DNA of 64,000 bases from the NCBI RefSeq assembly GCF_014642075.1, contig NZ_BMIK01000015.1:1-64000 (forward strand), given 5' to 3'. The notes under the pieces are model-generated. The model was given only the letters and a program-made list of their open reading frames with translations. It was not told the DNA's origin and did not search any database. This DNA is from Parapedobacter defluvii (GTDB lineage Bacteria > Bacteroidota > Bacteroidia > Sphingobacteriales > Sphingobacteriaceae). Positions within the stretch are counted from its first letter, which is position 1. The number at the start of each line of letters is the position of its first letter. A program made the translations under genes and the position numbers. Below are positions 1 to 64,000 of this stretch, piece by piece.

Positions 1-197
1 TAAACTTTCTTCTTGATTTCTTCATTCTCAACTGCTAATTTAAACATTTATGCAGTTGTCCAGTATTTGGGGAGTATCACATATTTCTATCGAGCTGCCA
101 ATCATTTGATCAAAACCTCACTCGCTTCAGATTCAAATCACATTGTTTTTAAAGATAAAATGTTTATAAATAATATCCAAATAAAAGCTACAACAAG

Positions 198-350
198 AAG
201 CCCCGAAACGGGGAGAATCGGGGCTTGCAAACTAACCAATTATAAACCTAAATTATGAAAAGACAAATTTTACTAACTGACTATATAACGCATTCCGACC
301 CCGCTTTGTTACAGCGGGATTGTTAAGATATGTTAAAAAGACAATAGCGT
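198..350 (+). repeat. Dispersed hairpin/small-ORF element, copy A
   Basis: Seen: a 9-bp stem (198-206 with 218-226, AAGCCCCGA/TCGGGGCTT) encloses a second possible stem, CCCCG-AAA-CGGGG (201-213), so the two folds exclude each other. An AU-rich leader (227-254) follows, then a 23-codon ORF and a conserved trailer with TGTTAA and AGACAATA. The same order recurs at 3119 and 48495 with about 90% identity through the leader. There is no U-tract after the hairpin, so it is not a textbook terminator. It runs straight into a worn copy of the second repeat family at 361. Function is unknown. Confidence 0.85.
255..326 (+). CDS. Conserved 23-aa small ORF, copy A
   Basis: Predicted peptide starts MKRQILLTDYIT and ends LLQRDC. 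It aligns without gaps to the 23-codon ORFs at 3177 and 48556, with variable residues at 13-17 and 22. Among the 18 conserved codons the three copies show four synonymous changes and one conservative replacement (Ile5/Phe5), which suggests translation. The start follows the fixed AAATT of the leader. No signal peptide or family is recognised. It could be a leader peptide, a small regulatory protein, or an RNA whose conservation mimics coding. Expression is unproven. Confidence 0.5.
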   Translation: MKRQILLTDYITHSDPALLQRDC

Positions 351-360
351 GATAAAAAGA

Positions 361-412
361 GAAACCTGTTACCTGAAAGATAATGGAAATCCGCCCCAAT
401 GGGGTTAGGATC
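361..412 (+). repeat. Second repeat family, worn copy
   Basis: This copy begins like the near-identical 79-nt elements at 8980 and 17041 (GAAACC-GTTACCTGAAAGATAA, then CCGCCCCAATGGGGTTAGG) and then diverges. In its first stem the arms have changed from CCCGTTA/TAACGGG to CCTGTTA/TAATGG. G-C pairs have become G-U wobbles, so the stem is mostly kept. It lies directly after copy A of the first family. Confidence 0.7.
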
Positions 413-426
413 AATCCGTACTAAGT

Positions 427-491
427 GTCTCGTCCTAAAAACACTTTACAGATTTAACCATTAATCCTAAAAGAACTTTACAGGACAAGAC
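427..491. repeat. Small inverted-repeat element with internal direct repeats
   Basis: Ends GTCTCGTCCT (427-436) and AGGACAAGAC (482-491) pair in 9 of 10 positions. Inside are two 18-nt direct repeats, CCTAAAAACACTTTACAG and CCTAAAAGAACTTTACAG, 33 nt apart. This looks like the two ends of a lost insertion sequence or a miniature element, but no transposase or target duplication was identified. Confidence 0.35.
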
Positions 492-561
492 ATGTGCGGC
501 ACAAGGCAAATATCTTTACATATGAATAGTGGCCACAAACACACGTTGATTTTTGATTTTA

Positions 562-590
562 GGGAAATGGCTGGTGCGTAGCCATTTCCT
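562..590. terminator. Strong hairpin, terminator-like
   Basis: A 10-bp perfect stem, GGAAATGGCT (563-572) with AGCCATTTCC (80-89 of the same hundred, i.e. 580-589), has a 7-nt loop. It is followed by TTATT and preceded by TTTTGATTTT, so it could terminate in either direction. No gene ends nearby in the visible sequence, so it may be a remnant of deleted DNA. Confidence 0.45.
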
Positions 591-799
591 TATTGAAGTT
601 TGGATTTCAATAAATTAGTTTTTACTTTTAGCGAAACCAATTGTGACCTGGGCCTGAAGTAAACGGGAATTTTGCTGAATAGAACAGGTGATTGTTTAAC
701 GCCTTGTGTGGCGAGGTTGGACATTCTATTTAGAGGTTAATGGTTATAGCGATTTCCAGTTCTTTAAAAGTGCCGAGGTGTTGAATAATCTAAACAATC

Positions 800-824
800 T
801 TGAAGTCGCAAATTGCGACCTCAA
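800..824. promoter_or_regulatory. Near-palindrome upstream of ORF6N gene
   Basis: TTGAAGTCGCAA-A-TTGCGAC-c-TCAA pairs in 11 of 12 positions and matches the core of the palindrome inside the gene at 1067-1097. It ends 23 nt before the start codon. It could be an operator for the ORF6N protein or debris from a duplicated ORF6N gene. Nothing in the sequence decides between these. Confidence 0.4.
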
Positions 825-847
825 ACAACAATACGACATGTAAGCCT

Positions 848-1435
848 ATGAGTAAAACACAAAACGAAACCATCAAGAAAACCGTGATACCTGACGAGGT
901 AGTTATCAACAAAATATACCTTGTACGTGATCAAAAAGTGATGCTCGACAGCGACTTAGCAGAATTGTACGGGGTCGAAACCAAGCGACTGAACGAACAG
1001 GTCCGCCGTAATATGGCGAGGTTTCCGGAGGATTTCATGTTCACCCTCACCCGCGACGAATTTGAAAACTTGAAGTCGCAAATTGCGACTTCAAGTTGGG
1101 GAGGTAGGCGCAAGTTACCCAACGCTTTTACCGAGCATGGCGTGCTAATGCTATCAAGCGTGTTAAACAGCGAACGGGCGATACAGGTAAATATCCAGAT
1201 TATGCGCATCTACACCAAAATAAGGGAGATGCTGCTTGCGCACAAGGACGTATTCCTCCGCGAGGAACAGGTGGAATTAATAAGTTTTATGAAGCCGAAG
1301 AATATAACTGCCGCTCAGAAAAGACTTTTTGCAAATTGCAAGATTCTTTCGATTGATATGAAGAACAACGGGCGGGATAGGGCGGACGATTCCTTGAAAA
1401 AGTTCCGTATATTTATACTTGGTTTCTTGTGGTAA
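848..1435 (+). CDS. ORF6N-domain (KilA-N type) protein, 3' end replaced
   Basis: ORF6N domains are phage- and mobile-element-associated DNA-binding modules. Residues about 16-145 match the family: KIYLVRDQKVMLDSDLAELY, then TKRLNEQVRRN, FPEDFMF, SSWGGRRKLP and AFTEHGV. I chose the ATG at 848 because codons before it are not family-like. After the conserved EEQVE (about 1275) the usual C-terminal helix is gone. The ORF continues out of frame through a ParE-like remnant to a stop at 1433-1435, so the gene is truncated. A 31-nt perfect palindrome lies inside it (1067-1097) and a near copy sits about 25 nt before the start. Whether a working protein is made is doubtful. Confidence 0.7.
   Translation: MSKTQNETIKKTVIPDEVVINKIYLVRDQKVMLDSDLAELYGVETKRLNEQVRRNMARFPEDFMFTLTRDEFENLKSQIATSSWGGRRKLPNAFTEHGVLMLSSVLNSERAIQVNIQIMRIYTKIREMLLAHKDVFLREEQVELISFMKPKNITAAQKRLFANCKILSIDMKNNGRDRADDSLKKFRIFILGFLW
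1067..1097. repeat. 31-nt perfect palindrome inside ORF6N gene
   Basis: Arms AACTTGAAGTCGCAA and TTGCGACTTCAAGTT pair perfectly around a single central A. The segment encodes the NLKSQIATS part of the ORF6N domain. A shorter relative with one mismatch lies at 800-824, upstream of the start codon. Confidence 0.9.
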
Positions 1436-1436
1436 A
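1282..1436 (+). pseudogene. ParE/RelE-type toxin remnant
   Basis: Read in the frame starting at 1282, codons give KFYEAEEY, then YEEQRAG (1357-1377), GGRFLEKV and YIYTWFLV. This resembles the mid-part of ParE-family toxins (YEEQRAGLGERFL is a common core). There are in-frame stops at 1354-1356 and 1378-1380 and no start, so it is debris. It overlaps the 3' end of the ORF6N reading frame. The core shares about 35 of 40 bases with a second remnant at 6336-6389. Confidence 0.6.
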
Positions 1437-1490
1437 TAGCCTATTTCAAGATTTTGGCATTGTATTTTTACCGATTTAAACATACTTACG

Positions 1491-2054
1491 ATGAAAGCAA
1501 AAAATAAAGTTTTAATAATTGTCTGTTCTGCCGGCTTAGTGGTTCTTTTCAATTCCTGTGTCTCTATCCCAAAAAACGCGAAGGCGATAAGGAACTTTGA
1601 TGTGAATAAATATTTAGGCACTTGGTATGAAATTGCCCGTTTTGATTTTCGTTTTGAAAAGGATCTGGACAATGTTTCCGCTCAGTATACCCTTAATAAC
1701 AAAGGTAATATTACGGTGTTGAATAGTGGTTATAACTATAAAAAAGGAGAATGGGAAAAAGCGCAAGGAAAAGCGAAATTCAGAAGAGATAAAGATATTG
1801 CAGAATTGAAAGTAAGTTTTTTTGGTCCTTTTTATGCCGGTTATAATGTGCTGGCGTTGGATGAGAATTACCAATATGCGTTGGTTTGTGGAAAAAACTT
1901 GAATTACCTGTGGATTTTATCGAGAGAGAAGACGATTCCCGAGGAGGTTAAGACTAATTACCTGAGGCTTGCCGAGGAAATTGGCTTTGATACCACTAAT
2001 TTGATTTGGGTAAAACAGGACAGAAACGACAATCCGTATTTGGTTGAAAAATAA
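1491..2054 (+). CDS. blc: Lipocalin family lipoprotein (Blc-like)
   Basis: This is a 187-aa outer-membrane lipoprotein of the bacterial lipocalin (Blc) family, proteins that bind fatty acids or lysophospholipids during envelope stress. Seen: signal peptide with lipobox ending in Cys23 (LFNSC); the lipocalin signature KYLGTWYEIARFDFRFEK at about 40-57; NVSAQYTLN; and a YLWILSRE strand near the C-terminus. The length is normal for the family. A degraded copy of the hairpin repeat lies 30 nt after the stop. Confidence 0.92.
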   Translation: MKAKNKVLIIVCSAGLVVLFNSCVSIPKNAKAIRNFDVNKYLGTWYEIARFDFRFEKDLDNVSAQYTLNNKGNITVLNSGYNYKKGEWEKAQGKAKFRRDKDIAELKVSFFGPFYAGYNVLALDENYQYALVCGKNLNYLWILSREKTIPEEVKTNYLRLAEEIGFDTTNLIWVKQDRNDNPYLVEK

Positions 2055-2083
2055 GGTCTCCACAAAACAAAAGATTCTAAAAA

Positions 2084-2109
2084 CAAGGCCTCGAAACGGG
2101 GAGAATCGG
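2084..2109 (+). repeat. Hairpin element, degraded copy E
   Basis: AGGCCTCGAAACGGGGAGAATCGG matches the hairpin core of the 198/3119/48495 family but has lost the closing GGGGCTT, the leader and the small ORF. It lies 30 nt after the lipocalin stop. Confidence 0.5.
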
Positions 2110-2204
2110 AAACATAAACACTATACACGGTTTGACGAATAGAAATTGATTGCTAATTTTAACAGCGAATCATGAGAGGATCAACAAACTGAAACTAACT
2201 ATTT

Positions 2205-2627
2205 ATGATAACCGTAAACCCATACCTCTATTTCAACGGGAATTGCGAAGAGGCTTTCGATTTCTACAAATCAGTATTTAAATCTGAATTCAATTTTATA
2301 GACCGATATAAGGATGTGCCGCAAAATAACCGCAGGTTGTTTACTGACCAGGACCATAAGATTATGCACATTTCCCTTCCGATCAGCAGCAAAACCACAT
2401 TGATGGGTGCAGACAATACGGCGCTGTTTAATCAACCGGTGTCAACGAGCAATTTCTCCTTATCGATCAATACGGACAACAAAGACGAGGCCGACACGCT
2501 ATTTCAAAGCCTATCCGAGGGCGGGGAAATTAAACTGCCAATGAACGAAACTTTCTGGGGTTCATACTACGGAATTGTGACCGATAAATTCGGCATCAAT
2601 TGGAAAATAAGCTTCGGGTCGGATTAA
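2205..2627 (+). CDS. VOC (PhnB-like glyoxalase) family protein
   Basis: A 140-aa single-module protein of the vicinal oxygen chelate superfamily, PhnB/3-demethylubiquinone methyltransferase-like branch. Characteristic features: NPYLYFNGNCEEAFDFYKSV at residues 5-24, IMHISLPI, MGADN, a C-terminal FWGSYYGIVTDKFGINW. The substrate is unknown. An ORF6N gene fragment begins 1 nt after the stop, so the region downstream has been rearranged. Confidence 0.88.
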   Translation: MITVNPYLYFNGNCEEAFDFYKSVFKSEFNFIDRYKDVPQNNRRLFTDQDHKIMHISLPISSKTTLMGADNTALFNQPVSTSNFSLSINTDNKDEADTLFQSLSEGGEIKLPMNETFWGSYYGIVTDKFGINWKISFGSD

Positions 2628-2628
2628 T

Positions 2629-2796
2629 GGAGATCAAAAAGTAATGCTTGACAGCGATTTGACTGATTTGTATGGAACAACGACCAAACGTTTAAATGAG
2701 CAAGTCAGACGTAACATCGCCCGCTTTCCGGAAGATTTTATGTTTCAATTGAACGAAGAAGAATGGGAATCTATTTCAACTGGAGGGAAGCACTGA
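2629..2796 (+). pseudogene. ORF6N-domain gene fragment
   Basis: The translation begins GDQKVMLDSDLTDLYG, continues TKRLNEQVRRNIARFPEDFM and ends in EEEWES before an unrelated tail and a TGA at 2794. It corresponds to the N-terminal half of an ORF6N domain, without a start codon. The break falls just before the position that is the palindrome in the intact copy at 1067. The following membrane-protein gene starts inside this fragment. Confidence 0.75.
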
Positions 2797-3098
2797 GGCC
2801 GTTGAACCTGATTAATCGGCAGATGACGCTGGCACACGTATTCTTCATTGCGCTGACCGTTTTTATGATGGGCTTGCTATGCGTAATGCATACGGAGGAC
2901 CTCATCACAACCCGCATGGGTAAGACAATTTCCTTGGGTTTGGGCATTTTTTGGATAATCCGGCTGCTGATCCAGTTTTTTGGATACTCCTCAGAGCTTT
3001 GGCGAGGGAAGGTATTCGAAACGACTGTGCATGTGGTGTTTAGCTTATTGTGGATATATTTCAGCGCTATGTTTCTTTTAGTTGCGATAGCTAGGTGA
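2763..3098 (+). CDS. Small integral membrane protein, function unknown
   Basis: A 111-aa protein with three predicted membrane segments (about residues 25-42, 56-75 and 88-110) and the charged stretch GYSSELWRGKVFE between the last two. I know of no assigned function. Its ATG at 2763 lies within the ORF6N fragment, so the original 5' end may have been lost. Family-like sequence seems to begin around residue 9 (ALRPLNLINRQ). Repeat copy B follows 20 nt after the stop. Confidence 0.7.
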   Translation: MGIYFNWREALRPLNLINRQMTLAHVFFIALTVFMMGLLCVMHTEDLITTRMGKTISLGLGIFWIIRLLIQFFGYSSELWRGKVFETTVHVVFSLLWIYFSAMFLLVAIAR

Positions 3099-3118
3099 TG
3101 CGTTATCAGGTCAAAAAC

Positions 3119-3275
3119 AAAGCCCCGAAACGGGGAGAATCGGGGCTTGCAAACTAACCAATTATAAACCTAAATTATGAAAAGACAAATTTTATTAACT
3201 GATTATATAACGCGTTACAGCGGCGGATTGTTACAACGAATCTGTTAAGATTTGTTAAATAGACAATACGATGAC
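3119..3275 (+). repeat. Dispersed hairpin/small-ORF element, copy B
   Basis: The hairpin stem is 3120-3128 with 3140-3148, and the alternative stem is CCCCG-AAA-CGGGG at 3123-3135. Leader, 23-codon ORF and trailer follow in the same order as copy A. Identity to copy A is complete from the hairpin through the leader to about codon 6 of the ORF. The trailer matches up to about 3275 and then diverges. Confidence 0.87.
3177..3248 (+). CDS. Conserved 23-aa small ORF, copy B
   Basis: Predicted peptide starts MKRQILLTDYIT and ends LLQRIC, the same length as the other two copies. Compared with copy A, codons 7, 9, 20 and 21 differ only synonymously (CTA/TTA, GAC/GAT, CAG/CAA, CGG/CGA). Codons 13-17 and 22 are free to vary. 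The last sense codon is always TGT (Cys). Function unknown. Confidence 0.5.
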   Translation: MKRQILLTDYITRYSGGLLQRIC

Positions 3276-3376
3276 TAAAAAAGAACCCTTAGCACGAAGG
3301 CACGAATTTATTTTTATCTTTTGGCTGATTGCATACAGCTCTTCAATGAGCTGAACAATATAACACAGATGTTATC

Positions 3377-4087
3377 TTATTTATTCGGTAGTTCATCAAG
3401 CAGGGATTTCCCAAAAGTATCCAATTTTCCGTTGTCTGCTACGATATATACCAATTGCTGTATAGCGGCGGCTAAAGGGCCGTCCTTATTAATATCCCCG
3501 CTTGCCTCCAGGTTTTTAGTTTCCAATTTTTTTATAAGATCGAGCATAGGTGCGTATTGTGTTACCGGTCCAATCCTGTATAAATCTCCTACGCCAGGAA
3601 AAAATCTTGACCCATTTAAACATTGTGCCCTTATTGGAACATACAGATATTGTTCAGCAGGTATCTCGCGACTGACTTTTTGAACAAGAATGCCATTCTG
3701 TATTTTTGTTTCTTTGGAAATAAAAATCAGCCCTGGGGGAAGCTGTAAATTAACGGGTTGTTTTGAGCTATTTCTGAATAACAGACATAACGGAACATAT
3801 CCCTCTGCCGGAGCTCCTACCCTGGGTTCCCCATTGCAATCGGTTTCATCTATAGGGTTGTATGGCTCTATTCCTTCCAAAGTTACACCTGTAGGTAATA
3901 TAAGCGGTGTCCCTTCCGGTTCTTCCTCTGAACCAGCGAATCCTTTGGCGGGTACAAAATCGGAGGTGTCCTCTTCGTCGTCACGCTGGTAGTTGTCCTT
4001 GCTACAACTGGAAATAATCAGTAAGCTTACTATAAAAATAGTTAGTGGCTGTAAAAATTTCGGTTTCATCAGTTCTTGCTTTTTCAT
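3377..4087 (-). CDS. Putative lipoprotein, function unknown
   Basis: A 236-aa predicted lipoprotein: signal segment with lipobox IISSC (Cys at about 28), then an acidic linker (DDEEDTSDF). No known domain was recognised. The mature part contains two Cys residues in the middle (DETDCNGEP and VPLCLLF) and a later AQCLNGSRFFPGVGD. A second start (MKPKFLQ, 4069) is equally plausible and gives a more usual signal peptide. No operon partner is evident. Confidence 0.7.
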   Translation of the reverse strand: MKKQELMKPKFLQPLTIFIVSLLIISSCSKDNYQRDDEEDTSDFVPAKGFAGSEEEPEGTPLILPTGVTLEGIEPYNPIDETDCNGEPRVGAPAEGYVPLCLLFRNSSKQPVNLQLPPGLIFISKETKIQNGILVQKVSREIPAEQYLYVPIRAQCLNGSRFFPGVGDLYRIGPVTQYAPMLDLIKKLETKNLEASGDINKDGPLAAAIQQLVYIVADNGKLDTFGKSLLDELPNK

Positions 4088-4354
4088 ATTCTGTTCGTAA
4101 AAAAAGCGAAGCTACTTTTACCTGATAACTGTGCCAATTATCAAAGATGGATAACCGATTCCTGACGACAAACAACATATTGGGCGTTAAAAAAGTCATT
4201 AGGCAGTTCCTTTGGTGTGTTAATCTTTTTCGAAAAAAACAACGGCAGACGCGGGCTTCCGTACTGGTACAAAAGGAAGCGTGTAGCCATCATACCGAGT
4301 GTATTTGTATGGGGTTAGTTAAAAGATGGTCGCGTTATACTTTTCGCCCTACAT

Positions 4355-5356
4355 TTACAAATAGAAAAGTCCGATCATTGCGATAACATATACGCCCGCG
4401 GCTATCCAAGAATCCGTACCGATACCCCCGTATCGCTTATTGCTTTTGATGAGCATTCCGGAGAGGAATATGAGCGTAATCAGCATGGCCACGCCGGTAA
4501 GGTATATATTTACGTTATCTGCACTAGGCAATACCGCATTATTTGTAATAAGCGTAGTGGGGATAAATAATACGGGCAGGAAGACGTTGCCGCCAAATAT
4601 ATCGCTGATAATGGGTTGATAGGATTTATTGCGAACAAAAGCCAGCCCCCCGGAAATTTCCGGCAACGAGGTTACCAGTGCCAATATCGTTGCGCCAAAG
4701 ATAACGCCGTCTATCTGATAGTGGGATGCAATGGCGGAACTGGTGGCCTCCAATAATACACCAAACACCAATACGATGGCAGACACGACAATGAGCCATA
4801 TTAGTGCAGAAGTTCGGGTAAATGCTATTTTCGGCTTATCTTTAGGTGGAACCGGATTGCTTTTCTGAAATTTTTTCATCGCAAAGACACTAAGGACCCA
4901 CATGAAGCCGATGAGCACCTCGGGGGGCGTTATTCTTGCAAAAAGTAGGGACGTGCGGAATTGATGCCCAATAACGACCATGGTTAAGATAGCAACCAGG
5001 AAGAGCCCCTGGAGGATGCTGGTCTCGCTGCTGGTTAGTGTGGATAGTGGTTTGCGTTGTTTTCTTGAGGCAAAATCGAATAAGACCAACAGCACCGATT
5101 GTATGGCAATACCTCCGAGGATATTTCCCGTCGCCAAGCCAACATCGCCTTTCAGTGCTCCATTCGTAATGATAGCTATTTCCGGTAAATTGGTGACCAC
5201 TGCTAGGATAAGCGTCCCGCCGAATGCGCTGCCCAGCTTGAATTCCGCATCTATGAAATCGACAAGATCAGAAAGTTTGGTGCAAAAATACCAGATGGTA
5301 CCAGACGCGATAATAAATACGATAATATTTAATGTAATTCCAAATTCCAACTCCAT
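4355..5356 (-). CDS. Sodium/calcium exchanger-type (CaCA) membrane protein
   Basis: A 333-aa polytopic inner-membrane protein of the Ca2+/cation antiporter superfamily, with two homologous halves of about five helices. Seen: alpha-1-like repeat TNLPEIAIITNG followed by ATGNILGGIAIQSV in the first half, and alpha-2-like TSLPEISGGLAFV followed by ISDIFGGNVFLPVLF in the second. Family knowledge predicts cation export driven by Na+ or H+; which ion is not visible here. The 268 bases between this gene's stop and the lipoprotein gene at 4087 show no convincing gene. Confidence 0.88.
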   Translation of the reverse strand: MELEFGITLNIIVFIIASGTIWYFCTKLSDLVDFIDAEFKLGSAFGGTLILAVVTNLPEIAIITNGALKGDVGLATGNILGGIAIQSVLLVLFDFASRKQRKPLSTLTSSETSILQGLFLVAILTMVVIGHQFRTSLLFARITPPEVLIGFMWVLSVFAMKKFQKSNPVPPKDKPKIAFTRTSALIWLIVVSAIVLVFGVLLEATSSAIASHYQIDGVIFGATILALVTSLPEISGGLAFVRNKSYQPIISDIFGGNVFLPVLFIPTTLITNNAVLPSADNVNIYLTGVAMLITLIFLSGMLIKSNKRYGGIGTDSWIAAGVYVIAMIGLFYL

Positions 5357-5608
5357 CTTATCGTAGTTGCTTAAATTTTTGACCTCGCTTGTAATGCTCC
5401 CTCAGTTAGCTATTTCCAAAACTAAATAATTCAAATCAAAAGCCCTTGATATAAGTTAGCGGGTTACAGGTTGGTCTATTCCGGAAGGCAACATCTCTTA
5501 TTCGGAGTCAAAATTGATAGGCAAGCGAAACACAGAATGCTGATGCTGCACAGAAAAATTTTTATTTGATTAGTCTAAATTCCGAACCGACTAGGTTAAT
5601 AACAAGAT

Positions 5609-5941
5609 ATGAAAATTTTACTGTTATTTGTAGGGTGTATTTTATTATCTTTAGTTGGTTGTTCGCAGGATATCATCGAGCGATCAAGAACTTTTGAAAT
5701 TAAAACGTATAACATATCACTTAATAAGGAAAGAAAACATCTATCCAATAGAAGTAGGCCTCTCCTTTCAAATGATTTATCCACATTAGATACTATCCTT
5801 GTGGACAAAGGCTATGACTTCCAATACGGGACCGGGGCTGACATTTTTTTTAGTGTAAAAATCGAATACCTATTAGAAAGTCGCTTCTCCCAAGATTCCG
5901 TAAAGTTGACACCTGTAATGGCGCTAGCAAAAAAGCGATGA
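5609..5941 (+). CDS. Putative lipoprotein, 3' end probably replaced
   Basis: The ORF encodes 110 aa with a lipobox (SLVGC, Cys18) and no recognised domain. From about 5878 onward the same DNA, read in another frame, is the start of the Abi-family pseudogene. The last 20-odd residues (from about YLLES) are therefore probably not original, and the gene is likely truncated by that junction. Product uncertain. Confidence 0.5.
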   Translation: MKILLLFVGCILLSLVGCSQDIIERSRTFEIKTYNISLNKERKHLSNRSRPLLSNDLSTLDTILVDKGYDFQYGTGADIFFSVKIEYLLESRFSQDSVKLTPVMALAKKR

Positions 5942-6340
5942 CGCTATATCGGAAAAACCTCAGATTATCACAGTAATTATTCACAATTATCAGCTGCTTT
6001 GAAATTGCCTTACGAAACAAGGTTAACACCGTCTATAGAAACGCATATGGTGCCGAATGGCAAAAAAATGCTGCGATAAATGGCATGTTTGACAATCAAA
6101 ACTGTCGACATACGAAAGCCATTATTCTACAATGTCTTAAGAAGCCAAACCACAATTACACGCCTGCTAAGCTTATCGCAGAAATGGACTTTGGCTTTGG
6201 CGTTACTTGTTCGCTCAACCACAATTCCATGCTGGTGGTAAAATTCTACTTAAAGTATATCAAAGGGCTTGTCCTGCTAATTGCTTTACTCCTGCCAATT
6301 AATGAATATTTAAACGCAATAATAGGAAACTTTAGTTAAT
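5878..6340 (+). pseudogene. Abi-family (Abi_2-like) abortive infection gene, decayed
   Basis: Read from 5878: KSLLPRFRK, KKAMTLYRKNLRLSQ, a TAA stop at 5974, then LFTIISCFEIALRNKV, YGAEWQKN and AKLIAEMDFGFG. These are the landmarks of Abi-like proteins (FEIALRN helix, then AELxFGFW). After DFGF the frame shifts and gives WRYLFAQPQFHAGGKILLKV. A second shift returns to NEYLNAII before a stop at about 6338. One stop and two frameshifts make it a pseudogene. The 84-codon ORF starting at 6085 is only a piece of it. Family members are implicated in phage resistance; this one cannot be active. Confidence 0.82.
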
Positions 6341-6389
6341 TTGGTATGAAGAGCAACGGGCGGGGTTGGGCGAACGATTGCTAACATAG
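6336..6389 (+). pseudogene. ParE-type toxin remnant, second copy
   Basis: The codons give LIWYEEQRAGLGERLLT and then TAG. This is the conserved helical core of ParE-family toxins with nothing else of the gene around it. It follows directly on the Abi pseudogene and matches the remnant at 1357-1396 over about 40 bases. Confidence 0.6.
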
Positions 6390-6503
6390 CCACAAAAATA
6401 TTAAAAGGTTGTTTGTTGCGTATACTATACTATCTGGAGAATTCAATGTTTATATGCTTATTTCCCAGTTAGATATCTTCGCCAGTAGCAGCTAATTCTT
6501 ATG

Positions 6504-7205
6504 TTATAATTTGTATCCGATAGAAACCTGAACCACGTTATTTCTGTATGATAGGCCCGGAGCGTTTTCTTGCACGGCTATATTTCTCAACCCTTGTTCG
6601 TATCCTACACTTAAAACAAACTTATGATACTCAAAATCAATGTTAGCCCCGGCACCAATATCCAATCGCTTTAATGTTGTGCCATGCAGCCAGTCTCGGC
6701 TTTGGTCGTAAACGCCATTTCCAAATGTTTCCCATTCTATTTCTGTAATTCCGTCAATCCAAGAACCGCTATTTAATTTTTGCTTGGTTTTTCCTCCAAT
6801 ACCGTATCCAAAATAGGGCCCAACGCCAAACGTAATGTTGAAATCGTTTGTAACATTTAGTTTGTATGCACCATATATCGGTAACATTAAATACAATTCA
6901 TTAAATGTATGTGTATCGTCAGGTGGTGAGGGTATATAATGGCTACCGTTTAGAACGTGTACTTTCGAACCTTTGGCGGAAAAAAACAACCCCGATTGGA
7001 TGAGAAACCTTTCTGACAAGGGATGTTCAAAGGTACCGCCAATATGATAACCAGCTTTTGAATCTGTACCCCTTGCATCGTTTACCGTTGCATTTGACAG
7101 GTTGAAACCTGCCTTTATCCCAAAACGCGGCGATAATGTTTGCGCAGATAAATTCGAGTTTGCGAACAATAAAACTCCCACAAATAATAAGTTCTTCAGA
7201 TTCAT
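6504..7205 (-). CDS. Outer-membrane beta-barrel protein (porin family)
   Basis: A 233-aa exported protein with signal peptide ending at about SNLSAQ (residue 22). It shows the alternating amphipathic strands of the Bacteroidota OMP_b-brl family: PRFGIKAGFNLSNATV at the start, FGVGPYFGYGIGGK in the middle and a last strand VVQVSIGYKL ending in a hydrophobic residue. Such small 8-12-strand barrels have no defined substrate. No operon partner is close. Confidence 0.85.
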   Translation of the reverse strand: MNLKNLLFVGVLLFANSNLSAQTLSPRFGIKAGFNLSNATVNDARGTDSKAGYHIGGTFEHPLSERFLIQSGLFFSAKGSKVHVLNGSHYIPSPPDDTHTFNELYLMLPIYGAYKLNVTNDFNITFGVGPYFGYGIGGKTKQKLNSGSWIDGITEIEWETFGNGVYDQSRDWLHGTTLKRLDIGAGANIDFEYHKFVLSVGYEQGLRNIAVQENAPGLSYRNNVVQVSIGYKL

Positions 7206-7365
7206 TCCTTAATTTTTGCTTTTATGATACGTTAAGTTGGATGCATTTTGAGCAAGCAATAGTACTGATATTTTTGCTATATCTGTATGAGTATTTGACA
7301 CCGGCTTAAATCGTCGCTCAAAATTATTCCGGATACGATTTACCATTAATACGGCAATAACTGGC

Positions 7366-8400
7366 CTAGTTCAATCCGTTGATTTTGTCGACTAAATCAT
7401 CCTTACCGATACGTTCCAGCTCTGTCATTTCAATATTGATGACATGGTCTTCCTCAATCGTTACTTCTTTGATACTGTAAACGTACTGCCCATTACTTTC
7501 GGATGCGAAAATGACGTGTATGGTCATTCCGATCGGAACGAAGCCAAAATGTTCGGTAAAGTATTGATCATTCGTATTATACAGATCTAACTGTGCCAGC
7601 AGACCAGGCTGGTCTTGGTAAGCTAAATAGACGGCAGCGTTGGTTTCGTTATAAGGGGCGGGAACTGTTACTTTAATTTTGGTGAGCAGTCCTGAGTTTG
7701 CAGTAAACCGGTCTACGTTTGTCCAGCCAAAGTCATTGATAAAAAAATCATAGGTATCCGTTACCGGGTTGAACCCCAGTCCTGCCTGATCGCCATCCGT
7801 CCAAACGGGATTGCCATTCCCATCGTCGCCTTCACCCGATCCCAAACCGATCTCTACCGGGTTCCACGCTAAATTTCCGGTCCCGTCAATTTCTCCTTGC
7901 CATAAGGTCATGTCCATATCCAAGCCGCCGGTATGTGCGGCGTCAACGGTGACATAATAATGATTCAAGGGTTTTACAAGTTGGTCACCTTGCGTTACTT
8001 GCATAAAAAATTGCCCACCTGTTACCAACGGAAGCAGGTATCCGTTGTTGCTTCGTCCCATGAGGGGCTTATTTGATACTGCCATATTCCCCCTGTCAAA
8101 AATCTCGATGAATGTCAACTCCACTTCTCCGATGATTGAATTGCCCAGTTGATCGACGAGCTCATATTGCCCGATATCTACGATTGTTCCTTTGCGGGAA
8201 ACGAAATGAACACCTTCACCCGCATCAAATTTCTGGGTTTGAACGAGGTCTGAAAGGGCCTGATTTCTCAACATCTGGAAACCTGCCTGCGTAGGCATAA
8301 CGAGTTGATCAACAGGGGCCGGCGCATCGTCTTTGCCGCAGCCCGTAAGCGATAACACCACCAGTATTTGGGAAAATTGGGTAAAGAAAAGATTTTTCAT
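7366..8400 (-). CDS. Putative lipoprotein, function unknown
   Basis: A 344-aa predicted lipoprotein with signal peptide and lipobox SLTGC (Cys21). No named domain was recognised. It contains VDIGQYELVDQLGNSIIGEV and VELTFIEIFDRGNMAV, a pattern seen in uncharacterised Bacteroidota surface proteins, and a Gly/Asp-rich stretch (GSGEGDDGNGNP) near residue 190. The C-terminal part (YLAYQDQPGLLAQLD, GFVPIGMTIHVIF) may be a beta-sandwich. It is divergent from the DUF1232 gene downstream. Confidence 0.75.
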   Translation of the reverse strand: MKNLFFTQFSQILVVLSLTGCGKDDAPAPVDQLVMPTQAGFQMLRNQALSDLVQTQKFDAGEGVHFVSRKGTIVDIGQYELVDQLGNSIIGEVELTFIEIFDRGNMAVSNKPLMGRSNNGYLLPLVTGGQFFMQVTQGDQLVKPLNHYYVTVDAAHTGGLDMDMTLWQGEIDGTGNLAWNPVEIGLGSGEGDDGNGNPVWTDGDQAGLGFNPVTDTYDFFINDFGWTNVDRFTANSGLLTKIKVTVPAPYNETNAAVYLAYQDQPGLLAQLDLYNTNDQYFTEHFGFVPIGMTIHVIFASESNGQYVYSIKEVTIEEDHVINIEMTELERIGKDDLVDKINGLN

Positions 8401-8484
8401 GATGATTCTATATTAGTTCGTAGTTTATCTTTGTTGGTATATCATTACGATATTCTTTTTGTTACCCCTGTACCGTACCCTTTC

Positions 8485-8515
8485 TTTCGCTTACATGCCA
8501 AATTGGTTATCTTTG
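8485..8515 (+). promoter_or_regulatory. Promoter of DUF1232 gene
   Basis: TATCTTTG at 8508-8515 fits the Bacteroidota -7 element TAnnTTTG, with TTTC at 8485-8488 nineteen bases upstream in the -33 position. Transcription would begin near 8522, after the far-upstream in-frame codons, which supports the ATG at 8539 as the start. Confidence 0.55.
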
Positions 8516-8538
8516 TAACTTTCAGTAATGATAGAGAC

Positions 8539-8904
8539 ATGAAAAAAGGCAATTTCAATAAAGCAATGCTTTTATTCGAGCTATTTCGTAAGCATCGGAT
8601 CAATGGGGATGACCTCGCAAAGGCAGAAAGCAAATCTGCATATCTGGATGAAAAAGTTGATGAGTTTAGGCTTTTGATTTCAATGTGCAAGGATGTGTTC
8701 GCTGGTCGGTATCACATGGATAAGTGGAATCTGTCTGTTATCGTAGCTACGACTGCCTATGTTGTCTCTCCACTTGATGCGATACCTGATATGGTTCCCT
8801 TGATGGGTTGGATGGATGATGTGACCATTGTTGCATATGCCGCTTCAAAACTCACAGACGAAATGCAGAAATATAAGGCTTTTATCCAGGCCAAAGCGGG
8901 GTAG
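8539..8904 (+). CDS. DUF1232 (YkvA-like) membrane-associated protein
   Basis: A 121-aa protein with the DUF1232 signature at about residues 55-95: WNLSVIVATTAYVVSPLDAIPDM followed by DDVTIVAYAASKL, i.e. the YxxSPxDxIPD motif in a short hydrophobic hairpin. Its role is unknown; relatives are small membrane proteins. An in-frame extension back to 8368 is rejected because it would precede the predicted transcription start and is not family-like. Confidence 0.85.
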   Translation: MKKGNFNKAMLLFELFRKHRINGDDLAKAESKSAYLDEKVDEFRLLISMCKDVFAGRYHMDKWNLSVIVATTAYVVSPLDAIPDMVPLMGWMDDVTIVAYAASKLTDEMQKYKAFIQAKAG

Positions 8905-8979
8905 GATTTCTTTATCAATCGGAGAAATAAGACGGCGATAGTTTTGTTATCAGCGCCGGATCTATACGTATTGAAATAA

Positions 8980-9058
8980 GAAACCCGTTACCAGAAAGAT
9001 AACGGGAATCCGCCCCAATGGGGTTAGGGGCTATCAACCTAAACCTGAGACGAAGATA
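8980..9058 (+). repeat. Second repeat family, copy 2 (79 nt)
   Basis: Stem 1 is CCCGTTA (8984-8990) with TAACGGG (9000-9006). Then CCCC (9013-9016) can pair with either of two GGGG runs (9020-9023 or 9027-9030, the latter extended by GC). The tail CAACCTAAACCTGAGACGAAGATA follows. It differs from the copy at 17041 by one base in 79, while the flanks are unrelated. It lies between the DUF1232 gene and the arsR promoter. It may be an RNA element; no known family can be assigned from sequence alone. Confidence 0.85.
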
Positions 9059-9107
9059 AGAATTATCGCACTAAACTCAAAAATTCATCCAAAAAAAGAA
9101 ATAAAAA

Positions 9108-9140
9108 TTTGCGAAACCGAAAAGTTGCATATATATTTGC
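9108..9140 (+). promoter_or_regulatory. Promoter of arsR-SRPBCC operon
   Basis: TTTG (9108-9111), a 21-nt spacer, and TATATTTG (9133-9140) match the Bacteroidota -33/-7 consensus closely. Transcription is expected near 9147, leaving a leader of about 28 nt before the ATG at 9175. Confidence 0.7.
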
Positions 9141-9141
9141 A

Positions 9142-9153
9142 ACCAATTGGTTT
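9142..9153. promoter_or_regulatory. Candidate ArsR operator
   Basis: AACCAATTGGTT is a perfect 12-bp palindrome, slightly longer with mismatches (TGCAACCAATTGGTTTCA). It abuts the -7 element and covers the likely transcription start of the downstream ArsR-type regulator gene, the arrangement expected for autorepression. Assignment is inferred from position. Confidence 0.5.
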
Positions 9154-9174
9154 CATAAATAAACACGAATAAAC

Positions 9175-9489
9175 ATGAGACGAGATATTTTCCAAGCAAT
9201 TGCAGACCCAACCAGGCGGGGAATCATCGCCTTAATTACCCTACAGGCAATGACACCAAACGCCATTGCCGAGCACTTTGATACCACCCGGCAAGCTGTA
9301 TCTAAACACCTGCGTATTTTGACGGAATGCGAATTGATAAAACAGGAACACAAAGGCAGGGAAATCTACTACCAACTTGAAATTGATAAAATGAAAGAAA
9401 TAGATAGCTGGTTGGATCAGTTCCGTAAAATCTGGGAAACAAGATTTAATCAATTAGACAATTTATTACTTACGTTAAAAAACAATTAA
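9175..9489 (+). CDS. ArsR-family winged-helix transcriptional repressor
   Basis: A 104-aa regulator. RRDIFQAIADPTRRGIIALI at the start and NAIAEHFDTTRQAVSKHLRI (residues about 28-47) are the helix-turn-helix of the ArsR subgroup usually encoded next to SRPBCC/AHSA1 genes. No metal-binding ELCVC motif is present, so it is not a metal sensor of the classical type. The SRPBCC gene begins 1 nt after its stop, so the two form an operon. A palindrome over the promoter suggests autoregulation. Confidence 0.92.
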   Translation: MRRDIFQAIADPTRRGIIALITLQAMTPNAIAEHFDTTRQAVSKHLRILTECELIKQEHKGREIYYQLEIDKMKEIDSWLDQFRKIWETRFNQLDNLLLTLKNN

Positions 9490-9490
9490 T

Positions 9491-10003
9491 ATGAACCCGA
9501 CATTGTTATTTGACTTTACCGTCAACAAAGAAAACAAAACCATCCACATTACCCGTGAATTTGCCGCAAGCCTTGAATTGGTTTGGCAGGCGTGGACAAC
9601 CCCCGAATTACTCGACCAATGGTGGGGACCGCAACCGTGGAGAGCAGAAACCAAGACGATGGATTTCCGTGAAGGCGGCTTTTGGCTCTACGCAATGGTA
9701 AGCCCCGAAGGCGAAAAGCATTGGAGCAGGGCCAACTTTCTCGCGATCAAGAAAGAAAGCTCTTTTACAACCAAAGGCGGATTTTGCGATGAAAACGGCA
9801 CGATAAATCCTGAGTTTCCTCAAAATTTATGGGAGAATAGCTTTATTCCCAAAAACAATAAAGTGCAGGTGGATATATTGCTAACTTACGATACGCTTGC
9901 CGACCTCGAAAAAGAAATAGCAATGGGCTTTAAAGAAGGCATGACCATAGATTTTCAGCAATTGGACGAATTGTTATTGGCCTTAATTCAAGAAAGGGAT
10001 TAA
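9491..10003 (+). CDS. SRPBCC (AHSA1-type START-like) domain protein
   Basis: A 170-aa member of the START/Bet v1-like superfamily, Aha1-C-related branch. Seen: ITREFAASLELVWQAWTTPE at about 18-37, WWGPQPWRAETKTMDFREGG next, and a long C-terminal helix. Family members bind hydrophobic ligands, and the true ligand is unknown. It is co-transcribed with the ArsR-type regulator (1-nt gap), a pairing repeated across Bacteroidota. Confidence 0.9.
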   Translation: MNPTLLFDFTVNKENKTIHITREFAASLELVWQAWTTPELLDQWWGPQPWRAETKTMDFREGGFWLYAMVSPEGEKHWSRANFLAIKKESSFTTKGGFCDENGTINPEFPQNLWENSFIPKNNKVQVDILLTYDTLADLEKEIAMGFKEGMTIDFQQLDELLLALIQERD

Positions 10004-10028
10004 AGTCCTTGATCTTACACGATTAGGG

Positions 10029-11570
10029 CTATAAAAGCTTTAGCAATCCTAGCTCAAAACCGCCATTACTAGGCCTAAGGAAGTCGTCATCCACAACATC
10101 TCCCTTGTTATTGATGACTAAGTAACGCGGAATTTGCCGAATGTTAAGTAGCCTTGTCAACGGAGATTCTTTGAAGTTAGCCAATCGGTATTGGTTCGCA
10201 TCGTTGTAAATTCCCTGCCGTTTTGAGACGGCAACCCACTTGTCGATATCTTCATCCTTGTCGATACTGATGGTTACGAACTGAATGGGCTTACCCTTAA
10301 GCTTGTGTTTTGACTTTTCCCAATGGGGCATCTCGCCGATACAGGGAACACACCAGCTCGCCCAAAGATCAACAACAGTAAGCTTATATTTTTTGTCCAT
10401 AACGATACGCCTGAAATCGGATAGCTTGCCGTTAAAATCATATAAATCAACGGCAGGCAGATTAGTAATGATTTTCATTTCGCGATTTGCAGACTGGCCT
10501 ACGTTTTCAAATATGAAGTTGAAACGACCGCCTGCAAATGTGCTTAGGTCCTTCTCGGCTTTCTTGAAATCGGTGGAGGCGGTTACCAAAATGTTGCTTA
10601 GCTGATAAAGCGTATCGAGAAACGGATCTTGCGTGCGTATAGGCCGGAGCTGATTATTGATTTCAACCGTCTTTTCTGGCGCGTACGCAAAACTGCCAGC
10701 GACATGGGAAATAGCTTGCTGCTGATATATACCCGATTGCTTTAGCCGATCGTCCGTGGCAGCGAGAACGGCCCAAAAATCATTTTTGTCGAGATTTCTG
10801 TTTTGATTTCCGGCATTGTAAGCAACAATTGCAGCTAGGATCTCTCCCCTATTCTGCGCATTGATGGCACGAATATCGTCGACATGCTGGAACATATCTT
10901 CGTAGAGACTATCGGCAAATGGCGACCGGCCGACAGCGGGATTGGTAATCAGCCGGGCAATAGCCGTGTACTTGATGTTGGTATTCAGATCCTTCAGGAC
11001 ATGCTTACGCATCTCGGAAGTAGCCAACGCATTGATAGCAGCCTCATTTCGGTCATAGCGCGCATCGATCTTTTGCAGCAGGCCATTGACGCCCAACGAT
11101 GCAAGGCTGTCTTGTTCCTGAAATGACCAATAAAAACCTTTTGGGACGGCAATCATGCTATCGACAAATTGCTGATATCCCGAAGAATACTGGATCGTAA
11201 ACGTGTCGTTGGCATTTATCAGCCGCATGGTATCGCCGGGATTCAGCAATACACCATAGGTACGGAATGTCGGCTCTCCCGGGGTCACTATCAAATTACC
11301 GGCCCCCAGGAACATGGGTTTGTCAATAAAGAATTTCTGTTCGATAACGGAATCATTAATACCAGGATTTTTAAACTCAATGAATCGGCCGTATGTGTCA
11401 AATGTATTAAATACTGCACTTTGGCCGGGGGCTAAGGATATAGAGAATAAGGTTGAATCGGAACGGCGTTCCGCCCCTATGATGCTACGGTCCGAATTAC
11501 GTGTTTTATCAAAACAGGCATTAAAAGCCAACGCGGATAACAACAATGGAATAGCCAATCTTACGCTCAT
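10029..11570 (-). CDS. TlpA-like thioredoxin-domain lipoprotein
   Basis: A 513-aa predicted lipoprotein: lipobox AFNAC near residue 19, a helical/beta N-terminal region with no named domain, and a C-terminal TlpA/AhpC-type thioredoxin fold. The active site WASWCVPCIGEMP (CxxC near residue 405-410) is intact. Such proteins reduce or exchange disulphides in the periplasm. I use the ATG at 11570 rather than 11618. The -7 element TATATTTG at 11640-11633 would start transcription about 11626, and the signal peptide begins at MSVRLAIPLL. Confidence 0.85.
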   Translation of the reverse strand: MSVRLAIPLLLSALAFNACFDKTRNSDRSIIGAERRSDSTLFSISLAPGQSAVFNTFDTYGRFIEFKNPGINDSVIEQKFFIDKPMFLGAGNLIVTPGEPTFRTYGVLLNPGDTMRLINANDTFTIQYSSGYQQFVDSMIAVPKGFYWSFQEQDSLASLGVNGLLQKIDARYDRNEAAINALATSEMRKHVLKDLNTNIKYTAIARLITNPAVGRSPFADSLYEDMFQHVDDIRAINAQNRGEILAAIVAYNAGNQNRNLDKNDFWAVLAATDDRLKQSGIYQQQAISHVAGSFAYAPEKTVEINNQLRPIRTQDPFLDTLYQLSNILVTASTDFKKAEKDLSTFAGGRFNFIFENVGQSANREMKIITNLPAVDLYDFNGKLSDFRRIVMDKKYKLTVVDLWASWCVPCIGEMPHWEKSKHKLKGKPIQFVTISIDKDEDIDKWVAVSKRQGIYNDANQYRLANFKESPLTRLLNIRQIPRYLVINNKGDVVDDDFLRPSNGGFELGLLKLL

Positions 11571-11632
11571 AGCATGATATGTATATAACTTATAAAGTTC
11601 GAAACTGACTACGCCCACGCGTTGCCTTTTTT

Positions 11633-11640
11633 CAAATATA
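11633..11640 (-). promoter_or_regulatory. -7 element of the TlpA-like gene
   Basis: On the minus strand this reads TATATTTG, the TAnnTTTG consensus. No clear -33 TTTG is seen at the usual distance. It yields a leader of about 55 nt to the ATG at 11570. Confidence 0.4.
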
Positions 11641-11802
11641 ACCCGTTTTTATAGTTATTAAGTATACCAAGTATATTTTTCATGGGTCGGATGCCCTAAA
11701 TCGAATATTGTACGGGCCGTTGAATGACGTCACAATTAGGAGGATTGCCCAAATATTCATTAAAAAGACCGTACTTTGCGGGCTGGTATCGTAGATTCCC
11801 CT

Positions 11803-13707
11803 ATGAAATATTTTAGCGAGTTGGCAACGTTGCTGGATCAGGAGCAAGCTTTTGATAAAGCCCAGCATGACGCACTGCTGCTGCAGCGCTCCGTTCAGGA
11901 ACGGATTGCGCTTGGCGTTACCTGGTTTCCCATTACAATAACAAATAGCGAATTAGGGCGGGGCGATTACCTGACCATCACGGTAAACAAAACCAATCAC
12001 CTGGAAGAAGGGCATCGGTTCCGTTACGGCATGCCTGTCTCCTTGTTTTCAAACCATGCCCCCCAGCAGGATCGACTTCACGGGGTCATCGCATTTGCCG
12101 GTCGGGACACCATGCGGATTTCGTTCCGGGTAGATGAACTGCCTGCCTGGAGCCGTGGGGGCAGGCTCGGGATCGACCTGCTGTTCGATGAGAATTCATA
12201 CAGGGAAATGCATTGCGCACTGGACGAAGCAAACCTGGCGCTTACCGACCAAAAACAAGGTAACCTGGTAAGGCTGCTCCTGGGCGAAACCGATATTCGC
12301 GAGCCGGCCCCAAGCCCAGTATATGAAAACGATAGCCTGAACCCCAGCCAAAACAAGGCGATAGCGCATATATTGGGTAAAAATCCCCTATCCATCTTGC
12401 ATGGGCCTCCCGGCACGGGTAAAACGACGACGCTGGTTTACGCCGTACAAGCGCTCCTGAAGCAGCGGTCGCAACAGCTCCTCATCGTCGCGCCAAGCAA
12501 TACGGCCGTAGACGTGCTGACCGAACGCCTCGATGCGGCGGGCGTATCGGTAGTCCGCATCGGCAACCCGGTCAAGGTTTCGGATCACTTACAAGAACTC
12601 ACGCTGGATGCCCGGGTGGACAATCACGCCTCCCATAAAACGATCAAAAATCTGGAGAAGCAAGCCCGGACATATAGCGACATGGCGCATAAATACAAAC
12701 GCAATTTCGGAAAGGCTGAGCGGGATCAACGGAAAGCTCTGTTTGATGAAGCGCGTAAAATCCGGAAAGAGATTGACCAGCTGCTGGATTATATCGTTAA
12801 GGATGTATTTACCAAAGCGCAGGTGATCACTGCTACGTTAGTAGGTGCCAACCATTACTCCATTCGCGATAGGCGGTACCAAACCGTTATTATCGACGAA
12901 GCTGCGCAGGCGCTGGAACCGGCCTGTTGGATTCCCATACTGAAAGCTGATCGCATCATTTTGGCTGGAGACCATTGCCAGTTGCCCCCAACCGTCAAAT
13001 CCAGCCACCGCACCACCGAGGGATTATACCACACCTTGTTCGAAAAATTAATTGCGCAGCACCCCGCCCACGTATTGCTGCTGGATGTGCAGTACAGGAT
13101 GAATGTCCAGATTATGAAATACCCGTCTACAGCCCTTTATGCAGGCCGGTTACAGGCAGCACCAACCGTGGCCGATTGGACATTGAGCGGCGATGACAGC
13201 CCGATTATGTTTATCGATACCGCCGGTTCGGGATTTGAAGAAACCTTCGTTGATCACGCTATTTCTAATCAGGAAGAGGCCCACTTTTTATGCAATCACC
13301 TCGCTTCTTTTGTAACAAACCTCAACATATCGCTTACAGACCAAGCCTTTCCGAGCGTCAGCATCATCACGCCGTACCGGGCCCAGTCGCTTTATCTGCG
13401 TGAAATCATTGCACAGGATGATCGGTTGCGGCCCTATCTGAAACAGTTGCAGGTGAACACCATTGACAGCTTCCAGGGCCAGGAAAAAGATGTGATCTAC
13501 ATCAGTTTGACAAGGAGCAACACAAAACAGGAAATCGGATTTTTAGCCGACACCAGGCGGATGAATGTGGCCATGACCCGTGCCAGGAAAAAGCTGATTG
13601 TGATTGGAGACAGCAGCACGGTTGGATACCACGATTTTTACGGTGGGTTTCTGGATTATATCAACTCTTTAGCCAAGTATCACAGCGTATGGGAATGGCA
13701 TGGTTAA
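11803..13707 (+). CDS. Superfamily 1 helicase, UPF1/IGHMBP2-like
   Basis: A 634-aa DNA/RNA helicase. Motif order: Walker A GPPGTGKTTT near residue 200, Q-like NPSQNKAI just before it, DEAAQA (II) near 365, GDHCQLPP (III) near 386, QYRMN (IV) near 430, NTIDSFQGQEKDVI (V) near 555, and NVAMTRARKKL (VI) near 588. The N-terminal 160 residues form the 1B/stalk-type domain of this family, including RGDYLTITVNKTNH. The function in bacteria is unclear, with unwinding of RNA or DNA expected. The first in-frame ATG is used. TACTTTG at 11772-11778 may be the -7 element. Confidence 0.9.
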   Translation: MKYFSELATLLDQEQAFDKAQHDALLLQRSVQERIALGVTWFPITITNSELGRGDYLTITVNKTNHLEEGHRFRYGMPVSLFSNHAPQQDRLHGVIAFAGRDTMRISFRVDELPAWSRGGRLGIDLLFDENSYREMHCALDEANLALTDQKQGNLVRLLLGETDIREPAPSPVYENDSLNPSQNKAIAHILGKNPLSILHGPPGTGKTTTLVYAVQALLKQRSQQLLIVAPSNTAVDVLTERLDAAGVSVVRIGNPVKVSDHLQELTLDARVDNHASHKTIKNLEKQARTYSDMAHKYKRNFGKAERDQRKALFDEARKIRKEIDQLLDYIVKDVFTKAQVITATLVGANHYSIRDRRYQTVIIDEAAQALEPACWIPILKADRIILAGDHCQLPPTVKSSHRTTEGLYHTLFEKLIAQHPAHVLLLDVQYRMNVQIMKYPSTALYAGRLQAAPTVADWTLSGDDSPIMFIDTAGSGFEETFVDHAISNQEEAHFLCNHLASFVTNLNISLTDQAFPSVSIITPYRAQSLYLREIIAQDDRLRPYLKQLQVNTIDSFQGQEKDVIYISLTRSNTKQEIGFLADTRRMNVAMTRARKKLIVIGDSSTVGYHDFYGGFLDYINSLAKYHSVWEWHG

Positions 13708-13884
13708 GATTGAACCCTAACATCTGGTTTTACTGATAAGACCCCAACCTGTTCAAAAACGGACAACAAATGTTCGTATTCGAACACTGCTTTAACGTAA
13801 AAACAGGCCTTGAACAACCTTATTGCCCGTTTATATAAATGGTTTATTATTTGAGCCCTTTTTATCCAAGCTAATTATTAGGAT

Positions 13885-16230
13885 ATGTTCAAGCACTATT
13901 TTCGAATTGCAATGCGATCGATGGTCCGCTATAAATCTTACGCAGCAATTAATATTTTCGGCTTGGCCTTAGGGCTTGCTTCCTGCATACTAATCTTTCT
14001 CATCGTCAGGAATGAGCTTAGTTTCGATCAATATCATAGAAATGCACGTAAAACTTATCGGGTCACATCGCTGGGTTTAGATTATAATCCCAGTGTCTCA
14101 TTTGCCATTGCTCCGGCGCTTAAAAAGGATTTCCCGGAACTGGAGCATGTTTCACAATATTATTATTGGCGTGAAAGCATGATCGAAATAAATCAGGAGC
14201 GTTACTTATTGAAAGACATCGGCGCAGCCGATAACGAGTTTGCAAAGATATTCGATTTAGAATGGCTGGCGGGCGATCCCAATTCCGCATTGGAGCCACC
14301 CAATACGATTGTACTTACCGAAAGCACTGCAAAACAGTATTTTGGAGATCAGAATCCCATCGGGCAGACCATCCGTATGGATAACGATTGGGAGCTGAAA
14401 GTGACCGGCTTGATCAAAGATCTTCCCAGCAACACTCATTTAACATTTAAATCGTTAGTCTCCTGGGCGACATTCCACGATGAAACAACCAATTATTGGT
14501 CTATACAGGGCGGGTACCTCTATGTCACCCTGCCCGATAATATATCTGCCCGCAACATCGAACAAAAGCTTCCTTCGTTCATTAAAAAGAACTGGGGTGA
14601 AGAAGTTGGAAAAGAAGGCAAACTATTATTACAGCCACTAACCGATATCCATTACGACCAACGGTACCTCAATCAAACCAGTATGCCCCGATCTAAAAAG
14701 AGCATATACGGTTTAGCTGCGGTCGGCTTGTTTATCTTGGTGATAGCCTGTATAAATTTTGTTAACATGGCTACCGCATTTGCAATAAAGCGCTCAAAAG
14801 ATGTGGGTATCCGAAAAGTGATCGGTGCCAAGCCTATTCAGATTATAAAAAGTGCACTTTCGGAAATAGCCTTGCAAGTAATCATAGCCTTAGCCTTGGC
14901 GCTGGGCGGGCTGCTGTTATTCGTTCCTTATACAGAAAGGTTCCTGGGTACACGAGTCATCCCTACTCAGTTGCTACAGACTGATGTAGTCATTGGTCTT
15001 CTCGCTATATCGCTATTTGCGATTATGATCTCCGGGCTATATCCCGCGCTGGTACAGGCGCGCTTTAATCAATTGCAAATTTTAAAGTCATCTTTCTCAA
15101 TAGCGGTCAAAGGAAATACGGCCTTAAAAAGGGGGTTGATCAGCATCCAGTTTCTGGTCACTCAATTACTCATTATAAGCACGTTTATTGTTGCCAAACA
15201 GATGGATTTCTTTCTTAATAGAGACATCGGTTTTGATAAAGAATCGATTATAACGTTTGATATAGGAAAAAATCCCGAAGGATTACGCCAGCTGCTCTCC
15301 AGACAACCTGGAGTCAAAGACTTCTGTTTTGCTTCGGTTGCACCGGCTTACAATATCAACTATATGCCATTTTCTGCTCCTCATTTGGGCATGGATGAAG
15401 TGGATGTGACCGAAATGAAAGCGGTGGATGAAAATTATTTGCCGATGTTCAAAATAAAGATGATGGCTGGTTTGCCCATTATCAAGAGCGCAACCCCAGA
15501 CAGCATCTTAAAAATTGTTGTTAATGAAACGTTTATAACACGATTGGGTATACGCCATCCGGAAGATGCCCTGGGAGAGCGAGTGACGGTGGGTGATCGC
15601 AGGGCAGAAATCCAAGGCGTGGTGGCCGACTTCCAGAGTGAATCCAAGCATAAAAAAATCAGGGCCTGCTTTCTCTATTACAATCCCGAAAGATTTCGCC
15701 AAGCAAGTATGAAACTTCAATCAGGCAACCCGAAGCAGACCCTTGCATCCATCAACAAAGAATGGTCAGCACTCAATCCAGAGTCTTTATTTAACTATGA
15801 ATTTCTTGATAATAAGATTGCCCGGTTGTATGAGCAAGAGCAGACACTTTATAATACGTTTAAAGTGTTTACGGTCATTGCCCTTGTCATCAGTTTTATA
15901 GGTTTACTGGGGCTGGTATCATTAATGGCCGTTCAGCGCGTAAAAGAGATCGGTGTACGCAAAGTCCTGGGCGCATCTGTAAAAAATATTGTAATGTTAT
16001 TTTTAAAGGATTTTGTCCGATTGATCTTCGTAGCCTTTGCCATTGCGGTACCCATTGCCTGGTATGCAATGAATAGCTGGTTGCAGGAATTTGCCTATCA
16101 GATTAACATTACGCCCATACACTTTATTGTAGGGTTACTGGTCACTCTCTTTGTGGCAGGAACTACCGTTTTTATCCGTAGCTTCATTGCTGCTACAAAC
16201 AACCCAATTAACGCGATAAAAGAAAATTAG
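13885..16230 (+). CDS. ABC transporter permease, MacB/FtsX type
   Basis: A 781-aa permease with two MacB periplasmic core domains (about 20-240 and 430-640) and two FtsX-type membrane domains (about 285-405 and 670-775). Seen: start MFKHYFRIAMRSMVRYKSYA, then helix GLALGLASCILIFLIV; FVNMATAFAIKRSKDVGIRK; and GLVSLMAVQRVKEIGVRKVL, the conserved 'R.KEIGVRKVLGA' element of the C-terminal domain. No ATPase gene is adjacent. Bacteroidota carry many such orphan permeases, which probably share an ATPase encoded elsewhere. Its stop codon overlaps the convergent VOC pseudogene. Confidence 0.92.
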   Translation: MFKHYFRIAMRSMVRYKSYAAINIFGLALGLASCILIFLIVRNELSFDQYHRNARKTYRVTSLGLDYNPSVSFAIAPALKKDFPELEHVSQYYYWRESMIEINQERYLLKDIGAADNEFAKIFDLEWLAGDPNSALEPPNTIVLTESTAKQYFGDQNPIGQTIRMDNDWELKVTGLIKDLPSNTHLTFKSLVSWATFHDETTNYWSIQGGYLYVTLPDNISARNIEQKLPSFIKKNWGEEVGKEGKLLLQPLTDIHYDQRYLNQTSMPRSKKSIYGLAAVGLFILVIACINFVNMATAFAIKRSKDVGIRKVIGAKPIQIIKSALSEIALQVIIALALALGGLLLFVPYTERFLGTRVIPTQLLQTDVVIGLLAISLFAIMISGLYPALVQARFNQLQILKSSFSIAVKGNTALKRGLISIQFLVTQLLIISTFIVAKQMDFFLNRDIGFDKESIITFDIGKNPEGLRQLLSRQPGVKDFCFASVAPAYNINYMPFSAPHLGMDEVDVTEMKAVDENYLPMFKIKMMAGLPIIKSATPDSILKIVVNETFITRLGIRHPEDALGERVTVGDRRAEIQGVVADFQSESKHKKIRACFLYYNPERFRQASMKLQSGNPKQTLASINKEWSALNPESLFNYEFLDNKIARLYEQEQTLYNTFKVFTVIALVISFIGLLGLVSLMAVQRVKEIGVRKVLGASVKNIVMLFLKDFVRLIFVAFAIAVPIAWYAMNSWLQEFAYQINITPIHFIVGLLVTLFVAGTTVFIRSFIAATNNPINAIKEN

Positions 16231-16446
16231 TGAGTTAACTGTGCTGCATGCCCATCGGGATCTTGGAAGTAAGCCGCATAGCCTCCCTAAAAGGTATCCG
16301 AGGCGGGTTTGACGATCGTGGCAAGTTTGACACCATCCTGCAGACCAAAGAAGGCCACGGCTCCATATTCGTATTCCTGCCCCGTGATACCGATGGATGG
16401 GGATATTTCCAATATATGATACAAATGTACGGCTAATCTCGAAGTA
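16227..16446 (-). pseudogene. VOC-family (glyoxalase) pseudogene
   Basis: On the minus strand the frame gives EYEYGAVAFFGLQDGVKLA joined directly to TIVKPASDTF, a TAG at 16289-16287, and GGYAAYFQDPDGHAAQLTH, then TAA. In family members about 45 residues separate LKLA from TIVKPA, and a Trp (TGG) stands at the TAG. The gene therefore has an internal deletion, a nonsense mutation and a missing 5' end. Its stop overlaps the stop of the permease gene. Confidence 0.75.
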
Positions 16447-16478
16447 CCAAAACAACCCTTGCATAGTTCAAAAAAAGA

Positions 16479-16500
16479 AGCCCTGAAACACGGGAGAATT
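16479..16500 (+). repeat. Hairpin element, degraded copy F
   Basis: AGCCCTGAAACACGGGAGAATT resembles the left part of the hairpin element at 198/3119/48495. The right arm, leader and small ORF are absent. It lies 49 nt before the macro-domain gene. Confidence 0.4.
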
Positions 16501-16527
16501 TTGTTAGAAAATATATATTTGAGCAAG

Positions 16528-17034
16528 ATGAAACTTATCAAGGGTGATATCACAAAACTTACGGTAGACGCGATCGTAAACGCCGCCAACACTTCCCTAC
16601 TAGGTGGCGGTGGCGTAGATGGAGCGATCCATCGGGCAGGTGGGCCGGCAATACTGGAAGATTGCAAGCGTATCCGGGCGAGACAGGGTGGGTGCAACGT
16701 GGGCGAAGCAGTGATTACCACTGCCGGCAACCTCCCCGCAAAGTACGTGATCCATACCGTAGGGCCGGTATGGAACGGCGGAAAAAGCAGTGAAGAAAGT
16801 TTGCTCACCGCTGCGTACAAGAATAGCCTGGCTTTGGCTGTCGAATATGAGATCAAGAGCATCGCCTTTCCCAATATCAGTACAGGAATCTATCGGTTTC
16901 CGAAGGAAAGGGCTGCTGAAATCGCGATTACAACCGTGAAGGGATTCCTTCATACCACCGGAGCCGACTTCGGGGTGACCTTCGTTTGCTTCGATGAGGA
17001 AAATTACCGGATTTATGAGACATTATTATATTGA
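16528..17034 (+). CDS. Macro-domain protein (O-acetyl-ADP-ribose deacetylase type)
   Basis: A 168-aa stand-alone macro domain, related to YmdB. Seen: [20 protein letters not shown] at 4-23 (catalytic Asn-Ala-Ala-Asn), [16 protein letters not shown] at 23-38, and [17 protein letters not shown] near 116-132. Family enzymes remove ADP-ribose from O-acetyl-ADP-ribose or proteins. The ATG at 16528 is chosen because the domain begins there. TATATTTG at 16514-16521 would place the transcript start at or very near the ATG, so the mRNA may have almost no leader. Confidence 0.92.
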
Positions 17035-17040
17035 CAAAAA

Positions 17041-17119
17041 GAAACCCGTTACCTGAAAGATAACGGGAATCCGCCCCAATGGGGTTAGGGGCTATCAACC
17101 TAAACCTGAGACGAAGATA
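17041..17119 (+). repeat. Second repeat family, copy 3 (79 nt)
   Basis: Identical to the element at 8980-9058 except for one loop base (17054). Stem 1 is 17045-17051 with 17061-17067. CCCC at 17074-17077 can pair with GGGG at 17081-17084 or, as GCCCC, with GGGGC at 17088-17092. It starts 6 nt after the macro-domain stop, so it is probably transcribed with that gene as its 3' end. Confidence 0.85.
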
Positions 17120-17172
17120 GTAATTCTATCCGATTATTTTTATATCGACTCTTTAAATCTTTGGATATACGC

Positions 17173-17739
17173 ATGAAAAACAATTTAAACACAACCTGGA
17201 TTACGGTTTACATACTTTTTACGACTTTCCATGCTGCTTTGGGACAACCGGTGAGGATGCTTGAGCCCATGTATCGCGGAGAGGCCCCTATGGCTGGCAA
17301 AGCTGTTATCTATGGTAATTTTGTCCAACGGCTGGGGTTCAACAGCGGAGGATTCCCCCAAGACATCCGTTTGCTTAACCTGAACACCAACGAAATTGTA
17401 GCATTCCGTGTAAAACCGACCTTCAAATCAGCCAAGGAGAGTCCATTCTGCTATAGCATCGACCCAGGTGAATACGCGATTGCTGATTATTATTGGACAC
17501 AAAGCAAATGGTATGGCGGAACGATGAACACGGAACCAATTTTCAAAAACAAGGACGCCCTCGGTACCGAGCGTTTCACCCTGCGTTTGTATGCAGATAC
17601 GGTATATTATACCGGCACATGGCACTTTGATACAGAGCAAGTGTTTTTTTCGGACGAAAAGCGTTCTCTTGATTCTGCCCTGACAAAAAAATACAAAAAG
17701 CTAACATTGGAAAAAGCCATAACACGACTACCAAATTAG
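17173..17739 (+). CDS. Exported protein of unknown function
   Basis: A 188-aa protein with a hydrophobic signal segment ending near FHAALGQ (residue 25-26). No domain was recognised. The body is beta-rich: EAPMAGKAVIYGNF, FPQDIRLLNLNTNEIVAF, PGEYAIADYYWTQSKWYGG, RLYADTVYYTGTWHF. The C-terminus is a charged helix (SLDSALTKKYKKLTLEKA). The pattern resembles small periplasmic beta-sandwich proteins. The start is the ATG at 17173, not the TTG twelve bases upstream. Confidence 0.7.
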   Translation: MKNNLNTTWITVYILFTTFHAALGQPVRMLEPMYRGEAPMAGKAVIYGNFVQRLGFNSGGFPQDIRLLNLNTNEIVAFRVKPTFKSAKESPFCYSIDPGEYAIADYYWTQSKWYGGTMNTEPIFKNKDALGTERFTLRLYADTVYYTGTWHFDTEQVFFSDEKRSLDSALTKKYKKLTLEKAITRLPN

Positions 17740-17829
17740 GGCTATACATTTTTCGGCAATTGGGAAAGGTATAAAACTTGAGTAGAAAATATACAAGGCT
17801 CCAAATGGCTCTCCCGATTAAGTCATGCA

Positions 17830-18378
17830 TCATTGTAGAAAATCAGGGCAATATCTTTGCTGAAGTGCTTTATCTATGTTCTTGGATCGGGCTATGAAAA
17901 AAAACAAGGTGATCAGCGGAGAAAGGACGGCCAATATTCCGGGTTGGTGCATATCACTTATTTTTGAAACAACTGCCAGATCCAGTAAACTTTTAGGAAC
18001 TCCTTTGCTGTCGGTCCGGTCATCCCCGGCGAGCCCATATAAGATATAAAGTGATTTCTCAAATCCCACAGATCCGGGTTGTATGGTTGTTGAAAAGAAG
18101 ACAGGTGCATCGGATTCGTTGGCAAAACGATGTGTTTTTCCTCTTTGAACAGTATATTCCTGCCCGGCTTCCAATACAATCTTTTTCCCTTTGAGATAGA
18201 CAGTAAGTTCACCCTGCACGACGGTGAACGTTTCAGAGAAATTTTTGTGGTAGTGCAAAGGTGTTCCGCCTCCGGGCATTAATTTTACGGATAGAACAGT
18301 CATTTGGCTTTTGGATGCCGCTGCCGTCTGGATAAAAGTGACTTCGTCTTTTACGATAGGATTGACAATTGTTTTCAT
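17830..18378 (-). CDS. Cupin-domain protein with C-terminal membrane segment
   Basis: A 182-aa protein. Residues about 36-90 form a single cupin: GGGTPLHYHKNFSETFTVVQ (motif 1, metal-binding His/His/Glu) and QRGKTHRFANES (motif 2 His). Residues about 147-163 (ILAVLSPLITLFFFIA) form a hydrophobic helix followed by a basic tail, so the cupin may be anchored to the membrane. The substrate is unknown. A -7 element (TACATTTG, 18425-18418 on the minus strand) lies 40 nt before the start. Confidence 0.85.
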   Translation of the reverse strand: MKTIVNPIVKDEVTFIQTAAASKSQMTVLSVKLMPGGGTPLHYHKNFSETFTVVQGELTVYLKGKKIVLEAGQEYTVQRGKTHRFANESDAPVFFSTTIQPGSVGFEKSLYILYGLAGDDRTDSKGVPKSLLDLAVVSKISDMHQPGILAVLSPLITLFFFIARSKNIDKALQQRYCPDFLQ

Positions 18379-18799
18379 TTAATATGTTTATGTTTCTAAA
18401 AGATTTTTTGACGGTAACAAATGTAGATGATTCAAAAAATGAGGTAACATTTCCTATCGTATAAACACGCTTTTCGTCGACAAAAAGCTCTTTTTAATAA
18501 CCTAACGACATTTTCTTATATCACCTGTTTTTTTAGTGTCGGATGCTAAAACTACCTATTGCTGTGTCTGAAAAAACAGTACAGCGGCATAGGTGCTATA
18601 TGACCTGAATACGTCGACCAACGACCAATTCTTTTCCGATTTTGAGCTCTCTTGTGGTCGGTGCCCCGGGAATATGTCCTTTGTGGGATAGGATAAGGTA
18701 TACTATCTACGAAAGTATGATTTCCGTCTACAGCAATATCTATTTAATAGCAATATGACCATAATTGCCGCAGGTTTTAATTTCAACTTTTAATAAATA
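18379..18799. other. 421-nt intergenic region
   Basis: This stretch separates the divergent cupin and beta-barrel genes. I see the cupin -7 element (TACATTTG on the minus strand at 18425-18418) and a weak hairpin, GCTTTT/AAAAGC, around 18470-18490. No convincing small gene, RNA or repeat was found in the rest. Confidence 0.4.
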
Positions 18800-19339
18800 A
18801 TGAGAAAATCAATTTTAATTCTTCTCGCTTGTTTTGCGGTTGCGATCGCACAGGCTCAACCTTTTCAAAAAGGAACCACCACAGCGAATATGGGTATCGG
18901 TCTGGGAACAACCTTAGGCGGTTTGGGTAAGGCACGTCCTGCGGTTTCGGCTTCGGTTGATCACAGCATCTGGTCCATTGGTGGTCCAGGTGTTATCAGT
19001 CTTGGCGGCTACGTCGGCAATACGGGCTATAAGTACCGTTATTCAGGTTATACCGCTAAGTGGAACTATACTGTTATAGGTGCCCGGGGTGCTTACCATT
19101 ACAATGGTTTTGAAAAAGTGCCTGATTTGGACGTGTATGGCGGTGTTATGCTGGGTTACAATATCATGAAATACTCGTCGGATGATAGCGAAGAACACTT
19201 TTCCGGCAATTACGACGACGGTTTGGGATTCTCCTGTTTTGTGGGTGGCAGGTGGTTCTTCAGCGACAGCTTCGGTGTGTATGGGGAGTTGGGGTACGGC
19301 GTGTCCGTATTGAATGTGGGGGTAACATTTAAGTTTTAG
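18800..19339 (+). CDS. Small outer-membrane beta-barrel-like protein
   Basis: A 179-aa exported protein with signal peptide ending at about AIAQAQ (residue 19). It is Gly- and aromatic-rich with alternating strands (TTANMGIGLGTTLGGLG, WNYTVIGARGAYHYNGF, VYGGVMLGYNIMKY) and a terminal strand VLNVGVTFKF ending in Phe, as expected for a porin-like barrel inserted in the outer membrane. Function unknown. The ester-cyclase gene starts 36 nt after it, perhaps in the same transcript. Confidence 0.8.
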   Translation: MRKSILILLACFAVAIAQAQPFQKGTTTANMGIGLGTTLGGLGKARPAVSASVDHSIWSIGGPGVISLGGYVGNTGYKYRYSGYTAKWNYTVIGARGAYHYNGFEKVPDLDVYGGVMLGYNIMKYSSDDSEEHFSGNYDDGLGFSCFVGGRWFFSDSFGVYGELGYGVSVLNVGVTFKF

Positions 19340-19375
19340 CAATGACAAAGCAGTCACTGTACTAAAGAAATAATT

Positions 19376-19798
19376 ATGGAAAATAAAGAATTGGTTTTAG
19401 GTTTTATCGCTAACGTATGGAACCGGCAGGAAATAGAACATCTCGTAGACTATGTAAGTGATCGTTTTATAGATCATTCCTTGCCTCTTGGTTTCCCGGA
19501 AGGGCTTGCAGGGACCCAAATGTGGATTGCTGCGACAGGAAAATCTTTTCGGCATCGTACCATCGTGGAGGATATACTGGCAGAGGGCAATCAAGTATGC
19601 ATACGGATCAAAATGGAATTGCACCATATAGGAGAATGGAGAGGATATGCTGCAACCGGCGTTGACATCACGACTTCGGGGTACCGATTCTTTGAGTTGG
19701 CAAATGGTCGAATTGTGCAGCAATGGGCCTTGATTGATGGCAATCGTATTGAACAGGCTATCGCGGGAAATTCCCATGGATGCCGGTTGCCGGCATAA
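19376..19798 (+). CDS. SnoaL-like / ester cyclase family protein
   Basis: A 140-aa protein of the NTF2-like SnoaL polyketide-cyclase-like family: KELVLGFIANVWNRQEIEHL at the start, FIDHSLPLG, then ICVRIKMELHH-like strands and ELANGRIVQQWALIDGNRI near the C-terminus. Despite the name these proteins are widespread and mostly uncharacterised. No polyketide genes are near, so a biosynthetic role is not implied. Confidence 0.85.
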   Translation: MENKELVLGFIANVWNRQEIEHLVDYVSDRFIDHSLPLGFPEGLAGTQMWIAATGKSFRHRTIVEDILAEGNQVCIRIKMELHHIGEWRGYAATGVDITTSGYRFFELANGRIVQQWALIDGNRIEQAIAGNSHGCRLPA

Positions 19799-19836
19799 CT
19801 TGGGCATATTTTTTTTATAATTAAAAACATATAATC

Positions 19837-20814
19837 ATGAACAACAGCTTATTCTTGGCAGCCTTACTAATGATCGGCTGCTCCAAAAATTTAGAAGGAG
19901 ACTCCGCACCGGATTGGGGAGCACAACCCGACTTGCCGATCGTTGATGGCCGGGCAAATTTTACGATCTCCGGTAGTGAATATTATGTCAATGTGATGGG
20001 CAATGCAATTCCCAGCATGCCTAATTTCCCTTCCTTGTCGACTAAATCGAATACTGCCCGGGGGTACGTAGCTGACCTGACGGGCAAACCGTTGAAGGGT
20101 GCCCATATCGGGGTGTCTTCTTCAATGGGCGGGGGTTATTATTCCAGCGGCAGTGGCGTGACGGATGAAAATGGTTACTACGAATTTCTTATACCGTTGG
20201 GAGCGGCCTACTTTTTTGGTACCGCCATTACGGTAACGTATAACGATACACCAACGGTGATGGCGCTATATCCCGTTGGCGGCATTGCTTCTTTCCCTTC
20301 AGGCAACGGTGTGGTCAAAAATTTTGTGTTGCTATCTTATGGGCCTGCCAACCCGGATGAAGTTGCGCAACAGCCAAGCAATGAGAGCAATTATTATGGC
20401 GGGGCGTTGTCGTTTGATTTTAATACTTATAGTCCGAGCGATTATTACAAGGATCCGGAATATCTACCGGATAATGGAGTGATTGAAATTGAACTTATAC
20501 CGGTAGGGAGTGGTATGTATGGCGAGACACGCGCTTTCAAAATTATCCGGCAAATAGGTAATTTCGAGCGGTTCAGCATCCATAACATCCCGATAGGAAA
20601 ATACACCATTAAAGCGAAATTGAGTGATGGCCGCCCGCTAAAAATGACTGCTATAGGCACAATGGCAAATGTATACCCGAATCTTGGACTCCATCGGAAT
20701 GACATAGACGGTACACAAACCGTAACATTTACACCGAATTTTCAATATACAGCCGTTATGATACCTTCTTTTAAGAGCAATTGGGATGCATTGGAAATTG
20801 GGTTAAAATTGTAA
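19837..20814 (+). CDS. Lipoprotein with carboxypeptidase-regulatory-like domain
   Basis: A 325-aa predicted lipoprotein (lipobox LMIGC, Cys15). Residues about 68-115 form a carboxypeptidase-regulatory-like Ig fold: RGYVADLTGKPLKGAHIGV followed by GVTDENGYYEFLIPLG. The remainder is a second beta-rich region (VIEIELIPVGSGMYGETRAF, IHNIPIGKYTIKAKLSDGRP) that looks like another such fold. Probably surface-exposed. The substrate or partner is unknown. A strong terminator follows. Confidence 0.8.
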   Translation: MNNSLFLAALLMIGCSKNLEGDSAPDWGAQPDLPIVDGRANFTISGSEYYVNVMGNAIPSMPNFPSLSTKSNTARGYVADLTGKPLKGAHIGVSSSMGGGYYSSGSGVTDENGYYEFLIPLGAAYFFGTAITVTYNDTPTVMALYPVGGIASFPSGNGVVKNFVLLSYGPANPDEVAQQPSNESNYYGGALSFDFNTYSPSDYYKDPEYLPDNGVIEIELIPVGSGMYGETRAFKIIRQIGNFERFSIHNIPIGKYTIKAKLSDGRPLKMTAIGTMANVYPNLGLHRNDIDGTQTVTFTPNFQYTAVMIPSFKSNWDALEIGLKL

Positions 20815-20877
20815 AATACTATATTCTTTACCACAATACTATGACCTACGGGACATACGGACCCACAATTTTCTTCC

Positions 20878-20903
20878 AAACCGAACACCTGATGTTCGGT
20901 TTC
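20878..20903 (+). terminator. Rho-independent-type terminator
   Basis: AAACCGAACA (20878-20887) pairs perfectly with TGTTCGGTTT (20893-20902) around a 5-nt loop. The 3' arm ends in TTT and is followed by CGTT. It lies 64 nt after the lipoprotein stop. Confidence 0.75.
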
Positions 20904-20990
20904 GTTACACCAATTAGCATAAAATAAATGTTATGTTGATATATATCAGCAAGTTAATAATTTGGAACAGCGATTGACGTAAAAAACTGC

Positions 20991-23900
20991 TTGAAAACAT
21001 ATAGCTTTGATATCACCCCCTACGACCTAGCCTTTTTGGGAGCGATATTTATTGGGTTATCTTTTGCACTGCAGTTGGGATTCGTCAAAAAAATCAACCG
21101 GGCGGCAAATCGCTTTTTGAGTCTGGCCCTAACTACGATGGTACTGTGGTTGCTTTGGCTGCTAGGCAGAGATATCGGTCTTGAAGGTCTTTTTTCTTAC
21201 TGGAGCTGGCTGCCGCTACAATTTTCACTGGCGTTAGGCCCGTTGATCTTCTTTTACGTCCGCAAAATAACACAACCTAAAAATCCGTTTCGCGTTAAGG
21301 ACCTTCTGCATTTCAGTCCGCTGTTGCTTGAACAGGGTGCGCTGATATTGGAGATTAAGGAAAGTATCCAGACGGGTGCAGCTACTTACCAAACATTGAC
21401 CTTTCAGCAGCTGAACCCGGTATTACAATTGCTGGCCTTCCTTTCAGTTAGCGCTTACCTATATGCATCTCACAGGCTGATAGAACGCTTTTACCAAGGA
21501 CTGAAATTTAACGGTGGCGATCGGCACCGGTACGAATTGAGGTGGCTGCGTCATTTACTGATAGTCTTTGCCTTGTCGTGGCTCTTATGGATTCCCTTCA
21601 CCACTGTTGATTATTTCGTTTACGATTACCGGTTGGCCACCCATGCTTATTATCCCCTGTATCTTCTTTTAGTGGCAATGGCCGTCCGGATGGCGGCCGT
21701 GGCCTTTTTCAGGCAGGAAGTTGGTGTACCTGCAGACGCACCTTCGTTCCTGAAACCATCGCTGCCGATGGAATTGAAACACAAAGGCACCTGGCTGAAA
21801 AAAGTTGTCAAAACCAATGGCTGTTACAAAGACCCGGAACTGAGTCTGAACTCGCTGGCAGAAAAACTTGAGCTGACTTCCCATGAGTTATCCCGGATTG
21901 TCAATACCGTGCTTAAAAAAAATTTCAGCGATTTCGTCAATGAATATCGCGTTGCAGACGTGGTTCAGAAAATGCAGGACCCCGCTCATGACCACCTGAC
22001 CTTACTGGGTATTGCCTATGAATCGGGATTTAACTCCAAAACCACCTTTAACCGGGCGTTTAAGCAAATAACCGGGAAAAGCCCGGTGGCGTATAAAAAC
22101 GATCTTAAAAAAGAAGGCCCATCTTATAACTTGGAACGCCACAATCGGTTTGCGACGGTAATTTCGAATAATGAAACCACTCTGAAGTGGTCTCATAAGG
22201 AATCAAACCGCAATTTTATGTTTAAAAACTATTTTAAAATAGCCCGGCGAAATTTATTACGTAACAAAGGCTATACCGTTATGAACATTACCGGATTGGC
22301 GGTTGGTATTGCCGTTTGTATGATGATCTTTATCATCATACAATTTCAAACCAGCTTTGATCTTTTTCATGCGAAGAAAGACCGCATCTATCGTGTGCTA
22401 ACCGAACATCATCCGGCCGATGCAGCAGGCATCTCTTATGGAAAGGGTGTCCCATTTCCGCTGCCTACCGGATTGAAAACAGCTTTTCCGCAACTGGAAC
22501 AAATAGCCCCGATTTACGCGGGTCATAACGATCAGTTACAGGTATTGGATGGCAATGGCACTCCTGTAAAGAACTTCAAAGAACTGAACGGCGTGTTTTA
22601 TACGACGCCTTCTTTCTTCAGCATATTTGATTTTCCGCTGCTTGCGGGTTCGTATACTTCCTTAAAAGATCCGAATAATGTATTGCTTACAAAAGAGATT
22701 GCAGAGAAGTATTTCGGCGACTGGAAGACGGCCATGGGTAAAACCCTGAAATTAACCGGATCCTATCGCATCGGTGCTGGCTTGTTTCAATCTCCGCCAA
22801 TTGCGCTAAAGGTTTCGGGCATTCTGGCCAGTGTACCGGCAAATACAGACTTTCAATTGAAGCTCGTCATTGCCTTCGGAACGGATTTTACAGGAGACCA
22901 AGAATATGGATTACAGATTCCCGATTGGAACGCTACAGCTCCTGAATTTGGCTGCTACATATTGTTGCCAGCGGATATAACTGTAGACGATTTTAATCAG
23001 CAATTGAGCGCCTACGCACGGAAGGTACAGTCTGCCGACAAGAAGGACAGTTATGCGATACAGGCATTAAGTGAGGTTCATTATGACACACAAACCGGTA
23101 ATTACAGCAATAAAACCATCAGTCGTGAGCTGATCAATGTATTGTGGTTGATTGCCGCATTCATCCTGTTAATTGCCTGTGTTAACTTTATTAACCTCTC
23201 CACGGCACAAGCAGTTAATCGTGCAAAGGAAGTTGGCGTGAGAAAAGTTTTGGGGAGCAACAAATCTCAATTACAGATCCAGTTCATCGTTGAAACATTC
23301 CTGATCGTTACCGGTGCTGTAGGGCTTGCGGTGGCGATCACCCTCCTTGCTTTACCTTCCATCAATCGCCTTTTGGAACTTTCACTTTCATTCAACATAT
23401 TGGATAATCCGGCTATTATTTTATTCCTTTTGACAGTAGCCTTTATGGTAACCGCACTCGCCGGTTTTTATCCTTCGCTGGTTTTATCACGCTTTAATCC
23501 GGTTCATGCCTTGCAGCGTAAACTTACAGCAGGTACTACAAATGGAATTTCGTTGAGAAGAGCACTGCACTGGTGGTATTTCAATTTATCATAGCGCAGG
23601 CGTTGATCATCGGCACACTGGTGATTGCGAAGCAGATGAATTATTTTATGAGTCGACCCTTGGGATTCGACAAAGATGCCCTTGTAAATGTTCCTTTCCG
23701 CCCGGATAGTACCGGCACCGAGCTGACGGATTATCTACGGCAACAGCTTTTGACTGTAAACGGTGTACAGGCAGTAAGCTTCAGCTCCAACACACCGATT
23801 GAAAATAACGATGACCTATGGACAGAACTAAAATTTGATCGTGCAATAAAGGAAGCGGATTTTCAGGCTATTGCTAAATTTGCCGACAACGATTATGTAC

Positions 23901-24685
23901 CGACATATAAATTGCAATTGGTTGCCGGAAGAAATTTACAACCCTCCGGTATGACCAGCGAATTCCTAGTAAACGAATCGCTTGTAAAAAGCTTGGGATT
24001 GAAAAAACCGGAAGATATATTGGGCAAAGAAATAAGCATGTTGGGTGATCTGATAAAATGCCCCGTTGTTGGGGTATTGAAAGACTTTAACGATCGATCG
24101 TTTCACCACAGCCTGGCTCCATTGCTCATTACCACAAACAGCACCATGTACCGCCAGGTGGGAATAAAGCTTACGACGACAAACATTGCTTCCACCATGC
24201 TGGCTGTTAAAAAAATATGGGAGCAAACATTTCCGGATTATGTCTATGAATACAAGTTTCTGGATGATAAAATTGAAAGTTTTTACAAACAGGAAAATCA
24301 GTTAGCAGCTTTGTATAAAATTTTTGCCGCCATTGCAATATTCCTCAGCTGCCTCGGCTTGTATGGTTTAGTCTCTTTTATGGCTGTGCAGCGAATCAAA
24401 GAAGTAGGTATCCGTAAAGTATTAGGCGCCAGCACAGGCAATATCGTTTACTCGTTTTCAAAAGAATTTATCGTACTCATTGCCATTGCCTTTGCGATTG
24501 CGACACCCTTAACATGGTATTACATGTACCAATGGTTGCAGGATTATGCGTATCGCATCAACATCAGTTGGTGGCCATTTGCCATAGGTGGACTCGCTGC
24601 AATCGTGATTGCACTGGTAACAATAAGCTTCCAGGCAATAAAAGCAGCGATGGCAAACCCCGTAAAGAGCCTGAGAAATGAGTAA
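20991..24685 (+). pseudogene. AraC-type regulator fused to FtsX permease, frameshifted
   Basis: Codons 1-867 are one open frame. Residues about 10-250 are hydrophobic helices. About 290-375 is an AraC-type HTH (LNSLAEKLELTSHELSRIVN; GIAYESGFNSKTTFNRAFKQ). From Met410 (22218) an FtsX/MacB permease begins, MFKNYFKIARRNLLRNKGYT. The frame stops at 23592-23594 after SLRRALHWWYFNLS. The permease continues in another frame (VVFQFIIAQALIIGTLVIAK) to 24685. The cause is a 5-bp tandem duplication, GCACTGCACT at 23562-23571; removing one copy restores SLRRALVVFQF. The start is a TTG (20991), with no upstream ATG before a stop. Either the gene is broken or the sequence has an error. The second piece (23573-24685) carries the final permease domain with RIKEVGIRKVLGA. 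Confidence 0.8.
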
Positions 24686-24794
24686 GTAATAAATAGTAAT
24701 ACCTGAAACCGATGGATAATGCGTATATTGAGCTACTGAAAATTGCCAAGCTAAATTGAATACCGGTGAACGGAACGCAGTAATACATAGCGGT

Positions 24795-25565
24795 ATGGAA
24801 GAGTTTATAAACAAATTGGACATTGGACGATTTGAAAGCACGAATGGGTTATGGAATGAGCTGATGCTTAACGACCCTTGGAGCGTTGGCTACGTTACTA
24901 GGCTTATTGAAACCAACGAGTTCCGAGATAAAGAGGAATGGGAAAACTACTATTACAATTCGGGAAAAGAAAGAGAACGCCAGCTACTAGCCTTCAGTCC
25001 GGATATCAGGGAAAAGTTGGATGACGAACAGCTGGTTCGCAGAAACAAGACCGCGATACAGCAAATGGGATGGAATTTAAGGAACTTAAATTTCAATTAC
25101 GGCAGGACCATCGAACAGATAAGTAGAAAAGGGAAGATTCTTTTTGAAACCGCAAGAAGTAGAGGTATAGCTATTTCGGAAAGCGAGTGTGTTGAGGCTG
25201 TAAGATTCAGAACGATTTGCCAAACATGGAACGGGGTAATTATCAGGGAACGAAAAACCATCGACTCGTTACGGAAATCTTTCCCTACCCTCTCATTCCG
25301 AAAAACGGATGGCGATTTTGACTATGAATATGCCGTAGACTATCAATTGTTTCTGAATGATTCGCTAATCTGCGGAATACAGATAAAACCCGCGTCATAT
25401 GCCAACAGTGAAGCATCCTACGTCCTCAATGCGAAAGCGGCAAATAAAAGGAAGAATGACAATTACACCAATCACTTCGGAGTGCCTGTATTTGATATCA
25501 TATTTGAAAGAGGAGAAATTCAGAACCCGCGCATCAAAGATTGCATAAAAGAGCTTCTTCCGTAA
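24795..25565 (+). CDS. Type II restriction endonuclease, MjaI-like (CTAG predicted)
   Basis: A 256-aa protein followed directly by a DNA methyltransferase gene. Seen: GYVTRLIETNEFRDKEEWEN near the start, a helical middle (GRTIEQISRKGKILFETA, ECVEAVRFRTICQTWNGV) and a PD-(D/E)xK-like core, DFDYEYAVDYQLFL then ICGIQIKPASYA. Gln stands where Glu is more usual (QIK). The layout and the IKPxSY/TY element recall MjaI-family enzymes, which cut CTAG. The methyltransferase partner points to the same site. The assignment rests on resemblance and context. The ATG at 24795 is used because residues before it look unrelated. Confidence 0.72.
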   Translation: MEEFINKLDIGRFESTNGLWNELMLNDPWSVGYVTRLIETNEFRDKEEWENYYYNSGKERERQLLAFSPDIREKLDDEQLVRRNKTAIQQMGWNLRNLNFNYGRTIEQISRKGKILFETARSRGIAISESECVEAVRFRTICQTWNGVIIRERKTIDSLRKSFPTLSFRKTDGDFDYEYAVDYQLFLNDSLICGIQIKPASYANSEASYVLNAKAANKRKNDNYTNHFGVPVFDIIFERGEIQNPRIKDCIKELLP

Positions 25566-25580
25566 CATCCCGGCTTCCCG

Positions 25581-25611
25581 TTGCACAGCGCTCATTTTTT
25601 CTCTAAGTTTG
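25581..25611 (+). promoter_or_regulatory. Own promoter of the methyltransferase gene
   Basis: TTG (25581-25583) and TAAGTTTG (25604-25611) fit the -33/-7 pattern with 20 nt between them. The predicted transcript start falls at about 25616-25618, i.e. at the ATG, implying a leaderless or nearly leaderless message independent of the restriction gene. Confidence 0.5.
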
Positions 25612-25615
25612 CGCC

Positions 25616-26689
25616 ATGTCCATCCCATCCACCCAACATCAGGTTATCATCAGCGAGGCCGCGGGGAAAATGATCGAATTGAACGATCATTCCATAGATT
25701 TGGTAGTAACTTCACCTCCTTATCCGATGATCGAGATGTGGGACGACATCATGGCCAACATCAACCCGGCCATTGGCGATGACCTGCGGCAGGGCGATGG
25801 ATCTGCGGCTTTTGAGCGGATGCACCAATTGCTTGACACCGTGTGGGAGCAAACCTATCGGGTATTAAAGCCGGGAGGGTTTGCCTGTATCAACATTGGC
25901 GATGCCACCCGTACCATCGACGATCAGTTTGCTTTATACGCAAACCACTCGCGTATCATCTCCGCCTTTCTCCGCCTGGGCTTTGCCAATATGCCCAATA
26001 TCCTTTGGCGCAAGCAAACCAATGCGCCCAATAAATTTATGGGGTCAGGTATGCTCCCTGCGGGGGCATATGTGACGCTGGAGCACGAATGGATACTGGT
26101 GTTTCGTAAGGCAGGTAAACGGGTGTTTAGATCGGAAGCGGAAAAACAATTGCGCAGGGAGAGTGCTTTTTTCTGGGAAGAACGCAACACCTGGTTTTCG
26201 GATCTTTGGGACCTGAAGGGAGTCAAACAGAAGATAGCCAACTCCGGAAGCCGTAACCGCAGCGCTGCCTTCCCTTTTGAGATTCCCTATCGGCTCATCA
26301 GCATGTATTCGGTGAAGGGTGACGTGGTACTCGATCCGTTTTTAGGCACGGGTACCACGATGCTGGCTGCCATGGCAACTGAACGAAACAGTTTGGGCAT
26401 TGACATTGACGGTGCCTTTTTGCCCCTCATCGCCAAATCCATCAATGAGGCGGCCCCTTTACCGTTAAACCAATATATCCGCCAGCGTATAGAAGCCCAT
26501 AAAACCTTCATGCAATTGCGGGCTTTGGATAAAAAAAAATCACCTATCAAGCATTTCAACGAGACGTTGAGCCTACCGGTAATGACCTCACAGGAGACAG
26601 AGATACGGTTTCACTACCTGGATCGCATACAGCAACAAACTCCCACCTGCTATGAAGTGACTTATCGAGACGGGGAAAGGGTTAATTAA
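25616..26689 (+). CDS. DNA N4-cytosine methyltransferase, CTAG-type (M.MthZI-like)
   Basis: A 357-aa beta-class amino-methyltransferase: motif IV TSPPYPMIEMWDD at about residues 37-49 comes before motif I DPFLGTGTTMLAAM near 240. SPPY is typical of N4-cytosine enzymes. Other landmarks: ACINIGDATRT, NKFMGSGMLPAGAYVTLEHE (order and wording as in M.MthZI, a CTAG m4C methylase) and RSAAFPFEIPYRLISMYS. It protects DNA from the adjacent endonuclease. 51 nt separate the two genes, and the promoter just upstream allows separate expression. Confidence 0.88.
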   Translation: MSIPSTQHQVIISEAAGKMIELNDHSIDLVVTSPPYPMIEMWDDIMANINPAIGDDLRQGDGSAAFERMHQLLDTVWEQTYRVLKPGGFACINIGDATRTIDDQFALYANHSRIISAFLRLGFANMPNILWRKQTNAPNKFMGSGMLPAGAYVTLEHEWILVFRKAGKRVFRSEAEKQLRRESAFFWEERNTWFSDLWDLKGVKQKIANSGSRNRSAAFPFEIPYRLISMYSVKGDVVLDPFLGTGTTMLAAMATERNSLGIDIDGAFLPLIAKSINEAAPLPLNQYIRQRIEAHKTFMQLRALDKKKSPIKHFNETLSLPVMTSQETEIRFHYLDRIQQQTPTCYEVTYRDGERVN

Positions 26690-26712
26690 CCTGCCACTAA
26701 GGGATACGCACA

Positions 26713-27114
26713 TTAAACGCCCAATATCCACCGCACATCAAAAGCATCGGTTACCTCAACGAGCTTTTGACTGGCATCATCCTCCATAGAAAGGTTTTCT
26801 TCCTTAAGCTTCAGTTTTTCAATGAGCGATTGCCTATCTTCCGTATTTTTACAATACAGGAAAATAGACATGTAATTTCCGAGTGTTCTTCCTTCGTTGT
26901 GTACCAGGTCTGAACCGTGAATAATGATGCGATCGGAAACAAGCGAACCACTAACGACAGGCATCTCTGGATAACCCGCTATTTCTTCTTCAAAGGTTTC
27001 AAACTGTAAGGTGCCGCCAAAACAGGTTTGGTAATAGGTGAGTGCTTTCTTACAATTACCCGAAAATGTGATGAAGATCGCACTCACAAGTTTACCGTTA
27101 TCGGGTCCATTCAT
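26713..27114 (-). CDS. VOC (PhnB-like) family protein
   Basis: A 133-aa VOC-superfamily protein: SAIFITFSGNCKKALTYYQT near the start, GGTLQFETFEEE, DRIIIHGSDLVHNEG and a C-terminal TDAFDVRWILGV. The substrate is unknown. It ends a run of minus-strand genes (SRPBCC at 27126, 12 nt upstream, then DUF1801 and DoxX) that are probably co-transcribed. Confidence 0.85.
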   Translation of the reverse strand: MNGPDNGKLVSAIFITFSGNCKKALTYYQTCFGGTLQFETFEEEIAGYPEMPVVSGSLVSDRIIIHGSDLVHNEGRTLGNYMSIFLYCKNTEDRQSLIEKLKLKEENLSMEDDASQKLVEVTDAFDVRWILGV

Positions 27115-27125
27115 AACAGATTGTG

Positions 27126-27575
27126 TTAGGCATCGGGAATTTCAGGTTCTACGAGTTTGATCAATTTATCCAGCGATTCCTGCCAGCCTAAATAACACAT
27201 TTCTGGGGGTATGGCGGAAGGAATTCCCTCCTGCAATACCTTCAGTTCAGTGCCACACGAAACGGCTTTCAGCCATACAGTTGTGGTGATTTCTCCGGGC
27301 AAATTGCGATCGTCAAACGAATCGGTGTACTTAATAAACTCATTGGGTTTTATTTCAAGGAATGTTCCACCGAAAGAATGCCCATTCCCCGTGCTGAAAT
27401 TGATAAATGTCATGTGATACTTCCCTCCTTCCCTGAAATCCATTTGCTGCACGGTGCACACAAAGCCGTAAGGTGGCAGCCAAGTTGCATGTGCTACGGG
27501 GTCGGCAAATGCGCGAAATACTTTTTCCGGACGTGCCTTGATTATCCGGTGTAAAGAAACTGAATTACTTTCCAT
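27126..27575 (-). CDS. SRPBCC (AHSA1-type) domain protein
   Basis: A 149-aa START-like fold protein: SVSLHRIIKARPEKVFRAFA at 5-24, THATWLPP-type segment (HATWLPPYGFVC), MDFREGGKYHMTF, a C-terminal helix MCYLGWQESLDKLIKLVEPE. The ligand is unknown. Twelve bases separate it from the downstream VOC gene. It resembles the SRPBCC gene at 9491 but lacks an adjacent ArsR gene. Confidence 0.88.
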   Translation of the reverse strand: MESNSVSLHRIIKARPEKVFRAFADPVAHATWLPPYGFVCTVQQMDFREGGKYHMTFINFSTGNGHSFGGTFLEIKPNEFIKYTDSFDDRNLPGEITTTVWLKAVSCGTELKVLQEGIPSAIPPEMCYLGWQESLDKLIKLVEPEIPDA

Positions 27576-27610
27576 GATGTTAAAATTTATTTGTCAATAA
27601 CTATTTCCTA

Positions 27611-27997
27611 TTATGCTCTTTTCTTATTATGCGCTGCCTTTTCCTCATTCTCCTTTTTTCGGAATGCGACAATTTTCTTGATCAGCGTCTCGGGCAGCGG
27701 CTTATCCATTGGAAATTGGATAACCGATTTACTGGTTTTATACCCCTCTAGATCGGCCTTGAAGTGCTCCCAAAAGGCCTCGCTATAGGGATGCGACAAG
27801 GAGATGTGTTTGGGAAATGCACAATAGTATATCAGATAACCGCGGTATTTAAAACAAGGAATCTGATAGCTGATGCATTCCTCGGCATCGGGCACCACCT
27901 CGTTAACGACTTTCCGGACGGTCTCCAATCGTGTCAACGCTTCGCCGCTGAATGCCTGGTGATACTCGTCTATGGTTTGATAATTGGTCTTAGCCAT
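27611..27997 (-). CDS. DUF1801 (YdhG-like) family protein
   Basis: A 128-aa protein of the DUF1801/YdhG family, a small alpha/beta fold sometimes named iron chaperone by similarity to frataxin-like proteins, without firm proof. Seen: YHQAFSGEALTRLETVRKVV, AEECISYQIPCFKYRGYLI, YYCAFPKHISLSHPYSEAF and IQFPMDKPLPETLIKKIV. The ATG at 27997 is used; it overlaps the 3' end of the DoxX gene by 8 nt, indicating coupling. Confidence 0.86.
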   Translation of the reverse strand: MAKTNYQTIDEYHQAFSGEALTRLETVRKVVNEVVPDAEECISYQIPCFKYRGYLIYYCAFPKHISLSHPYSEAFWEHFKADLEGYKTSKSVIQFPMDKPLPETLIKKIVAFRKKENEEKAAHNKKRA

Positions 27998-28364
27998 TGG
28001 TCCGGATTTTGTTGTTATACACGTAAGAAACAGCAAGAATGGCCAATACCACCAGTGGCAACAGCATAAACCCTATGTTTTTATCGACACAGGCATGGCT
28101 GATGAATGCAAAGATCAAATTGAACGTAAGCCCTGCATAGGCCCATTCCTGCAGCTTACGGGGTGTTTTACGATAGCCGATCGCGATAACACCAAGTACT
28201 TTACAGATAATCAGCGCATAGGCAAAGTAATCGGGATAACCCAAGGGTCTTGTCCCGACGGTCGATTGCTCTGGCGCAAACAGCAACGTACTAAGCGGGA
28301 TGACGCCTTCCCAAAGGATGATGAAGGTAGTCGCCACCCAAAAGATTATTTTATGCTTTTTCAT
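27990..28364 (-). CDS. DoxX-like small membrane protein
   Basis: A 124-aa protein with four hydrophobic helices (about residues 6-24, 45-63, 74-92 and 98-116), matching the DoxX-like family: KIIFWVATTFIILWEGVIPL, then LGYPDYFAYALIICKVLGVI and LQEWAYAGLTFNLIFAFISH. The role is unknown. Its stop overlaps the start of the DUF1801 gene. Confidence 0.86.
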   Translation of the reverse strand: MKKHKIIFWVATTFIILWEGVIPLSTLLFAPEQSTVGTRPLGYPDYFAYALIICKVLGVIAIGYRKTPRKLQEWAYAGLTFNLIFAFISHACVDKNIGFMLLPLVVLAILAVSYVYNNKIRTNG

Positions 28365-28523
28365 CTGTATATAATTTGCTTTTTAACGGTGATGAAGCTA
28401 TCAGATTTTTCATTTGTGTTTGATTTCAACGGCATTCAAGATGGCTGAAGCCGTTTATTCATTCCCGTGTGCGATTGAATAAATCATGATGGTTTCATTT
28501 TACGATAATTAATGGTTTATAAA

Positions 28524-28943
28524 TTATTTTGACTCAACATAGTTCACAAAGTTGTCCAGGATAGCCTGCCACCCCTGTTTCTGAAATTCAGGGTCGTTTT
28601 CTGTTTCAGCATCAAAAGTGGTTTCTATGTAGGTGTTACCGTCTTGTGAGGTAAACAACGTGGTGGCTGTTCTGCCATTGGGCATGGTGTAGGTAATTTC
28701 CTTATGTAGTTCCACCTTGTCGTAAATACCCTCAAAATCGAAACCGAAGCTACCGTCTTTGGCTTCCATCCTATTCTTAAACTTACCTCCTACCCGCAGG
28801 TCGTTTTCACTGCTGGGGGTATGCCAACTTGGATCGGGCGTGTTCCATTTCATAATATCGCCCGGTGTATTCCAAGCCTTCCAAACATCCGCTACGGGAG
28901 CATTTGCTGTTGCTTCTACCGTGATTCTTGATACTGGTTCCAT
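28524..28943 (-). CDS. SRPBCC (AHSA1-type) domain protein
   Basis: A 139-aa START-like protein: ITVEATANAPVADVWKAWNT at 7-26, GDIMKWNTPDPSWHTP, KFKNRMEAKDGSFGFDFEG, IETTFDAETENDPEFQKQGW and a terminal helix. It is divergent from the GlxA-type regulator gene, with 142 nt between, so that regulator may control it. This is the third SRPBCC gene in the window. Confidence 0.9.
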   Translation of the reverse strand: MEPVSRITVEATANAPVADVWKAWNTPGDIMKWNTPDPSWHTPSSENDLRVGGKFKNRMEAKDGSFGFDFEGIYDKVELHKEITYTMPNGRTATTLFTSQDGNTYIETTFDAETENDPEFQKQGWQAILDNFVNYVESK

Positions 28944-29085
28944 TGTTAGTTAATTTTTGTTTATTAAATTTTACAATTCAAAATTACAATGGAGCTCCCG
29001 GTTAGGGCGGTTGCAAAGACGACAACTTTAGGGGTAAATTATGACAAAACTTTTTTTACCTTGCAACGTAATTTAGTTCGCTGCT

Positions 29086-30063
29086 ATGCATATCTCTGTC
29101 TTTGCACCTGAATATGGGGTAATTGAAGCGGTTACACCGCCATTCAGAACTTTTAACACCGCCAATGAATTTCTGACGGCATTTGGCAAAAAGCCCGTTT
29201 TCACGGTGGAGTACGTGGGCCTGAGGGAATATGTACCGGCTAACAATGGCGAATACATGATAAAAACGGACAGGTTGCTCAAAGATGTGACCGAAACGGA
29301 CCTATTAATCATACCTCCTACATTTGGCGATACGGCCAAGGGGATTCAGGCCAATGCGGAAGCAATACCTTATTTCAAAAAGTTGCACGAAAAAGGTGCA
29401 AGCCTTGCCAGTTTATGCGTCGGCGCTTTTCTTCTGGCTGAAACGGGTTTACTCAACGGCAAAAAATGTTCTACCCATTGGGCGCATATAACCGAATTTA
29501 AAGAAAGATATCCCGACGTAGAAGTGGAAGATGGAGCGATCATCACAGAACACGATAATATTTACAGCAGCGGCGGGGCAAGCAGTTTATGGAATTTAAT
29601 CTTATACCTGGTTGAAAAGTTTTCGGACAGGGAAACGGCGATCATGATTTCAAAATATTTTGCATTGGATATCGGGAGGGATAGTCAGTCTCAATTCGCG
29701 ATATTCAAAGGCCAGCGGAACCACGGTTATGACGATATTCGAAAAGTACAGGATTACATTGAACAACATTACCAGGATAAAATATCCATAGAAACGTTGG
29801 CGAATTTAATTAATACCGGCCGCAGAACGTTTGAAAGAAGATTTAAAGAGGCTACCAACAACACCCCCATCGAGTATATACAACGTGTCAGAATAGAAGC
29901 CGCTAAAAGCTTCTTTGAAGCATCGAGGAAGAATGTAACCGAAATAATGTTTGATGTAGGTTATACAGACACGAAAGCATTTAGGGATATTTTTAAAAAG
30001 ATTACCGGGCTTACGCCAATTGAGTATCGGAATAAGTTTGCAAGGGTGACAAATGAGGTATAG
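29086..30063 (+). CDS. GlxA-family transcriptional regulator (DJ-1/PfpI + AraC HTH)
   Basis: A 325-aa regulator. The N-terminal 190 residues form a DJ-1/PfpI-like domain with the nucleophile-elbow-like ASLCVGAFLLAETGLL near 104-119. The C-terminal 100 residues form an AraC-type double HTH: ISIETLANLINTGRRTFERR and VTEIMFDVGYTDTKAFRDIF. The sensing domain usually has no catalytic role. It is divergent from an SRPBCC gene and next to the DoxX/DUF1801/VOC run, likely targets. The ligand is unknown. Confidence 0.9.
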   Translation: MHISVFAPEYGVIEAVTPPFRTFNTANEFLTAFGKKPVFTVEYVGLREYVPANNGEYMIKTDRLLKDVTETDLLIIPPTFGDTAKGIQANAEAIPYFKKLHEKGASLASLCVGAFLLAETGLLNGKKCSTHWAHITEFKERYPDVEVEDGAIITEHDNIYSSGGASSLWNLILYLVEKFSDRETAIMISKYFALDIGRDSQSQFAIFKGQRNHGYDDIRKVQDYIEQHYQDKISIETLANLINTGRRTFERRFKEATNNTPIEYIQRVRIEAAKSFFEASRKNVTEIMFDVGYTDTKAFRDIFKKITGLTPIEYRNKFARVTNEV

Positions 30064-30141
30064 CGAAAAATCTGTACGCAAGTAGGGAAATGACGTATTT
30101 TTTAGTATTTTCGGCCCCGGTGAAAAATGAATTATAAACGC

Positions 30142-30155
30142 GGGCAGATCTGCCC
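30142..30155. promoter_or_regulatory. Perfect 14-bp palindrome before the VCBS gene
   Basis: GGGCAGATCTGCCC is fully symmetrical with no loop, so it suits a dimeric DNA-binding protein better than an RNA hairpin. It lies 22 nt before the ATG at 30178 and is followed by AAAAAA. Its regulator is unknown. Confidence 0.45.
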
Positions 30156-30177
30156 AAAAAATCCAAAAGTTGCCAAT

Positions 30178-31353
30178 ATGCTCAATTTTTTTAGCAATAC
30201 CCATGGGATATCCGTTCGGACGTTTGTGTTATGTCCCTTTCTATGCGCCATTACAACCCCATTTTTATGGGCCCAGGAGAAAGAAAAAATAAAGTTTACA
30301 CCGTATTTCGTCGCTGCCGAAAGCTTTGAATCAGTCGGTGTAATTGATGTGAATAACGACGGTAAACCAGACCTTGTCTCGGGCGACTTTTATTACCTTA
30401 ACGAGGGTGACGCCAAAACCATCTTCCGAAAACGCCACAGACTGGGAGATCAGCCTGCTTTTGCCGAATACTTCGATGACTTCTCTACGATTCCCATCGA
30501 TGTCAACAAAGATGGACGCATGGATTTTGTTACCGGTGGCTGGTTTGGAGAGACCTTACGCTGGCACGAAAATCCGGGGACGAATGAAGAATGGCCTGCC
30601 CACGAAATTGCGAAAGTAGGCAACGTGGAGACCGTGAGGGCCTGGGATCTGGATAACGACGGACAGGTTGAAATTGTACCGAACACCCCCAATTCACCCC
30701 TTCATTATTTTAAACTGGAGGGCCCCGGCAAATTTGTACGTTACGAAGTGGGCGATTATAAAAGTCACGGAATTGGCTTTGGTGACATTAACGGCGATGG
30801 AAAAGGTGACTTCATCGTCAAAAATGGCTGGATAGAAAATAAAGGAAACAACCAGTGGGTGTTCCACCCGGATTTTGACATGGGCGAACATGCCAGTATA
30901 CCGATTATTGTGACCGATCTGAACGGAGATGGAAAAAACGACCTGATTGCCGGTACGGCGCATGATTATGGGATCTATTGGTACGAACAGCAGGTCAGCG
31001 CCGACGGAAAACGTTCTTTCAAAAAACACCTGATTGACGATACAGCTTCCCAATATCATGAATTGGTATGGACCGACATTACGGGCGATGGAAAACCGGA
31101 GCTGATAACCGGCAAACGTTACAGAGCACACAACGACGGTGACCCGGGCGCACACGATGACGTCGGCTTATATTATTTCACATGGGATGGTAAATCGTTT
31201 ACAAAAAACATCATTGCATACGGCCCTCCAGGTGTTGGCAAAGGCACCGGTATCTACATGCAAGTTGCCGACCTGAGGGATTCAGGAAGAAAAGACATTG
31301 TTGTAGCCGGAAAAGACGGTCTCTGGGTGTTTTTCAATGAAGGACTTCAGTAA
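30178..31353 (+). CDS. Exported FG-GAP/VCBS-repeat protein
   Basis: A 391-aa protein with signal peptide ending near FLWAQ (residue 32) and about seven calcium-binding VCBS/FG-GAP repeats: DVNNDGKPDLVSG, DVNKDGRMDFVTGG, DLDNDGQVEIV, DINGDGKGDFIV, DLNGDGKNDLIAG, DITGDGKPELITG and DLRDSGRKDIVVAG. This predicts a seven-bladed propeller, extracellular or periplasmic. It is the first gene of a plus-strand operon with an SGNH hydrolase (33-nt gap) and a PVC-type dehydrogenase. The ATG at 30178 fits the signal peptide. Confidence 0.9.
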   Translation: MLNFFSNTHGISVRTFVLCPFLCAITTPFLWAQEKEKIKFTPYFVAAESFESVGVIDVNNDGKPDLVSGDFYYLNEGDAKTIFRKRHRLGDQPAFAEYFDDFSTIPIDVNKDGRMDFVTGGWFGETLRWHENPGTNEEWPAHEIAKVGNVETVRAWDLDNDGQVEIVPNTPNSPLHYFKLEGPGKFVRYEVGDYKSHGIGFGDINGDGKGDFIVKNGWIENKGNNQWVFHPDFDMGEHASIPIIVTDLNGDGKNDLIAGTAHDYGIYWYEQQVSADGKRSFKKHLIDDTASQYHELVWTDITGDGKPELITGKRYRAHNDGDPGAHDDVGLYYFTWDGKSFTKNIIAYGPPGVGKGTGIYMQVADLRDSGRKDIVVAGKDGLWVFFNEGLQ

Positions 31354-31386
31354 TTTACAACCATCATATAGTTAATCAAATTCCGA

Positions 31387-32610
31387 ATGTTAAAGACAAA
31401 GTTATTTTTGCTTGCCAGTGGAATAATAGGTACCCTGCTGGCCGGCACCTGCTTAGACCTTCCCGCTCAAAGACTGGGCAGTCATGCTTCACTGGAGTTA
31501 AAACAAAACGAACGGATCCTTTTTCTGGGAAGCTCGCTCTTTGAAAATGAATTAGAAAAGGGATATCTCGAATTTGCGATTTCCAGCCGTTGGCCTGACA
31601 AGGACCTGACGTTCCGCAACCTTGGTTGGGTGGGCGATAATGTGTTTGCAGAAGCACGGAGCACATTCACAACACCGCCTAGCCCGTATCAGCAACTGTT
31701 TCAGCAAATCAGGAGCACCACCCCCAATCACGTGCTGGTTGCCTATGGCGGAATCGAATCCCAAAAAGGAGAAGAAGGTCTTGGCGAATTTGTCAAAGGG
31801 CTCGAAATAATTATTGACTCAATCGATGCCCTTGGAGCACAAACGATTCTCTTATCTACGATTCCCGTAAAACTCGCAGGGAATCCGGAAAACACAGCGA
31901 CCCAAAACAAAAACCTCAAGCTGTATGCAGATGCGATTTCAACTGTCGCATCGAAACGCAAAAAAAGGTATGTGGATCTTTATACGCCCATTGCCAAAAA
32001 CACAGACGATATCTTCCTTGACAATGGCATCCATTTGAACGACAAGGGCTATTATTACCTTGCACAGGTGCTCGAAGAATCTTTCGGATGGCCTCCCCGC
32101 GAATCAAAGGTAACCATTAACGCATCGAAATCTACGGCGTCCGGTCCGGCTAAAATCATTTCAGACAAAGAAGGCAAAATTGCTTTCAGCGTGGAAGAAC
32201 CCATTCTTCCGTTCCCGGTAACTGATTCGGGGAAACCGGCTGCGGAAGTGTCTGTATCGGTGCAGGTAAATGGTCTGAAAGATGGGTTTTATACCTTAAC
32301 TGAAAACGGACGACAATTGGTTACGGCGTCAGCGGCTGACTGGGCAAATGGCATCGTGCTGGACCATGGTATCTCGCAGGAACAGGCTACCCAGATCTGT
32401 GGCTACATTGTCAAGAAGAATGAATTATTCTTTCAGCAGTATCGCCCCATGAACAGAACCTACATTCTGGGATTCAGAGCATATGAACAAGGCAGGCACC
32501 AGCAAGGCCTTAAGGACCTGGATTTTATCATTGCCTGGCTGGAAGGACAAATTAAACTGCACCGGCAACCTGTGGTCAAACGATACGAACTCAGTCCTTT
32601 GAAGGAATAA
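31387..32610 (+). CDS. SGNH/GDSL-family hydrolase, exported
   Basis: A 407-aa protein with a signal segment. The first 220 residues are an SGNH esterase fold: block I ILFLGSSLFENE (Ser in the GDS position), RNLGWVGDNVFAEAR (block II Gly), VLVAYGGIES, and block V DNGIHLNDKGYYYLAQ with the Asp/His pair. The block III Asn is not obvious. The C-terminal 180 residues have no named domain. Likely a carbohydrate or acyl esterase acting outside the inner membrane. It is co-transcribed with the VCBS and dehydrogenase genes. Confidence 0.82.
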   Translation: MLKTKLFLLASGIIGTLLAGTCLDLPAQRLGSHASLELKQNERILFLGSSLFENELEKGYLEFAISSRWPDKDLTFRNLGWVGDNVFAEARSTFTTPPSPYQQLFQQIRSTTPNHVLVAYGGIESQKGEEGLGEFVKGLEIIIDSIDALGAQTILLSTIPVKLAGNPENTATQNKNLKLYADAISTVASKRKKRYVDLYTPIAKNTDDIFLDNGIHLNDKGYYYLAQVLEESFGWPPRESKVTINASKSTASGPAKIISDKEGKIAFSVEEPILPFPVTDSGKPAAEVSVSVQVNGLKDGFYTLTENGRQLVTASAADWANGIVLDHGISQEQATQICGYIVKKNELFFQQYRPMNRTYILGFRAYEQGRHQQGLKDLDFIIAWLEGQIKLHRQPVVKRYELSPLKE

Positions 32611-32684
32611 TAATTTCGGAATAAACCCAACCCATCTCACGAAGACGGGACAGATACTAACAACTAAAAAGCAAAAATAAGCAG

Positions 32685-35600
32685 ATGATTTTGATACGTG
32701 TGTTATCGACCTTCCCTGGGCTACTAATTATACCGATACTGTTACTAACCACCTGTTCTACCAATCCGGACGAGCCCAAGGAATATGCTGAAAACGATCC
32801 CAGAAAGGAGCTGGAATCTTTCAATATCGCCGAAGGATTTGAAGTAACGCTGTTTGCTTCCGAACCGCTCGTAGCAAAACCCATTCAAATGAACTGGGAC
32901 GCCGAGGGACGGTTGTGGGTCATCAGCAGTACCGCATACCCACACGTTAAAACCGGAGAGGAGGCGAGCGACAAAGTATTCATCTTAGAGGATACCGATG
33001 GGGACGGCGTTGCCGACAAATCAACAGTTTTTGCAGAAGGCCTGCATCAGCCTACGGGTATCCTGCCGGGTGACGGTGGAGTTTATGTGGCGAACTCCAC
33101 TGAAATCCTGCACCTGTCAGATACAGACGGTGACGGTAAAGCAGACACACGGAGAAGGGTATTAAGTGGTTTCGGAACTGCCGATACGCACCACCTCATC
33201 CATACCTTCCGTTGGGGGCCTGAGGGGAGGTTGTATTTCAACCAGTCGATCTACATCCATAGTCACGTGGAAACTCCCTGGGGAATCAGGCGGCTTGAAG
33301 GGGGCGGTGTATGGAAACTGGAGCCGCATACACTCGAACTTGATGTATATGCTAAAGGGCTCGTGAATCCATGGGGGCTGCGTTTTGATCAATATGGACA
33401 ATCTTTCCTTACCGATGGCGCCGGCGAGGAAGGAATCAACTATGCATTCCCGGGAGCTACCTTCCTTGCTTCTCCAGGTGCCGAAGAGATACTCCGGGGG
33501 CTGAATCCCGGACAGCCCAAGCATTCGGGGCTGGAGATCGTCTCCGGACGGCACCTGCCGGAAGAATGGGCGGGCAGTCTGATTACAAACGACTTCCGGG
33601 CCAACCGCGTCAATCGCTTCCAACTGGAAGAACAGGGCAGCGGATATGCTTCCAAGCAGATGCCCGACTTGCTGTGGACAGACCATGTTGCCTTTCGCCC
33701 GGTAGATATTTCAGTAGGCCCGGACGGCGCGATTTACATTGCCGATTGGTATAATCCGATTATCCAGCATGGGGAGGTTGACTTCCATGACCCCCGGCGC
33801 GACAAGGAACATGGCCGGATCTGGCGCATCACAGCTAAAAAAAGATCGTTGGTAAAGAAGCCTAAGTTAGCGGGCGCATCTGTCGGCGATCTTTTGGATG
33901 CTTTGAAAGCACCCGAAGCTTGGACACGCGGACAAGCCCGGCAGCTGCTCAAAGAGAAAGGGGCCGGCGAAGTTGCTGCGCCACTGCAAAGCTGGATTGA
34001 TAAGCTTGACAAAAAAAGCAACGATTACGAAAGATTGAAGCTCGAAGGTTTGTGGGTGTTCCAAGCGATTGATACATACAACGGGCCGCTTTTGGAAAGC
34101 TTATTGAACGCACAAAGCCATCAGGTACGGAGCGGAGCGCTGAGGGCATTACAACTTTGGCACGATAAAGTTGAAAACCTGAATGTGATTCTGCAGAAAG
34201 CAGTCATAGATGCGCATCCACAGGTACGACTCGAAGCCGTAATTGCGCTCCGGGAGTTAAACAACGCCGCGGCGGCAAAAACTGCGCTTGATGTATTGGA
34301 TCAGTCGATGGATGAGTTCCTTAACTTTGCCTTGTGGCAAACCCTTCGGCAGCTTGAGCCCCAATGGCTTGCCAGCCTGAAAAGTGATCCGGAGTTTTTC
34401 GGGAATCCCGCGAAAACATCATACGCGTTAAAGTCTGCCGCCAGCATGGATGCCATTGCCTTGCTAACGCAGCTCTTTAAACAGGATCAGGTTCCGCAGC
34501 AATACCGGAAAGATGCGTTATCGGCAATAGCCAAACGCGGACAGGTAAACGATCTGAATGACATTCTGGATGTTGCCATCGACCGATTTTCGCAGCAGAA
34601 GCGTGAGGTGGCAGATGAACTTGCCGCTATTGAAGATGCTGCATTGAAACGGCAGGTCGCGGCGAATCGTCAACTCGAACGCCTCCAGCCCATTATTGCA
34701 GGTACTGACGAAGCTTCTGCCCTCGCAGCCATGAAAGTAGCCGGGGCACTGAAAGTCAGGTCGCTGGAACCTCAACTCAAAAAACTGGCGAACCACGAAA
34801 ACCGTAACTATGCAAGAACCGCAATGGGCGCACTGGGAGCCATAAACCCGGGGGCAGCACAAACACTCCTGAAAAAGCTGACTACGGAACAAAACCCACT
34901 GGATCTGCGTTTGATCGCGGTTTCGCAACTGGCTTACCTAAATGCACCTGCTGCGGCCAAAATCGGAGTTGGACTGCTGAACAAACTGGATAACCCCGAG
35001 CAGGCCCAAGGAGTATTCGATGCGTTTCTTGCTGACGGCGGACGGACCAAGGCGCTGGCCGAAGTATTGGTGACTACCCGTATACCGGAAGAAGTGGCTG
35101 TAGCGGCCCGCCAACACCTTCAGACATCGGTTCCGTGGGACCGCAGGGAAAAGGATGACGTCAAATTATTGATCCAGGGTCTGGAAGCATCGGGCGGTGT
35201 ATTACCGGCTGAACGAATGCCGCAGGACCTCAATCCGGATCAAATCAAAGATCTTGCTTCCGAAGCACGGAAAACCGGCGATCCCGTAAAAGGAGAGTTA
35301 ATTTTCCGCAAACGGGAACTTGCCTGCCTAACGTGCCATGCAATCGGTGGAGCGGGCGGACAGATAGGTCCCGACCTAAGCAGTCTTGGTACCAGTTCGC
35401 CAGCTGAAACCATCATTAAATCCGTTATTTATCCGACGGAATCAATCAAAGAAGGTTACGAACTGCAACGTGTAGTCCGCACAGATGGCAGTGAAATTAT
35501 GGGGTACCTGGTGACGGACAGGCCGAGTGAGATTATCGTGAGGGATGTTACCGGCCATGAAGTGGCTATACCGAAAGATAACATAAAGACAAGGGAAAAA

Positions 35601-36161
35601 ATACCGGGTTCGCTCATGCCTCCCAGCCTTACAGCCAGCCTGGATAAGCAGGAATTTATTGACCTGATCAGTTTTCTTTCAAAACTGGGTACATCCGGCA
35701 ACTTTAGGGTCCCCACGGAACGGTTTGTAAGGCGCTGGCAAGCTGTGCCAGCCAACGATGATGTGGTGAAAAGAGTGAAAGAAAATGGTATTGAAGCTAT
35801 CTCCAAAGACAACAAATTGGCGGGACCGCCTCACTACAGCACCACTTCGGGGGCACTCCCAATCAGCGACTTACCCATCGTAGAAACGGGTGAAGACAAG
35901 CGCTACAGCTTTGTGAAGTTCGAGGTAGAGGTCCTTACCCCCGGCGATATCGCATTTGGCTTTAACGATGCGAACGGCGTTACAGGCTGGGCAGATGAAA
36001 AAGCCCTTTCCATCGAAAATAGCAAACTCACCACTTCACTTGCGCAGGGAACCCATCAGATTACACTGGCGATAGACCGGAATCTCCGCAAGGAAGGACC
36101 GTTACAGGTGCATCTGACAGACGACGGCAGCGCACAGACCAGACTGGTTATGGGAAAGTAA
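32685..36161 (+). CDS. PVC-type haem-binding dehydrogenase with HEAT repeats and cytochrome c domain
   Basis: A 1158-aa lipoprotein (lipobox near LLTTC). Residues about 45-385 form the six-bladed propeller of the 'membrane-bound dehydrogenase' family: FEVTLFASEPLVAKPIQMNW, DTDGDGVADKSTVF, LVNPWGLRFDQYG, VDISVGPDGAIYIADWYNP. About 400-800 is a HEAT-like helical repeat region. A class I cytochrome c follows with CLTCH at 881-885 and the later Met in the conserved region (SLMPPSL). The C-terminus is a carbohydrate-binding-like beta-sandwich. The family is abundant in Planctomycetes/Verrucomicrobia and in Bacteroidota. It is thought to oxidise sugars or other alcohols, passing electrons to the haem; the substrate is unknown. 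Confidence 0.9.
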   Translation: MILIRVLSTFPGLLIIPILLLTTCSTNPDEPKEYAENDPRKELESFNIAEGFEVTLFASEPLVAKPIQMNWDAEGRLWVISSTAYPHVKTGEEASDKVFILEDTDGDGVADKSTVFAEGLHQPTGILPGDGGVYVANSTEILHLSDTDGDGKADTRRRVLSGFGTADTHHLIHTFRWGPEGRLYFNQSIYIHSHVETPWGIRRLEGGGVWKLEPHTLELDVYAKGLVNPWGLRFDQYGQSFLTDGAGEEGINYAFPGATFLASPGAEEILRGLNPGQPKHSGLEIVSGRHLPEEWAGSLITNDFRANRVNRFQLEEQGSGYASKQMPDLLWTDHVAFRPVDISVGPDGAIYIADWYNPIIQHGEVDFHDPRRDKEHGRIWRITAKKRSLVKKPKLAGASVGDLLDALKAPEAWTRGQARQLLKEKGAGEVAAPLQSWIDKLDKKSNDYERLKLEGLWVFQAIDTYNGPLLESLLNAQSHQVRSGALRALQLWHDKVENLNVILQKAVIDAHPQVRLEAVIALRELNNAAAAKTALDVLDQSMDEFLNFALWQTLRQLEPQWLASLKSDPEFFGNPAKTSYALKSAASMDAIALLTQLFKQDQVPQQYRKDALSAIAKRGQVNDLNDILDVAIDRFSQQKREVADELAAIEDAALKRQVAANRQLERLQPIIAGTDEASALAAMKVAGALKVRSLEPQLKKLANHENRNYARTAMGALGAINPGAAQTLLKKLTTEQNPLDLRLIAVSQLAYLNAPAAAKIGVGLLNKLDNPEQAQGVFDAFLADGGRTKALAEVLVTTRIPEEVAVAARQHLQTSVPWDRREKDDVKLLIQGLEASGGVLPAERMPQDLNPDQIKDLASEARKTGDPVKGELIFRKRELACLTCHAIGGAGGQIGPDLSSLGTSSPAETIIKSVIYPTESIKEGYELQRVVRTDGSEIMGYLVTDRPSEIIVRDVTGHEVAIPKDNIKTREKIPGSLMPPSLTASLDKQEFIDLISFLSKLGTSGNFRVPTERFVRRWQAVPANDDVVKRVKENGIEAISKDNKLAGPPHYSTTSGALPISDLPIVETGEDKRYSFVKFEVEVLTPGDIAFGFNDANGVTGWADEKALSIENSKLTTSLAQGTHQITLAIDRNLRKEGPLQVHLTDDGSAQTRLVMGK

Positions 36162-36199
36162 GGGAGAACGGAAATGCTTAGCGAGCCCTTTGGTTATAA

Positions 36200-36237
36200 A
36201 AAGAACCCAGTTATCTTGTAAGATAGCGGGGTTCTTT
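36200..36237. terminator. Strong hairpin between convergent operons
   Basis: AAAGAACCC (36200-36208) pairs with GGGTTCTTT (36229-36237). The stem continues inward with ATCT/AGAT around a 4-nt loop and one mismatch. It lies between the stop codons of the convergent dehydrogenase and GH28-like genes and could end transcription in both directions. Confidence 0.75.
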
Positions 36238-36258
36238 CACAATGATATTGGACCCTTA

Positions 36259-37680
36259 TCAGGGAACAAAAGACAAGTTATGTACAAAACTATTGACCTG
36301 TAGATTTGCCGAAGCCTCATCGTTGGCCAAAACCCCATTCACGACAAAATTTTTAAACCGCACAGTATCGACTGTTCGCGAAACATCCTTTCCGAAAATC
36401 CGGCTCGGACTGGCATTGCTACCGGTATACGTGACATTCGTAAAGCTAACATCAGCCACGCTGTTGCCAAACCCCTGCTGGGCGTAGGCATCGGTGTATT
36501 GGATACATATAATTTTACCAGCTGTGATATCCTCGATACGAATATTTTTCCACTCGATTTGCCTGAATTCCCCTCCGTCCGCTGCCATAACTGCCATGAC
36601 ACCGGGAAATACTTCATCATTTTGTGCGTTTTCAAGGACGTCTATGTTGTCAAATTGGATATGCTCAAAAGTACCTCCACTGGATTCCGGGCCTACCAGC
36701 ATATTGTGCGCCCGATCAGCCCACAATACAGAATTCTTTAAGGTAATGTTGCTGGTCGCCGTACTATCGTGAATTTTCAGGCTTATGTTATCATCATGGT
36801 TTCTCAGGAACACATCGTCAATTGTAACATGGTGCGATTGGATGATATCCAATCCGTCTGAATTTTCGTTATAACAGAGGTGCTTGATGTTGGTGATGTT
36901 TACACTGTCCGTGTTTCTAAGAACGGTCGTCCACATAGGGGCATCTCTCATCACAATTCCATCGATGGTAATGTGACTGCCATTGGTAAGTCCTACCAAC
37001 CATACCCTATGCTGATTAACGTCATGGTTCAATTTCGATCCATCCAGTATACCCCGCCCGCGTATGGTCACGTTATCAGCGTCGCTGCTCCAAAGATATC
37101 CATATACCAGCGCCCCCTCAGCAAGGTAAACGGTTTGTCCCGCCGTGACAATTATTTCGCCCGCATTATGGATGCCAGGGCCGAAATAAATAACATCCGG
37201 ATCTCCGGGGTTCGGCTTATTTTGTTCAGGTGGATTGGCAAACACAAAAAGGTTGTTCATAATATCGCCATTGAATTCCACCGATATTTTTTGTGCGTTC
37301 TGCAATGTAAACTGGATCTGGTTTCCGCTTTGCGTATAGGTAATATTAGTAAAGCTGGGCCGTATACGCACACTGCCGATACTGCCCGATGTCTTCGTTA
37401 CCTGTATTTCGACCGGTTTGGAAAAATCAGAATCGAACGAAACAAAACCACAGTTTCCTAACTGTCCATTGCTGTATTTTTTGGTAACTGCATTATGAGT
37501 AAATAGTGTTTTCCACTCCGTATCGCCCTGATCGCGAACTTGAACAATATAGTCGCCATTGGCGGGATAAGTTTCTTCATCCAATTCCGTATCGACAGCG
37601 CTTTTGCCAACCGCCGTATAGGAAAGGTTTTTTGTACAGGCAGAAAATGATATAAACAGAATAAAAAATAAATTTTTCAT
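36259..37680 (-). CDS. GH28-like right-handed beta-helix glycoside hydrolase, lipoprotein
   Basis: A 473-aa predicted lipoprotein (lipobox SFSAC). The N-terminal 150 residues are beta-sandwich-like. A pectate-lyase-type beta-helix follows: TVYLAEGALVYGYL, then VTIRGRGILDGSKLNH, HITIDGIVMRDAPMWT, NENSDGLDII near 271-280 and NHDDNISLK near 294-302. NSDGxD and HDD match the acid residues of GH28 polygalacturonases, but the GHG and RIK elements are not clear (AHNMLVGPES stands near them). It may belong to another helix family. It is the last gene of the ECF-FecR-SusC-SusD operon. Confidence 0.78.
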   Translation of the reverse strand: MKNLFFILFISFSACTKNLSYTAVGKSAVDTELDEETYPANGDYIVQVRDQGDTEWKTLFTHNAVTKKYSNGQLGNCGFVSFDSDFSKPVEIQVTKTSGSIGSVRIRPSFTNITYTQSGNQIQFTLQNAQKISVEFNGDIMNNLFVFANPPEQNKPNPGDPDVIYFGPGIHNAGEIIVTAGQTVYLAEGALVYGYLWSSDADNVTIRGRGILDGSKLNHDVNQHRVWLVGLTNGSHITIDGIVMRDAPMWTTVLRNTDSVNITNIKHLCYNENSDGLDIIQSHHVTIDDVFLRNHDDNISLKIHDSTATSNITLKNSVLWADRAHNMLVGPESSGGTFEHIQFDNIDVLENAQNDEVFPGVMAVMAADGGEFRQIEWKNIRIEDITAGKIICIQYTDAYAQQGFGNSVADVSFTNVTYTGSNASPSRIFGKDVSRTVDTVRFKNFVVNGVLANDEASANLQVNSFVHNLSFVP

Positions 37681-37727
37681 GTTACCTTAATTTTAGTGAT
37701 ATAATACGTACGCGCAGTGTGTTAGTG

Positions 37728-39425
37728 CTACCATCCCGGATTTTGGCTGAGCCGATCGTTTTTGTCAATTTCCGACTGTGGCACAGGAAACAGATAATGT
37801 TTCGTCTTGTCGAAAAGCCGGGTTTCAAACACTGGATACGAAAAGGTGCCATCCGAACGAACAGCGATGCCACGCACCGGGCCATTGTCCACTTGTTCGG
37901 CGATCTTCCAACGACGCACATCCCAAAAACGGTGGCTTTCAAAAGCCAGTTCAATCTTACGTTCGTGGCGTATACGCTCCCGGAGCTGGGTTTGTGACAG
38001 TCCTTCCGGCAACGCAGGCATGTCTGACCGCTGCCGTATGAGATTAACCGCCGCGAAAGTCTCGCCGGGTTGATCGCCGGTTTCGTTTACAGCCTCTGCA
38101 TAATTCAGGTACAGTTCTGCTAATCGAATAATGGCATAACGGCGATAACTGGTACCGGTATTGGTAAATAGATTGTGGCCTTCATCCAGGTATTTGCGGC
38201 AAAAATAGTTAATCCGTGACCGGTCGGATGTATTGTTGTCAAGCCCCCCGGGCGCCACATTGATTGTTCTTCCCTGCCAAAGGGCGCCATGATAAAGTAC
38301 ACTCTGGTAAAAACGTGGATCGCGATTGAGGAAAGGTTGGGTGGGATCGTAGTCTGATGCAGGGTTAACTATGGGTACTCCCCCATTGCCGTATCCGGTT
38401 ATGGGTATTTCTCCGTTAATCATTTCGTACGAATCTACCATTTCCTGAAGCGGGCCAAAGCCGTACCAGCCTCCGTATCCTAATGAGGAAGAAAAGAAGT
38501 CCCATGCTTCGGGGCCATTCACATAGGTTCCCGTTTGCGTAGTAAGATTCTTTGCCCAAATAACTTCCGGGTTATTAAGTTCCAAGAAGATACGCTCATA
38601 GGCTTTTTTACCACCGGCATCGCCCTGTGACAGGCTATGCCCAGCCTGTAGCGCAAAGTCAATGGCTTCCTTGGCAGCATCGGCCGCCTTGGCCCATCGT
38701 GAAATATCGTTTTGGGGATTGAAAAGAGGACTGGCATAATACAATGTGACCCTTGACCACAGTGCTTTGGCAATCGTGGCATTCATCCGGCCAAACTGAC
38801 TGTTGTCAAGGCGTGGTGGCAATAAGGAAACGGCTTGATCAATATCGGATTTTATGAAGCCAATGACCTGGTCGATCGTACTGCGCTCAAGCATAATTTC
38901 TCCTTCGGCACTGGGATCCAATGGTTGGTCGACAATGGGAATCTCCCCCCACATTTTGAACAATTGAAAATAATAGAAAGCCCGCAATCCATGAGCTTCT
39001 CCAAGCAGACGCCGCTTGCGCGAAGAACCTCCGCTGCTAACCTCTTCGGGAATCAGATCGTAGTTTGCAAGGAATAAATTGATGCGGCGGATTGCCCGGT
39101 AATAATCTGCCCATAACCACTGCATGGGGAATGCCGACGGATTCCAGCTACCGGTATTGAATTCCCTGGCACTGTAGACGTACGTATGCATATACGCCAT
39201 CTCATCCGTTGCGGCACCGAGATTATACGCGTTGGGAGGATTTCCAGACATGGTGAGGAAATCAGGCAGATCGTTGTAAGCATTATTCAGAAACGACTCT
39301 GCATTGGCAATATTGGTGAAGACTTCTTTTTCATTAATAAAGTCACTGGGAGTACGTTCCAAAAAATCCGTTTTACAGGAAACTACCGTGAATAATAGGA
39401 TACAAAGAATATGATTCGGTTTCAT
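37728..39425 (-). CDS. SusD/RagB-family glycan-binding lipoprotein
   Basis: A 565-aa outer-membrane lipoprotein (lipobox VVSC, Cys17) with the SusD layout: N-terminal KTDFLERTPSDFINEKEVFT, TPR-like helices (LLGEAHGLRAFYYFQLFKMW) and the C-terminal AIIRLAELYLNYAEAVNE and ELAFESHRFWDVRRWK. It works as the lid and substrate binder of the SusC channel at 39442, 16 nt upstream. The ATG at 39425 is used because the upstream in-frame codon is TTG. Confidence 0.93.
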   Translation of the reverse strand: MKPNHILCILLFTVVSCKTDFLERTPSDFINEKEVFTNIANAESFLNNAYNDLPDFLTMSGNPPNAYNLGAATDEMAYMHTYVYSAREFNTGSWNPSAFPMQWLWADYYRAIRRINLFLANYDLIPEEVSSGGSSRKRRLLGEAHGLRAFYYFQLFKMWGEIPIVDQPLDPSAEGEIMLERSTIDQVIGFIKSDIDQAVSLLPPRLDNSQFGRMNATIAKALWSRVTLYYASPLFNPQNDISRWAKAADAAKEAIDFALQAGHSLSQGDAGGKKAYERIFLELNNPEVIWAKNLTTQTGTYVNGPEAWDFFSSSLGYGGWYGFGPLQEMVDSYEMINGEIPITGYGNGGVPIVNPASDYDPTQPFLNRDPRFYQSVLYHGALWQGRTINVAPGGLDNNTSDRSRINYFCRKYLDEGHNLFTNTGTSYRRYAIIRLAELYLNYAEAVNETGDQPGETFAAVNLIRQRSDMPALPEGLSQTQLRERIRHERKIELAFESHRFWDVRRWKIAEQVDNGPVRGIAVRSDGTFSYPVFETRLFDKTKHYLFPVPQSEIDKNDRLSQNPGW

Positions 39426-39441
39426 ATGTTTTTCCAATAAG

Positions 39442-42400
39442 TTAAAACCGCAGGGCTAACCCCACATTATAGACACGTTGAATTGGGTAAACCACATCGC
39501 CACCGGGCGACTCGGGATCCCTGTCTTTAAACCATAAACGGTCCCAAATACCGACGTTTTGCCCATTTAGGAATACACGTGCAGAGGCCAACCTGAATCG
39601 GTGGATGAAATTTTGAGGAAGCACATAGCCCACTTCAACATTACGCAGTTTCAGGTAGTCCGTGCGCTGCAAGTTAAGATCAGACAATATATCCGTATTA
39701 TTGGCGGAGAGATGAGCCACGGGAACACGAGCTTTTTCCTTATTTTCCGGTGTCCAACGTTGTAGTTGAAATGCGCTACCGGGTTGATACAACCGGATAT
39801 TTGCCGTACCCCCCAAGGCACCATTAAACAGCAGGCTCAGATCAAAACCTTTCCAGGATCCTCCAACGGAAAAACCACCAACATAACGCGGGATATTCTG
39901 CAACAGTACAGGAACGCGGTCACGGGCATCAACAACATTATCACCGTTTACGTCCACATACTTGGCATCACCGGGTATAAGACTGCTACTGAAGCTTTGA
40001 CGTGGACTATTGGCAATTTCGTCTGCATCGCTAAAAAAACCGGCAAACTTATATCCCAGGGCATACCCTACTTCATAGCCAACCAAGCTTTGATAAGGCA
40101 TAGCCGGACTTGGTTGGTCGTTTCGCAATACCTTATTCCTAGCGTACGTAAGCTGCATCGTACTGAATAGATTTACCTCCCCTACCGTTTTAGTGAGGCG
40201 GAGTTCTACTTCGAATCCTTTATTCTCTACCTCTCCTGTATTACGTGGAGCCAGGGAAACAACGCCAATGTAATCAGGAACCGTACCTGGCGCTGTGAGG
40301 ATGTTGGTACGCAGTTCTTTGAAAACATCAAAGGTAAGCTGGACCTCTCCCTTACTGAAGAGAGAAAGATCCACACCTGCGTTTATTTTGGTGGAACGCT
40401 CCCAAGTTACGATGGGATTCCCGGTGCGATTTTCGTTATAACCGGGGATATAAGTAGGCGATATTCCTGTGTAATATCCGCCGCCTGGCGCGTAATCGGA
40501 TATGAACAACCAACGTTCGCCCCCAATTAAATCATTGCCTACAATTCCATAGGAGCCTCTCAGTTTCAGAAAACTGATCGTTTTGCTATCACTCAAAAAG
40601 GGCTCACTGCTGAGTACCCATCCAGCGGATACGGCGGGGAACAATCCATATCGCCGGTTTTCCGGAAAATTCTCGGAACCGTTATATCCGACGTTCCCTT
40701 CCAGGTAATATTTTGATTTAAAATTATAGGTAATGCGTGCACTGACACCTTGGTAAGCATAAGGTAATTCGTCGTTTACTACACGCAGGGTACGGTTTCC
40801 AAGAACTTGGGCGGTCAGCGCGTGATCTTCCCATGAACGGTCATAATTAAGCCTGAAATCCAAATAATTATACCGGGTTACAAACCTTTGTCCGCTCGTG
40901 GCCAAACGGCTGCCGATCGTATACTGCTGGTAGATGGGCTCACCAGCAGCGTCTGAACCGCGGTACCAAAAGGAATCGAAATCCTGCGTGCGCGACGTGT
41001 TTTGCTGATTATCATTTTCAAAGCTGAAAAACAGTTGAGCACTCAGACCCTTACCGATAAAATCCAGGTCATGGCGCGCAGACAGGGTACCGTACATGAC
41101 ATTGTTATAATTTGTATAATAACCGCTGCGCGCTATCAGGCCGTATGGATTGTGATCTCCCGGCACCACGGCGGCGCTCCCCGCTCCAAAACTTCCATCG
41201 GGATTAAATACAGGCATGGCAAGTGGTGAAATTCCGGTCAGAATACTGAATACTTGCTGGAAGCCTGGTCCCGGTCCGGTTCGGTTTTCAAGTCGGCCTG
41301 CTAAATCTACCTGCACTCTCAACCGTTTGGTCACGTCTATATCCACATTGGATCGGAAGTTATACCGATCGAATTTGTTGCTGATCTTATAGTCATTATC
41401 CTGATCATGCTTCAACAGGCTTCCCTGACGGATATAACTGCCTGAAATGAAATATCGAACGGCGTTTGCACCGCCCGAAATATTGAGATTGTACTGATTT
41501 TGCGATGAAGTGCTCCTGAGTATTTCACGGTACCAATCCACATCAGGGTACAGATAAGGGTCTGATTTGTCCCTGATCGTACTAAGTGCGGTTTCGTCAA
41601 AGCGCGGCTGACGCCCATCGTTTATGTCATACTCATTATAATAGAGGGCTTGCTGGAGGGCATCCATTTGCCGCGGAAGGCGTACGGGCTGTTGAAAAGC
41701 CTGCTGCGCCGTAAAGCTGACCTGAGGCTGTTCATTGGAAATGCCTCTCCTCGTCGTGACAACAATTACACCATTGGCTCCCTGTATACCGTACAGTGAG
41801 GTAGATGATGCGTCCTTCAAGATTGTTACGGATTCGATTTCATTAGGATCTAACTGACTGAAGTTTGCCTGGGAGCGCGGCAACCCATCGATCACAACCA
41901 AGGGTGATGTATTTCCATAGGTGGATACTCCCCGGATATAAAGCGCCGAACCGTCATCGCCAGGTTGACCGGTGGACTGTACGGTAATGAGGCCCGGAAG
42001 CCGACCGGCAAGTGCATTGCTAAGATTGGCAACCGGACTTTGCCGGAGTTCTTTGGTCTGTATCGTAGCCATGGCACCCGTAACAGATCTTTTGGTTTGC
42101 CGGTTATTCATACCGACAATGACAACTTCTTCTAATTCGCCTATCGCTGCACTTAGCTTAACCGTCATCGGAAATTGATCGGTTAACGTTACCTCCTGTT
42201 CCTTAAACCCAACGGCAGAAAACACCAGTGCAGATCCCGTAGCCCCGGCTGGAAACTGAAAATTGCCCTTGCTGTCTGTTAGGGTTTGTTGCTGAGTATC
42301 TTTTAAAAGTACGGTTACCGCCTCCAAGGGATTTCCCTCTTCATCAATAACTTTTCCGGAAATTATTTTTTGCTGTCCTGAAATCTGCAGCGCAGACCTA

Positions 42401-42756
42401 GCTTTGCTTGCGATGATCGAGACAATTCCGTCTTCCAGGGTCCACTCCAATCCCCGTTTGTTCAGGATTACCTCCATCGCATCAGCGAAGTCCATCTGTT
42501 TGACGCGTACATCCACCCGAATATCCGCAATATGGTTGCCATGGAACAGAAATGAATAACCCTGTTGTTTCTGAATTTCTGACATCACTTTGCTCAGCGG
42601 AGCATTCGTTAGGTTAAGCGTAATTTTCTGTGCTCTGCTCTCGGCAACCGCATGAAATGTAAATGCAATCGTTAAGAGAATCGCTAGTTTCATAATTAGT
42701 ACTAATCGGTATTTAAAAGGCCAACAGCAGCCTGTTACACATCGTGTAAATATCAT
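39442..42756 (-). CDS. SusC/RagA-family TonB-linked outer-membrane transporter with STN domain
   Basis: A 1104-aa TonB-dependent channel. After the signal segment (MKLAILLTIAFTF within the first 45 residues) comes an STN signalling domain (KITLNLTNAPLSKVMSEIQK; YSFLFHG), a carboxypeptidase-like fold (ISGKVIDEEGNPLEAVTVLL), a plug (GVSTYGNTSPLVVIDGLP, then VTILKDASSTSLYG) and a barrel ending in VYNVGLALRF. The STN domain lets substrate binding signal through FecR to the ECF sigma factor. The substrate is unknown, perhaps an oligouronide or other glycan given the GH28-like enzyme. Confidence 0.94.
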   Translation of the reverse strand: MIFTRCVTGCCWPFKYRLVLIMKLAILLTIAFTFHAVAESRAQKITLNLTNAPLSKVMSEIQKQQGYSFLFHGNHIADIRVDVRVKQMDFADAMEVILNKRGLEWTLEDGIVSIIASKARSALQISGQQKIISGKVIDEEGNPLEAVTVLLKDTQQQTLTDSKGNFQFPAGATGSALVFSAVGFKEQEVTLTDQFPMTVKLSAAIGELEEVVIVGMNNRQTKRSVTGAMATIQTKELRQSPVANLSNALAGRLPGLITVQSTGQPGDDGSALYIRGVSTYGNTSPLVVIDGLPRSQANFSQLDPNEIESVTILKDASSTSLYGIQGANGVIVVTTRRGISNEQPQVSFTAQQAFQQPVRLPRQMDALQQALYYNEYDINDGRQPRFDETALSTIRDKSDPYLYPDVDWYREILRSTSSQNQYNLNISGGANAVRYFISGSYIRQGSLLKHDQDNDYKISNKFDRYNFRSNVDIDVTKRLRVQVDLAGRLENRTGPGPGFQQVFSILTGISPLAMPVFNPDGSFGAGSAAVVPGDHNPYGLIARSGYYTNYNNVMYGTLSARHDLDFIGKGLSAQLFFSFENDNQQNTSRTQDFDSFWYRGSDAAGEPIYQQYTIGSRLATSGQRFVTRYNYLDFRLNYDRSWEDHALTAQVLGNRTLRVVNDELPYAYQGVSARITYNFKSKYYLEGNVGYNGSENFPENRRYGLFPAVSAGWVLSSEPFLSDSKTISFLKLRGSYGIVGNDLIGGERWLFISDYAPGGGYYTGISPTYIPGYNENRTGNPIVTWERSTKINAGVDLSLFSKGEVQLTFDVFKELRTNILTAPGTVPDYIGVVSLAPRNTGEVENKGFEVELRLTKTVGEVNLFSTMQLTYARNKVLRNDQPSPAMPYQSLVGYEVGYALGYKFAGFFSDADEIANSPRQSFSSSLIPGDAKYVDVNGDNVVDARDRVPVLLQNIPRYVGGFSVGGSWKGFDLSLLFNGALGGTANIRLYQPGSAFQLQRWTPENKEKARVPVAHLSANNTDILSDLNLQRTDYLKLRNVEVGYVLPQNFIHRFRLASARVFLNGQNVGIWDRLWFKDRDPESPGGDVVYPIQRVYNVGLALRF

Positions 42757-42986
42757 ATCTTTGTCCTGTTTGGATAGTTAATAAATTGGTTTTCGGCCTG
42801 GCTTTCAACGTTACTGGCCGTTAATCGATCCGGACAATTAAACGGGTGATGGAGTCAACATCATCCGTTTTTTGTGGATGAAACAATTGGTATGGCTTTA
42901 TTAGGTTTGCATAGTCGTCACTCCTCTCAAGATTTAATTGGTTTCACATTTAGTTTATTGGTTAACTCATATAAGCAATTCTTCAC

Positions 42987-44165
42987 TTATTTTTCTGCAG
43001 TAACAAAAAGACGCCGCACAGAATCTGCCCCCCGTACCTCAAAGGCTAACCCACTTTTTCCCAACGATTTCAATACTGAACTCAATGGCTTTTTACGGTC
43101 AACCACCCCAAATATAATTGCCTGGTTGGGTATAATCCCTTCGTATACCACTTCCAGGTCATACCACCGAGCGATAAGCTCGATAGCCGCCCTCGGTGTC
43201 ATATTATCAAAATAAAAAAACCCGTCTTTCCAAGCCGTATAAGGCTCCGTTTCAACATCCCTGACTTCGGATATGTTTTCCCGCGTAACGCTCTGTTGTC
43301 CGGGACTCAGTACGACCGAACCGTCTGACTTGCGGGATCCACTACCTTGCATTTCTACTGCCGATACCCCACTGGGAGTAACCCGTACTTTCCCAGATAC
43401 AAGGGTGGTTTTGATTTCTTCTTCTGGATAGGATGATAAGTTGAATTCGGTGCCCAGCACCTTAATTTCCTGCCCTTTGCTGATGACCTTAAATGGCTTT
43501 TGCTCATCCTTGACAATAGAGAAATAAGCCTCACCCGAAATTTCAACCACACGTTCGTCTCCGGAAAAATTTGAAGGATAGCGAAGTGTCGAAGCAGCAT
43601 TCAGCCAGACATTGCTTCCATCCGGAAGTGTAAGCTGATAAGTACCGCCCTTTGGAGTGCGTATGGAGTTTAAGACATCTCTCTGCAATGCCAATGTTTT
43701 GTTGGTTTTTATAATAGGACTTCCATCGTAATAAGTCACCTCATCTCCGACGATGATGCCATTTTGTGACTTGCTGAGCTCCACAGTACGGCCATCGGCT
43801 AAGGTAAGCGTAGCCCGATTGCCTCCCGGCAGAATCGCCTCAGCGGCGATGGCCCGCTCTTGAGGTTGTTCTGTCCTGATGAGAAAGAACCATGTGCCGA
43901 ACATCAAAGCCAAAATAGCTATGGCAGCAGCATAACGAACTTGCAAACGCAGAAAACGTGGCCGATGTTCCTGCCTAAGCTGCGGTGTGGCAAGGATCGG
44001 TGGTAGCCCCCGATTCATCCGATCCATCAAATCCTTGGGATGATCGATGGCAGGACTCTCGTTAGCATGCTGTAGGTACCACGACTCAATCTGTGCAACC
44101 TCCTGGGGACTGGCAAGACCTTGATGATATCTATCGATAAGCTGTTGAATGTCCTTTTTTGTCAT
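42987..44165 (-). CDS. FecR-family anti-sigma factor
   Basis: A 392-aa inner-membrane protein. The cytoplasmic N-terminus (DIQQLIDRYHQGLASPQEVA) binds the sigma factor. A single membrane helix lies at about residue 77-97 (YAAAIAILALMFGTWFFLI). The periplasmic FecR domain (PKGGTYQLTLPDGSNVWLNA; LRYPSNFSGDERVVEISGEA; GTEFNLSSYPEEEI) precedes a C-terminal STN-like module. It transmits the SusC signal to the adjacent ECF factor. A 230-nt gap separates it from the SusC gene, which may have its own promoter. Confidence 0.93.
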   Translation of the reverse strand: MTKKDIQQLIDRYHQGLASPQEVAQIESWYLQHANESPAIDHPKDLMDRMNRGLPPILATPQLRQEHRPRFLRLQVRYAAAIAILALMFGTWFFLIRTEQPQERAIAAEAILPGGNRATLTLADGRTVELSKSQNGIIVGDEVTYYDGSPIIKTNKTLALQRDVLNSIRTPKGGTYQLTLPDGSNVWLNAASTLRYPSNFSGDERVVEISGEAYFSIVKDEQKPFKVISKGQEIKVLGTEFNLSSYPEEEIKTTLVSGKVRVTPSGVSAVEMQGSGSRKSDGSVVLSPGQQSVTRENISEVRDVETEPYTAWKDGFFYFDNMTPRAAIELIARWYDLEVVYEGIIPNQAIIFGVVDRKKPLSSVLKSLGKSGLAFEVRGADSVRRLFVTAEK

Positions 44166-44234
44166 AACTCTACCCCGGTTTTTACAGGTAAGGAACCTTA
44201 AGGCAGCTTAGAGGGGACATGGAAATAAAAAAAA

Positions 44235-44822
44235 TTAACGCAGCAACTGCATGGCTATTAGTAACAGATAAGACTTGTCATTGACAACTACACGAAGTTG
44301 TCTGAGTGCTCGCTTAATTTGCTCACGGACAGTACTCTCGGATATACCAAGCAACTCGGCAATTTCCTTATGTGAATGCAAGTGTTTGCGACTCAGATTA
44401 AAAATCTCGCGCATGCGGGGCGGCATACGGTCGATCTCAGATTCGATCGCTTCGACCAGTTCGTTATATCGTACAACTTCATCGACCTGATAATGCCCGG
44501 CGGTAATATAAGCGGCGATTTCGTCGAAATAAGCTCCTTTGACTTTCTCATGGCGGATCTGATTAAGCACATGATGGCGGATTGCACCGTAAAGATACGA
44601 CGATACCGAGCCTTTGAAAGTAATAAGAGGAGCATTTTTCCAAAACCAGGTAAATGTTTCCTGTACAGCGTCTTCAGCAGCTTTTTCATCACGCAACATA
44701 CGATACGCGTGCAAATAAAGCAAAGGCCAATACCGATTATACAACAGAGCGAAAGCCCGGTGGTCCCCATCCGCAATTTTGGCCATCAACGCATGATCCG
44801 CATGTAAAGGCTGGTCTGCCAT
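44235..44822 (-). CDS. ECF RNA polymerase sigma factor (Bacteroidota FecI-like)
   Basis: A 195-aa sigma-70 family factor: region 2 FALLYNRYWPLLYLHAYRML, EDAVQETFTWFW and YLYGAIRHHVLNQIR; region 4 MPPRMREIFNLSRKHLHSHK then EIAELLGISESTVREQIKRA. It is the sensor output of the FecR/SusC pathway for the glycan operon. The ATG at 44822 gives a normal N-terminus (MADQPLHADHALMAKIADGD); the upstream ATG at 44888 would add 22 unusual residues. Confidence 0.92.
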   Translation of the reverse strand: MADQPLHADHALMAKIADGDHRAFALLYNRYWPLLYLHAYRMLRDEKAAEDAVQETFTWFWKNAPLITFKGSVSSYLYGAIRHHVLNQIRHEKVKGAYFDEIAAYITAGHYQVDEVVRYNELVEAIESEIDRMPPRMREIFNLSRKHLHSHKEIAELLGISESTVREQIKRALRQLRVVVNDKSYLLLIAMQLLR

Positions 44823-45055
44823 CGGGATATTATCGATTATGTGGCGAATATAAAAATTAAAAAGACTAGCAACCGGGATGGCGGGCAATTTTCTAATTCA
44901 TATCGCTTCCTCCTTTTTGAGGAGCAAGGTGATTGCACCGCTATCAGTGCCTTTTCTTTCACAATGAGGCATGCCGAGCTAAACACACATGGCACATTCG
45001 GAATGACAACAAGACAAACCTATAAATAAAGGGGCAGAAGCCGACACCAATAAAG

Positions 45056-45412
45056 TTAAGCAGGCTGCCCGAATGTCAACAGGTTACTATCTGGATCAAG
45101 CATGGAAAACTCTTTCTGTCCCCAGGGCTTTACCTGCAAGGGACCACCCGGATGTATGGATAGTTTTCTTTCGCGCATCAACCGGTACAGTCCGTCGATG
45201 TCGTCGGTCCGTATGTATACCTGTCCGTAGTTTTCCTTCGGATCAAGCGCTTCGAATTTGAAAAAATGGAGCTGGAGGTTATCTTTCTGGACCATGAGGT
45301 AGTCGTCATAGTCAGGGCTTCCGAATAGTTGAAAGCCCAATTTGCCAACATAAAAATCCAATGTTGCGGCCTTGTTCCGCATCGGCAATTTGGGAATGAT
45401 TTCATTCAGCAT
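45056..45412 (-). CDS. VOC family protein (bleomycin-resistance-like)
   Basis: A 118-aa glyoxalase-fold protein: NEIIPKLPMRNKAATLDFYV at the start, GFQLFGSPDYDDYLMVQKDN, LQLHFFKFEAL, and a C-terminal WGQKEFSMLDPDSNLLTFGQ where EFSMLDPDxNLL is the usual metal-ligand region. Proteins of this shape include bleomycin-binding resistance proteins, but the ligand here is unproven. No operon partner is evident. Confidence 0.88.
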   Translation of the reverse strand: MLNEIIPKLPMRNKAATLDFYVGKLGFQLFGSPDYDDYLMVQKDNLQLHFFKFEALDPKENYGQVYIRTDDIDGLYRLMRERKLSIHPGGPLQVKPWGQKEFSMLDPDSNLLTFGQPA

Positions 45413-45498
45413 ATCGATGTCATTTTATTAAATAACGTAAAAATGGCGTTTTCCGTGCAGGGCCTCATTTGACGATCCAAGGTCCACCAATAAACTTT

Positions 45499-46236
45499 TT
45501 AATTGATTGCTTTCCTTTTCCCAAATAAGTAATAATACTTTTCATCAAACGCATAGCCCAGATTATCCACCACTTTGAAACGGAAATGGTCTATATTTTT
45601 GGTTTTAATCGGCTTAATTGCGCGGGCAATGGTATCTACGTAGTAAGCGCAGTTATTATCTTTTGCGTAATAGGTATGGTCGCATTCTCTATAATATACT
45701 TCTGTAAAGCATTCTTCCAGAAAATGAAAACTTGCAGCGTCAGCCCCCTCTACAATTTTGTCGCGGAAATAGACATGATTTTTGTCTTTGGCTACATTCT
45801 TTACTTCATCTGCGTAAAGCACCTCAAAAGATGCTGCGTCTGCTTGGCTTAACACCCTTGTATAACCAAAGTAAATTGTATCGTCAATACGTTGATAGTA
45901 TTCAGACAAGACCTGATAATCCACGAAACGATGTGGAAGCTTTTCATCAAACAGGTAATCGTTTCGGTTTGAGGTACTCTTACCGTTTTCAAAATCCAAT
46001 ATCCGAAAATCTACCGGATCGGCATCGGGCAAAACAGCAAAATGGTTCATGTAGCTTTCTACATAGACATGGTTTTTATCCCGGAAGTAATGAAACGTGG
46101 AACCGTTGCTTTTTAGTACTTCAAAGCTGTCAAAATCAATGACTGAATAAAATTTACGGTAGACTTCGCTGTCAAAATGAAGAATGAATTTATTATCAAT
46201 GATAAAAAAGTGATGACCTAATGATTTTCTACCCAT
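45499..46236 (-). CDS. DKNYY-family protein
   Basis: A 245-aa protein built of repeats of the DKNYY type: HYFRDKNHVYVE, then a long stretch with DDTIYFGYTRVLSQADAASF, AKDKNHVYFRDKIVEGADAA, AKDNNCAYYVDTIARAI and FDEKYYYLFGKRKAI. Each repeat pairs a 'DKxxVY' turn with an 'ADxxSF' strand and probably forms a beta-propeller or solenoid. No signal peptide is seen. Function unknown. Confidence 0.82.
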   Translation of the reverse strand: MGRKSLGHHFFIIDNKFILHFDSEVYRKFYSVIDFDSFEVLKSNGSTFHYFRDKNHVYVESYMNHFAVLPDADPVDFRILDFENGKSTSNRNDYLFDEKLPHRFVDYQVLSEYYQRIDDTIYFGYTRVLSQADAASFEVLYADEVKNVAKDKNHVYFRDKIVEGADAASFHFLEECFTEVYYRECDHTYYAKDNNCAYYVDTIARAIKPIKTKNIDHFRFKVVDNLGYAFDEKYYYLFGKRKAIN

Positions 46237-46343
46237 ATTATTGACTGAATGGCTTTTAAAAAATACGCCGACAAACTGCCTTTTGCAAACGGACAGACCG
46301 CTAATTTATTTATTTTTGTAAGAAATAACAGATTGTACGAAAA

Positions 46344-46832
46344 ATGACCGCATCGCCTGAAAATCATCACATTCACCTGCAACGCTGTATAGACTTGGCA
46401 AAGCAGGCATTGGACGAGGGAAATGACCCTTTTGGTTCGTTGCTTTTATCTGCCGAGGGCGAAGTTTTGTTTGAGGACTACAACCACACGGTAAACGGCA
46501 ACAAAATGCTGCATCCGGAGTTGGCTGTTGCACAATGGGCGGTGGAGAATATGACGGAAGAAGAAAGGGCAACAGCAGTCGTGTATACTTCCGGCGAGCA
46601 TTGTGCGATGTGTTCTGCGGCACATGCTTGGGTTGGATTGGGAAAGATAGTCTATGCCACGTCAGCTAAACAATTGGGTAAATGGATGTCCGAATTCAAC
46701 GCCGAACCGCCGCCAATCAGGCTTCTTGGCATAAAAGATATCGCGCCTGCCATCGAAACCGAAGGCCCTTTTGAAGAGTTCGCCGAAGAGATTCGAGAGC
46801 TGCATAAAAATAACATAAAGCTCCGAAACTGA
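46344..46832 (+). CDS. Nucleoside/cytidine deaminase-like protein
   Basis: A 162-aa zinc-dependent deaminase: NDPFGSLLLSAEGEVLFEDY at 27-46, HPELAVAQWA (zinc His57 and catalytic Glu59; HPE where HAE is usual) and SGEHCAMCSAAHAW with Cys87 and Cys90. This resembles guanine/cytosine-type deaminases (TadA-like fold). Its last four codons plus the stop lie in a degraded copy of the hairpin repeat, so the C-terminus may have been reshaped. TATTTTTG at 46311-46318 is a possible -7 element. Confidence 0.88.
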   Translation: MTASPENHHIHLQRCIDLAKQALDEGNDPFGSLLLSAEGEVLFEDYNHTVNGNKMLHPELAVAQWAVENMTEEERATAVVYTSGEHCAMCSAAHAWVGLGKIVYATSAKQLGKWMSEFNAEPPPIRLLGIKDIAPAIETEGPFEEFAEEIRELHKNNIKLRN

Positions 46833-46956
46833 GAGAATCCAGGCCTTTAAACTAACCAATTATCAGCCTAAAATACGAACCCGGATGATTTAACTAATTA
46901 TTAAATCACGAAGGGATAAGAAAATTAACGAACCGATGAAAAGACAAGTTTTAAAT
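46817..46956 (+). repeat. Hairpin/small-ORF element, degraded copy D
   Basis: AAGCTCCGAAACTGAGAGAATC and the leader AAACTAACCAATTATCAGCCTAA match the family with several changes. About 70 nt of other sequence then intervenes before ATGAAAAGACAAGTTTTAA at 46936, the start of the small ORF, now read into different sequence. The copy overlaps the end of the deaminase gene and abuts the stop of the convergent GNAT gene at 46956. Confidence 0.65.
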
Positions 46957-47468
46957 CAGGCAATGCGCTTCCCTAAAATTTTCAATCCGTGTTCTTCTCC
47001 GTCAAGTACGGCAATATTTGGAAGGGTTGCCCAATCTTCAAATCCAAAATACCTGAATAATTTAAGGCTTGGCTGGTTGTGCGAGAAGATAAATGCAAGT
47101 AAAGTTTTCACCCCAAAATCGGGAGCATGGCCGATGCAATATTCAAGGATACGTTTGCCCAAACCGTTGCCTCTTTGCGCTGCATCAAGGTAAATACTTA
47201 TTTCGACCGTGGCGTCATACGCAGGCCGCCCATAAAACGATTGAAAGCTGACCCAACCGATTGTTTCGTTATTTTGATTTTCAACCATCCAAAGCGGCCT
47301 TTTTGCCGGATTGTGCTCATCAAACCATTTTTGCCGGCTCTCAACCGTTACCGGCTCGGTATCAGCAGTAACCATTTTTGACTCAATGGTCGAGTTGTAG
47401 ATTTCGACAATCTTGACTAGGTCCTGCTGCGTTGCATCCCTGAATTTTATCGGCATATGTGGCTTCAT
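46956..47468 (-). CDS. GNAT-family N-acetyltransferase (phosphinothricin acetyltransferase-like)
   Basis: A 170-aa acetyltransferase: KFRDATQQDLVKIVEIYNST at the start, KRPLWMVENQNNETIGWVSF, EISIYLDAAQRGNGLGKRIL (acetyl-CoA binding loop RGNGLG) and LAFIFSHNQPSLKLFRYFGF. This order is typical of the Bar/Pat subfamily, which acetylates phosphinothricin or methionine sulphoximine. The physiological substrate is not known. Confidence 0.9.
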   Translation of the reverse strand: MKPHMPIKFRDATQQDLVKIVEIYNSTIESKMVTADTEPVTVESRQKWFDEHNPAKRPLWMVENQNNETIGWVSFQSFYGRPAYDATVEISIYLDAAQRGNGLGKRILEYCIGHAPDFGVKTLLAFIFSHNQPSLKLFRYFGFEDWATLPNIAVLDGEEHGLKILGKRIA

Positions 47469-47685
47469 GGTTTTTATTATGGTGTTTTTTCTACGTGCTA
47501 ACCTACCAAAATTACGCTGTTCGGGGCATAAAAAAAATCAGGTCGTGGCAAGTGGGGGTAGGTCTCATGCAAATGGGCCTACGATGAATAATATGTGTGA
47601 TAAAAATCAAGCCGGGATTTGATTTCCCTTATCGAAGAATCAATTGAAATTGATTACATTTGAAAAGCTACACAGATGATTTCTC

Positions 47686-48489
47686 ATGGGCAACATACTA
47701 TTACTGACTGATTTTTCACCGGGGTCTAACAATGCTGCTGCATATGCCCTGAAACTTGCCAGGCAACTTCGATTCGATTTACTGCTGTTACATGTAACCG
47801 ATACTGAAGATGGAAACTCAACCGATACTCTGCAACAATTCGACAAATTGAAAAACAGCATCAGTAAAACGGATGCCGGAATGGACAACTACCAACCTGC
47901 TTTGGTGGATATCCTTGTAAAGGGTAAATTGACGGAAGGGATTGCAGGGGTCTTAAAGCAAAAAGACATTGACCTGGTTGTTGTCGGCGCCACAGACGGA
48001 GAAAATAAGACCGGTATGCTATTTGGCAAACGGGTAAGGGAAATTATCGATTCAGTGCAATATCCTACCTTGTTGGTGCCGTCTGCCGCCAGATTTAAAG
48101 AAATACGTGATGTATTCTATGTGACGGACATTCGCTATGCCAACACCCAGGCGATTGAGCGATTAATGCGCATCGTCCGGCTGTTAAAAGCGAACCTTTC
48201 CGTGTTGCATATCGGGGCGTCTGGCCTTCCTGAATTATCAAAACAACATACGCAATCGCTATTTAACGAATTGGTTATGACGGTTCCGGGGCAGCTACCC
48301 CGTTTTTTGATTCCCAATCAAAGTCACAAACCCGAGACACTCATCCGTGAACTTTTTGTTAGCCAAGGGCAGGATGTGCTGGCCGTTGCGCATCGTGAAC
48401 ATCATTTCTTCGGACATATTTTTAGAGACCACCATACGGAAGACGCAGTGATCTACAAAGAGATCCCTATGCTGATCCTGCCGGTATAG
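47686..48489 (+). CDS. Universal stress protein, two-domain
   Basis: A 267-aa Usp-type protein. The first domain (about 1-135) shows GNILLLTDFSPGSNNAAAYA, FDLLLLHVTD, and DIDLVVVGATDGENKTGMLF then VRYPTLLVPS-like (VQYPTLLVPSAARF). The ATP-loop Gly-rich signature is altered (GATDGENKTGMLFG), so nucleotide binding is uncertain. The second domain is more divergent, ending KEIPMLILPV. TACATTTG at 47655-47662 is a likely -7 element. Repeat copy C starts 10 nt after the stop. Confidence 0.88.
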   Translation: MGNILLLTDFSPGSNNAAAYALKLARQLRFDLLLLHVTDTEDGNSTDTLQQFDKLKNSISKTDAGMDNYQPALVDILVKGKLTEGIAGVLKQKDIDLVVVGATDGENKTGMLFGKRVREIIDSVQYPTLLVPSAARFKEIRDVFYVTDIRYANTQAIERLMRIVRLLKANLSVLHIGASGLPELSKQHTQSLFNELVMTVPGQLPRFLIPNQSHKPETLIRELFVSQGQDVLAVAHREHHFFGHIFRDHHTEDAVIYKEIPMLILPV

Positions 48490-48494
48490 AAATA

Positions 48495-48650
48495 AACAAA
48501 GCCCCGAAACGGGGAGAATCGGGGCTTTCAAACTAACCAATTATAAACCTAAATTATGAAAAGACAATTTTTATTAACTGATTATATAACGCATGACAAT
48601 GCCCTTTTGTTACAGCGAAAGTGTTAAATTTTGTTAAACACGCTGTACCG
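48495..48650 (+). repeat. Dispersed hairpin/small-ORF element, copy C
   Basis: Here the stem is 10 bp, AAAGCCCCGA (48498-48507) with TCGGGGCTTT (48519-48528), again with the alternative CCCCG-AAA-CGGGG inside. Leader and small ORF follow as in copies A and B. The trailer keeps TGTTAA but diverges sooner. It lies just downstream of the universal stress protein gene and 45 kb from the other good copies. Confidence 0.87.
48556..48627 (+). CDS. Conserved 23-aa small ORF, copy C
   Basis: Predicted peptide starts MKRQFLLTDYIT and ends LLLQRKC. It keeps the length and the fixed positions of copies A and B. The variable block (codons 13-17) differs from both and codon 5 is TTT instead of ATT. In copies B and C codon 17 and codon 22 can base-pair in the same register with different bases (GATT/AATC and CTTT/AAAG), so RNA structure may also be under selection. 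Confidence 0.5.
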   Translation: MKRQFLLTDYITHDNALLLQRKC

Positions 48651-48664
48651 CATGAAATAGCTGT

Positions 48665-49195
48665 TCATATGCCGTTTGCTTCGTCGAATTTTTTCTGTGC
48701 CTGATAAAATACGCTGTCTTTTTCAAACACGGTTTTATACAATTCTTGTTTCCGAAGGCTTAGTTCAAGGTCTTTGTCCTGCACTGCCCGCAAAGCATCA
48801 CTTTCCGTACGCTGCGATGCTTCGCGGTTTTTGATCTGCTCACGGTCGAAGAGCTGTAACGCTTTAAGTGCAACATAATATTCCATTGCAGCCATTTTTA
48901 GCTCGTGTCCGCGTTTAATCCCATCAACAGGCAATGCTTCTATGGTAGTAATCAGTGTATCAAACTCCCGCTCCTGTTGATCGATTACGGCCAATGCTCC
49001 CTTAAAATCCTTTTCTATCAGCAAATCTAATTTTTTCGCCTCCGACCCCTCTTGGCTAACCAGCATCTTAGATGCCATTTGTTCTTTCTGAACAATAGCC
49101 TCTTTGAAATCGATTGCTCTTTGAGGTTTACAGGAAGATATGCCCGTCAAAAGGCAGGCAATAAAAAGAACGGCTAACTGCTTGTGGGATTTCAC
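48665..49195 (-). CDS. Putative lipoprotein, coiled-coil type
   Basis: A 176-aa predicted lipoprotein with lipobox TGISSC (Cys22) and a charged, heptad-like helical body (KEAIVQKEQMASKML; EKDFKGALAVIDQQEREFDT; AVQDKDLELSLRKQELYKTV). No known domain. The GTG at 49195 is preferred because it directly precedes the signal peptide and follows AAAGGAAAG; a TTG at 49279 would overlap the phospholipase gene. It is the last gene of the phospholipase operon. Confidence 0.72.
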   Translation of the reverse strand: MKSHKQLAVLFIACLLTGISSCKPQRAIDFKEAIVQKEQMASKMLVSQEGSEAKKLDLLIEKDFKGALAVIDQQEREFDTLITTIEALPVDGIKRGHELKMAAMEYYVALKALQLFDREQIKNREASQRTESDALRAVQDKDLELSLRKQELYKTVFEKDSVFYQAQKKFDEANGI

Positions 49196-49265
49196 TTCAA
49201 CTTTCCTTTTTAATACTAAAAAACGCGTTTCTTCAATAACGCTTTCTTCAAAGATTGATCCACTT

Positions 49266-51743
49266 TTAACGGCTCCCAACTATTCCACCCATCAGCGGAT
49301 CGGTGATGCTGGAATGGCCGGTTTCCACATGCCCGGCATACCGATGCGACCACCCGGGATATCCCGCTACACTAAATTCGAAATCGTACCAACCATCCGA
49401 ATCCGTCAGGGGAATTTCCAGCTGTAACTTATCTTTTGAAGGGAGTGTTTTTGACGCCCGTCCATACGATAGATCCCGTATTTCCAATGCCTTTCCAGGA
49501 AGAAGGAAAGCCTCTAATAAAAGGGCCTGCTGATCCGGTTTTACAGATACTTCCAATCGATGATCCGACGAAACGGAACTTCCCTTGAACTCCCGGTAAA
49601 AACCGTTTGGCCCGTAGACTTCCAAATGATACGATTTATCCGGGAAATGATCCAACGGCCATCGGTATTCAAGAGCCTCGCCTTCCCGAACGGCAAAATT
49701 CCAATTGCGCCCCGGCTCCGGATCGTCGCGGTAAGGTCGTCGCGATACGGCAATGAATGGCATCCCAATGGTCTTGGTTTTCGGCAGACTTCCTCCCAAT
49801 GTGAGGTGTAGCACCACTTCACCGCTTGCGCGATCCACAGACATGTTGACCGCCGCATCATACGGAAGACTACACGCCGGTTTTGTACCTACCTCTTGTT
49901 GGGGTAACCGCCCTTGGGGCCGCTTTCCCTGTTTAAGCGATGTTAGCACCTCAGGTTCCAGCAGCCGGTAATTGCCCGGCAGTCCTTTTGTTTTTGCCGA
50001 ATAGATACGTTCAACATATGCATTGCGGTCTACAGGCTGCAGCCTGTCTTTATCTCCTCCATGTGCGGGCCGGAAAACGGACGTCAGATTACCACATACC
50101 AACCGGCGCCACGCACTGATATTTGATTCGTATACTTTTTTACCGGTTTTACTTTCGATAAAATGCTCCAGAAACTGCAACGTGGAAGTATGGTCAAACA
50201 CTTCTGAATTGACCCACCCTCCTTTTGTCCAGGGCGAGGCAACCACAAGTGGTACCCGAAAACCCAGACCAATGGGACTATCTAGCGTCGTATCGGGATT
50301 ACCGGTCCGTATTTTTTCCTGTGCGGCTGTTACATATTCTTCTGCCGTATCGATACCGGTTGCCACAGCTCCAACCCCGTTTCTGCCCGTGAGAGGTGGT
50401 ACAAATGGAGGTATATGATCAAAGTATCCATCATTTTCATCGTAAGTGAGGATGAAAATCGTCTTTTTCCAAACCTCGGGATTCTTGGTAAGTATATCAA
50501 GCGCCTCAGACACATACCAAGCTCCGTACCATGGCGATCCGGGATGGTCTGAAAACCGGCAGGGTGCCACCAGCCAGGATACGGTGGGCAACTTGTCTTC
50601 GTTGACATCTTTGCGGAATTGATAAAAGATATCACCCTTGGGCACCTCTACCGTCTTTTCTCCTTCGGTATCTGTATAGGTGATCGGTTCCAACCGATGG
50701 TAATCGGGATCTGCGGTGTTGGTGATGAATGCCCGCCGATGGATCTCCTGTTCGAAAGATGTGAGCTTATTGAAATTTTCTTCGCTGTATTGCTGGATAT
50801 CACGGCGGAGTTGTGTCAGCTGCTCCTGAAGTTTTTCGCGTTCTTCCGCCTTGGCTTCGCCGTTGCCAAGTATGGCTTCCAATTCACCTGCACGGCGTAC
50901 CATGAATACACGGTGTGCAGAATGGAACCGTACATTGTATTGCTTGTAAAATTCCAGGTTATTGTCTGTGAAGTTGGCCAGCCAATCTTCTTCGTCATCG
51001 CTCAGCCCTACGGGCAAGCTCAGTTCATTCTGATAGACTTTCCAGTTAACACCTGCTTCCTGCAACCGTTCCGGATAGGTTTTCCAGCCTACATCTTTGT
51101 AGTTGATCTGCCCATTGTCAACATGAGCTATGGAATCGGGATTGTGGGGTTCTTCGCGGATAGCCCCGGCCCAAAAGTAAGAGCGGTTGGCACTGGTGCC
51201 GGTGAGCGACGAACAGAAATGCTGGTCGCAAACGGTAAACGCATCCGCAAAAGCATAGTAGAAAGGTACATCCCGCCGGTCGTAATAGCCCATGGTGAGT
51301 GGCATATCTTGGTATTCCGGATTTCTAGCCCGCTTGGCCTCCAACCAAGTATCAAGCTTCCCGTCGTTGCGGGCGTGCACCATATCTTTCCAACCGTGGG
51401 GCAACGAACCCATCCAGGTAGCTTTTGTATTTTCGATATCCAGGTGAAACGGTGCATAGCTTTTTCCCTGCGCATCGGTCTGTGCCCATACGGGCAGCCC
51501 ATTGGGCAAGCGGATAGCCCGTGGGTCATTGAAGCCACGTACACCCCGAAGCGTACCGTAGCAATGGTCAAACGAACGATTTTCCTGCATCAGAAAAACG
51601 ACATGCTCGGCATCGAGATAGGTACTGCCCTCGGGTGCATCGATAGCCAGCGCCCGCTGAATGGACTCCGGCAACAGGTGGAAAGCGGCTGTGGCACCGG
51701 CCAATAGCGATGCCTTCTTAAGAAAGGTTCTCCTTGATTCCAT
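49266..51743 (-). CDS. plcN: Tat-exported phosphocholine-type phospholipase C
   Basis: An 825-aa enzyme of the AcpA/phosphoesterase family (non-haemolytic phospholipase C type). Tat signal SRRTFLKKASLLAGATAAF at residues 3-21. Catalytic region: HVVFLMQENRSFDHCYGTLR near 47-66 (metal/nucleophile EN), a central DQHFCSSLTGTSANRSYFW, FILTYDENDGYFDHIPP with the DEND..H metal ligands, and LGFRVPLVVASPWTKGGWV. Two C-terminal beta domains follow (DUF756-like repeats). It cleaves phosphatidylcholine/-ethanolamine head groups. It lies in the same operon as SusC/SusD (40 nt downstream of SusD), suggesting that the transporter takes up the lipid or head-group product. Confidence 0.92.
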   Translation of the reverse strand: MESRRTFLKKASLLAGATAAFHLLPESIQRALAIDAPEGSTYLDAEHVVFLMQENRSFDHCYGTLRGVRGFNDPRAIRLPNGLPVWAQTDAQGKSYAPFHLDIENTKATWMGSLPHGWKDMVHARNDGKLDTWLEAKRARNPEYQDMPLTMGYYDRRDVPFYYAFADAFTVCDQHFCSSLTGTSANRSYFWAGAIREEPHNPDSIAHVDNGQINYKDVGWKTYPERLQEAGVNWKVYQNELSLPVGLSDDEEDWLANFTDNNLEFYKQYNVRFHSAHRVFMVRRAGELEAILGNGEAKAEEREKLQEQLTQLRRDIQQYSEENFNKLTSFEQEIHRRAFITNTADPDYHRLEPITYTDTEGEKTVEVPKGDIFYQFRKDVNEDKLPTVSWLVAPCRFSDHPGSPWYGAWYVSEALDILTKNPEVWKKTIFILTYDENDGYFDHIPPFVPPLTGRNGVGAVATGIDTAEEYVTAAQEKIRTGNPDTTLDSPIGLGFRVPLVVASPWTKGGWVNSEVFDHTSTLQFLEHFIESKTGKKVYESNISAWRRLVCGNLTSVFRPAHGGDKDRLQPVDRNAYVERIYSAKTKGLPGNYRLLEPEVLTSLKQGKRPQGRLPQQEVGTKPACSLPYDAAVNMSVDRASGEVVLHLTLGGSLPKTKTIGMPFIAVSRRPYRDDPEPGRNWNFAVREGEALEYRWPLDHFPDKSYHLEVYGPNGFYREFKGSSVSSDHRLEVSVKPDQQALLLEAFLLPGKALEIRDLSYGRASKTLPSKDKLQLEIPLTDSDGWYDFEFSVAGYPGWSHRYAGHVETGHSSITDPLMGGIVGSR

Positions 51744-51783
51744 AATTTTGGTGTATGGTGTGCAAGTTATTGATTTTCCCGGT

Positions 51784-53280
51784 TTATTTCAACCACCATG
51801 GTTTTTCATGGATATCATCGTTGCCCGCTCCAAACTGGCTTGCAATGGCTGCCGATACGTGTTCGCCGTTGTAGTTATATTCCGATTGGGGATACATCCA
51901 CCGGAAAGGCACTGCTACCCCTCTCGGTCTTCTAAATTCCGGATATCCTGTGCGGAGATGATCGTAGAACGCCGACCACCCTCCTTGCAGAAACGAGCGC
52001 AGGTACTTTTGGGTCACAATGCGTTCCAGTTGGCCTTCCTGACCCTGAGCCAATGCAAAATCGACCAACGAATGGCGCAGGTACGCCGATACCGCTGTTT
52101 CATCCACATACGAACCTAAGCCTTTGGCATACGTTTCGTAAAACTTGAACGAAGCCCGTATGCCTGACTCATAATAAGCGCCGGCATCTCCACTGATCCA
52201 TCCCCTTACTACGGCTTCGGCCAGGATGAATTGCTGCTCGGCATACCCCATCAATACAAAGGGTTCATTGGTGGGATCCTGGTGATAGCGTTCGAGCACT
52301 TTCGACGTACGTCCCGCAGCAGCCTTCAGATTTACCTGTGCATAGGGAGCTGCGGGATCGCCTCCTTCGTAAGCCGTAAAATCATCAAGGGCCTTACCTG
52401 CTTCCTTGCCCACACGTGTCTGCGTACAATAGACAAAAAGACGGGGATCTTCGCGGTCCTGAAGCCGCCGGATAAACGTCGAGTCTATATACATGCCCGA
52501 CCCGTAGCCGCTGGAATTGAACTCGGGGTAGCGGTTGCCTTCCTGGTTAAGGAATACCAGCTGGGCGTCATCGGCCAGCAAATTGCCGGCAGTGGCTTCG
52601 AGTAGTGGACTTTCGGCCGCAATCCGCGCAAACGTGCCTTTTATATCCAGTTCCGCATCGGATTCCTTGCCCGAAAGGGTCATCAATACTTTCAGGCGGA
52701 AAGCATTTACCAGTTTACGCCACTTTTCGGCACTGCCGCCATAGATGATATCCCCATCGATGACGGTATTGGATTGTGCCAACAGTGCATCCGCCTCAGC
52801 CAACTCAGCAAGGATGCCCTGAAACACGGCTTTCTGCGGATCGTAGGCCGGCGTGTAAATACCCTCTTCCGCCTCACCTTTCAATGCCTGAGCATACGGG
52901 ATGTCTCCAAACGTGAGGGTCAGGTTGTAAAAGTAATAAGCCCGGAAAAACTTTGCCAGTGCTTCATACGACGTATTTCCTATGCGCGCTGCTTCTTCTG
53001 ACATTTTCGTGATGTCACGCAGCACCGTATAGGCCTCAAAACCGCTCCGGTTCCATTTGTAATATTGATTGGCATTCTCGCCGTCTGTCTGCACGAGCAT
53101 TTTCAGCGCATACAGGGGACCTGTACCCTGGTAAGCACGGAAAGCATCCCATTGTATTTTGGTAAGCTGTAGTTGGGGATGCGTTTCCGTAGCGCGGTTA
53201 GGGTCAATATTCATTTCATCCAATGGGCTGCAGGATGCCAGCACACATGCGGCCAACAACACACTATATAATTTGTTCAT
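51784..53280 (-). CDS. SusD-like outer-membrane lipoprotein (SusD-like_2 branch)
   Basis: A 498-aa predicted lipoprotein (lipobox VLASC, Cys18). It has the variant SusD layout used with RagA-type channels: SPLDEMNIDPNRATETHPQL at the start, KFFRAYYFYNLTLTFGDIPY, GGSAEKWRKLVNAFRLKVLM and the C-terminal IVTQKYLRSFLQGGWSAFYD. It pairs with the SusC channel at 53311, 30 nt upstream. It probably captures the ligand released or recognised by the phospholipase system. Confidence 0.92.
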   Translation of the reverse strand: MNKLYSVLLAACVLASCSPLDEMNIDPNRATETHPQLQLTKIQWDAFRAYQGTGPLYALKMLVQTDGENANQYYKWNRSGFEAYTVLRDITKMSEEAARIGNTSYEALAKFFRAYYFYNLTLTFGDIPYAQALKGEAEEGIYTPAYDPQKAVFQGILAELAEADALLAQSNTVIDGDIIYGGSAEKWRKLVNAFRLKVLMTLSGKESDAELDIKGTFARIAAESPLLEATAGNLLADDAQLVFLNQEGNRYPEFNSSGYGSGMYIDSTFIRRLQDREDPRLFVYCTQTRVGKEAGKALDDFTAYEGGDPAAPYAQVNLKAAAGRTSKVLERYHQDPTNEPFVLMGYAEQQFILAEAVVRGWISGDAGAYYESGIRASFKFYETYAKGLGSYVDETAVSAYLRHSLVDFALAQGQEGQLERIVTQKYLRSFLQGGWSAFYDHLRTGYPEFRRPRGVAVPFRWMYPQSEYNYNGEHVSAAIASQFGAGNDDIHEKPWWLK

Positions 53281-53310
53281 GTTTTATCTATTAAATCAGG
53301 TAAGAACTGT

Positions 53311-56300
53311 TTAAAACTTCAAATTGATGGAGAAACCAAGATACCGGGCCGAAGGATCCTGCAAATCGTTGTCATTGCCATAATCCGGATCTACATAAGG
53401 TATCTTCTTCCACATCAGCAGATTGTATCCATACAAGGTCACAACGGCATTTTTGGCATTGCCTATTTTCATCAGCTTGGCTACATCGTAGCCTACAGAC
53501 AACCGGCGCAGCTTGAAATAAGAACGGTCGTAGGTATTGGCAAACTGCTCACTTTCTTCTTCAGTAACCTGTGCCTGGTAGGGATAAATCTGGCTCCATG
53601 TTTGCCAGTTGACGGCTGTTGTATTGGGCGTGTAAGTACGTGTGTCGGAAAGGATGTTTCCGTCTACATCCCGCTGGAGTTCGCCGCCTGTGACAACCAC
53701 CCCGGTCGGAACATATACCGGATGGCCTGCAGCGTATTCCGCATCGCGGTATTCCACCGATTTGGGATGCTTGCCGCCCCACCACATTTTTTCGATGGTC
53801 ATTGAGCGCATAAGCCCACCCCAAGCGCCATCCACATCGAGGTTGACCAGGAATCCCTTTACGTTGAATCTATTCTGGAAACCCAAACGCCAATCGGGTT
53901 CCAAGTTACCGATGTAGGTAGGATACGGGTCTTTAATGGGAAGTCCACTATTGGGATCAAGGATCAATTCGCCATCTTTGCTTTTTTGCCAAACGGTGGC
54001 GTAATAACTGTCGGCACGATCGCCCGCGCGAAGTTCGCCGAATTTCGCCTGACTGCCATAGATTTCATCGATTTTCTTGGCGTAGTGGTTCCAGTTGATA
54101 CTCATATCCCACGAGAAATCGGTTCCGACTACAGGCTTGGCGGTTGCCATCACTTCGTAACCATTGGTCAGATATATGTTGCCATTCACCTTGCGTGAAG
54201 AGAAACCGGAAGCTTCGGAAATATTGAGATCAATGATCTGGTTTTCATCTTTAATGCGGTAATAAGTAACATCAACCGAAAACCGGTTGTTGGCGAAGGC
54301 GGTAGACACCCCTGCTTCATAAGAAGTAGACTTGTCGGGCTGTATGGCCGGGTTTACGATCCCTGCGGGGTAGGTGACGGAAGGTGTGGAACCATACGTG
54401 ACGCTCTTGTTATAAGATGAATAGATGCTGTAGGGATCCAAGTCGCTGGATACCTGTGCCCATGAGGCATAGACCCGCAAAAAGTCAAACACCCTGGGCA
54501 GTTTCAGGTAATCGGACACCACGGTACTCATGGATACGGCGGGATAAAAATAGGAATTGCCGCCTTTGGGCAGGGTGGACGACCAGTCGTTCCGTGCCGA
54601 AAAATTCAGATACAAGGCATTGAAGATATCCAGATTGGCGCTTCCATACACGCTTCGGATGGCTTTCTCCTGAAAATAATTGGTCGCCTGCACCGGTCCC
54701 TGGGTATTGTTGAGGCTATACACGAAAGGCACGATAAGACCGTCGCTCGACTCGTAATCTTCGCGGTAAGTGCGGTGGAACGTAGATGCCCCCACGTTGA
54801 GTGTCAGGTCAAGCTGGGAGGCCAGCCGCTGATTGTAAGTGGCTAGCACATCCGCATCGACATTGAGCTGCGCCTTGTTCCATAGCTTGTAATCGCCGTT
54901 TCGCGAATCCCCGTAGTTCATGTAGGACTTCGGGCTTTGCATGTCTTCGAAGGTTTTGTTTTCGCGCATGGAGGCACGGCCCTGCAGGTTCAGGTTGGGC
55001 AATATTTTCCAGTTCAACTGGGTTTGCCCGTGCAGCACATTCCGGTCCTGCTTCTGCTGCAATTCCAAAGCTGCAAAATAAGGATTATTGTACCACGCGT
55101 AGTTATAGTTTGCCTGGCGGTATCCTTCCTGCCCGGGCACATAACGGTGCTCACGCAGGTCGTTTCCGTCCACGTCGTCGCCCATCCAGATGAGAATGGT
55201 GTACATGTGGTTTTTGGGTCCGTACCCATACCTCGGGTAATTGGGAGAATACACCTTGTTGTATCCCAGCGACGCATCCAACTGCAAGTTGTCTGCGAGG
55301 AAAAACGACGCATTGAGTTTAGCCCCGCCGGTATTGAGCGACGTGTTGGGCACCTGCCCTTTTTGATAGGCATAGTTGCCGGATGCATAAAAGCTGGCTC
55401 GCTTGCCTTTATAGGCCATGGATAATGAATTGTTGGTTACGATGCCTGTACTGAGGAAATCGCCCAGGTTATCGTGGCGCACCCAATCAGTAGGCACCCG
55501 CTCGTAACGCGATTTATCATCGTAAATGGTGCCGGATACATCTCCCCACCAAGGGATCACTTCACCGGTCTGTTTGTCGCGGATGGGACTGTTCCACTGA
55601 GGTACTTTCACGCCTGTACCAAATTTCGGTCCCCAGATCATGTCTCCGTCAGAAATCCCTCCATCGGCACCATCCCAAAACTCGTATTGGCCATTTGACC
55701 CGTTTCCGTATTGCGTCTGGGTCTCCGGGTAGACCGTAAATCCAGCGGTAAACAGGTTATTCGTACCGACATTTACTTCAAGGGTCTCTTCCTTTGCCTG
55801 CTTGCTGGTGATGAGAATTGCCCCGTTTTTGCCCCGCGAACCGTACAGTGCCGATGCGGTGGTACCCTTCAATACGTTGATATTTTCGATGTCTTCGCTG
55901 GAGATATCGTAGAAATCGGTTTCAACGGGTACACCATCCAGCACGATCAGGGGTTTGTTGCCACGCAGTGTCATCGAGGGCGTCTGGAACAAACCGGTGG
56001 GATTGGCCACGGTAAGTCCCGCTACCTGACCGGACAAGGCACTGCCCAAATTGGTTGTCTTGGACTGTGACAACACTTCGGGATTTACTTCCTGAGTGGC
56101 ATAGCCTACTTTCCGTTTTTGCTGCTTGATACCGATGGCCGTTACCACCACCTCTTCCAGGGCCGAGGCATCCGCTTTCAGCAGGACATCAAGGATGGTC
56201 TGCCCATTGACGGCAACCTCTTGGGTTACGTAGCCCAGCATGGAAAACACAAGAGTGGCATCCGCATGCGTAGCCAGCTGATAGCGGCCGTCTGCCGCGG

Positions 56301-56748
56301 TGGCCGTGCCGCCTGTGCTCCCTTTTTCCGCAACAGAGACTCCCTGCAACGGGGTGCCCACCGAATCGCGCACCACGCCCGAAACACGAAGCTGTACCCG
56401 GGGTCTTTCCGTGAGGATAATGGTGCCATTTACTTCTTTATAGCCGATTCCCGAAGGGTACAATAAATCACTGAGTACGGTGAAAAGCGGCACATCCGTG
56501 AACCTTTTATCCGCTATTTGATTGACATCAAGCTGAAATTTTTGGGGATCGTAAGCAAATTTGACTTTATAGCCCGTTTTAAGTGCATTTAATGCCGCAG
56601 CTAGATTCCCTTTGGGCAGGGTAATGGTAATCCGCTGGTCCAGCACATCGGTTTGCCCCGCCGCAAGTACCGATCCGGCCGAAAAAACCCATAGAAGCGC
56701 AAAAATGTAATATTTGCGTAGAAATGGCTGATATTGACTAAATTTCAT
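53311..56748 (-). CDS. SusC/RagA-family TonB-linked outer-membrane transporter with STN domain
   Basis: A 1145-aa TonB-dependent channel. Signal peptide to about residue 31 (SVLAAGQ), STN domain (ITITLPKGNLAAALNALKTG; FTDVPLFTVLSDLLYPSG), carboxypeptidase-like domain (VSGVVRDSVGTPLQGVSV), a plug with LRGNKPLIVLDGVPVETDF and NINVLKGTTASALYGSRG, and a barrel ending YLGFSINLKF. It takes part in trans-envelope signalling with the FecR and ECF genes just upstream. Confidence 0.94.
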   Translation of the reverse strand: MKFSQYQPFLRKYYIFALLWVFSAGSVLAAGQTDVLDQRITITLPKGNLAAALNALKTGYKVKFAYDPQKFQLDVNQIADKRFTDVPLFTVLSDLLYPSGIGYKEVNGTIILTERPRVQLRVSGVVRDSVGTPLQGVSVAEKGSTGGTATAADGRYQLATHADATLVFSMLGYVTQEVAVNGQTILDVLLKADASALEEVVVTAIGIKQQKRKVGYATQEVNPEVLSQSKTTNLGSALSGQVAGLTVANPTGLFQTPSMTLRGNKPLIVLDGVPVETDFYDISSEDIENINVLKGTTASALYGSRGKNGAILITSKQAKEETLEVNVGTNNLFTAGFTVYPETQTQYGNGSNGQYEFWDGADGGISDGDMIWGPKFGTGVKVPQWNSPIRDKQTGEVIPWWGDVSGTIYDDKSRYERVPTDWVRHDNLGDFLSTGIVTNNSLSMAYKGKRASFYASGNYAYQKGQVPNTSLNTGGAKLNASFFLADNLQLDASLGYNKVYSPNYPRYGYGPKNHMYTILIWMGDDVDGNDLREHRYVPGQEGYRQANYNYAWYNNPYFAALELQQKQDRNVLHGQTQLNWKILPNLNLQGRASMRENKTFEDMQSPKSYMNYGDSRNGDYKLWNKAQLNVDADVLATYNQRLASQLDLTLNVGASTFHRTYREDYESSDGLIVPFVYSLNNTQGPVQATNYFQEKAIRSVYGSANLDIFNALYLNFSARNDWSSTLPKGGNSYFYPAVSMSTVVSDYLKLPRVFDFLRVYASWAQVSSDLDPYSIYSSYNKSVTYGSTPSVTYPAGIVNPAIQPDKSTSYEAGVSTAFANNRFSVDVTYYRIKDENQIIDLNISEASGFSSRKVNGNIYLTNGYEVMATAKPVVGTDFSWDMSINWNHYAKKIDEIYGSQAKFGELRAGDRADSYYATVWQKSKDGELILDPNSGLPIKDPYPTYIGNLEPDWRLGFQNRFNVKGFLVNLDVDGAWGGLMRSMTIEKMWWGGKHPKSVEYRDAEYAAGHPVYVPTGVVVTGGELQRDVDGNILSDTRTYTPNTTAVNWQTWSQIYPYQAQVTEEESEQFANTYDRSYFKLRRLSVGYDVAKLMKIGNAKNAVVTLYGYNLLMWKKIPYVDPDYGNDNDLQDPSARYLGFSINLKF

Positions 56749-56841
56749 ATATTTTTGTCCGTTTAACTAATTACTATTTTATTTTTTAGAAGCCGTTATC
56801 ACCGTTCATGATAATGGCTTCTGCTTTTGATGACGAGCTGT

Positions 56842-57783
56842 TTATTCGTATAAGGTTATCGTTCCGTCTACCTCCTTTCTCAATTTCAGGTTATGAATGG
56901 CACACACCACCTCAAGGGTCTGTGCTGCAGTCGCTCTGCGTTCCACTTCCATCGTAAACCGGAGCCGGGTAACATGTGGGCTTCCGGCGGTGATTTTTAC
57001 TCCATAAAATTCATGCAAGGCATTCTTCAGTTCGGTGAAACTCGCATTTTCCAAGGCAAGCTTATCCATCTGCCAGATGGCTATACGATCCGTCGCATGA
57101 TGGTATTTATAGGCAATATCCTTCGCTCGGTCATACCGCAGTTGCATTCCTTTGGTCAGTACACCCAATGACTGTTCTCCACGATGGACAGCTACTTTTC
57201 CCTGGCGCACACCTACTTCGAGGGTATTGTCCTGCTGTGCATGGACATTGAATGCGGTACCCAATACTTTTACTTGCAGCTCCTCCCAATACACGAGCAA
57301 TGGCGCCCGCTCATTGGGTGCTGCTTCCAAAAACACTTCTCCCTTTTTTAGCCAGATTTCACGTCGTTTTTTTGCATAGGTTTGCGGCAGATAGCGGATT
57401 TCGGTGCCTGCATTAAGCCAAAGCTGGGTGCTGTCAGGCAGGAAAAGTACGCGCTGTTCAGCTGCTCCTGTGGATACAGCGACATATGCCGTTTGGCCCG
57501 GTCGTTGAAAAACAAAAAGATACCCACCTATTCCGATGCCGGCGAACAAACAGGCCGCAACCGCCCACCGCATCAGGCGGTAAGTCCGTGGCCGCTTGTG
57601 CAACCTGTGGAAAACCGCATGCGTGATGTGCGTTTTCGCTTCATCGACAGCCCCTGGAGCAACGTCCTTGTCCGGAAGGTCATCAAATGCTGCATACCAT
57701 GCTTCCACCCATACCTTTTCATCCGGCGAAGCCGTACCCCGTAGGTATCTCCTGAAAATTTCCCGTTGTTTCTTACTATCCAC
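56842..57783 (-). CDS. FecR-family anti-sigma factor
   Basis: A 313-aa inner-membrane anti-sigma factor: N-terminal QREIFRRYLRGTASPDEKVW, membrane helix near 72-88 (WAVAACLFAGIGIGGYLFV), FecR domain (STGAAEQRVLFLPDSTQLWL; LNAGTEIRYLPQTYAKKRRE; VLGTAFNVHAQQDNTLEV) and a C-terminal STN-like module (FTELKNALHEFYGVKI). The start codon is GTG (57783), as no in-frame ATG lies close. It links the SusC channel to the ECF factor at 57854. Confidence 0.92.
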   Translation of the reverse strand: MDSKKQREIFRRYLRGTASPDEKVWVEAWYAAFDDLPDKDVAPGAVDEAKTHITHAVFHRLHKRPRTYRLMRWAVAACLFAGIGIGGYLFVFQRPGQTAYVAVSTGAAEQRVLFLPDSTQLWLNAGTEIRYLPQTYAKKRREIWLKKGEVFLEAAPNERAPLLVYWEELQVKVLGTAFNVHAQQDNTLEVGVRQGKVAVHRGEQSLGVLTKGMQLRYDRAKDIAYKYHHATDRIAIWQMDKLALENASFTELKNALHEFYGVKITAGSPHVTRLRFTMEVERRATAAQTLEVVCAIHNLKLRKEVDGTITLYE

Positions 57784-57853
57784 TTTCGATGCCTGTTTAC
57801 TGGTATATCAGGCAAAGCGGGATTTTGTACGTATAATTTATGTTAAGCTTCGG

Positions 57854-58438
57854 TTAAAAAAAGCGTTCGAAACCAGCCAGACCGAGAAGAAGCAGGGGCA
57901 CAGCAGCAGGATAGTCATGCAGGAACCGCCGGACGATCGCCTTTGCATCAGCGAGGTAGTTTTTGACCGTCTGCAGCGACAAGGACAGCCGCTGAGCGAT
58001 TTCCTGAGGTGAGCATCCCTCGGCATAGCTGAGCCTGAAAACCTCCCGGATCCGCTGAGGCATGCGATCCATCGCCCGATCAATGAGGTGCTCAAGTTCA
58101 CCGAGGGCAACGATGCTATCGGCTTGCGGATGCAGCGCATCGCTTTCGGCAAGTTTCGCATTCGCATACCGGATGCGCACTTCATCTGCCTGGATATAAT
58201 TGATCACCTTATACCGGAGCGCCGCATACAGGTAATCTTCCCAATCGATGGCTTGGGGCAATTGATCTTTCCTTGTCCAGATCGTGACGAAAAGATCCTG
58301 GATCAGATCCTTGGCATCATCCGCATTGGCGATGCGTTTCAGCGAAGACCGATACAATGCTTCCCAATACCGGTTGTATAACTCGGTGAATGCTCCAATT
58401 TCTCCGGCCCGCAACCTATGCAATAACATACCGTCCAT
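57854..58438 (-). CDS. ECF RNA polymerase sigma factor (Bacteroidota FecI-like)
   Basis: A 194-aa sigma factor: region 2 FTELYNRYWEALYRSSLKRI, AKDLIQDLFVTIWTRKD and YLYAALRYKVINYIQ; region 4 MPQRIREVFRLSYAEGCSPQ then EIAQRLSLSLQTVKNYLADA. First gene of the phospholipase operon and likely activated through FecR by ligand binding to SusC. TACCTTTG on the minus strand at 58465-58458 is its probable -7 element, 20 nt before the ATG. Confidence 0.93.
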   Translation of the reverse strand: MDGMLLHRLRAGEIGAFTELYNRYWEALYRSSLKRIANADDAKDLIQDLFVTIWTRKDQLPQAIDWEDYLYAALRYKVINYIQADEVRIRYANAKLAESDALHPQADSIVALGELEHLIDRAMDRMPQRIREVFRLSYAEGCSPQEIAQRLSLSLQTVKNYLADAKAIVRRFLHDYPAAVPLLLLGLAGFERFF

Positions 58439-58457
58439 TGTTCATCCGTTTTCCTTT

Positions 58458-58465
58458 CAAAGGTA
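58458..58465 (-). promoter_or_regulatory. -7 element of the ECF/FecR/SusCD/phospholipase operon
   Basis: On the minus strand this reads TACCTTTG (TAnnTTTG). No good -33 TTTG was found at 19-21 nt. The predicted transcript start is near 58451, 13 nt before the sigma-factor ATG. Confidence 0.4.
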
Positions 58466-58578
58466 AAGCGGCTATTATTAATCCTGGATTAAATTTTAAT
58501 ACGTTCTGCTTTTCTTTTTCCCTAAGTACTCCTGCCTTATAAAAATACATTTCATATAAAATACTAAAAAAATTAGCC

Positions 58579-58606
58579 TATATTTGTTGTCCCAATTTGG
58601 AATAAC
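58579..58606 (+). promoter_or_regulatory. imuA promoter with candidate SOS operator
   Basis: TATATTTG (58579-58586) is the -7 element. From its last G to the base before the ATG (58586-58606) runs a 21-bp near-palindrome, GTT-g-T-c-CCAA-T-TTGG-a-A-t-AAC, in which 8 of 10 positions pair. A repressor bound there would block transcription start. The mutasome is SOS-induced in other bacteria, so a LexA-like repressor is the natural candidate, but none is encoded in this window. Confidence 0.5.
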
Positions 58607-59350
58607 ATGGCGGTATTAACGGAAGATAAACGTAAGCTAATCGGCCAGCTGCAAAAACACTTATTGCGTTGGCAGGGATTCAAATCGCCGGAAAACTCCT
58701 CTGAAAGCATCGGCTTGGGATCCGTGGAGAGGGCTTTCCCCAACGCCGTTTTTCCGATAGGAAGCATTCATGAATTCATAGGGACTACCCCCGAACAGGC
58801 CGCTGCCACGAGCGGTTTCATTGGGGGAATATTGGCCGCGCTGATGCGAAAGGGCGGCGTATGTCTATGGATCAGTACCTCCAACCGGCTATTTCCCCCT
58901 GCGATTAAGCATTTCGGCGTGGAGCCCGACCGGATTATTTTTATTGAGGCTCGTCGGGAAAAAGACATCTTATGGGCGCTGGAAGAAGCCCTTAAATGCG
59001 ACAGGCTCATCGCGGCCGTGGCGGAACTTCATGAAATAGATTTCAACCAATCGCTCCGGCTCCAACTCGCCGTGGAAAAAAGCAGGGTAACGGGGTTTGT
59101 GTTCCGCAGCAACCCGCTACGGGTGGGTAATACCGCCTGTGCTGCCCGGTGGCAGATCACCCCTTTGCCCAGCGAATCCGACGCAGGAATGCCGGGAGTG
59201 GGGCTGCCCAAGTGGGGGGTAGAACTGCTGAAAGTGCGCAACGGAAATCCGGGATATTGGGAACTGAAATGGTCGGCAGGGCAGTTTATCCCTGTCTCCA
59301 AACCTGCGAAACTTTTGGAACTACCCATGCGGAACCGGAAAATAGGATAA
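58607..59350 (+). CDS. imuA: ImuA, RecA-like mutasome protein
   Basis: A 247-aa RecA/SulA-related protein. Seen: FPIGSIHEFIGTTPEQAAAT near 46-65, GFIGGILAALMRKGGVCLWI (in place of a RecA Walker A region), and LRLQLAVEKSRVTGFVFRSN with AARWQITPLPSE near the end, the usual order of Bacteroidota ImuA. A canonical GxxxxGKT Walker A is absent. With ImuB and DnaE2 it performs damage-induced translesion synthesis. First gene of the operon; ImuB begins 3 nt after its stop. Confidence 0.92.
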   Translation: MAVLTEDKRKLIGQLQKHLLRWQGFKSPENSSESIGLGSVERAFPNAVFPIGSIHEFIGTTPEQAAATSGFIGGILAALMRKGGVCLWISTSNRLFPPAIKHFGVEPDRIIFIEARREKDILWALEEALKCDRLIAAVAELHEIDFNQSLRLQLAVEKSRVTGFVFRSNPLRVGNTACAARWQITPLPSESDAGMPGVGLPKWGVELLKVRNGNPGYWELKWSAGQFIPVSKPAKLLELPMRNRKIG

Positions 59351-59353
59351 TAA

Positions 59354-60853
59354 ATGGAGAAACGGTTTGCTTCCATCTGGTTCAGGCACCTGACGGCAGA
59401 TTGGCTGGCTCTTCGCCGACCCGCCTTACGGAATATGTCCTTTGTGCTGGCAGAACCGGTGCATGGCCGTATGGTTATCACTGCGGCTAATGCCTTAGCA
59501 GAAACCCAGGGAATCCATGCAGGTATGGTGGTAGCCGATGCCAAGGCCGCTGTACCCGACCTACAGGTAATTGATCATCCACCGGGCCTCACAGAAAAAC
59601 TGCTGGAAGCACTGGGATTATGGTGCATCCGCTATACACCGGCCGTGGCCGTAGCTCCCGACGGACTGATTCTTGACACCACTGGGTGCACGCACCTATG
59701 GGGAGGTGAGCGGCCCTACCTGAAAGAAATCGTAACCCGGCTGCGCGACAAGGGTTACGACGTGCGGATGGCCATTGCCGGCACCATTGGAACTGCCCGG
59801 GCCGTAGCACATTATGGAAAGGCAGAGCTTATCATTGATAGCGGTGCGGAACGTAATGCCCTGTCTCCCCTGCCCCCTGCTGCACTCCGGCTGGAATCCG
59901 ACGCGGTACAACGGTTACGCAAACTGGGGTTGCATACCATTGGCAGCTTTATGAGCATGCCACGTACGGCCCTGCGCAGGCGCTTCGGCCCTGAATTGGT
60001 AGAAAAGCTGGAACAGGCGCTTGGCCAGGCGGATGAATACATTCAGCCGCTGCGCCCTATCCCACCCTACACGGAAAGGCTGCCCTGCCTGGATCCCATC
60101 CGGACCGCTACGGGCATTGAAATCGCTATACAGCGCTTGCTGGAAGTGCTCTGCAAACGGTTAGCCGGCGAGGGAAAGGGATTGCGACAGGCTGTCCTCC
60201 GTTGCTATCGTGTGGACGGAAAAATGGTGCAGGTGGCCATCCGTACCAGCAGCCCCACGGCTCACGCCGCTCATATATTCAAGCTATTTGCACTGAAAAT
60301 TCCCCAGATTGAACCGGCCCTGGGTATTGAACTCTTCCTTATGGAAGCTTCCAAGATTGAAGATGCCGACCCTGTGCAGCACGCCCTGTGGGGCGGTATG
60401 CCCGGACCGGAAGATGCAGCGTTGGCTGAATTACTCGACAAACTGGCCGGAAAAACCGGTATCCACAAGGTAAGCCGCTATCTGCCCGATGAACACCATT
60501 GGCCGGAACGTTCTTATAGGCTCGCTGTATCCATCGGTGAAAAGCCCGTTACTACCTGGCGTACGGACCAACCGCGACCTACACGACTGCTGGCCAAACC
60601 CGAGCCCATCGAGGTGTCGGCACCCGTGCCGGATTATCCGCCTATGTTATTCCGTTATAAAGGAGAGCTACATCCCATCCGGAAAGCAGACGGACCGGAA
60701 CGCATCGAGCGTGAATGGTGGATGGATAAGGAAGAGCGCCGGGACTACTATCAGGTGGAAGACGAGGATGGACGCCGCTATTGGTTGTTCCGCTCGGGGC
60801 ACTATGCGGATGGCCAGCCGCAACAATGGTTTTTGCATGGCTTTTTTGCGTAA
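59354..60853 (+). CDS. imuB: ImuB, Y-family polymerase-like protein without catalytic residues
   Basis: A 499-aa protein of the DinB/UmuC fold. The palm positions that carry catalytic acids in active Y-polymerases are changed (ASIWFRHLTADWL at the start; LDTTGCTHLWGG where SxDE is expected), as known for ImuB. Also seen: LGLHTIGSFMSMPRTALRRR (HhH region) and the little-finger-like RLLEVLCKRLAGEGKGLRQA. It acts as an adaptor between the beta clamp, ImuA and DnaE2. It begins 3 nt after imuA and ends 6 nt before dnaE2. Confidence 0.93.
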   Translation: MEKRFASIWFRHLTADWLALRRPALRNMSFVLAEPVHGRMVITAANALAETQGIHAGMVVADAKAAVPDLQVIDHPPGLTEKLLEALGLWCIRYTPAVAVAPDGLILDTTGCTHLWGGERPYLKEIVTRLRDKGYDVRMAIAGTIGTARAVAHYGKAELIIDSGAERNALSPLPPAALRLESDAVQRLRKLGLHTIGSFMSMPRTALRRRFGPELVEKLEQALGQADEYIQPLRPIPPYTERLPCLDPIRTATGIEIAIQRLLEVLCKRLAGEGKGLRQAVLRCYRVDGKMVQVAIRTSSPTAHAAHIFKLFALKIPQIEPALGIELFLMEASKIEDADPVQHALWGGMPGPEDAALAELLDKLAGKTGIHKVSRYLPDEHHWPERSYRLAVSIGEKPVTTWRTDQPRPTRLLAKPEPIEVSAPVPDYPPMLFRYKGELHPIRKADGPERIEREWWMDKEERRDYYQVEDEDGRRYWLFRSGHYADGQPQQWFLHGFFA

Positions 60854-60859
60854 GGAATC

Positions 60860-63800
60860 ATGAATCCTGTAGAACTGCAAGCCACCTCCAATTTCAGCTT
60901 CCTCCGTGGGGCATCCCATCCGGGGGAACTGGTCGCTCAGGCGGCGGCATTGGGATATCAGGCCATTGCCATTACCGACCGTAACAGTTTCGCAGGGATC
61001 GTGCGCGGGCATACCGCTGCAAAGAAGTGCGGCATACGCCTCATCCCCGCATGCCGACTCGACCTGAGGGATGGCCCGAGTTTGCTGGCCTACCCGACAG
61101 ACCGGGAGGCTTATGGACGCCTTTCCCGTTTACTGACCGTAGGCAACCGCCGTGCAGAGAAAGGCGAGTGCCATTTGGACAAAGCGGACGTATATACGTA
61201 TGGCAAAGGCATGAAGTTTATCGTCGTACCACCCGATCGGCTTACAGCCACCTTTGAACTGGATGAGCGCTATAGCAAACACGTGGCCGAATACCGGGAC
61301 GTTTTGGGTGAAAATGTGTGCCTGGGTGCAACCCGCACGTACCTGGGAAACGATGCCAAAATATTCTTCCGGCTGCACCAATTGTGCAAACAGTTGGACA
61401 TGCCCATGGTAGCCCTCGGCGATGTGTATTACCACGAACCCCACCGCCGTGAACTGCAGGATGTGCTCACCTGTATCCGGGAAAAATGCACCATCCATAC
61501 CGCCGGTTTCCGGCTCCATTCCAATGCCGAGCGGTACCTCAAACCGCTGGATGAGGTAAAACGCCTGTTCCGGCAGTATCCCGATGCACTCCGCAATGCA
61601 GAAGCCCTTGCCGATGCATGCCAGTTTTCACTGGATGAATTGAAATACGTCTATCCCGAAGAGCTGACTTCGGAAGGACGGACGCCGCAGGAAGAACTGG
61701 TTTACCTGACGTGGAAAGGTGCTCGGGAAAAATTCAAGGAAGGTATTCCCGACAATATCCAGCAAACCATCGAACAGGAACTGGCGTTCATTGAGAAGAA
61801 AAACTATGCCTCTTATTTCCTGACCGTATATGATTACGTGCGTTATGCACGTGAACAGGACATCCTCTGCCAGGGACGTGGTTCGGCCGCTAATTCGGTA
61901 GTATGCTACTGCCTCGGCATCACCTCTGTAGACCCCATAGAGGTCAAGCTGTTGTTTGCACGTTTCATGTCTGACGCCCGCGATGAACCGCCGGATATTG
62001 ACGTGGACTTCGAGCACGAGCGGCGCGAAGAAGTGATCCAGTATATCTATAAAAAATATACCCGCGACCGAGCGGCCATTGTGGCTACTGTAACACAGGT
62101 ACATGCCAAGGGAGCCATCCGGGATGTAGGTAAGGCCATGGGATTATCACTGGATGCGGTGGGACGGCTGTCCGGCGTGATCGGCAGCCATTGGGACGAC
62201 CACATCGAGGAGGAACGATTGGCTGAACAGGGGTTCAATCTGAACGATCCGCACCTGAGGAAAGTATTGGAACTGATTGATCAGTACATCGGTTTTCCCC
62301 GCCAACTGGGGCAACATACGGGTGGTTTTGTCATTACGCAGGGCAGGCTGGATGAACTGTGTCCTATCCTTAATGCCCGCATGGAAGACCGTACCTGCCT
62401 CGAATGGAACAAAGACGACCTTGAAGCCCTGGGATTCCTCAAAGTGGATGTGCTGGGGCTGGGAATGCTGACCTGCATCCATAAAGCGTTCGACCTGATG
62501 AGGCAACATTATGGCCGCGAACTGACCCTGTCAAATGTACCGCAGGAAGACCGTGAGGTGTACGAAATGATCAGCCATGCCGACACGCTGGGGGTGTTCC
62601 AGATCGAGAGCCGCGCACAGATGTCTATGCTGCCCCGGTTGCGGCCTAAAAAGTTCTACGATCTGGTCATCGAGGTGGCGATTGTGCGGCCCGGGCCCAT
62701 ACAGGGCGACATGGTGCACCCTTACCTACGCCGCCGCAATAAAGAGGAGGTGATAGATTATCCCTCTGAGGAGATTAAAGGAATACTGGATCGGACGCTG
62801 GGCGTTCCTTTATTCCAGGAGCAGGCGATGGAAATCGCCATGGTGGCGGCCGATTTCACGGCTGCCGATGCCGACGAACTACGCCGTAGCATGGCTACCT
62901 TCAAGGCCAAAGGAGAAGTGGCCCGTTTCCAGCAGAAGATGGTGAATGGCATGGTCAAAAAGGGGTATACCGAGGAATTTGCTAACCGGGTATTCAACCA
63001 GCTCAAAGGATTCGGTAGTTACGGCTTCCCGGAAAGCCATGCGGCTTCTTTTGCCCTGCTGGTGTATATTTCTTCCTGGCTGAAATGCAAATACCCCGAC
63101 GTCTTCGCTGCCGCATTGCTCAACAGCCAGCCCATGGGGTTTTACCAGCCTGCGCAGATCGTAATCGATGCCCGCCGGCATGGGATCACGGTGTTGCCGG
63201 TAGATGTGAACCATTCGTATTGGGACCATACATTGGAAGGTGAATTTGGCAAAGAGCATCACGCTCTGCGGCTTGGATTCCGACAGGTGAAAGGACTGAC
63301 GGAAGAAGATATGCAACGATTGGCGGAGGCCCGCAAGGACGGATACCGATCCATAACGGCTTTGATGGATGCCGGTGTGCCACTCGCCGCCATGGAGCGG
63401 CTGGCGGATGCAGATGCGTTCCGGTCCATGGAATTTGACCGCAGGCATGCCCTGTGGAATGTTGCTGCACTGCAGGACCGGCCCGTGGCGCTGTTTGAAG
63501 GTCAACCGGCATGTATATCCGAAGGCCAGATTGAACTGCCTTTGATGACCCCGGGAGAACATGTGGTACAGGACTATGCCACGACCACTTTATCCTTAAA
63601 AGCCCATCCGGTTAGTTTCGTACGGGAGAAACTGAACATGCTGCATGTCACGCCCACGGGTACGCTATCCGAAATGAAGGATGGCATGTACGTGAAAGTA
63701 TGCGGCATGATAACCGTAAGGCAACGGCCCGGCACCGCCAAAGGGGTATTGTTTGTAACCATCGAGGATGAAACCGGGTTTGCCAACGTAGTGTTATGGG

Positions 63801-64000
63801 GCAAGGTATTTACGCAATACCGGAGGGAAATTCTGCAGGCCAGACTGCTGATGGTGGAAGGTAAATTGCAGATCGAAGGTGAAGTCATCCACGTGATCGG
63901 AAGCCGCTGCTTTAACCTGAATGGGTGGTTGCATAAACTTTCAGCCGCCGGAGAGGACCGTACCCCCAAAGAGGTGTTCTATAAAGGGCGGAATTTCAAA
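60860..64000 (+). CDS. dnaE2: Error-prone DNA polymerase DnaE2 (partial at the window edge)
   Basis: 1047 codons are visible, with no stop before the window ends. Order: PHP domain at the N-terminus (ELQATSNFSFLRGASHPGEL; ALGDVYYHE), polymerase palm with GRGSAANSVVCYCLGI and catalytic PDIDVDFEHERREEV, QLGQHTGGFVI, IRPGPIQGDMVHPYL-type loop (VRPGPIQGDMVHPYLRRR), ADELRRSMATFK, GFGSYGFPESHAASFALLVY and a C-terminal OB fold (VKVCGMITVRQRPGTAKGVL). The last codons (TPKEVFYKGRNFK) resemble the usual C-terminus, so few are missing. It is the catalytic subunit of the ImuA-ImuB mutasome. Confidence 0.95.
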   Translation, partial: MNPVELQATSNFSFLRGASHPGELVAQAAALGYQAIAITDRNSFAGIVRGHTAAKKCGIRLIPACRLDLRDGPSLLAYPTDREAYGRLSRLLTVGNRRAEKGECHLDKADVYTYGKGMKFIVVPPDRLTATFELDERYSKHVAEYRDVLGENVCLGATRTYLGNDAKIFFRLHQLCKQLDMPMVALGDVYYHEPHRRELQDVLTCIREKCTIHTAGFRLHSNAERYLKPLDEVKRLFRQYPDALRNAEALADACQFSLDELKYVYPEELTSEGRTPQEELVYLTWKGAREKFKEGIPDNIQQTIEQELAFIEKKNYASYFLTVYDYVRYAREQDILCQGRGSAANSVVCYCLGITSVDPIEVKLLFARFMSDARDEPPDIDVDFEHERREEVIQYIYKKYTRDRAAIVATVTQVHAKGAIRDVGKAMGLSLDAVGRLSGVIGSHWDDHIEEERLAEQGFNLNDPHLRKVLELIDQYIGFPRQLGQHTGGFVITQGRLDELCPILNARMEDRTCLEWNKDDLEALGFLKVDVLGLGMLTCIHKAFDLMRQHYGRELTLSNVPQEDREVYEMISHADTLGVFQIESRAQMSMLPRLRPKKFYDLVIEVAIVRPGPIQGDMVHPYLRRRNKEEVIDYPSEEIKGILDRTLGVPLFQEQAMEIAMVAADFTAADADELRRSMATFKAKGEVARFQQKMVNGMVKKGYTEEFANRVFNQLKGFGSYGFPESHAASFALLVYISSWLKCKYPDVFAAALLNSQPMGFYQPAQIVIDARRHGITVLPVDVNHSYWDHTLEGEFGKEHHALRLGFRQVKGLTEEDMQRLAEARKDGYRSITALMDAGVPLAAMERLADADAFRSMEFDRRHALWNVAALQDRPVALFEGQPACISEGQIELPLMTPGEHVVQDYATTTLSLKAHPVSFVREKLNMLHVTPTGTLSEMKDGMYVKVCGMITVRQRPGTAKGVLFVTIEDETGFANVVLWGKVFTQYRREILQARLLMVEGKLQIEGEVIHVIGSRCFNLNGWLHKLSAAGEDRTPKEVFYKGRNFK

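Follow-up and report, generated by a model that had tools for sequence, protein, structure and literature searches.

The described system closest in build to the unit reported here is FopS of Bacteroides thetaiotaomicron. FopS is reported to be multicopy, to carry a 5' seed and a terminator, to pair with mRNAs at susC start codons and to be carried by phages as well, with RbpB, a protein of the RRM_1 class, as its partner (Ruttiger et al. 2025, PMC11697453). GibS of the same species is described as a single sRNA with two seed regions, whose conserved single-stranded 5' seed pairs at translation initiation regions (PMC7366714). In E. coli, 3'ETS-leuZ is reported to be a regulatory RNA that derives from the 3' trailer sequence of a precursor tRNA and serves as a sponge of other sRNAs (reviewed in PMC8166272).

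The window analyzed here, a stretch of 64,000 nt of the Parapedobacter defluvii genome, contains copies of a repeated unit that is built like FopS. Multicopy paralogs per genome are common to both: the P. defluvii genome (5.8 Mb) contained 20 BLAST matches, and 20 and 15 matches to our covariance model R1 at E<=0.01 and E<=1e-4, respectively, and 9-23 R1 matches were found in 9 of 9 genomes of the genus. A Rho-independent terminator directly after the seed is likewise a shared feature. This comparison was made by description and not by sequence, and membership in the FopS family is not claimed. Differences concern the occurrence of the unit, which was found in the family of the window (Sphingobacteriaceae, judged by the named members), and its upstream parts, which are an ECF-like promoter in the window copies and tRNA-like modules in many relatives. 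RbpB-type proteins (RRM_1, PF00076) gave 0 matches in the P. defluvii genome and were found in a Bacteroides ihuae control. By description, GibS shares the conserved 5' seed and differs as a single sRNA with two such regions. 3'ETS-leuZ is comparable to the tRNA-like units with seed in relatives, but it derives from a true tRNA transcript, whereas the module of the relatives is tRNA-like, lacks an encoded CCA and was not found in the P. defluvii genome.

Judged from its sequence, the repeated unit very probably is a minus-strand sRNA gene. Each full copy would be a stand-alone gene for a trans-acting sRNA of about 90 nt, which in the copies of the window would be transcribed from a promoter of the alternative-sigma type, TGTAAC-N17-CGTTAT. 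The transcript would be composed of an AU-rich 5' part, the seed GUCUUUUCAUAAUUUAGGUUUAUAAUUGGUUAG, which is nearly invariant, and a Rho-independent terminator. Reverse-complemented, the seed reads like a translation start (CUAACCAAUUAUAAACCUAAAUUAUGAAAAGAC), and it would pair across the leaders and start codons of mRNAs for glycan uptake, from susC and further PUL genes, thereby blocking their translation. Many copies would provide dosage, and different promoters would respond to different triggers. The sRNA anatomy, the strand, the multicopy family and a false ORF that matches promoter-like elements are supported by the sequence, and we infer transcription, the sigma factor of the promoter, pairing with susC/PUL mRNAs and the direction of regulation. 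As a whole, the account of stand-alone trans-acting sRNA genes acting on glycan-uptake mRNAs is likely to be right; for FopS-like repression of susC/PUL translation we see about equal chances of being right or wrong. An earlier note on this DNA had proposed a dispersed RNA-based regulatory unit. This view is retained, with a different strand and without the ORF and the switch; strand, ORF and switch had all been misread.

Three full copies had been reported for the window and are indeed present, at about 197-337 (copy A), 3119-3259 (copy B) and 48498-48638 (copy C). Their AU-rich leader had been called near-constant, and a 39-nt piece of it is identical in 3 of 3 copies (0 mismatches) and was absent from 100 shuffles. 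The hairpin core was present in all three and in a remnant at 2092-2109. All features lie on the minus strand. For copy A, the transcript comprising seed and terminator is predicted at 187..279 (both ends being estimates; fold z -2.47) and the R1 match at 178-258 scored 87.3 bits, with copy A itself among the 44 copies used to build R1. It contains the nearly invariant seed GTCTTTTCATAATTTAGGTTTATAATTGGTTAG at 232..264 and the terminator hairpin at 197..227, with the T-rich tail toward lower coordinates and a terminator scan site at 213-201. The promoter-like TGTAAC-N17-CGTTAT, which is ECF-sigma-like, is located at 285..313, and upstream of its -35-like element a direct repeat TTTAACA-N4-TTAACA at 321..337 is a possible activator site. 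Copy B has its predicted transcript at 3108..3201 (ends estimated; fold z -3.43), the R1 match at 3100-3180 (88.7 bits), the seed at 3154..3186, the terminator hairpin at 3119..3149 (scan site 3135-3123), the promoter-like element at 3207..3235 and the TTAACA direct repeat at 3243..3259. The corresponding positions in copy C are 48487..48580 for the predicted transcript (ends estimated; fold z -3.00), 48479-48559 for the R1 match (88.5 bits), 48533..48565 for the seed, 48498..48528 for the terminator hairpin, 48586..48614 for the promoter-like element and 48622..48638 for the direct repeat. The predicted transcript of copy C is convergent with an Usp-domain ORF at 47686-48489 (Usp, PF00582). 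A degenerate fourth copy at 46798..46878 (L010; minus strand, R1 49.4 bits, E 4.3e-10) has 4 mismatches within the 25-nt seed and an imperfect hairpin, and a hairpin remnant without seed was found at 2066..2119 (L018; minus strand, R1 17.1 bits, E 0.028).

Strand and fold were analyzed in alignment A1, which comprises 44 copies from P. defluvii and related genomes and omits 2 of 46 distinct copies, the degenerate L010 and L098, which is without the hairpin. On the minus strand, a hairpin with a T-rich tail followed the seed in 43 of 43 distinct copies, with a mean of 5.2 T in 10. G-U pairs made up 36 of 536 stem pairs on this strand, and the mean fold energy was -18.2 kcal/mol as against -16.3 kcal/mol on the plus strand. 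The terminator stem covaries: 66 cells were changed on both sides compared to 20.3 in shuffled data, every slid version was lower, and RNAalifold found changes on both sides in 6 of 6 pairs of A1. A terminator scan of positions 1-4000 gave 5 sites versus 3.1 in shuffles, and the two located at copies A and B, on the minus strand, carry little weight alone. The predicted window transcripts folded better than shuffles (z -2.5 to -3.4). Since the plus strand of copy B also reached z -2.8, the fold alone cannot pick the strand, and the minus strand was chosen because of the T-rich tail and the promoters. A plus-strand RNA was rejected, as the T-run after the hairpin sits on the minus strand and the minus strand folds better. 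The switch-like hairpin of the earlier note is more plausibly a covarying Rho-independent terminator of the minus strand, without a conserved alternative fold. Two mutually exclusive folds had been proposed, but the inner hairpin CCCCGTTTCGGGG is possible in just 13 of the 44 aligned copies, and a riboswitch or attenuator with two conserved pairings was rejected on the same count. Despite the variable stem, the terminator loop reads CTCCCC in 31 of the 44 A1 copies and is GCCCA/GCTCATC-like in 10. This C-rich loop is a possible second contact site.

On the minus strand, the terminator is preceded by the nearly invariant AU-rich stretch AUAAUUUAGGUUUAUAAUUGGUUAG. In the seed ATAATTTAGGTTTATAATTGGTTAG, 23 of 25 columns were invariant in the 44 aligned copies, a value that is inflated, since exact patterns had been used to collect the majority of them. 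All 25 bases were intact in 14 of 20 BLAST-chosen P. defluvii loci and in 23 of 30 model-chosen loci. The remaining 7 model-chosen loci differed by 1 base in four cases and by 4-5 bases in three, and GGTTTATAATTGGTTAG was kept in 6 of the 7. In the consensus fold of A1, which begins at the seed, the seed is unpaired. In the minimum free energy folds of the predicted window transcripts, much of it pairs with the AU-rich 5' part (ensemble frequency 0.01-0.05), and the seed may therein not be freely single-stranded. Two loci in genomes of another genus of the family (L444 in G020 and L447 in G041) show by eye a variant of the core, AGGTTTATATTTGGTTAG, with a hairpin and a T-rich tail behind it.

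The regions upstream of the seed differ in kind. TAnnTTTG, the Bacteroidota -7 element, precedes the AGG core at a distance of exactly 22 nt in 47 of the 152 distinct copies that have no T-arm, and 32 of 57 copies having TAnnTTTG carry TTTG 23 or 24 nt farther upstream. A palindrome GTGTA...TACAC occurs in the promoter region of 24 of the 152 copies without T-arm and in 0 after one shuffle. Its carriers include L012, L016, L185, L221 and L265, and this GTGTA-N-TACAC palindrome is likely to be an operator for a regulator. In the subtype of the window, 10 of 51 copies contain TGTAAC-N17-CGTTAT, as compared to 5 matches in 10,200 shuffled sequences, and the spacer is 17 in all 10 although 15-19 was allowed. 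We regard this motif as ECF-sigma-like, presuming that its spacing and its AAC/CGT cores are those of ECF promoters. This likeness extends to spacing and cores. In its exact form, TGTAACAA-N15-CGTTAT, the motif has 5 sites in the P. defluvii genome, all at sRNA copies. The genome-wide search gave no other exact site and no sigma factor that could be linked to it, and sites with 1 mismatch numbered 2 compared to 3 for a reversed-pattern control. In another subtype, CCCTCA stands before the core (L020, L170, L176, L191, L205, L227, L230, L270, L271 and L275). In several of these, a box resembling TAnnTTTG is located about 60-75 nt upstream, and some show a 5' hairpin. As a general module preceding the seed, such a 5' hairpin was not supported.

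Further copies in the genome and in relatives, which the earlier note had proposed to search for, were found in numbers. Within a sample of 100 genomes, R1 matched 55 of 61 family genomes at E<=0.01 and 46 of 61 at E<=1e-6, while 6 of 39 genomes of other families had weak matches at E<=0.01 and 0 at 1e-6. In a sample of 295 genomes of the class, four genomes outside the family gave single weak R1 matches each at E<=1e-4. Single weak R1 matches in other families of the class (G081, C4:83437-83509; G096; G418; G421) may represent distant relatives or have arisen by chance. In a scan of named genomes, Sphingobacterium, Parapedobacter, Mucilaginibacter, Olivibacter, Arcticibacter, Pedobacter and others were among the matches listed, and no Bacteroides was among these. 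An archaeal record (L182) contains by eye the core without terminator, which looks like a chance match. The unit gave no match to Rfam at gathering scores, and at E<=10 the nine matches obtained for 401 bases were at chance level. A known Rfam sRNA family was rejected on this basis, with FopS possibly missing from the Rfam set used. A search of plasmids gave no copy of either the window unit or a tRNA-like unit, and the 33-nt seed gave 19-nt plasmid matches in Ligilactobacillus only. Titles and abstract openings of the papers listed in searches of open-access literature contained no description of the unit, neither as a Sphingobacteriaceae sRNA family nor as tRNA-like sRNA modules.

The seed complement CTAACCAATTATAAACCTAAATTATGAAAAGAC resembles a leader with a start codon. 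The full seed formed 11 duplexes of <= -20 kcal/mol with 605 start regions (800 kb of one P. defluvii contig plus the window), whereas 80 shuffled seeds gave a mean of 2.9 and a maximum of 8 on the same regions. Part of this excess could come from the complement of ATGAAAAG. With the core seed without CAT in the region from -45 to the ATG, 15 of 552 leaders reached <= -14 kcal/mol (shuffled mean 2.8, maximum 7). Other intervals gave 2-4 and an overlapping one 9, and a second run gave 0-5 in four other intervals. This all-gene leader enrichment of the 800 kb of P. defluvii did not recur in stretches of 400 kb from G004 and G056, nor was it seen there with exact 8-10-mers. A near-perfect mRNA match to the seed was not found. 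One site outside the sRNA copies matched 18 of 21 nt of the complement (3 mismatches) with no gene link seen, and a reversed-pattern control for the 21-nt seed complement also gave 1 site.

Leaders of susC genes were analyzed separately. For 42 leaders of P. defluvii, representing 41 of 56 TIGR04056 matches and one susC-like gene of the window, the mean duplex energy was -10.0 kcal/mol versus -8.3 kcal/mol for shuffled seeds, and 0 of 200 shuffles were as low. Nine of the 42 reached <= -12 kcal/mol, a number reached by 1 of 200 shuffles, and there was no clear excess of strong duplexes, given that 24 of 200 shuffles attained the 2 of 42 leaders seen at <= -14 kcal/mol. In G004 (Parapedobacter; 15 of 53 leaders used), 1 of 200 shuffles was as low as the real mean. 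The effect was not significant in G056 (15 of 200; 14 of 55 leaders, one partial dropped), low in G061 from another family (6 of 200; 10 of 53 leaders) and absent in G081 (90 of 200; 10 of 22 leaders). The G070 loci, all under the cut-off, were left out. The low value in G061 hints at a contribution of generic leader composition. The susC leader match beats shuffled seeds in the two Parapedobacter genomes tested and not cleanly elsewhere. Among 20 of 24 candidate targets that were scanned against Pfam, about half had, in our own judgement, family names related to carbohydrate use or PUL regulation. These were SusC-like, SusD, FecR (twice), ECF sigma factor and sugar transporter as well as rhamnosidase, gluconolactonase, FGGY kinase and LacI. 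As susC genes abound in the scanned stretch, little weight can be given to this list alone.

In Mucilaginibacter, Arcticibacter, Pedobacter and others, the core is located directly behind a tRNA-like sequence. The T-arm-like GGTTCGANNCC followed by the core after 10-40 nt was found in 86 of 201 family genomes and 11 of 25 genera, with 0 in the rows of a reversed-pattern control. A set of 29 full-length units from 24 loci aligns as a cloverleaf with a 7-bp acceptor, a 3-bp D arm and a T arm of 5 bp that contains TTCGA. In the 29 units, pairing is 100% in the acceptor, D and T stems, and the D stem never varies. The anticodon stem carries a constant U.U mismatch (29 of 29), the variable arm is very long, and CCA is not encoded in any aligned unit. 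Compensatory changes were seen in 9 pairs as compared to 4.2 when shuffled and <=2 when slid. TAnnTTTG occurred within 90 nt upstream in 43 of 65 tRNA-like units, mostly at 38-45 nt (shuffled 3.6), a rough count since a few rows, including L199 and L216, have the module start in the wrong place. ARAGORN predicted no tRNA at the module in the 17 loci scanned of the 24 in the alignment, and Rfam gave no tRNA in 12 tRNA-like loci at gathering scores, nor in L282 3980-5720 at E<=1. The module had 0 matches in the P. defluvii genome with up to 3 mismatches and none in 9 genomes of the genus. Perhaps it is a maturation module, with tRNA-processing enzymes setting the 5'-end of the sRNA. Shorter versions apparently without anticodon arm were seen by eye in L172, L226, L246 and L167, and units occur in tandem arrays of up to five. 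Examples of loci with tRNA-like units are L282:3983-5634, L211:3414-3865, L169 and L194. Two Flavo-1 RNA (RF01705) matches are located near a tRNA-like/sRNA unit at L242:4176-4258 and 799-879.

Furthermore, the core was represented in predicted viral sequences. In IMG/VR, 37 stretches contained the 18-nt core complement (L449-L485), and behind 33 of these, some of which are near-identical to each other, a terminator-like fold was found. In L458 (e.g. 3061-3200), the core follows 17 nt after a tRNA-Asp gene on a stretch that also encodes terminase, portal and major head proteins. In L462 (e.g. 1073-1200), an Rfam tRNA match ends 21 nt before the core, and in L472 and L473 ARAGORN placed tRNAs of undetermined type before it. 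Rfam searches of 13 IMG/VR stretches gave tRNA only. The unit of L453 is also present in a Sphingobacterium mizutaii record (L181). No named phage relatives of L483 and L458 were found, and L457 gave only short and weak matches, in which 5 of 24 records were of Bacteroides phages and covered 3-4% of the query. Tenacibaculum phage JQ matched the seed at 93% over 29 nt, but as the sequence that follows does not form a terminator (-0.5 kcal/mol), this phage was not counted.

Three other explanations have to be weighed against an sRNA gene. The unit had been described as encoding a translated and conserved 23-aa peptide, either a leader peptide or a small-protein family. This frame is open in the three P. 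defluvii copies of the window and in L178 of Parapedobacter soli, and its conserved blocks stay in frame. Conservation across copies did not hold: among 229 distinct copies for which 200 nt downstream were available, the ATG (...ATTATG) is absent in 78, the 23-aa LLQ frame occurs in 4 of the other 151, and thus it is broken or absent in 225 of 229. A frame disrupted in most copies is what the earlier note had named as speaking against its peptide readings. Within the P. defluvii genome, 3 of 15 copies have it. The plus-strand frame is the antisense of the promoter. DYIT lies opposite the -10-like CGTTAT, LLQR opposite the -35-like TGTAAC region CGCTGTAACAA, the final Cys-stop opposite TTAACA, and the five variable residues opposite the fixed 17-nt spacer, so that the conserved blocks are explained by the -10-like and -35-like elements and the frame looks preserved because the spacer length is constant. 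The synonymous changes that had been taken as a sign of translation can be explained without it, as the codons concerned lie opposite promoter-like elements. Moreover, the T-run of the hairpin that precedes the ATG is found on the opposite strand. A translated peptide is therefore extremely unlikely.

It is also conceivable that the conserved stretch is the site of an RNA-binding protein, and that the RNA is a protein sponge or depends on a chaperone instead of pairing with mRNAs. An invariance of 25 nt is long for a seed and exceeds what pairing with varied targets would require, no near-perfect mRNA match was found, and many copies would suit a sponge. Against this stand the preference of the core seed for start regions and susC leaders in the P. 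defluvii genome and the reported pairing of FopS, the closest in build, with mRNAs (PMC11697453), and we consider a protein site unlikely. Dispersed copies, the decayed ones at 46798-46878 and 2066-2119 among them, and copies in predicted phage contigs would also fit REP/MITE-like or phage-derived mobile cassettes with terminator and leader as passengers. However, seed and terminator are retained behind upstream sequences of different kinds, and this persistence, together with the covarying terminator stem, indicates selection on the RNA rather than hitch-hiking. We thus regard mobile elements as very unlikely.

If the sRNA reading is correct, Sphingobacteriaceae would be a further large family of Bacteroidota with a global post-transcriptional regulator of the FopS build, in a genome in which no RbpB-type partner was found. 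Tentatively, and with less confidence than in the account itself, one may imagine a Sphingobacteriaceae-wide sRNA system that combines one nearly unchangeable pairing stretch with interchangeable 5' modules. These modules would be housekeeping promoters that carry a palindromic operator, promoters of the ECF-like type, or a tRNA mimic kept on purpose, with a giant variable arm, from which tRNA-maturation enzymes would cut out the sRNA. Phages might have copied the system, sometimes behind true tRNA genes, and so reset the outer-membrane uptake of the host. Whether a tRNA mimic can be retained for the maturation of an sRNA would be directly testable on the tRNA-like modules, and the predicted phage contigs would exemplify a bacterial regulatory seed in phages. 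As a caution, a promoter with fixed spacing on the wrong strand can mimic a conserved, synonymously varying ORF.

Between copies A and B, an ORF6N-domain gene is located at window positions 800-1435, and a second, shorter ORF6N-like fragment was seen by eye at about 2630-2795. In some Parapedobacter copies, among them L042 and the window at 46870-46960, the stretch from ATTATGA to AAAGACAA is split by about 70-100 nt of other sequence (by eye), which looks like an insertion into the unit.
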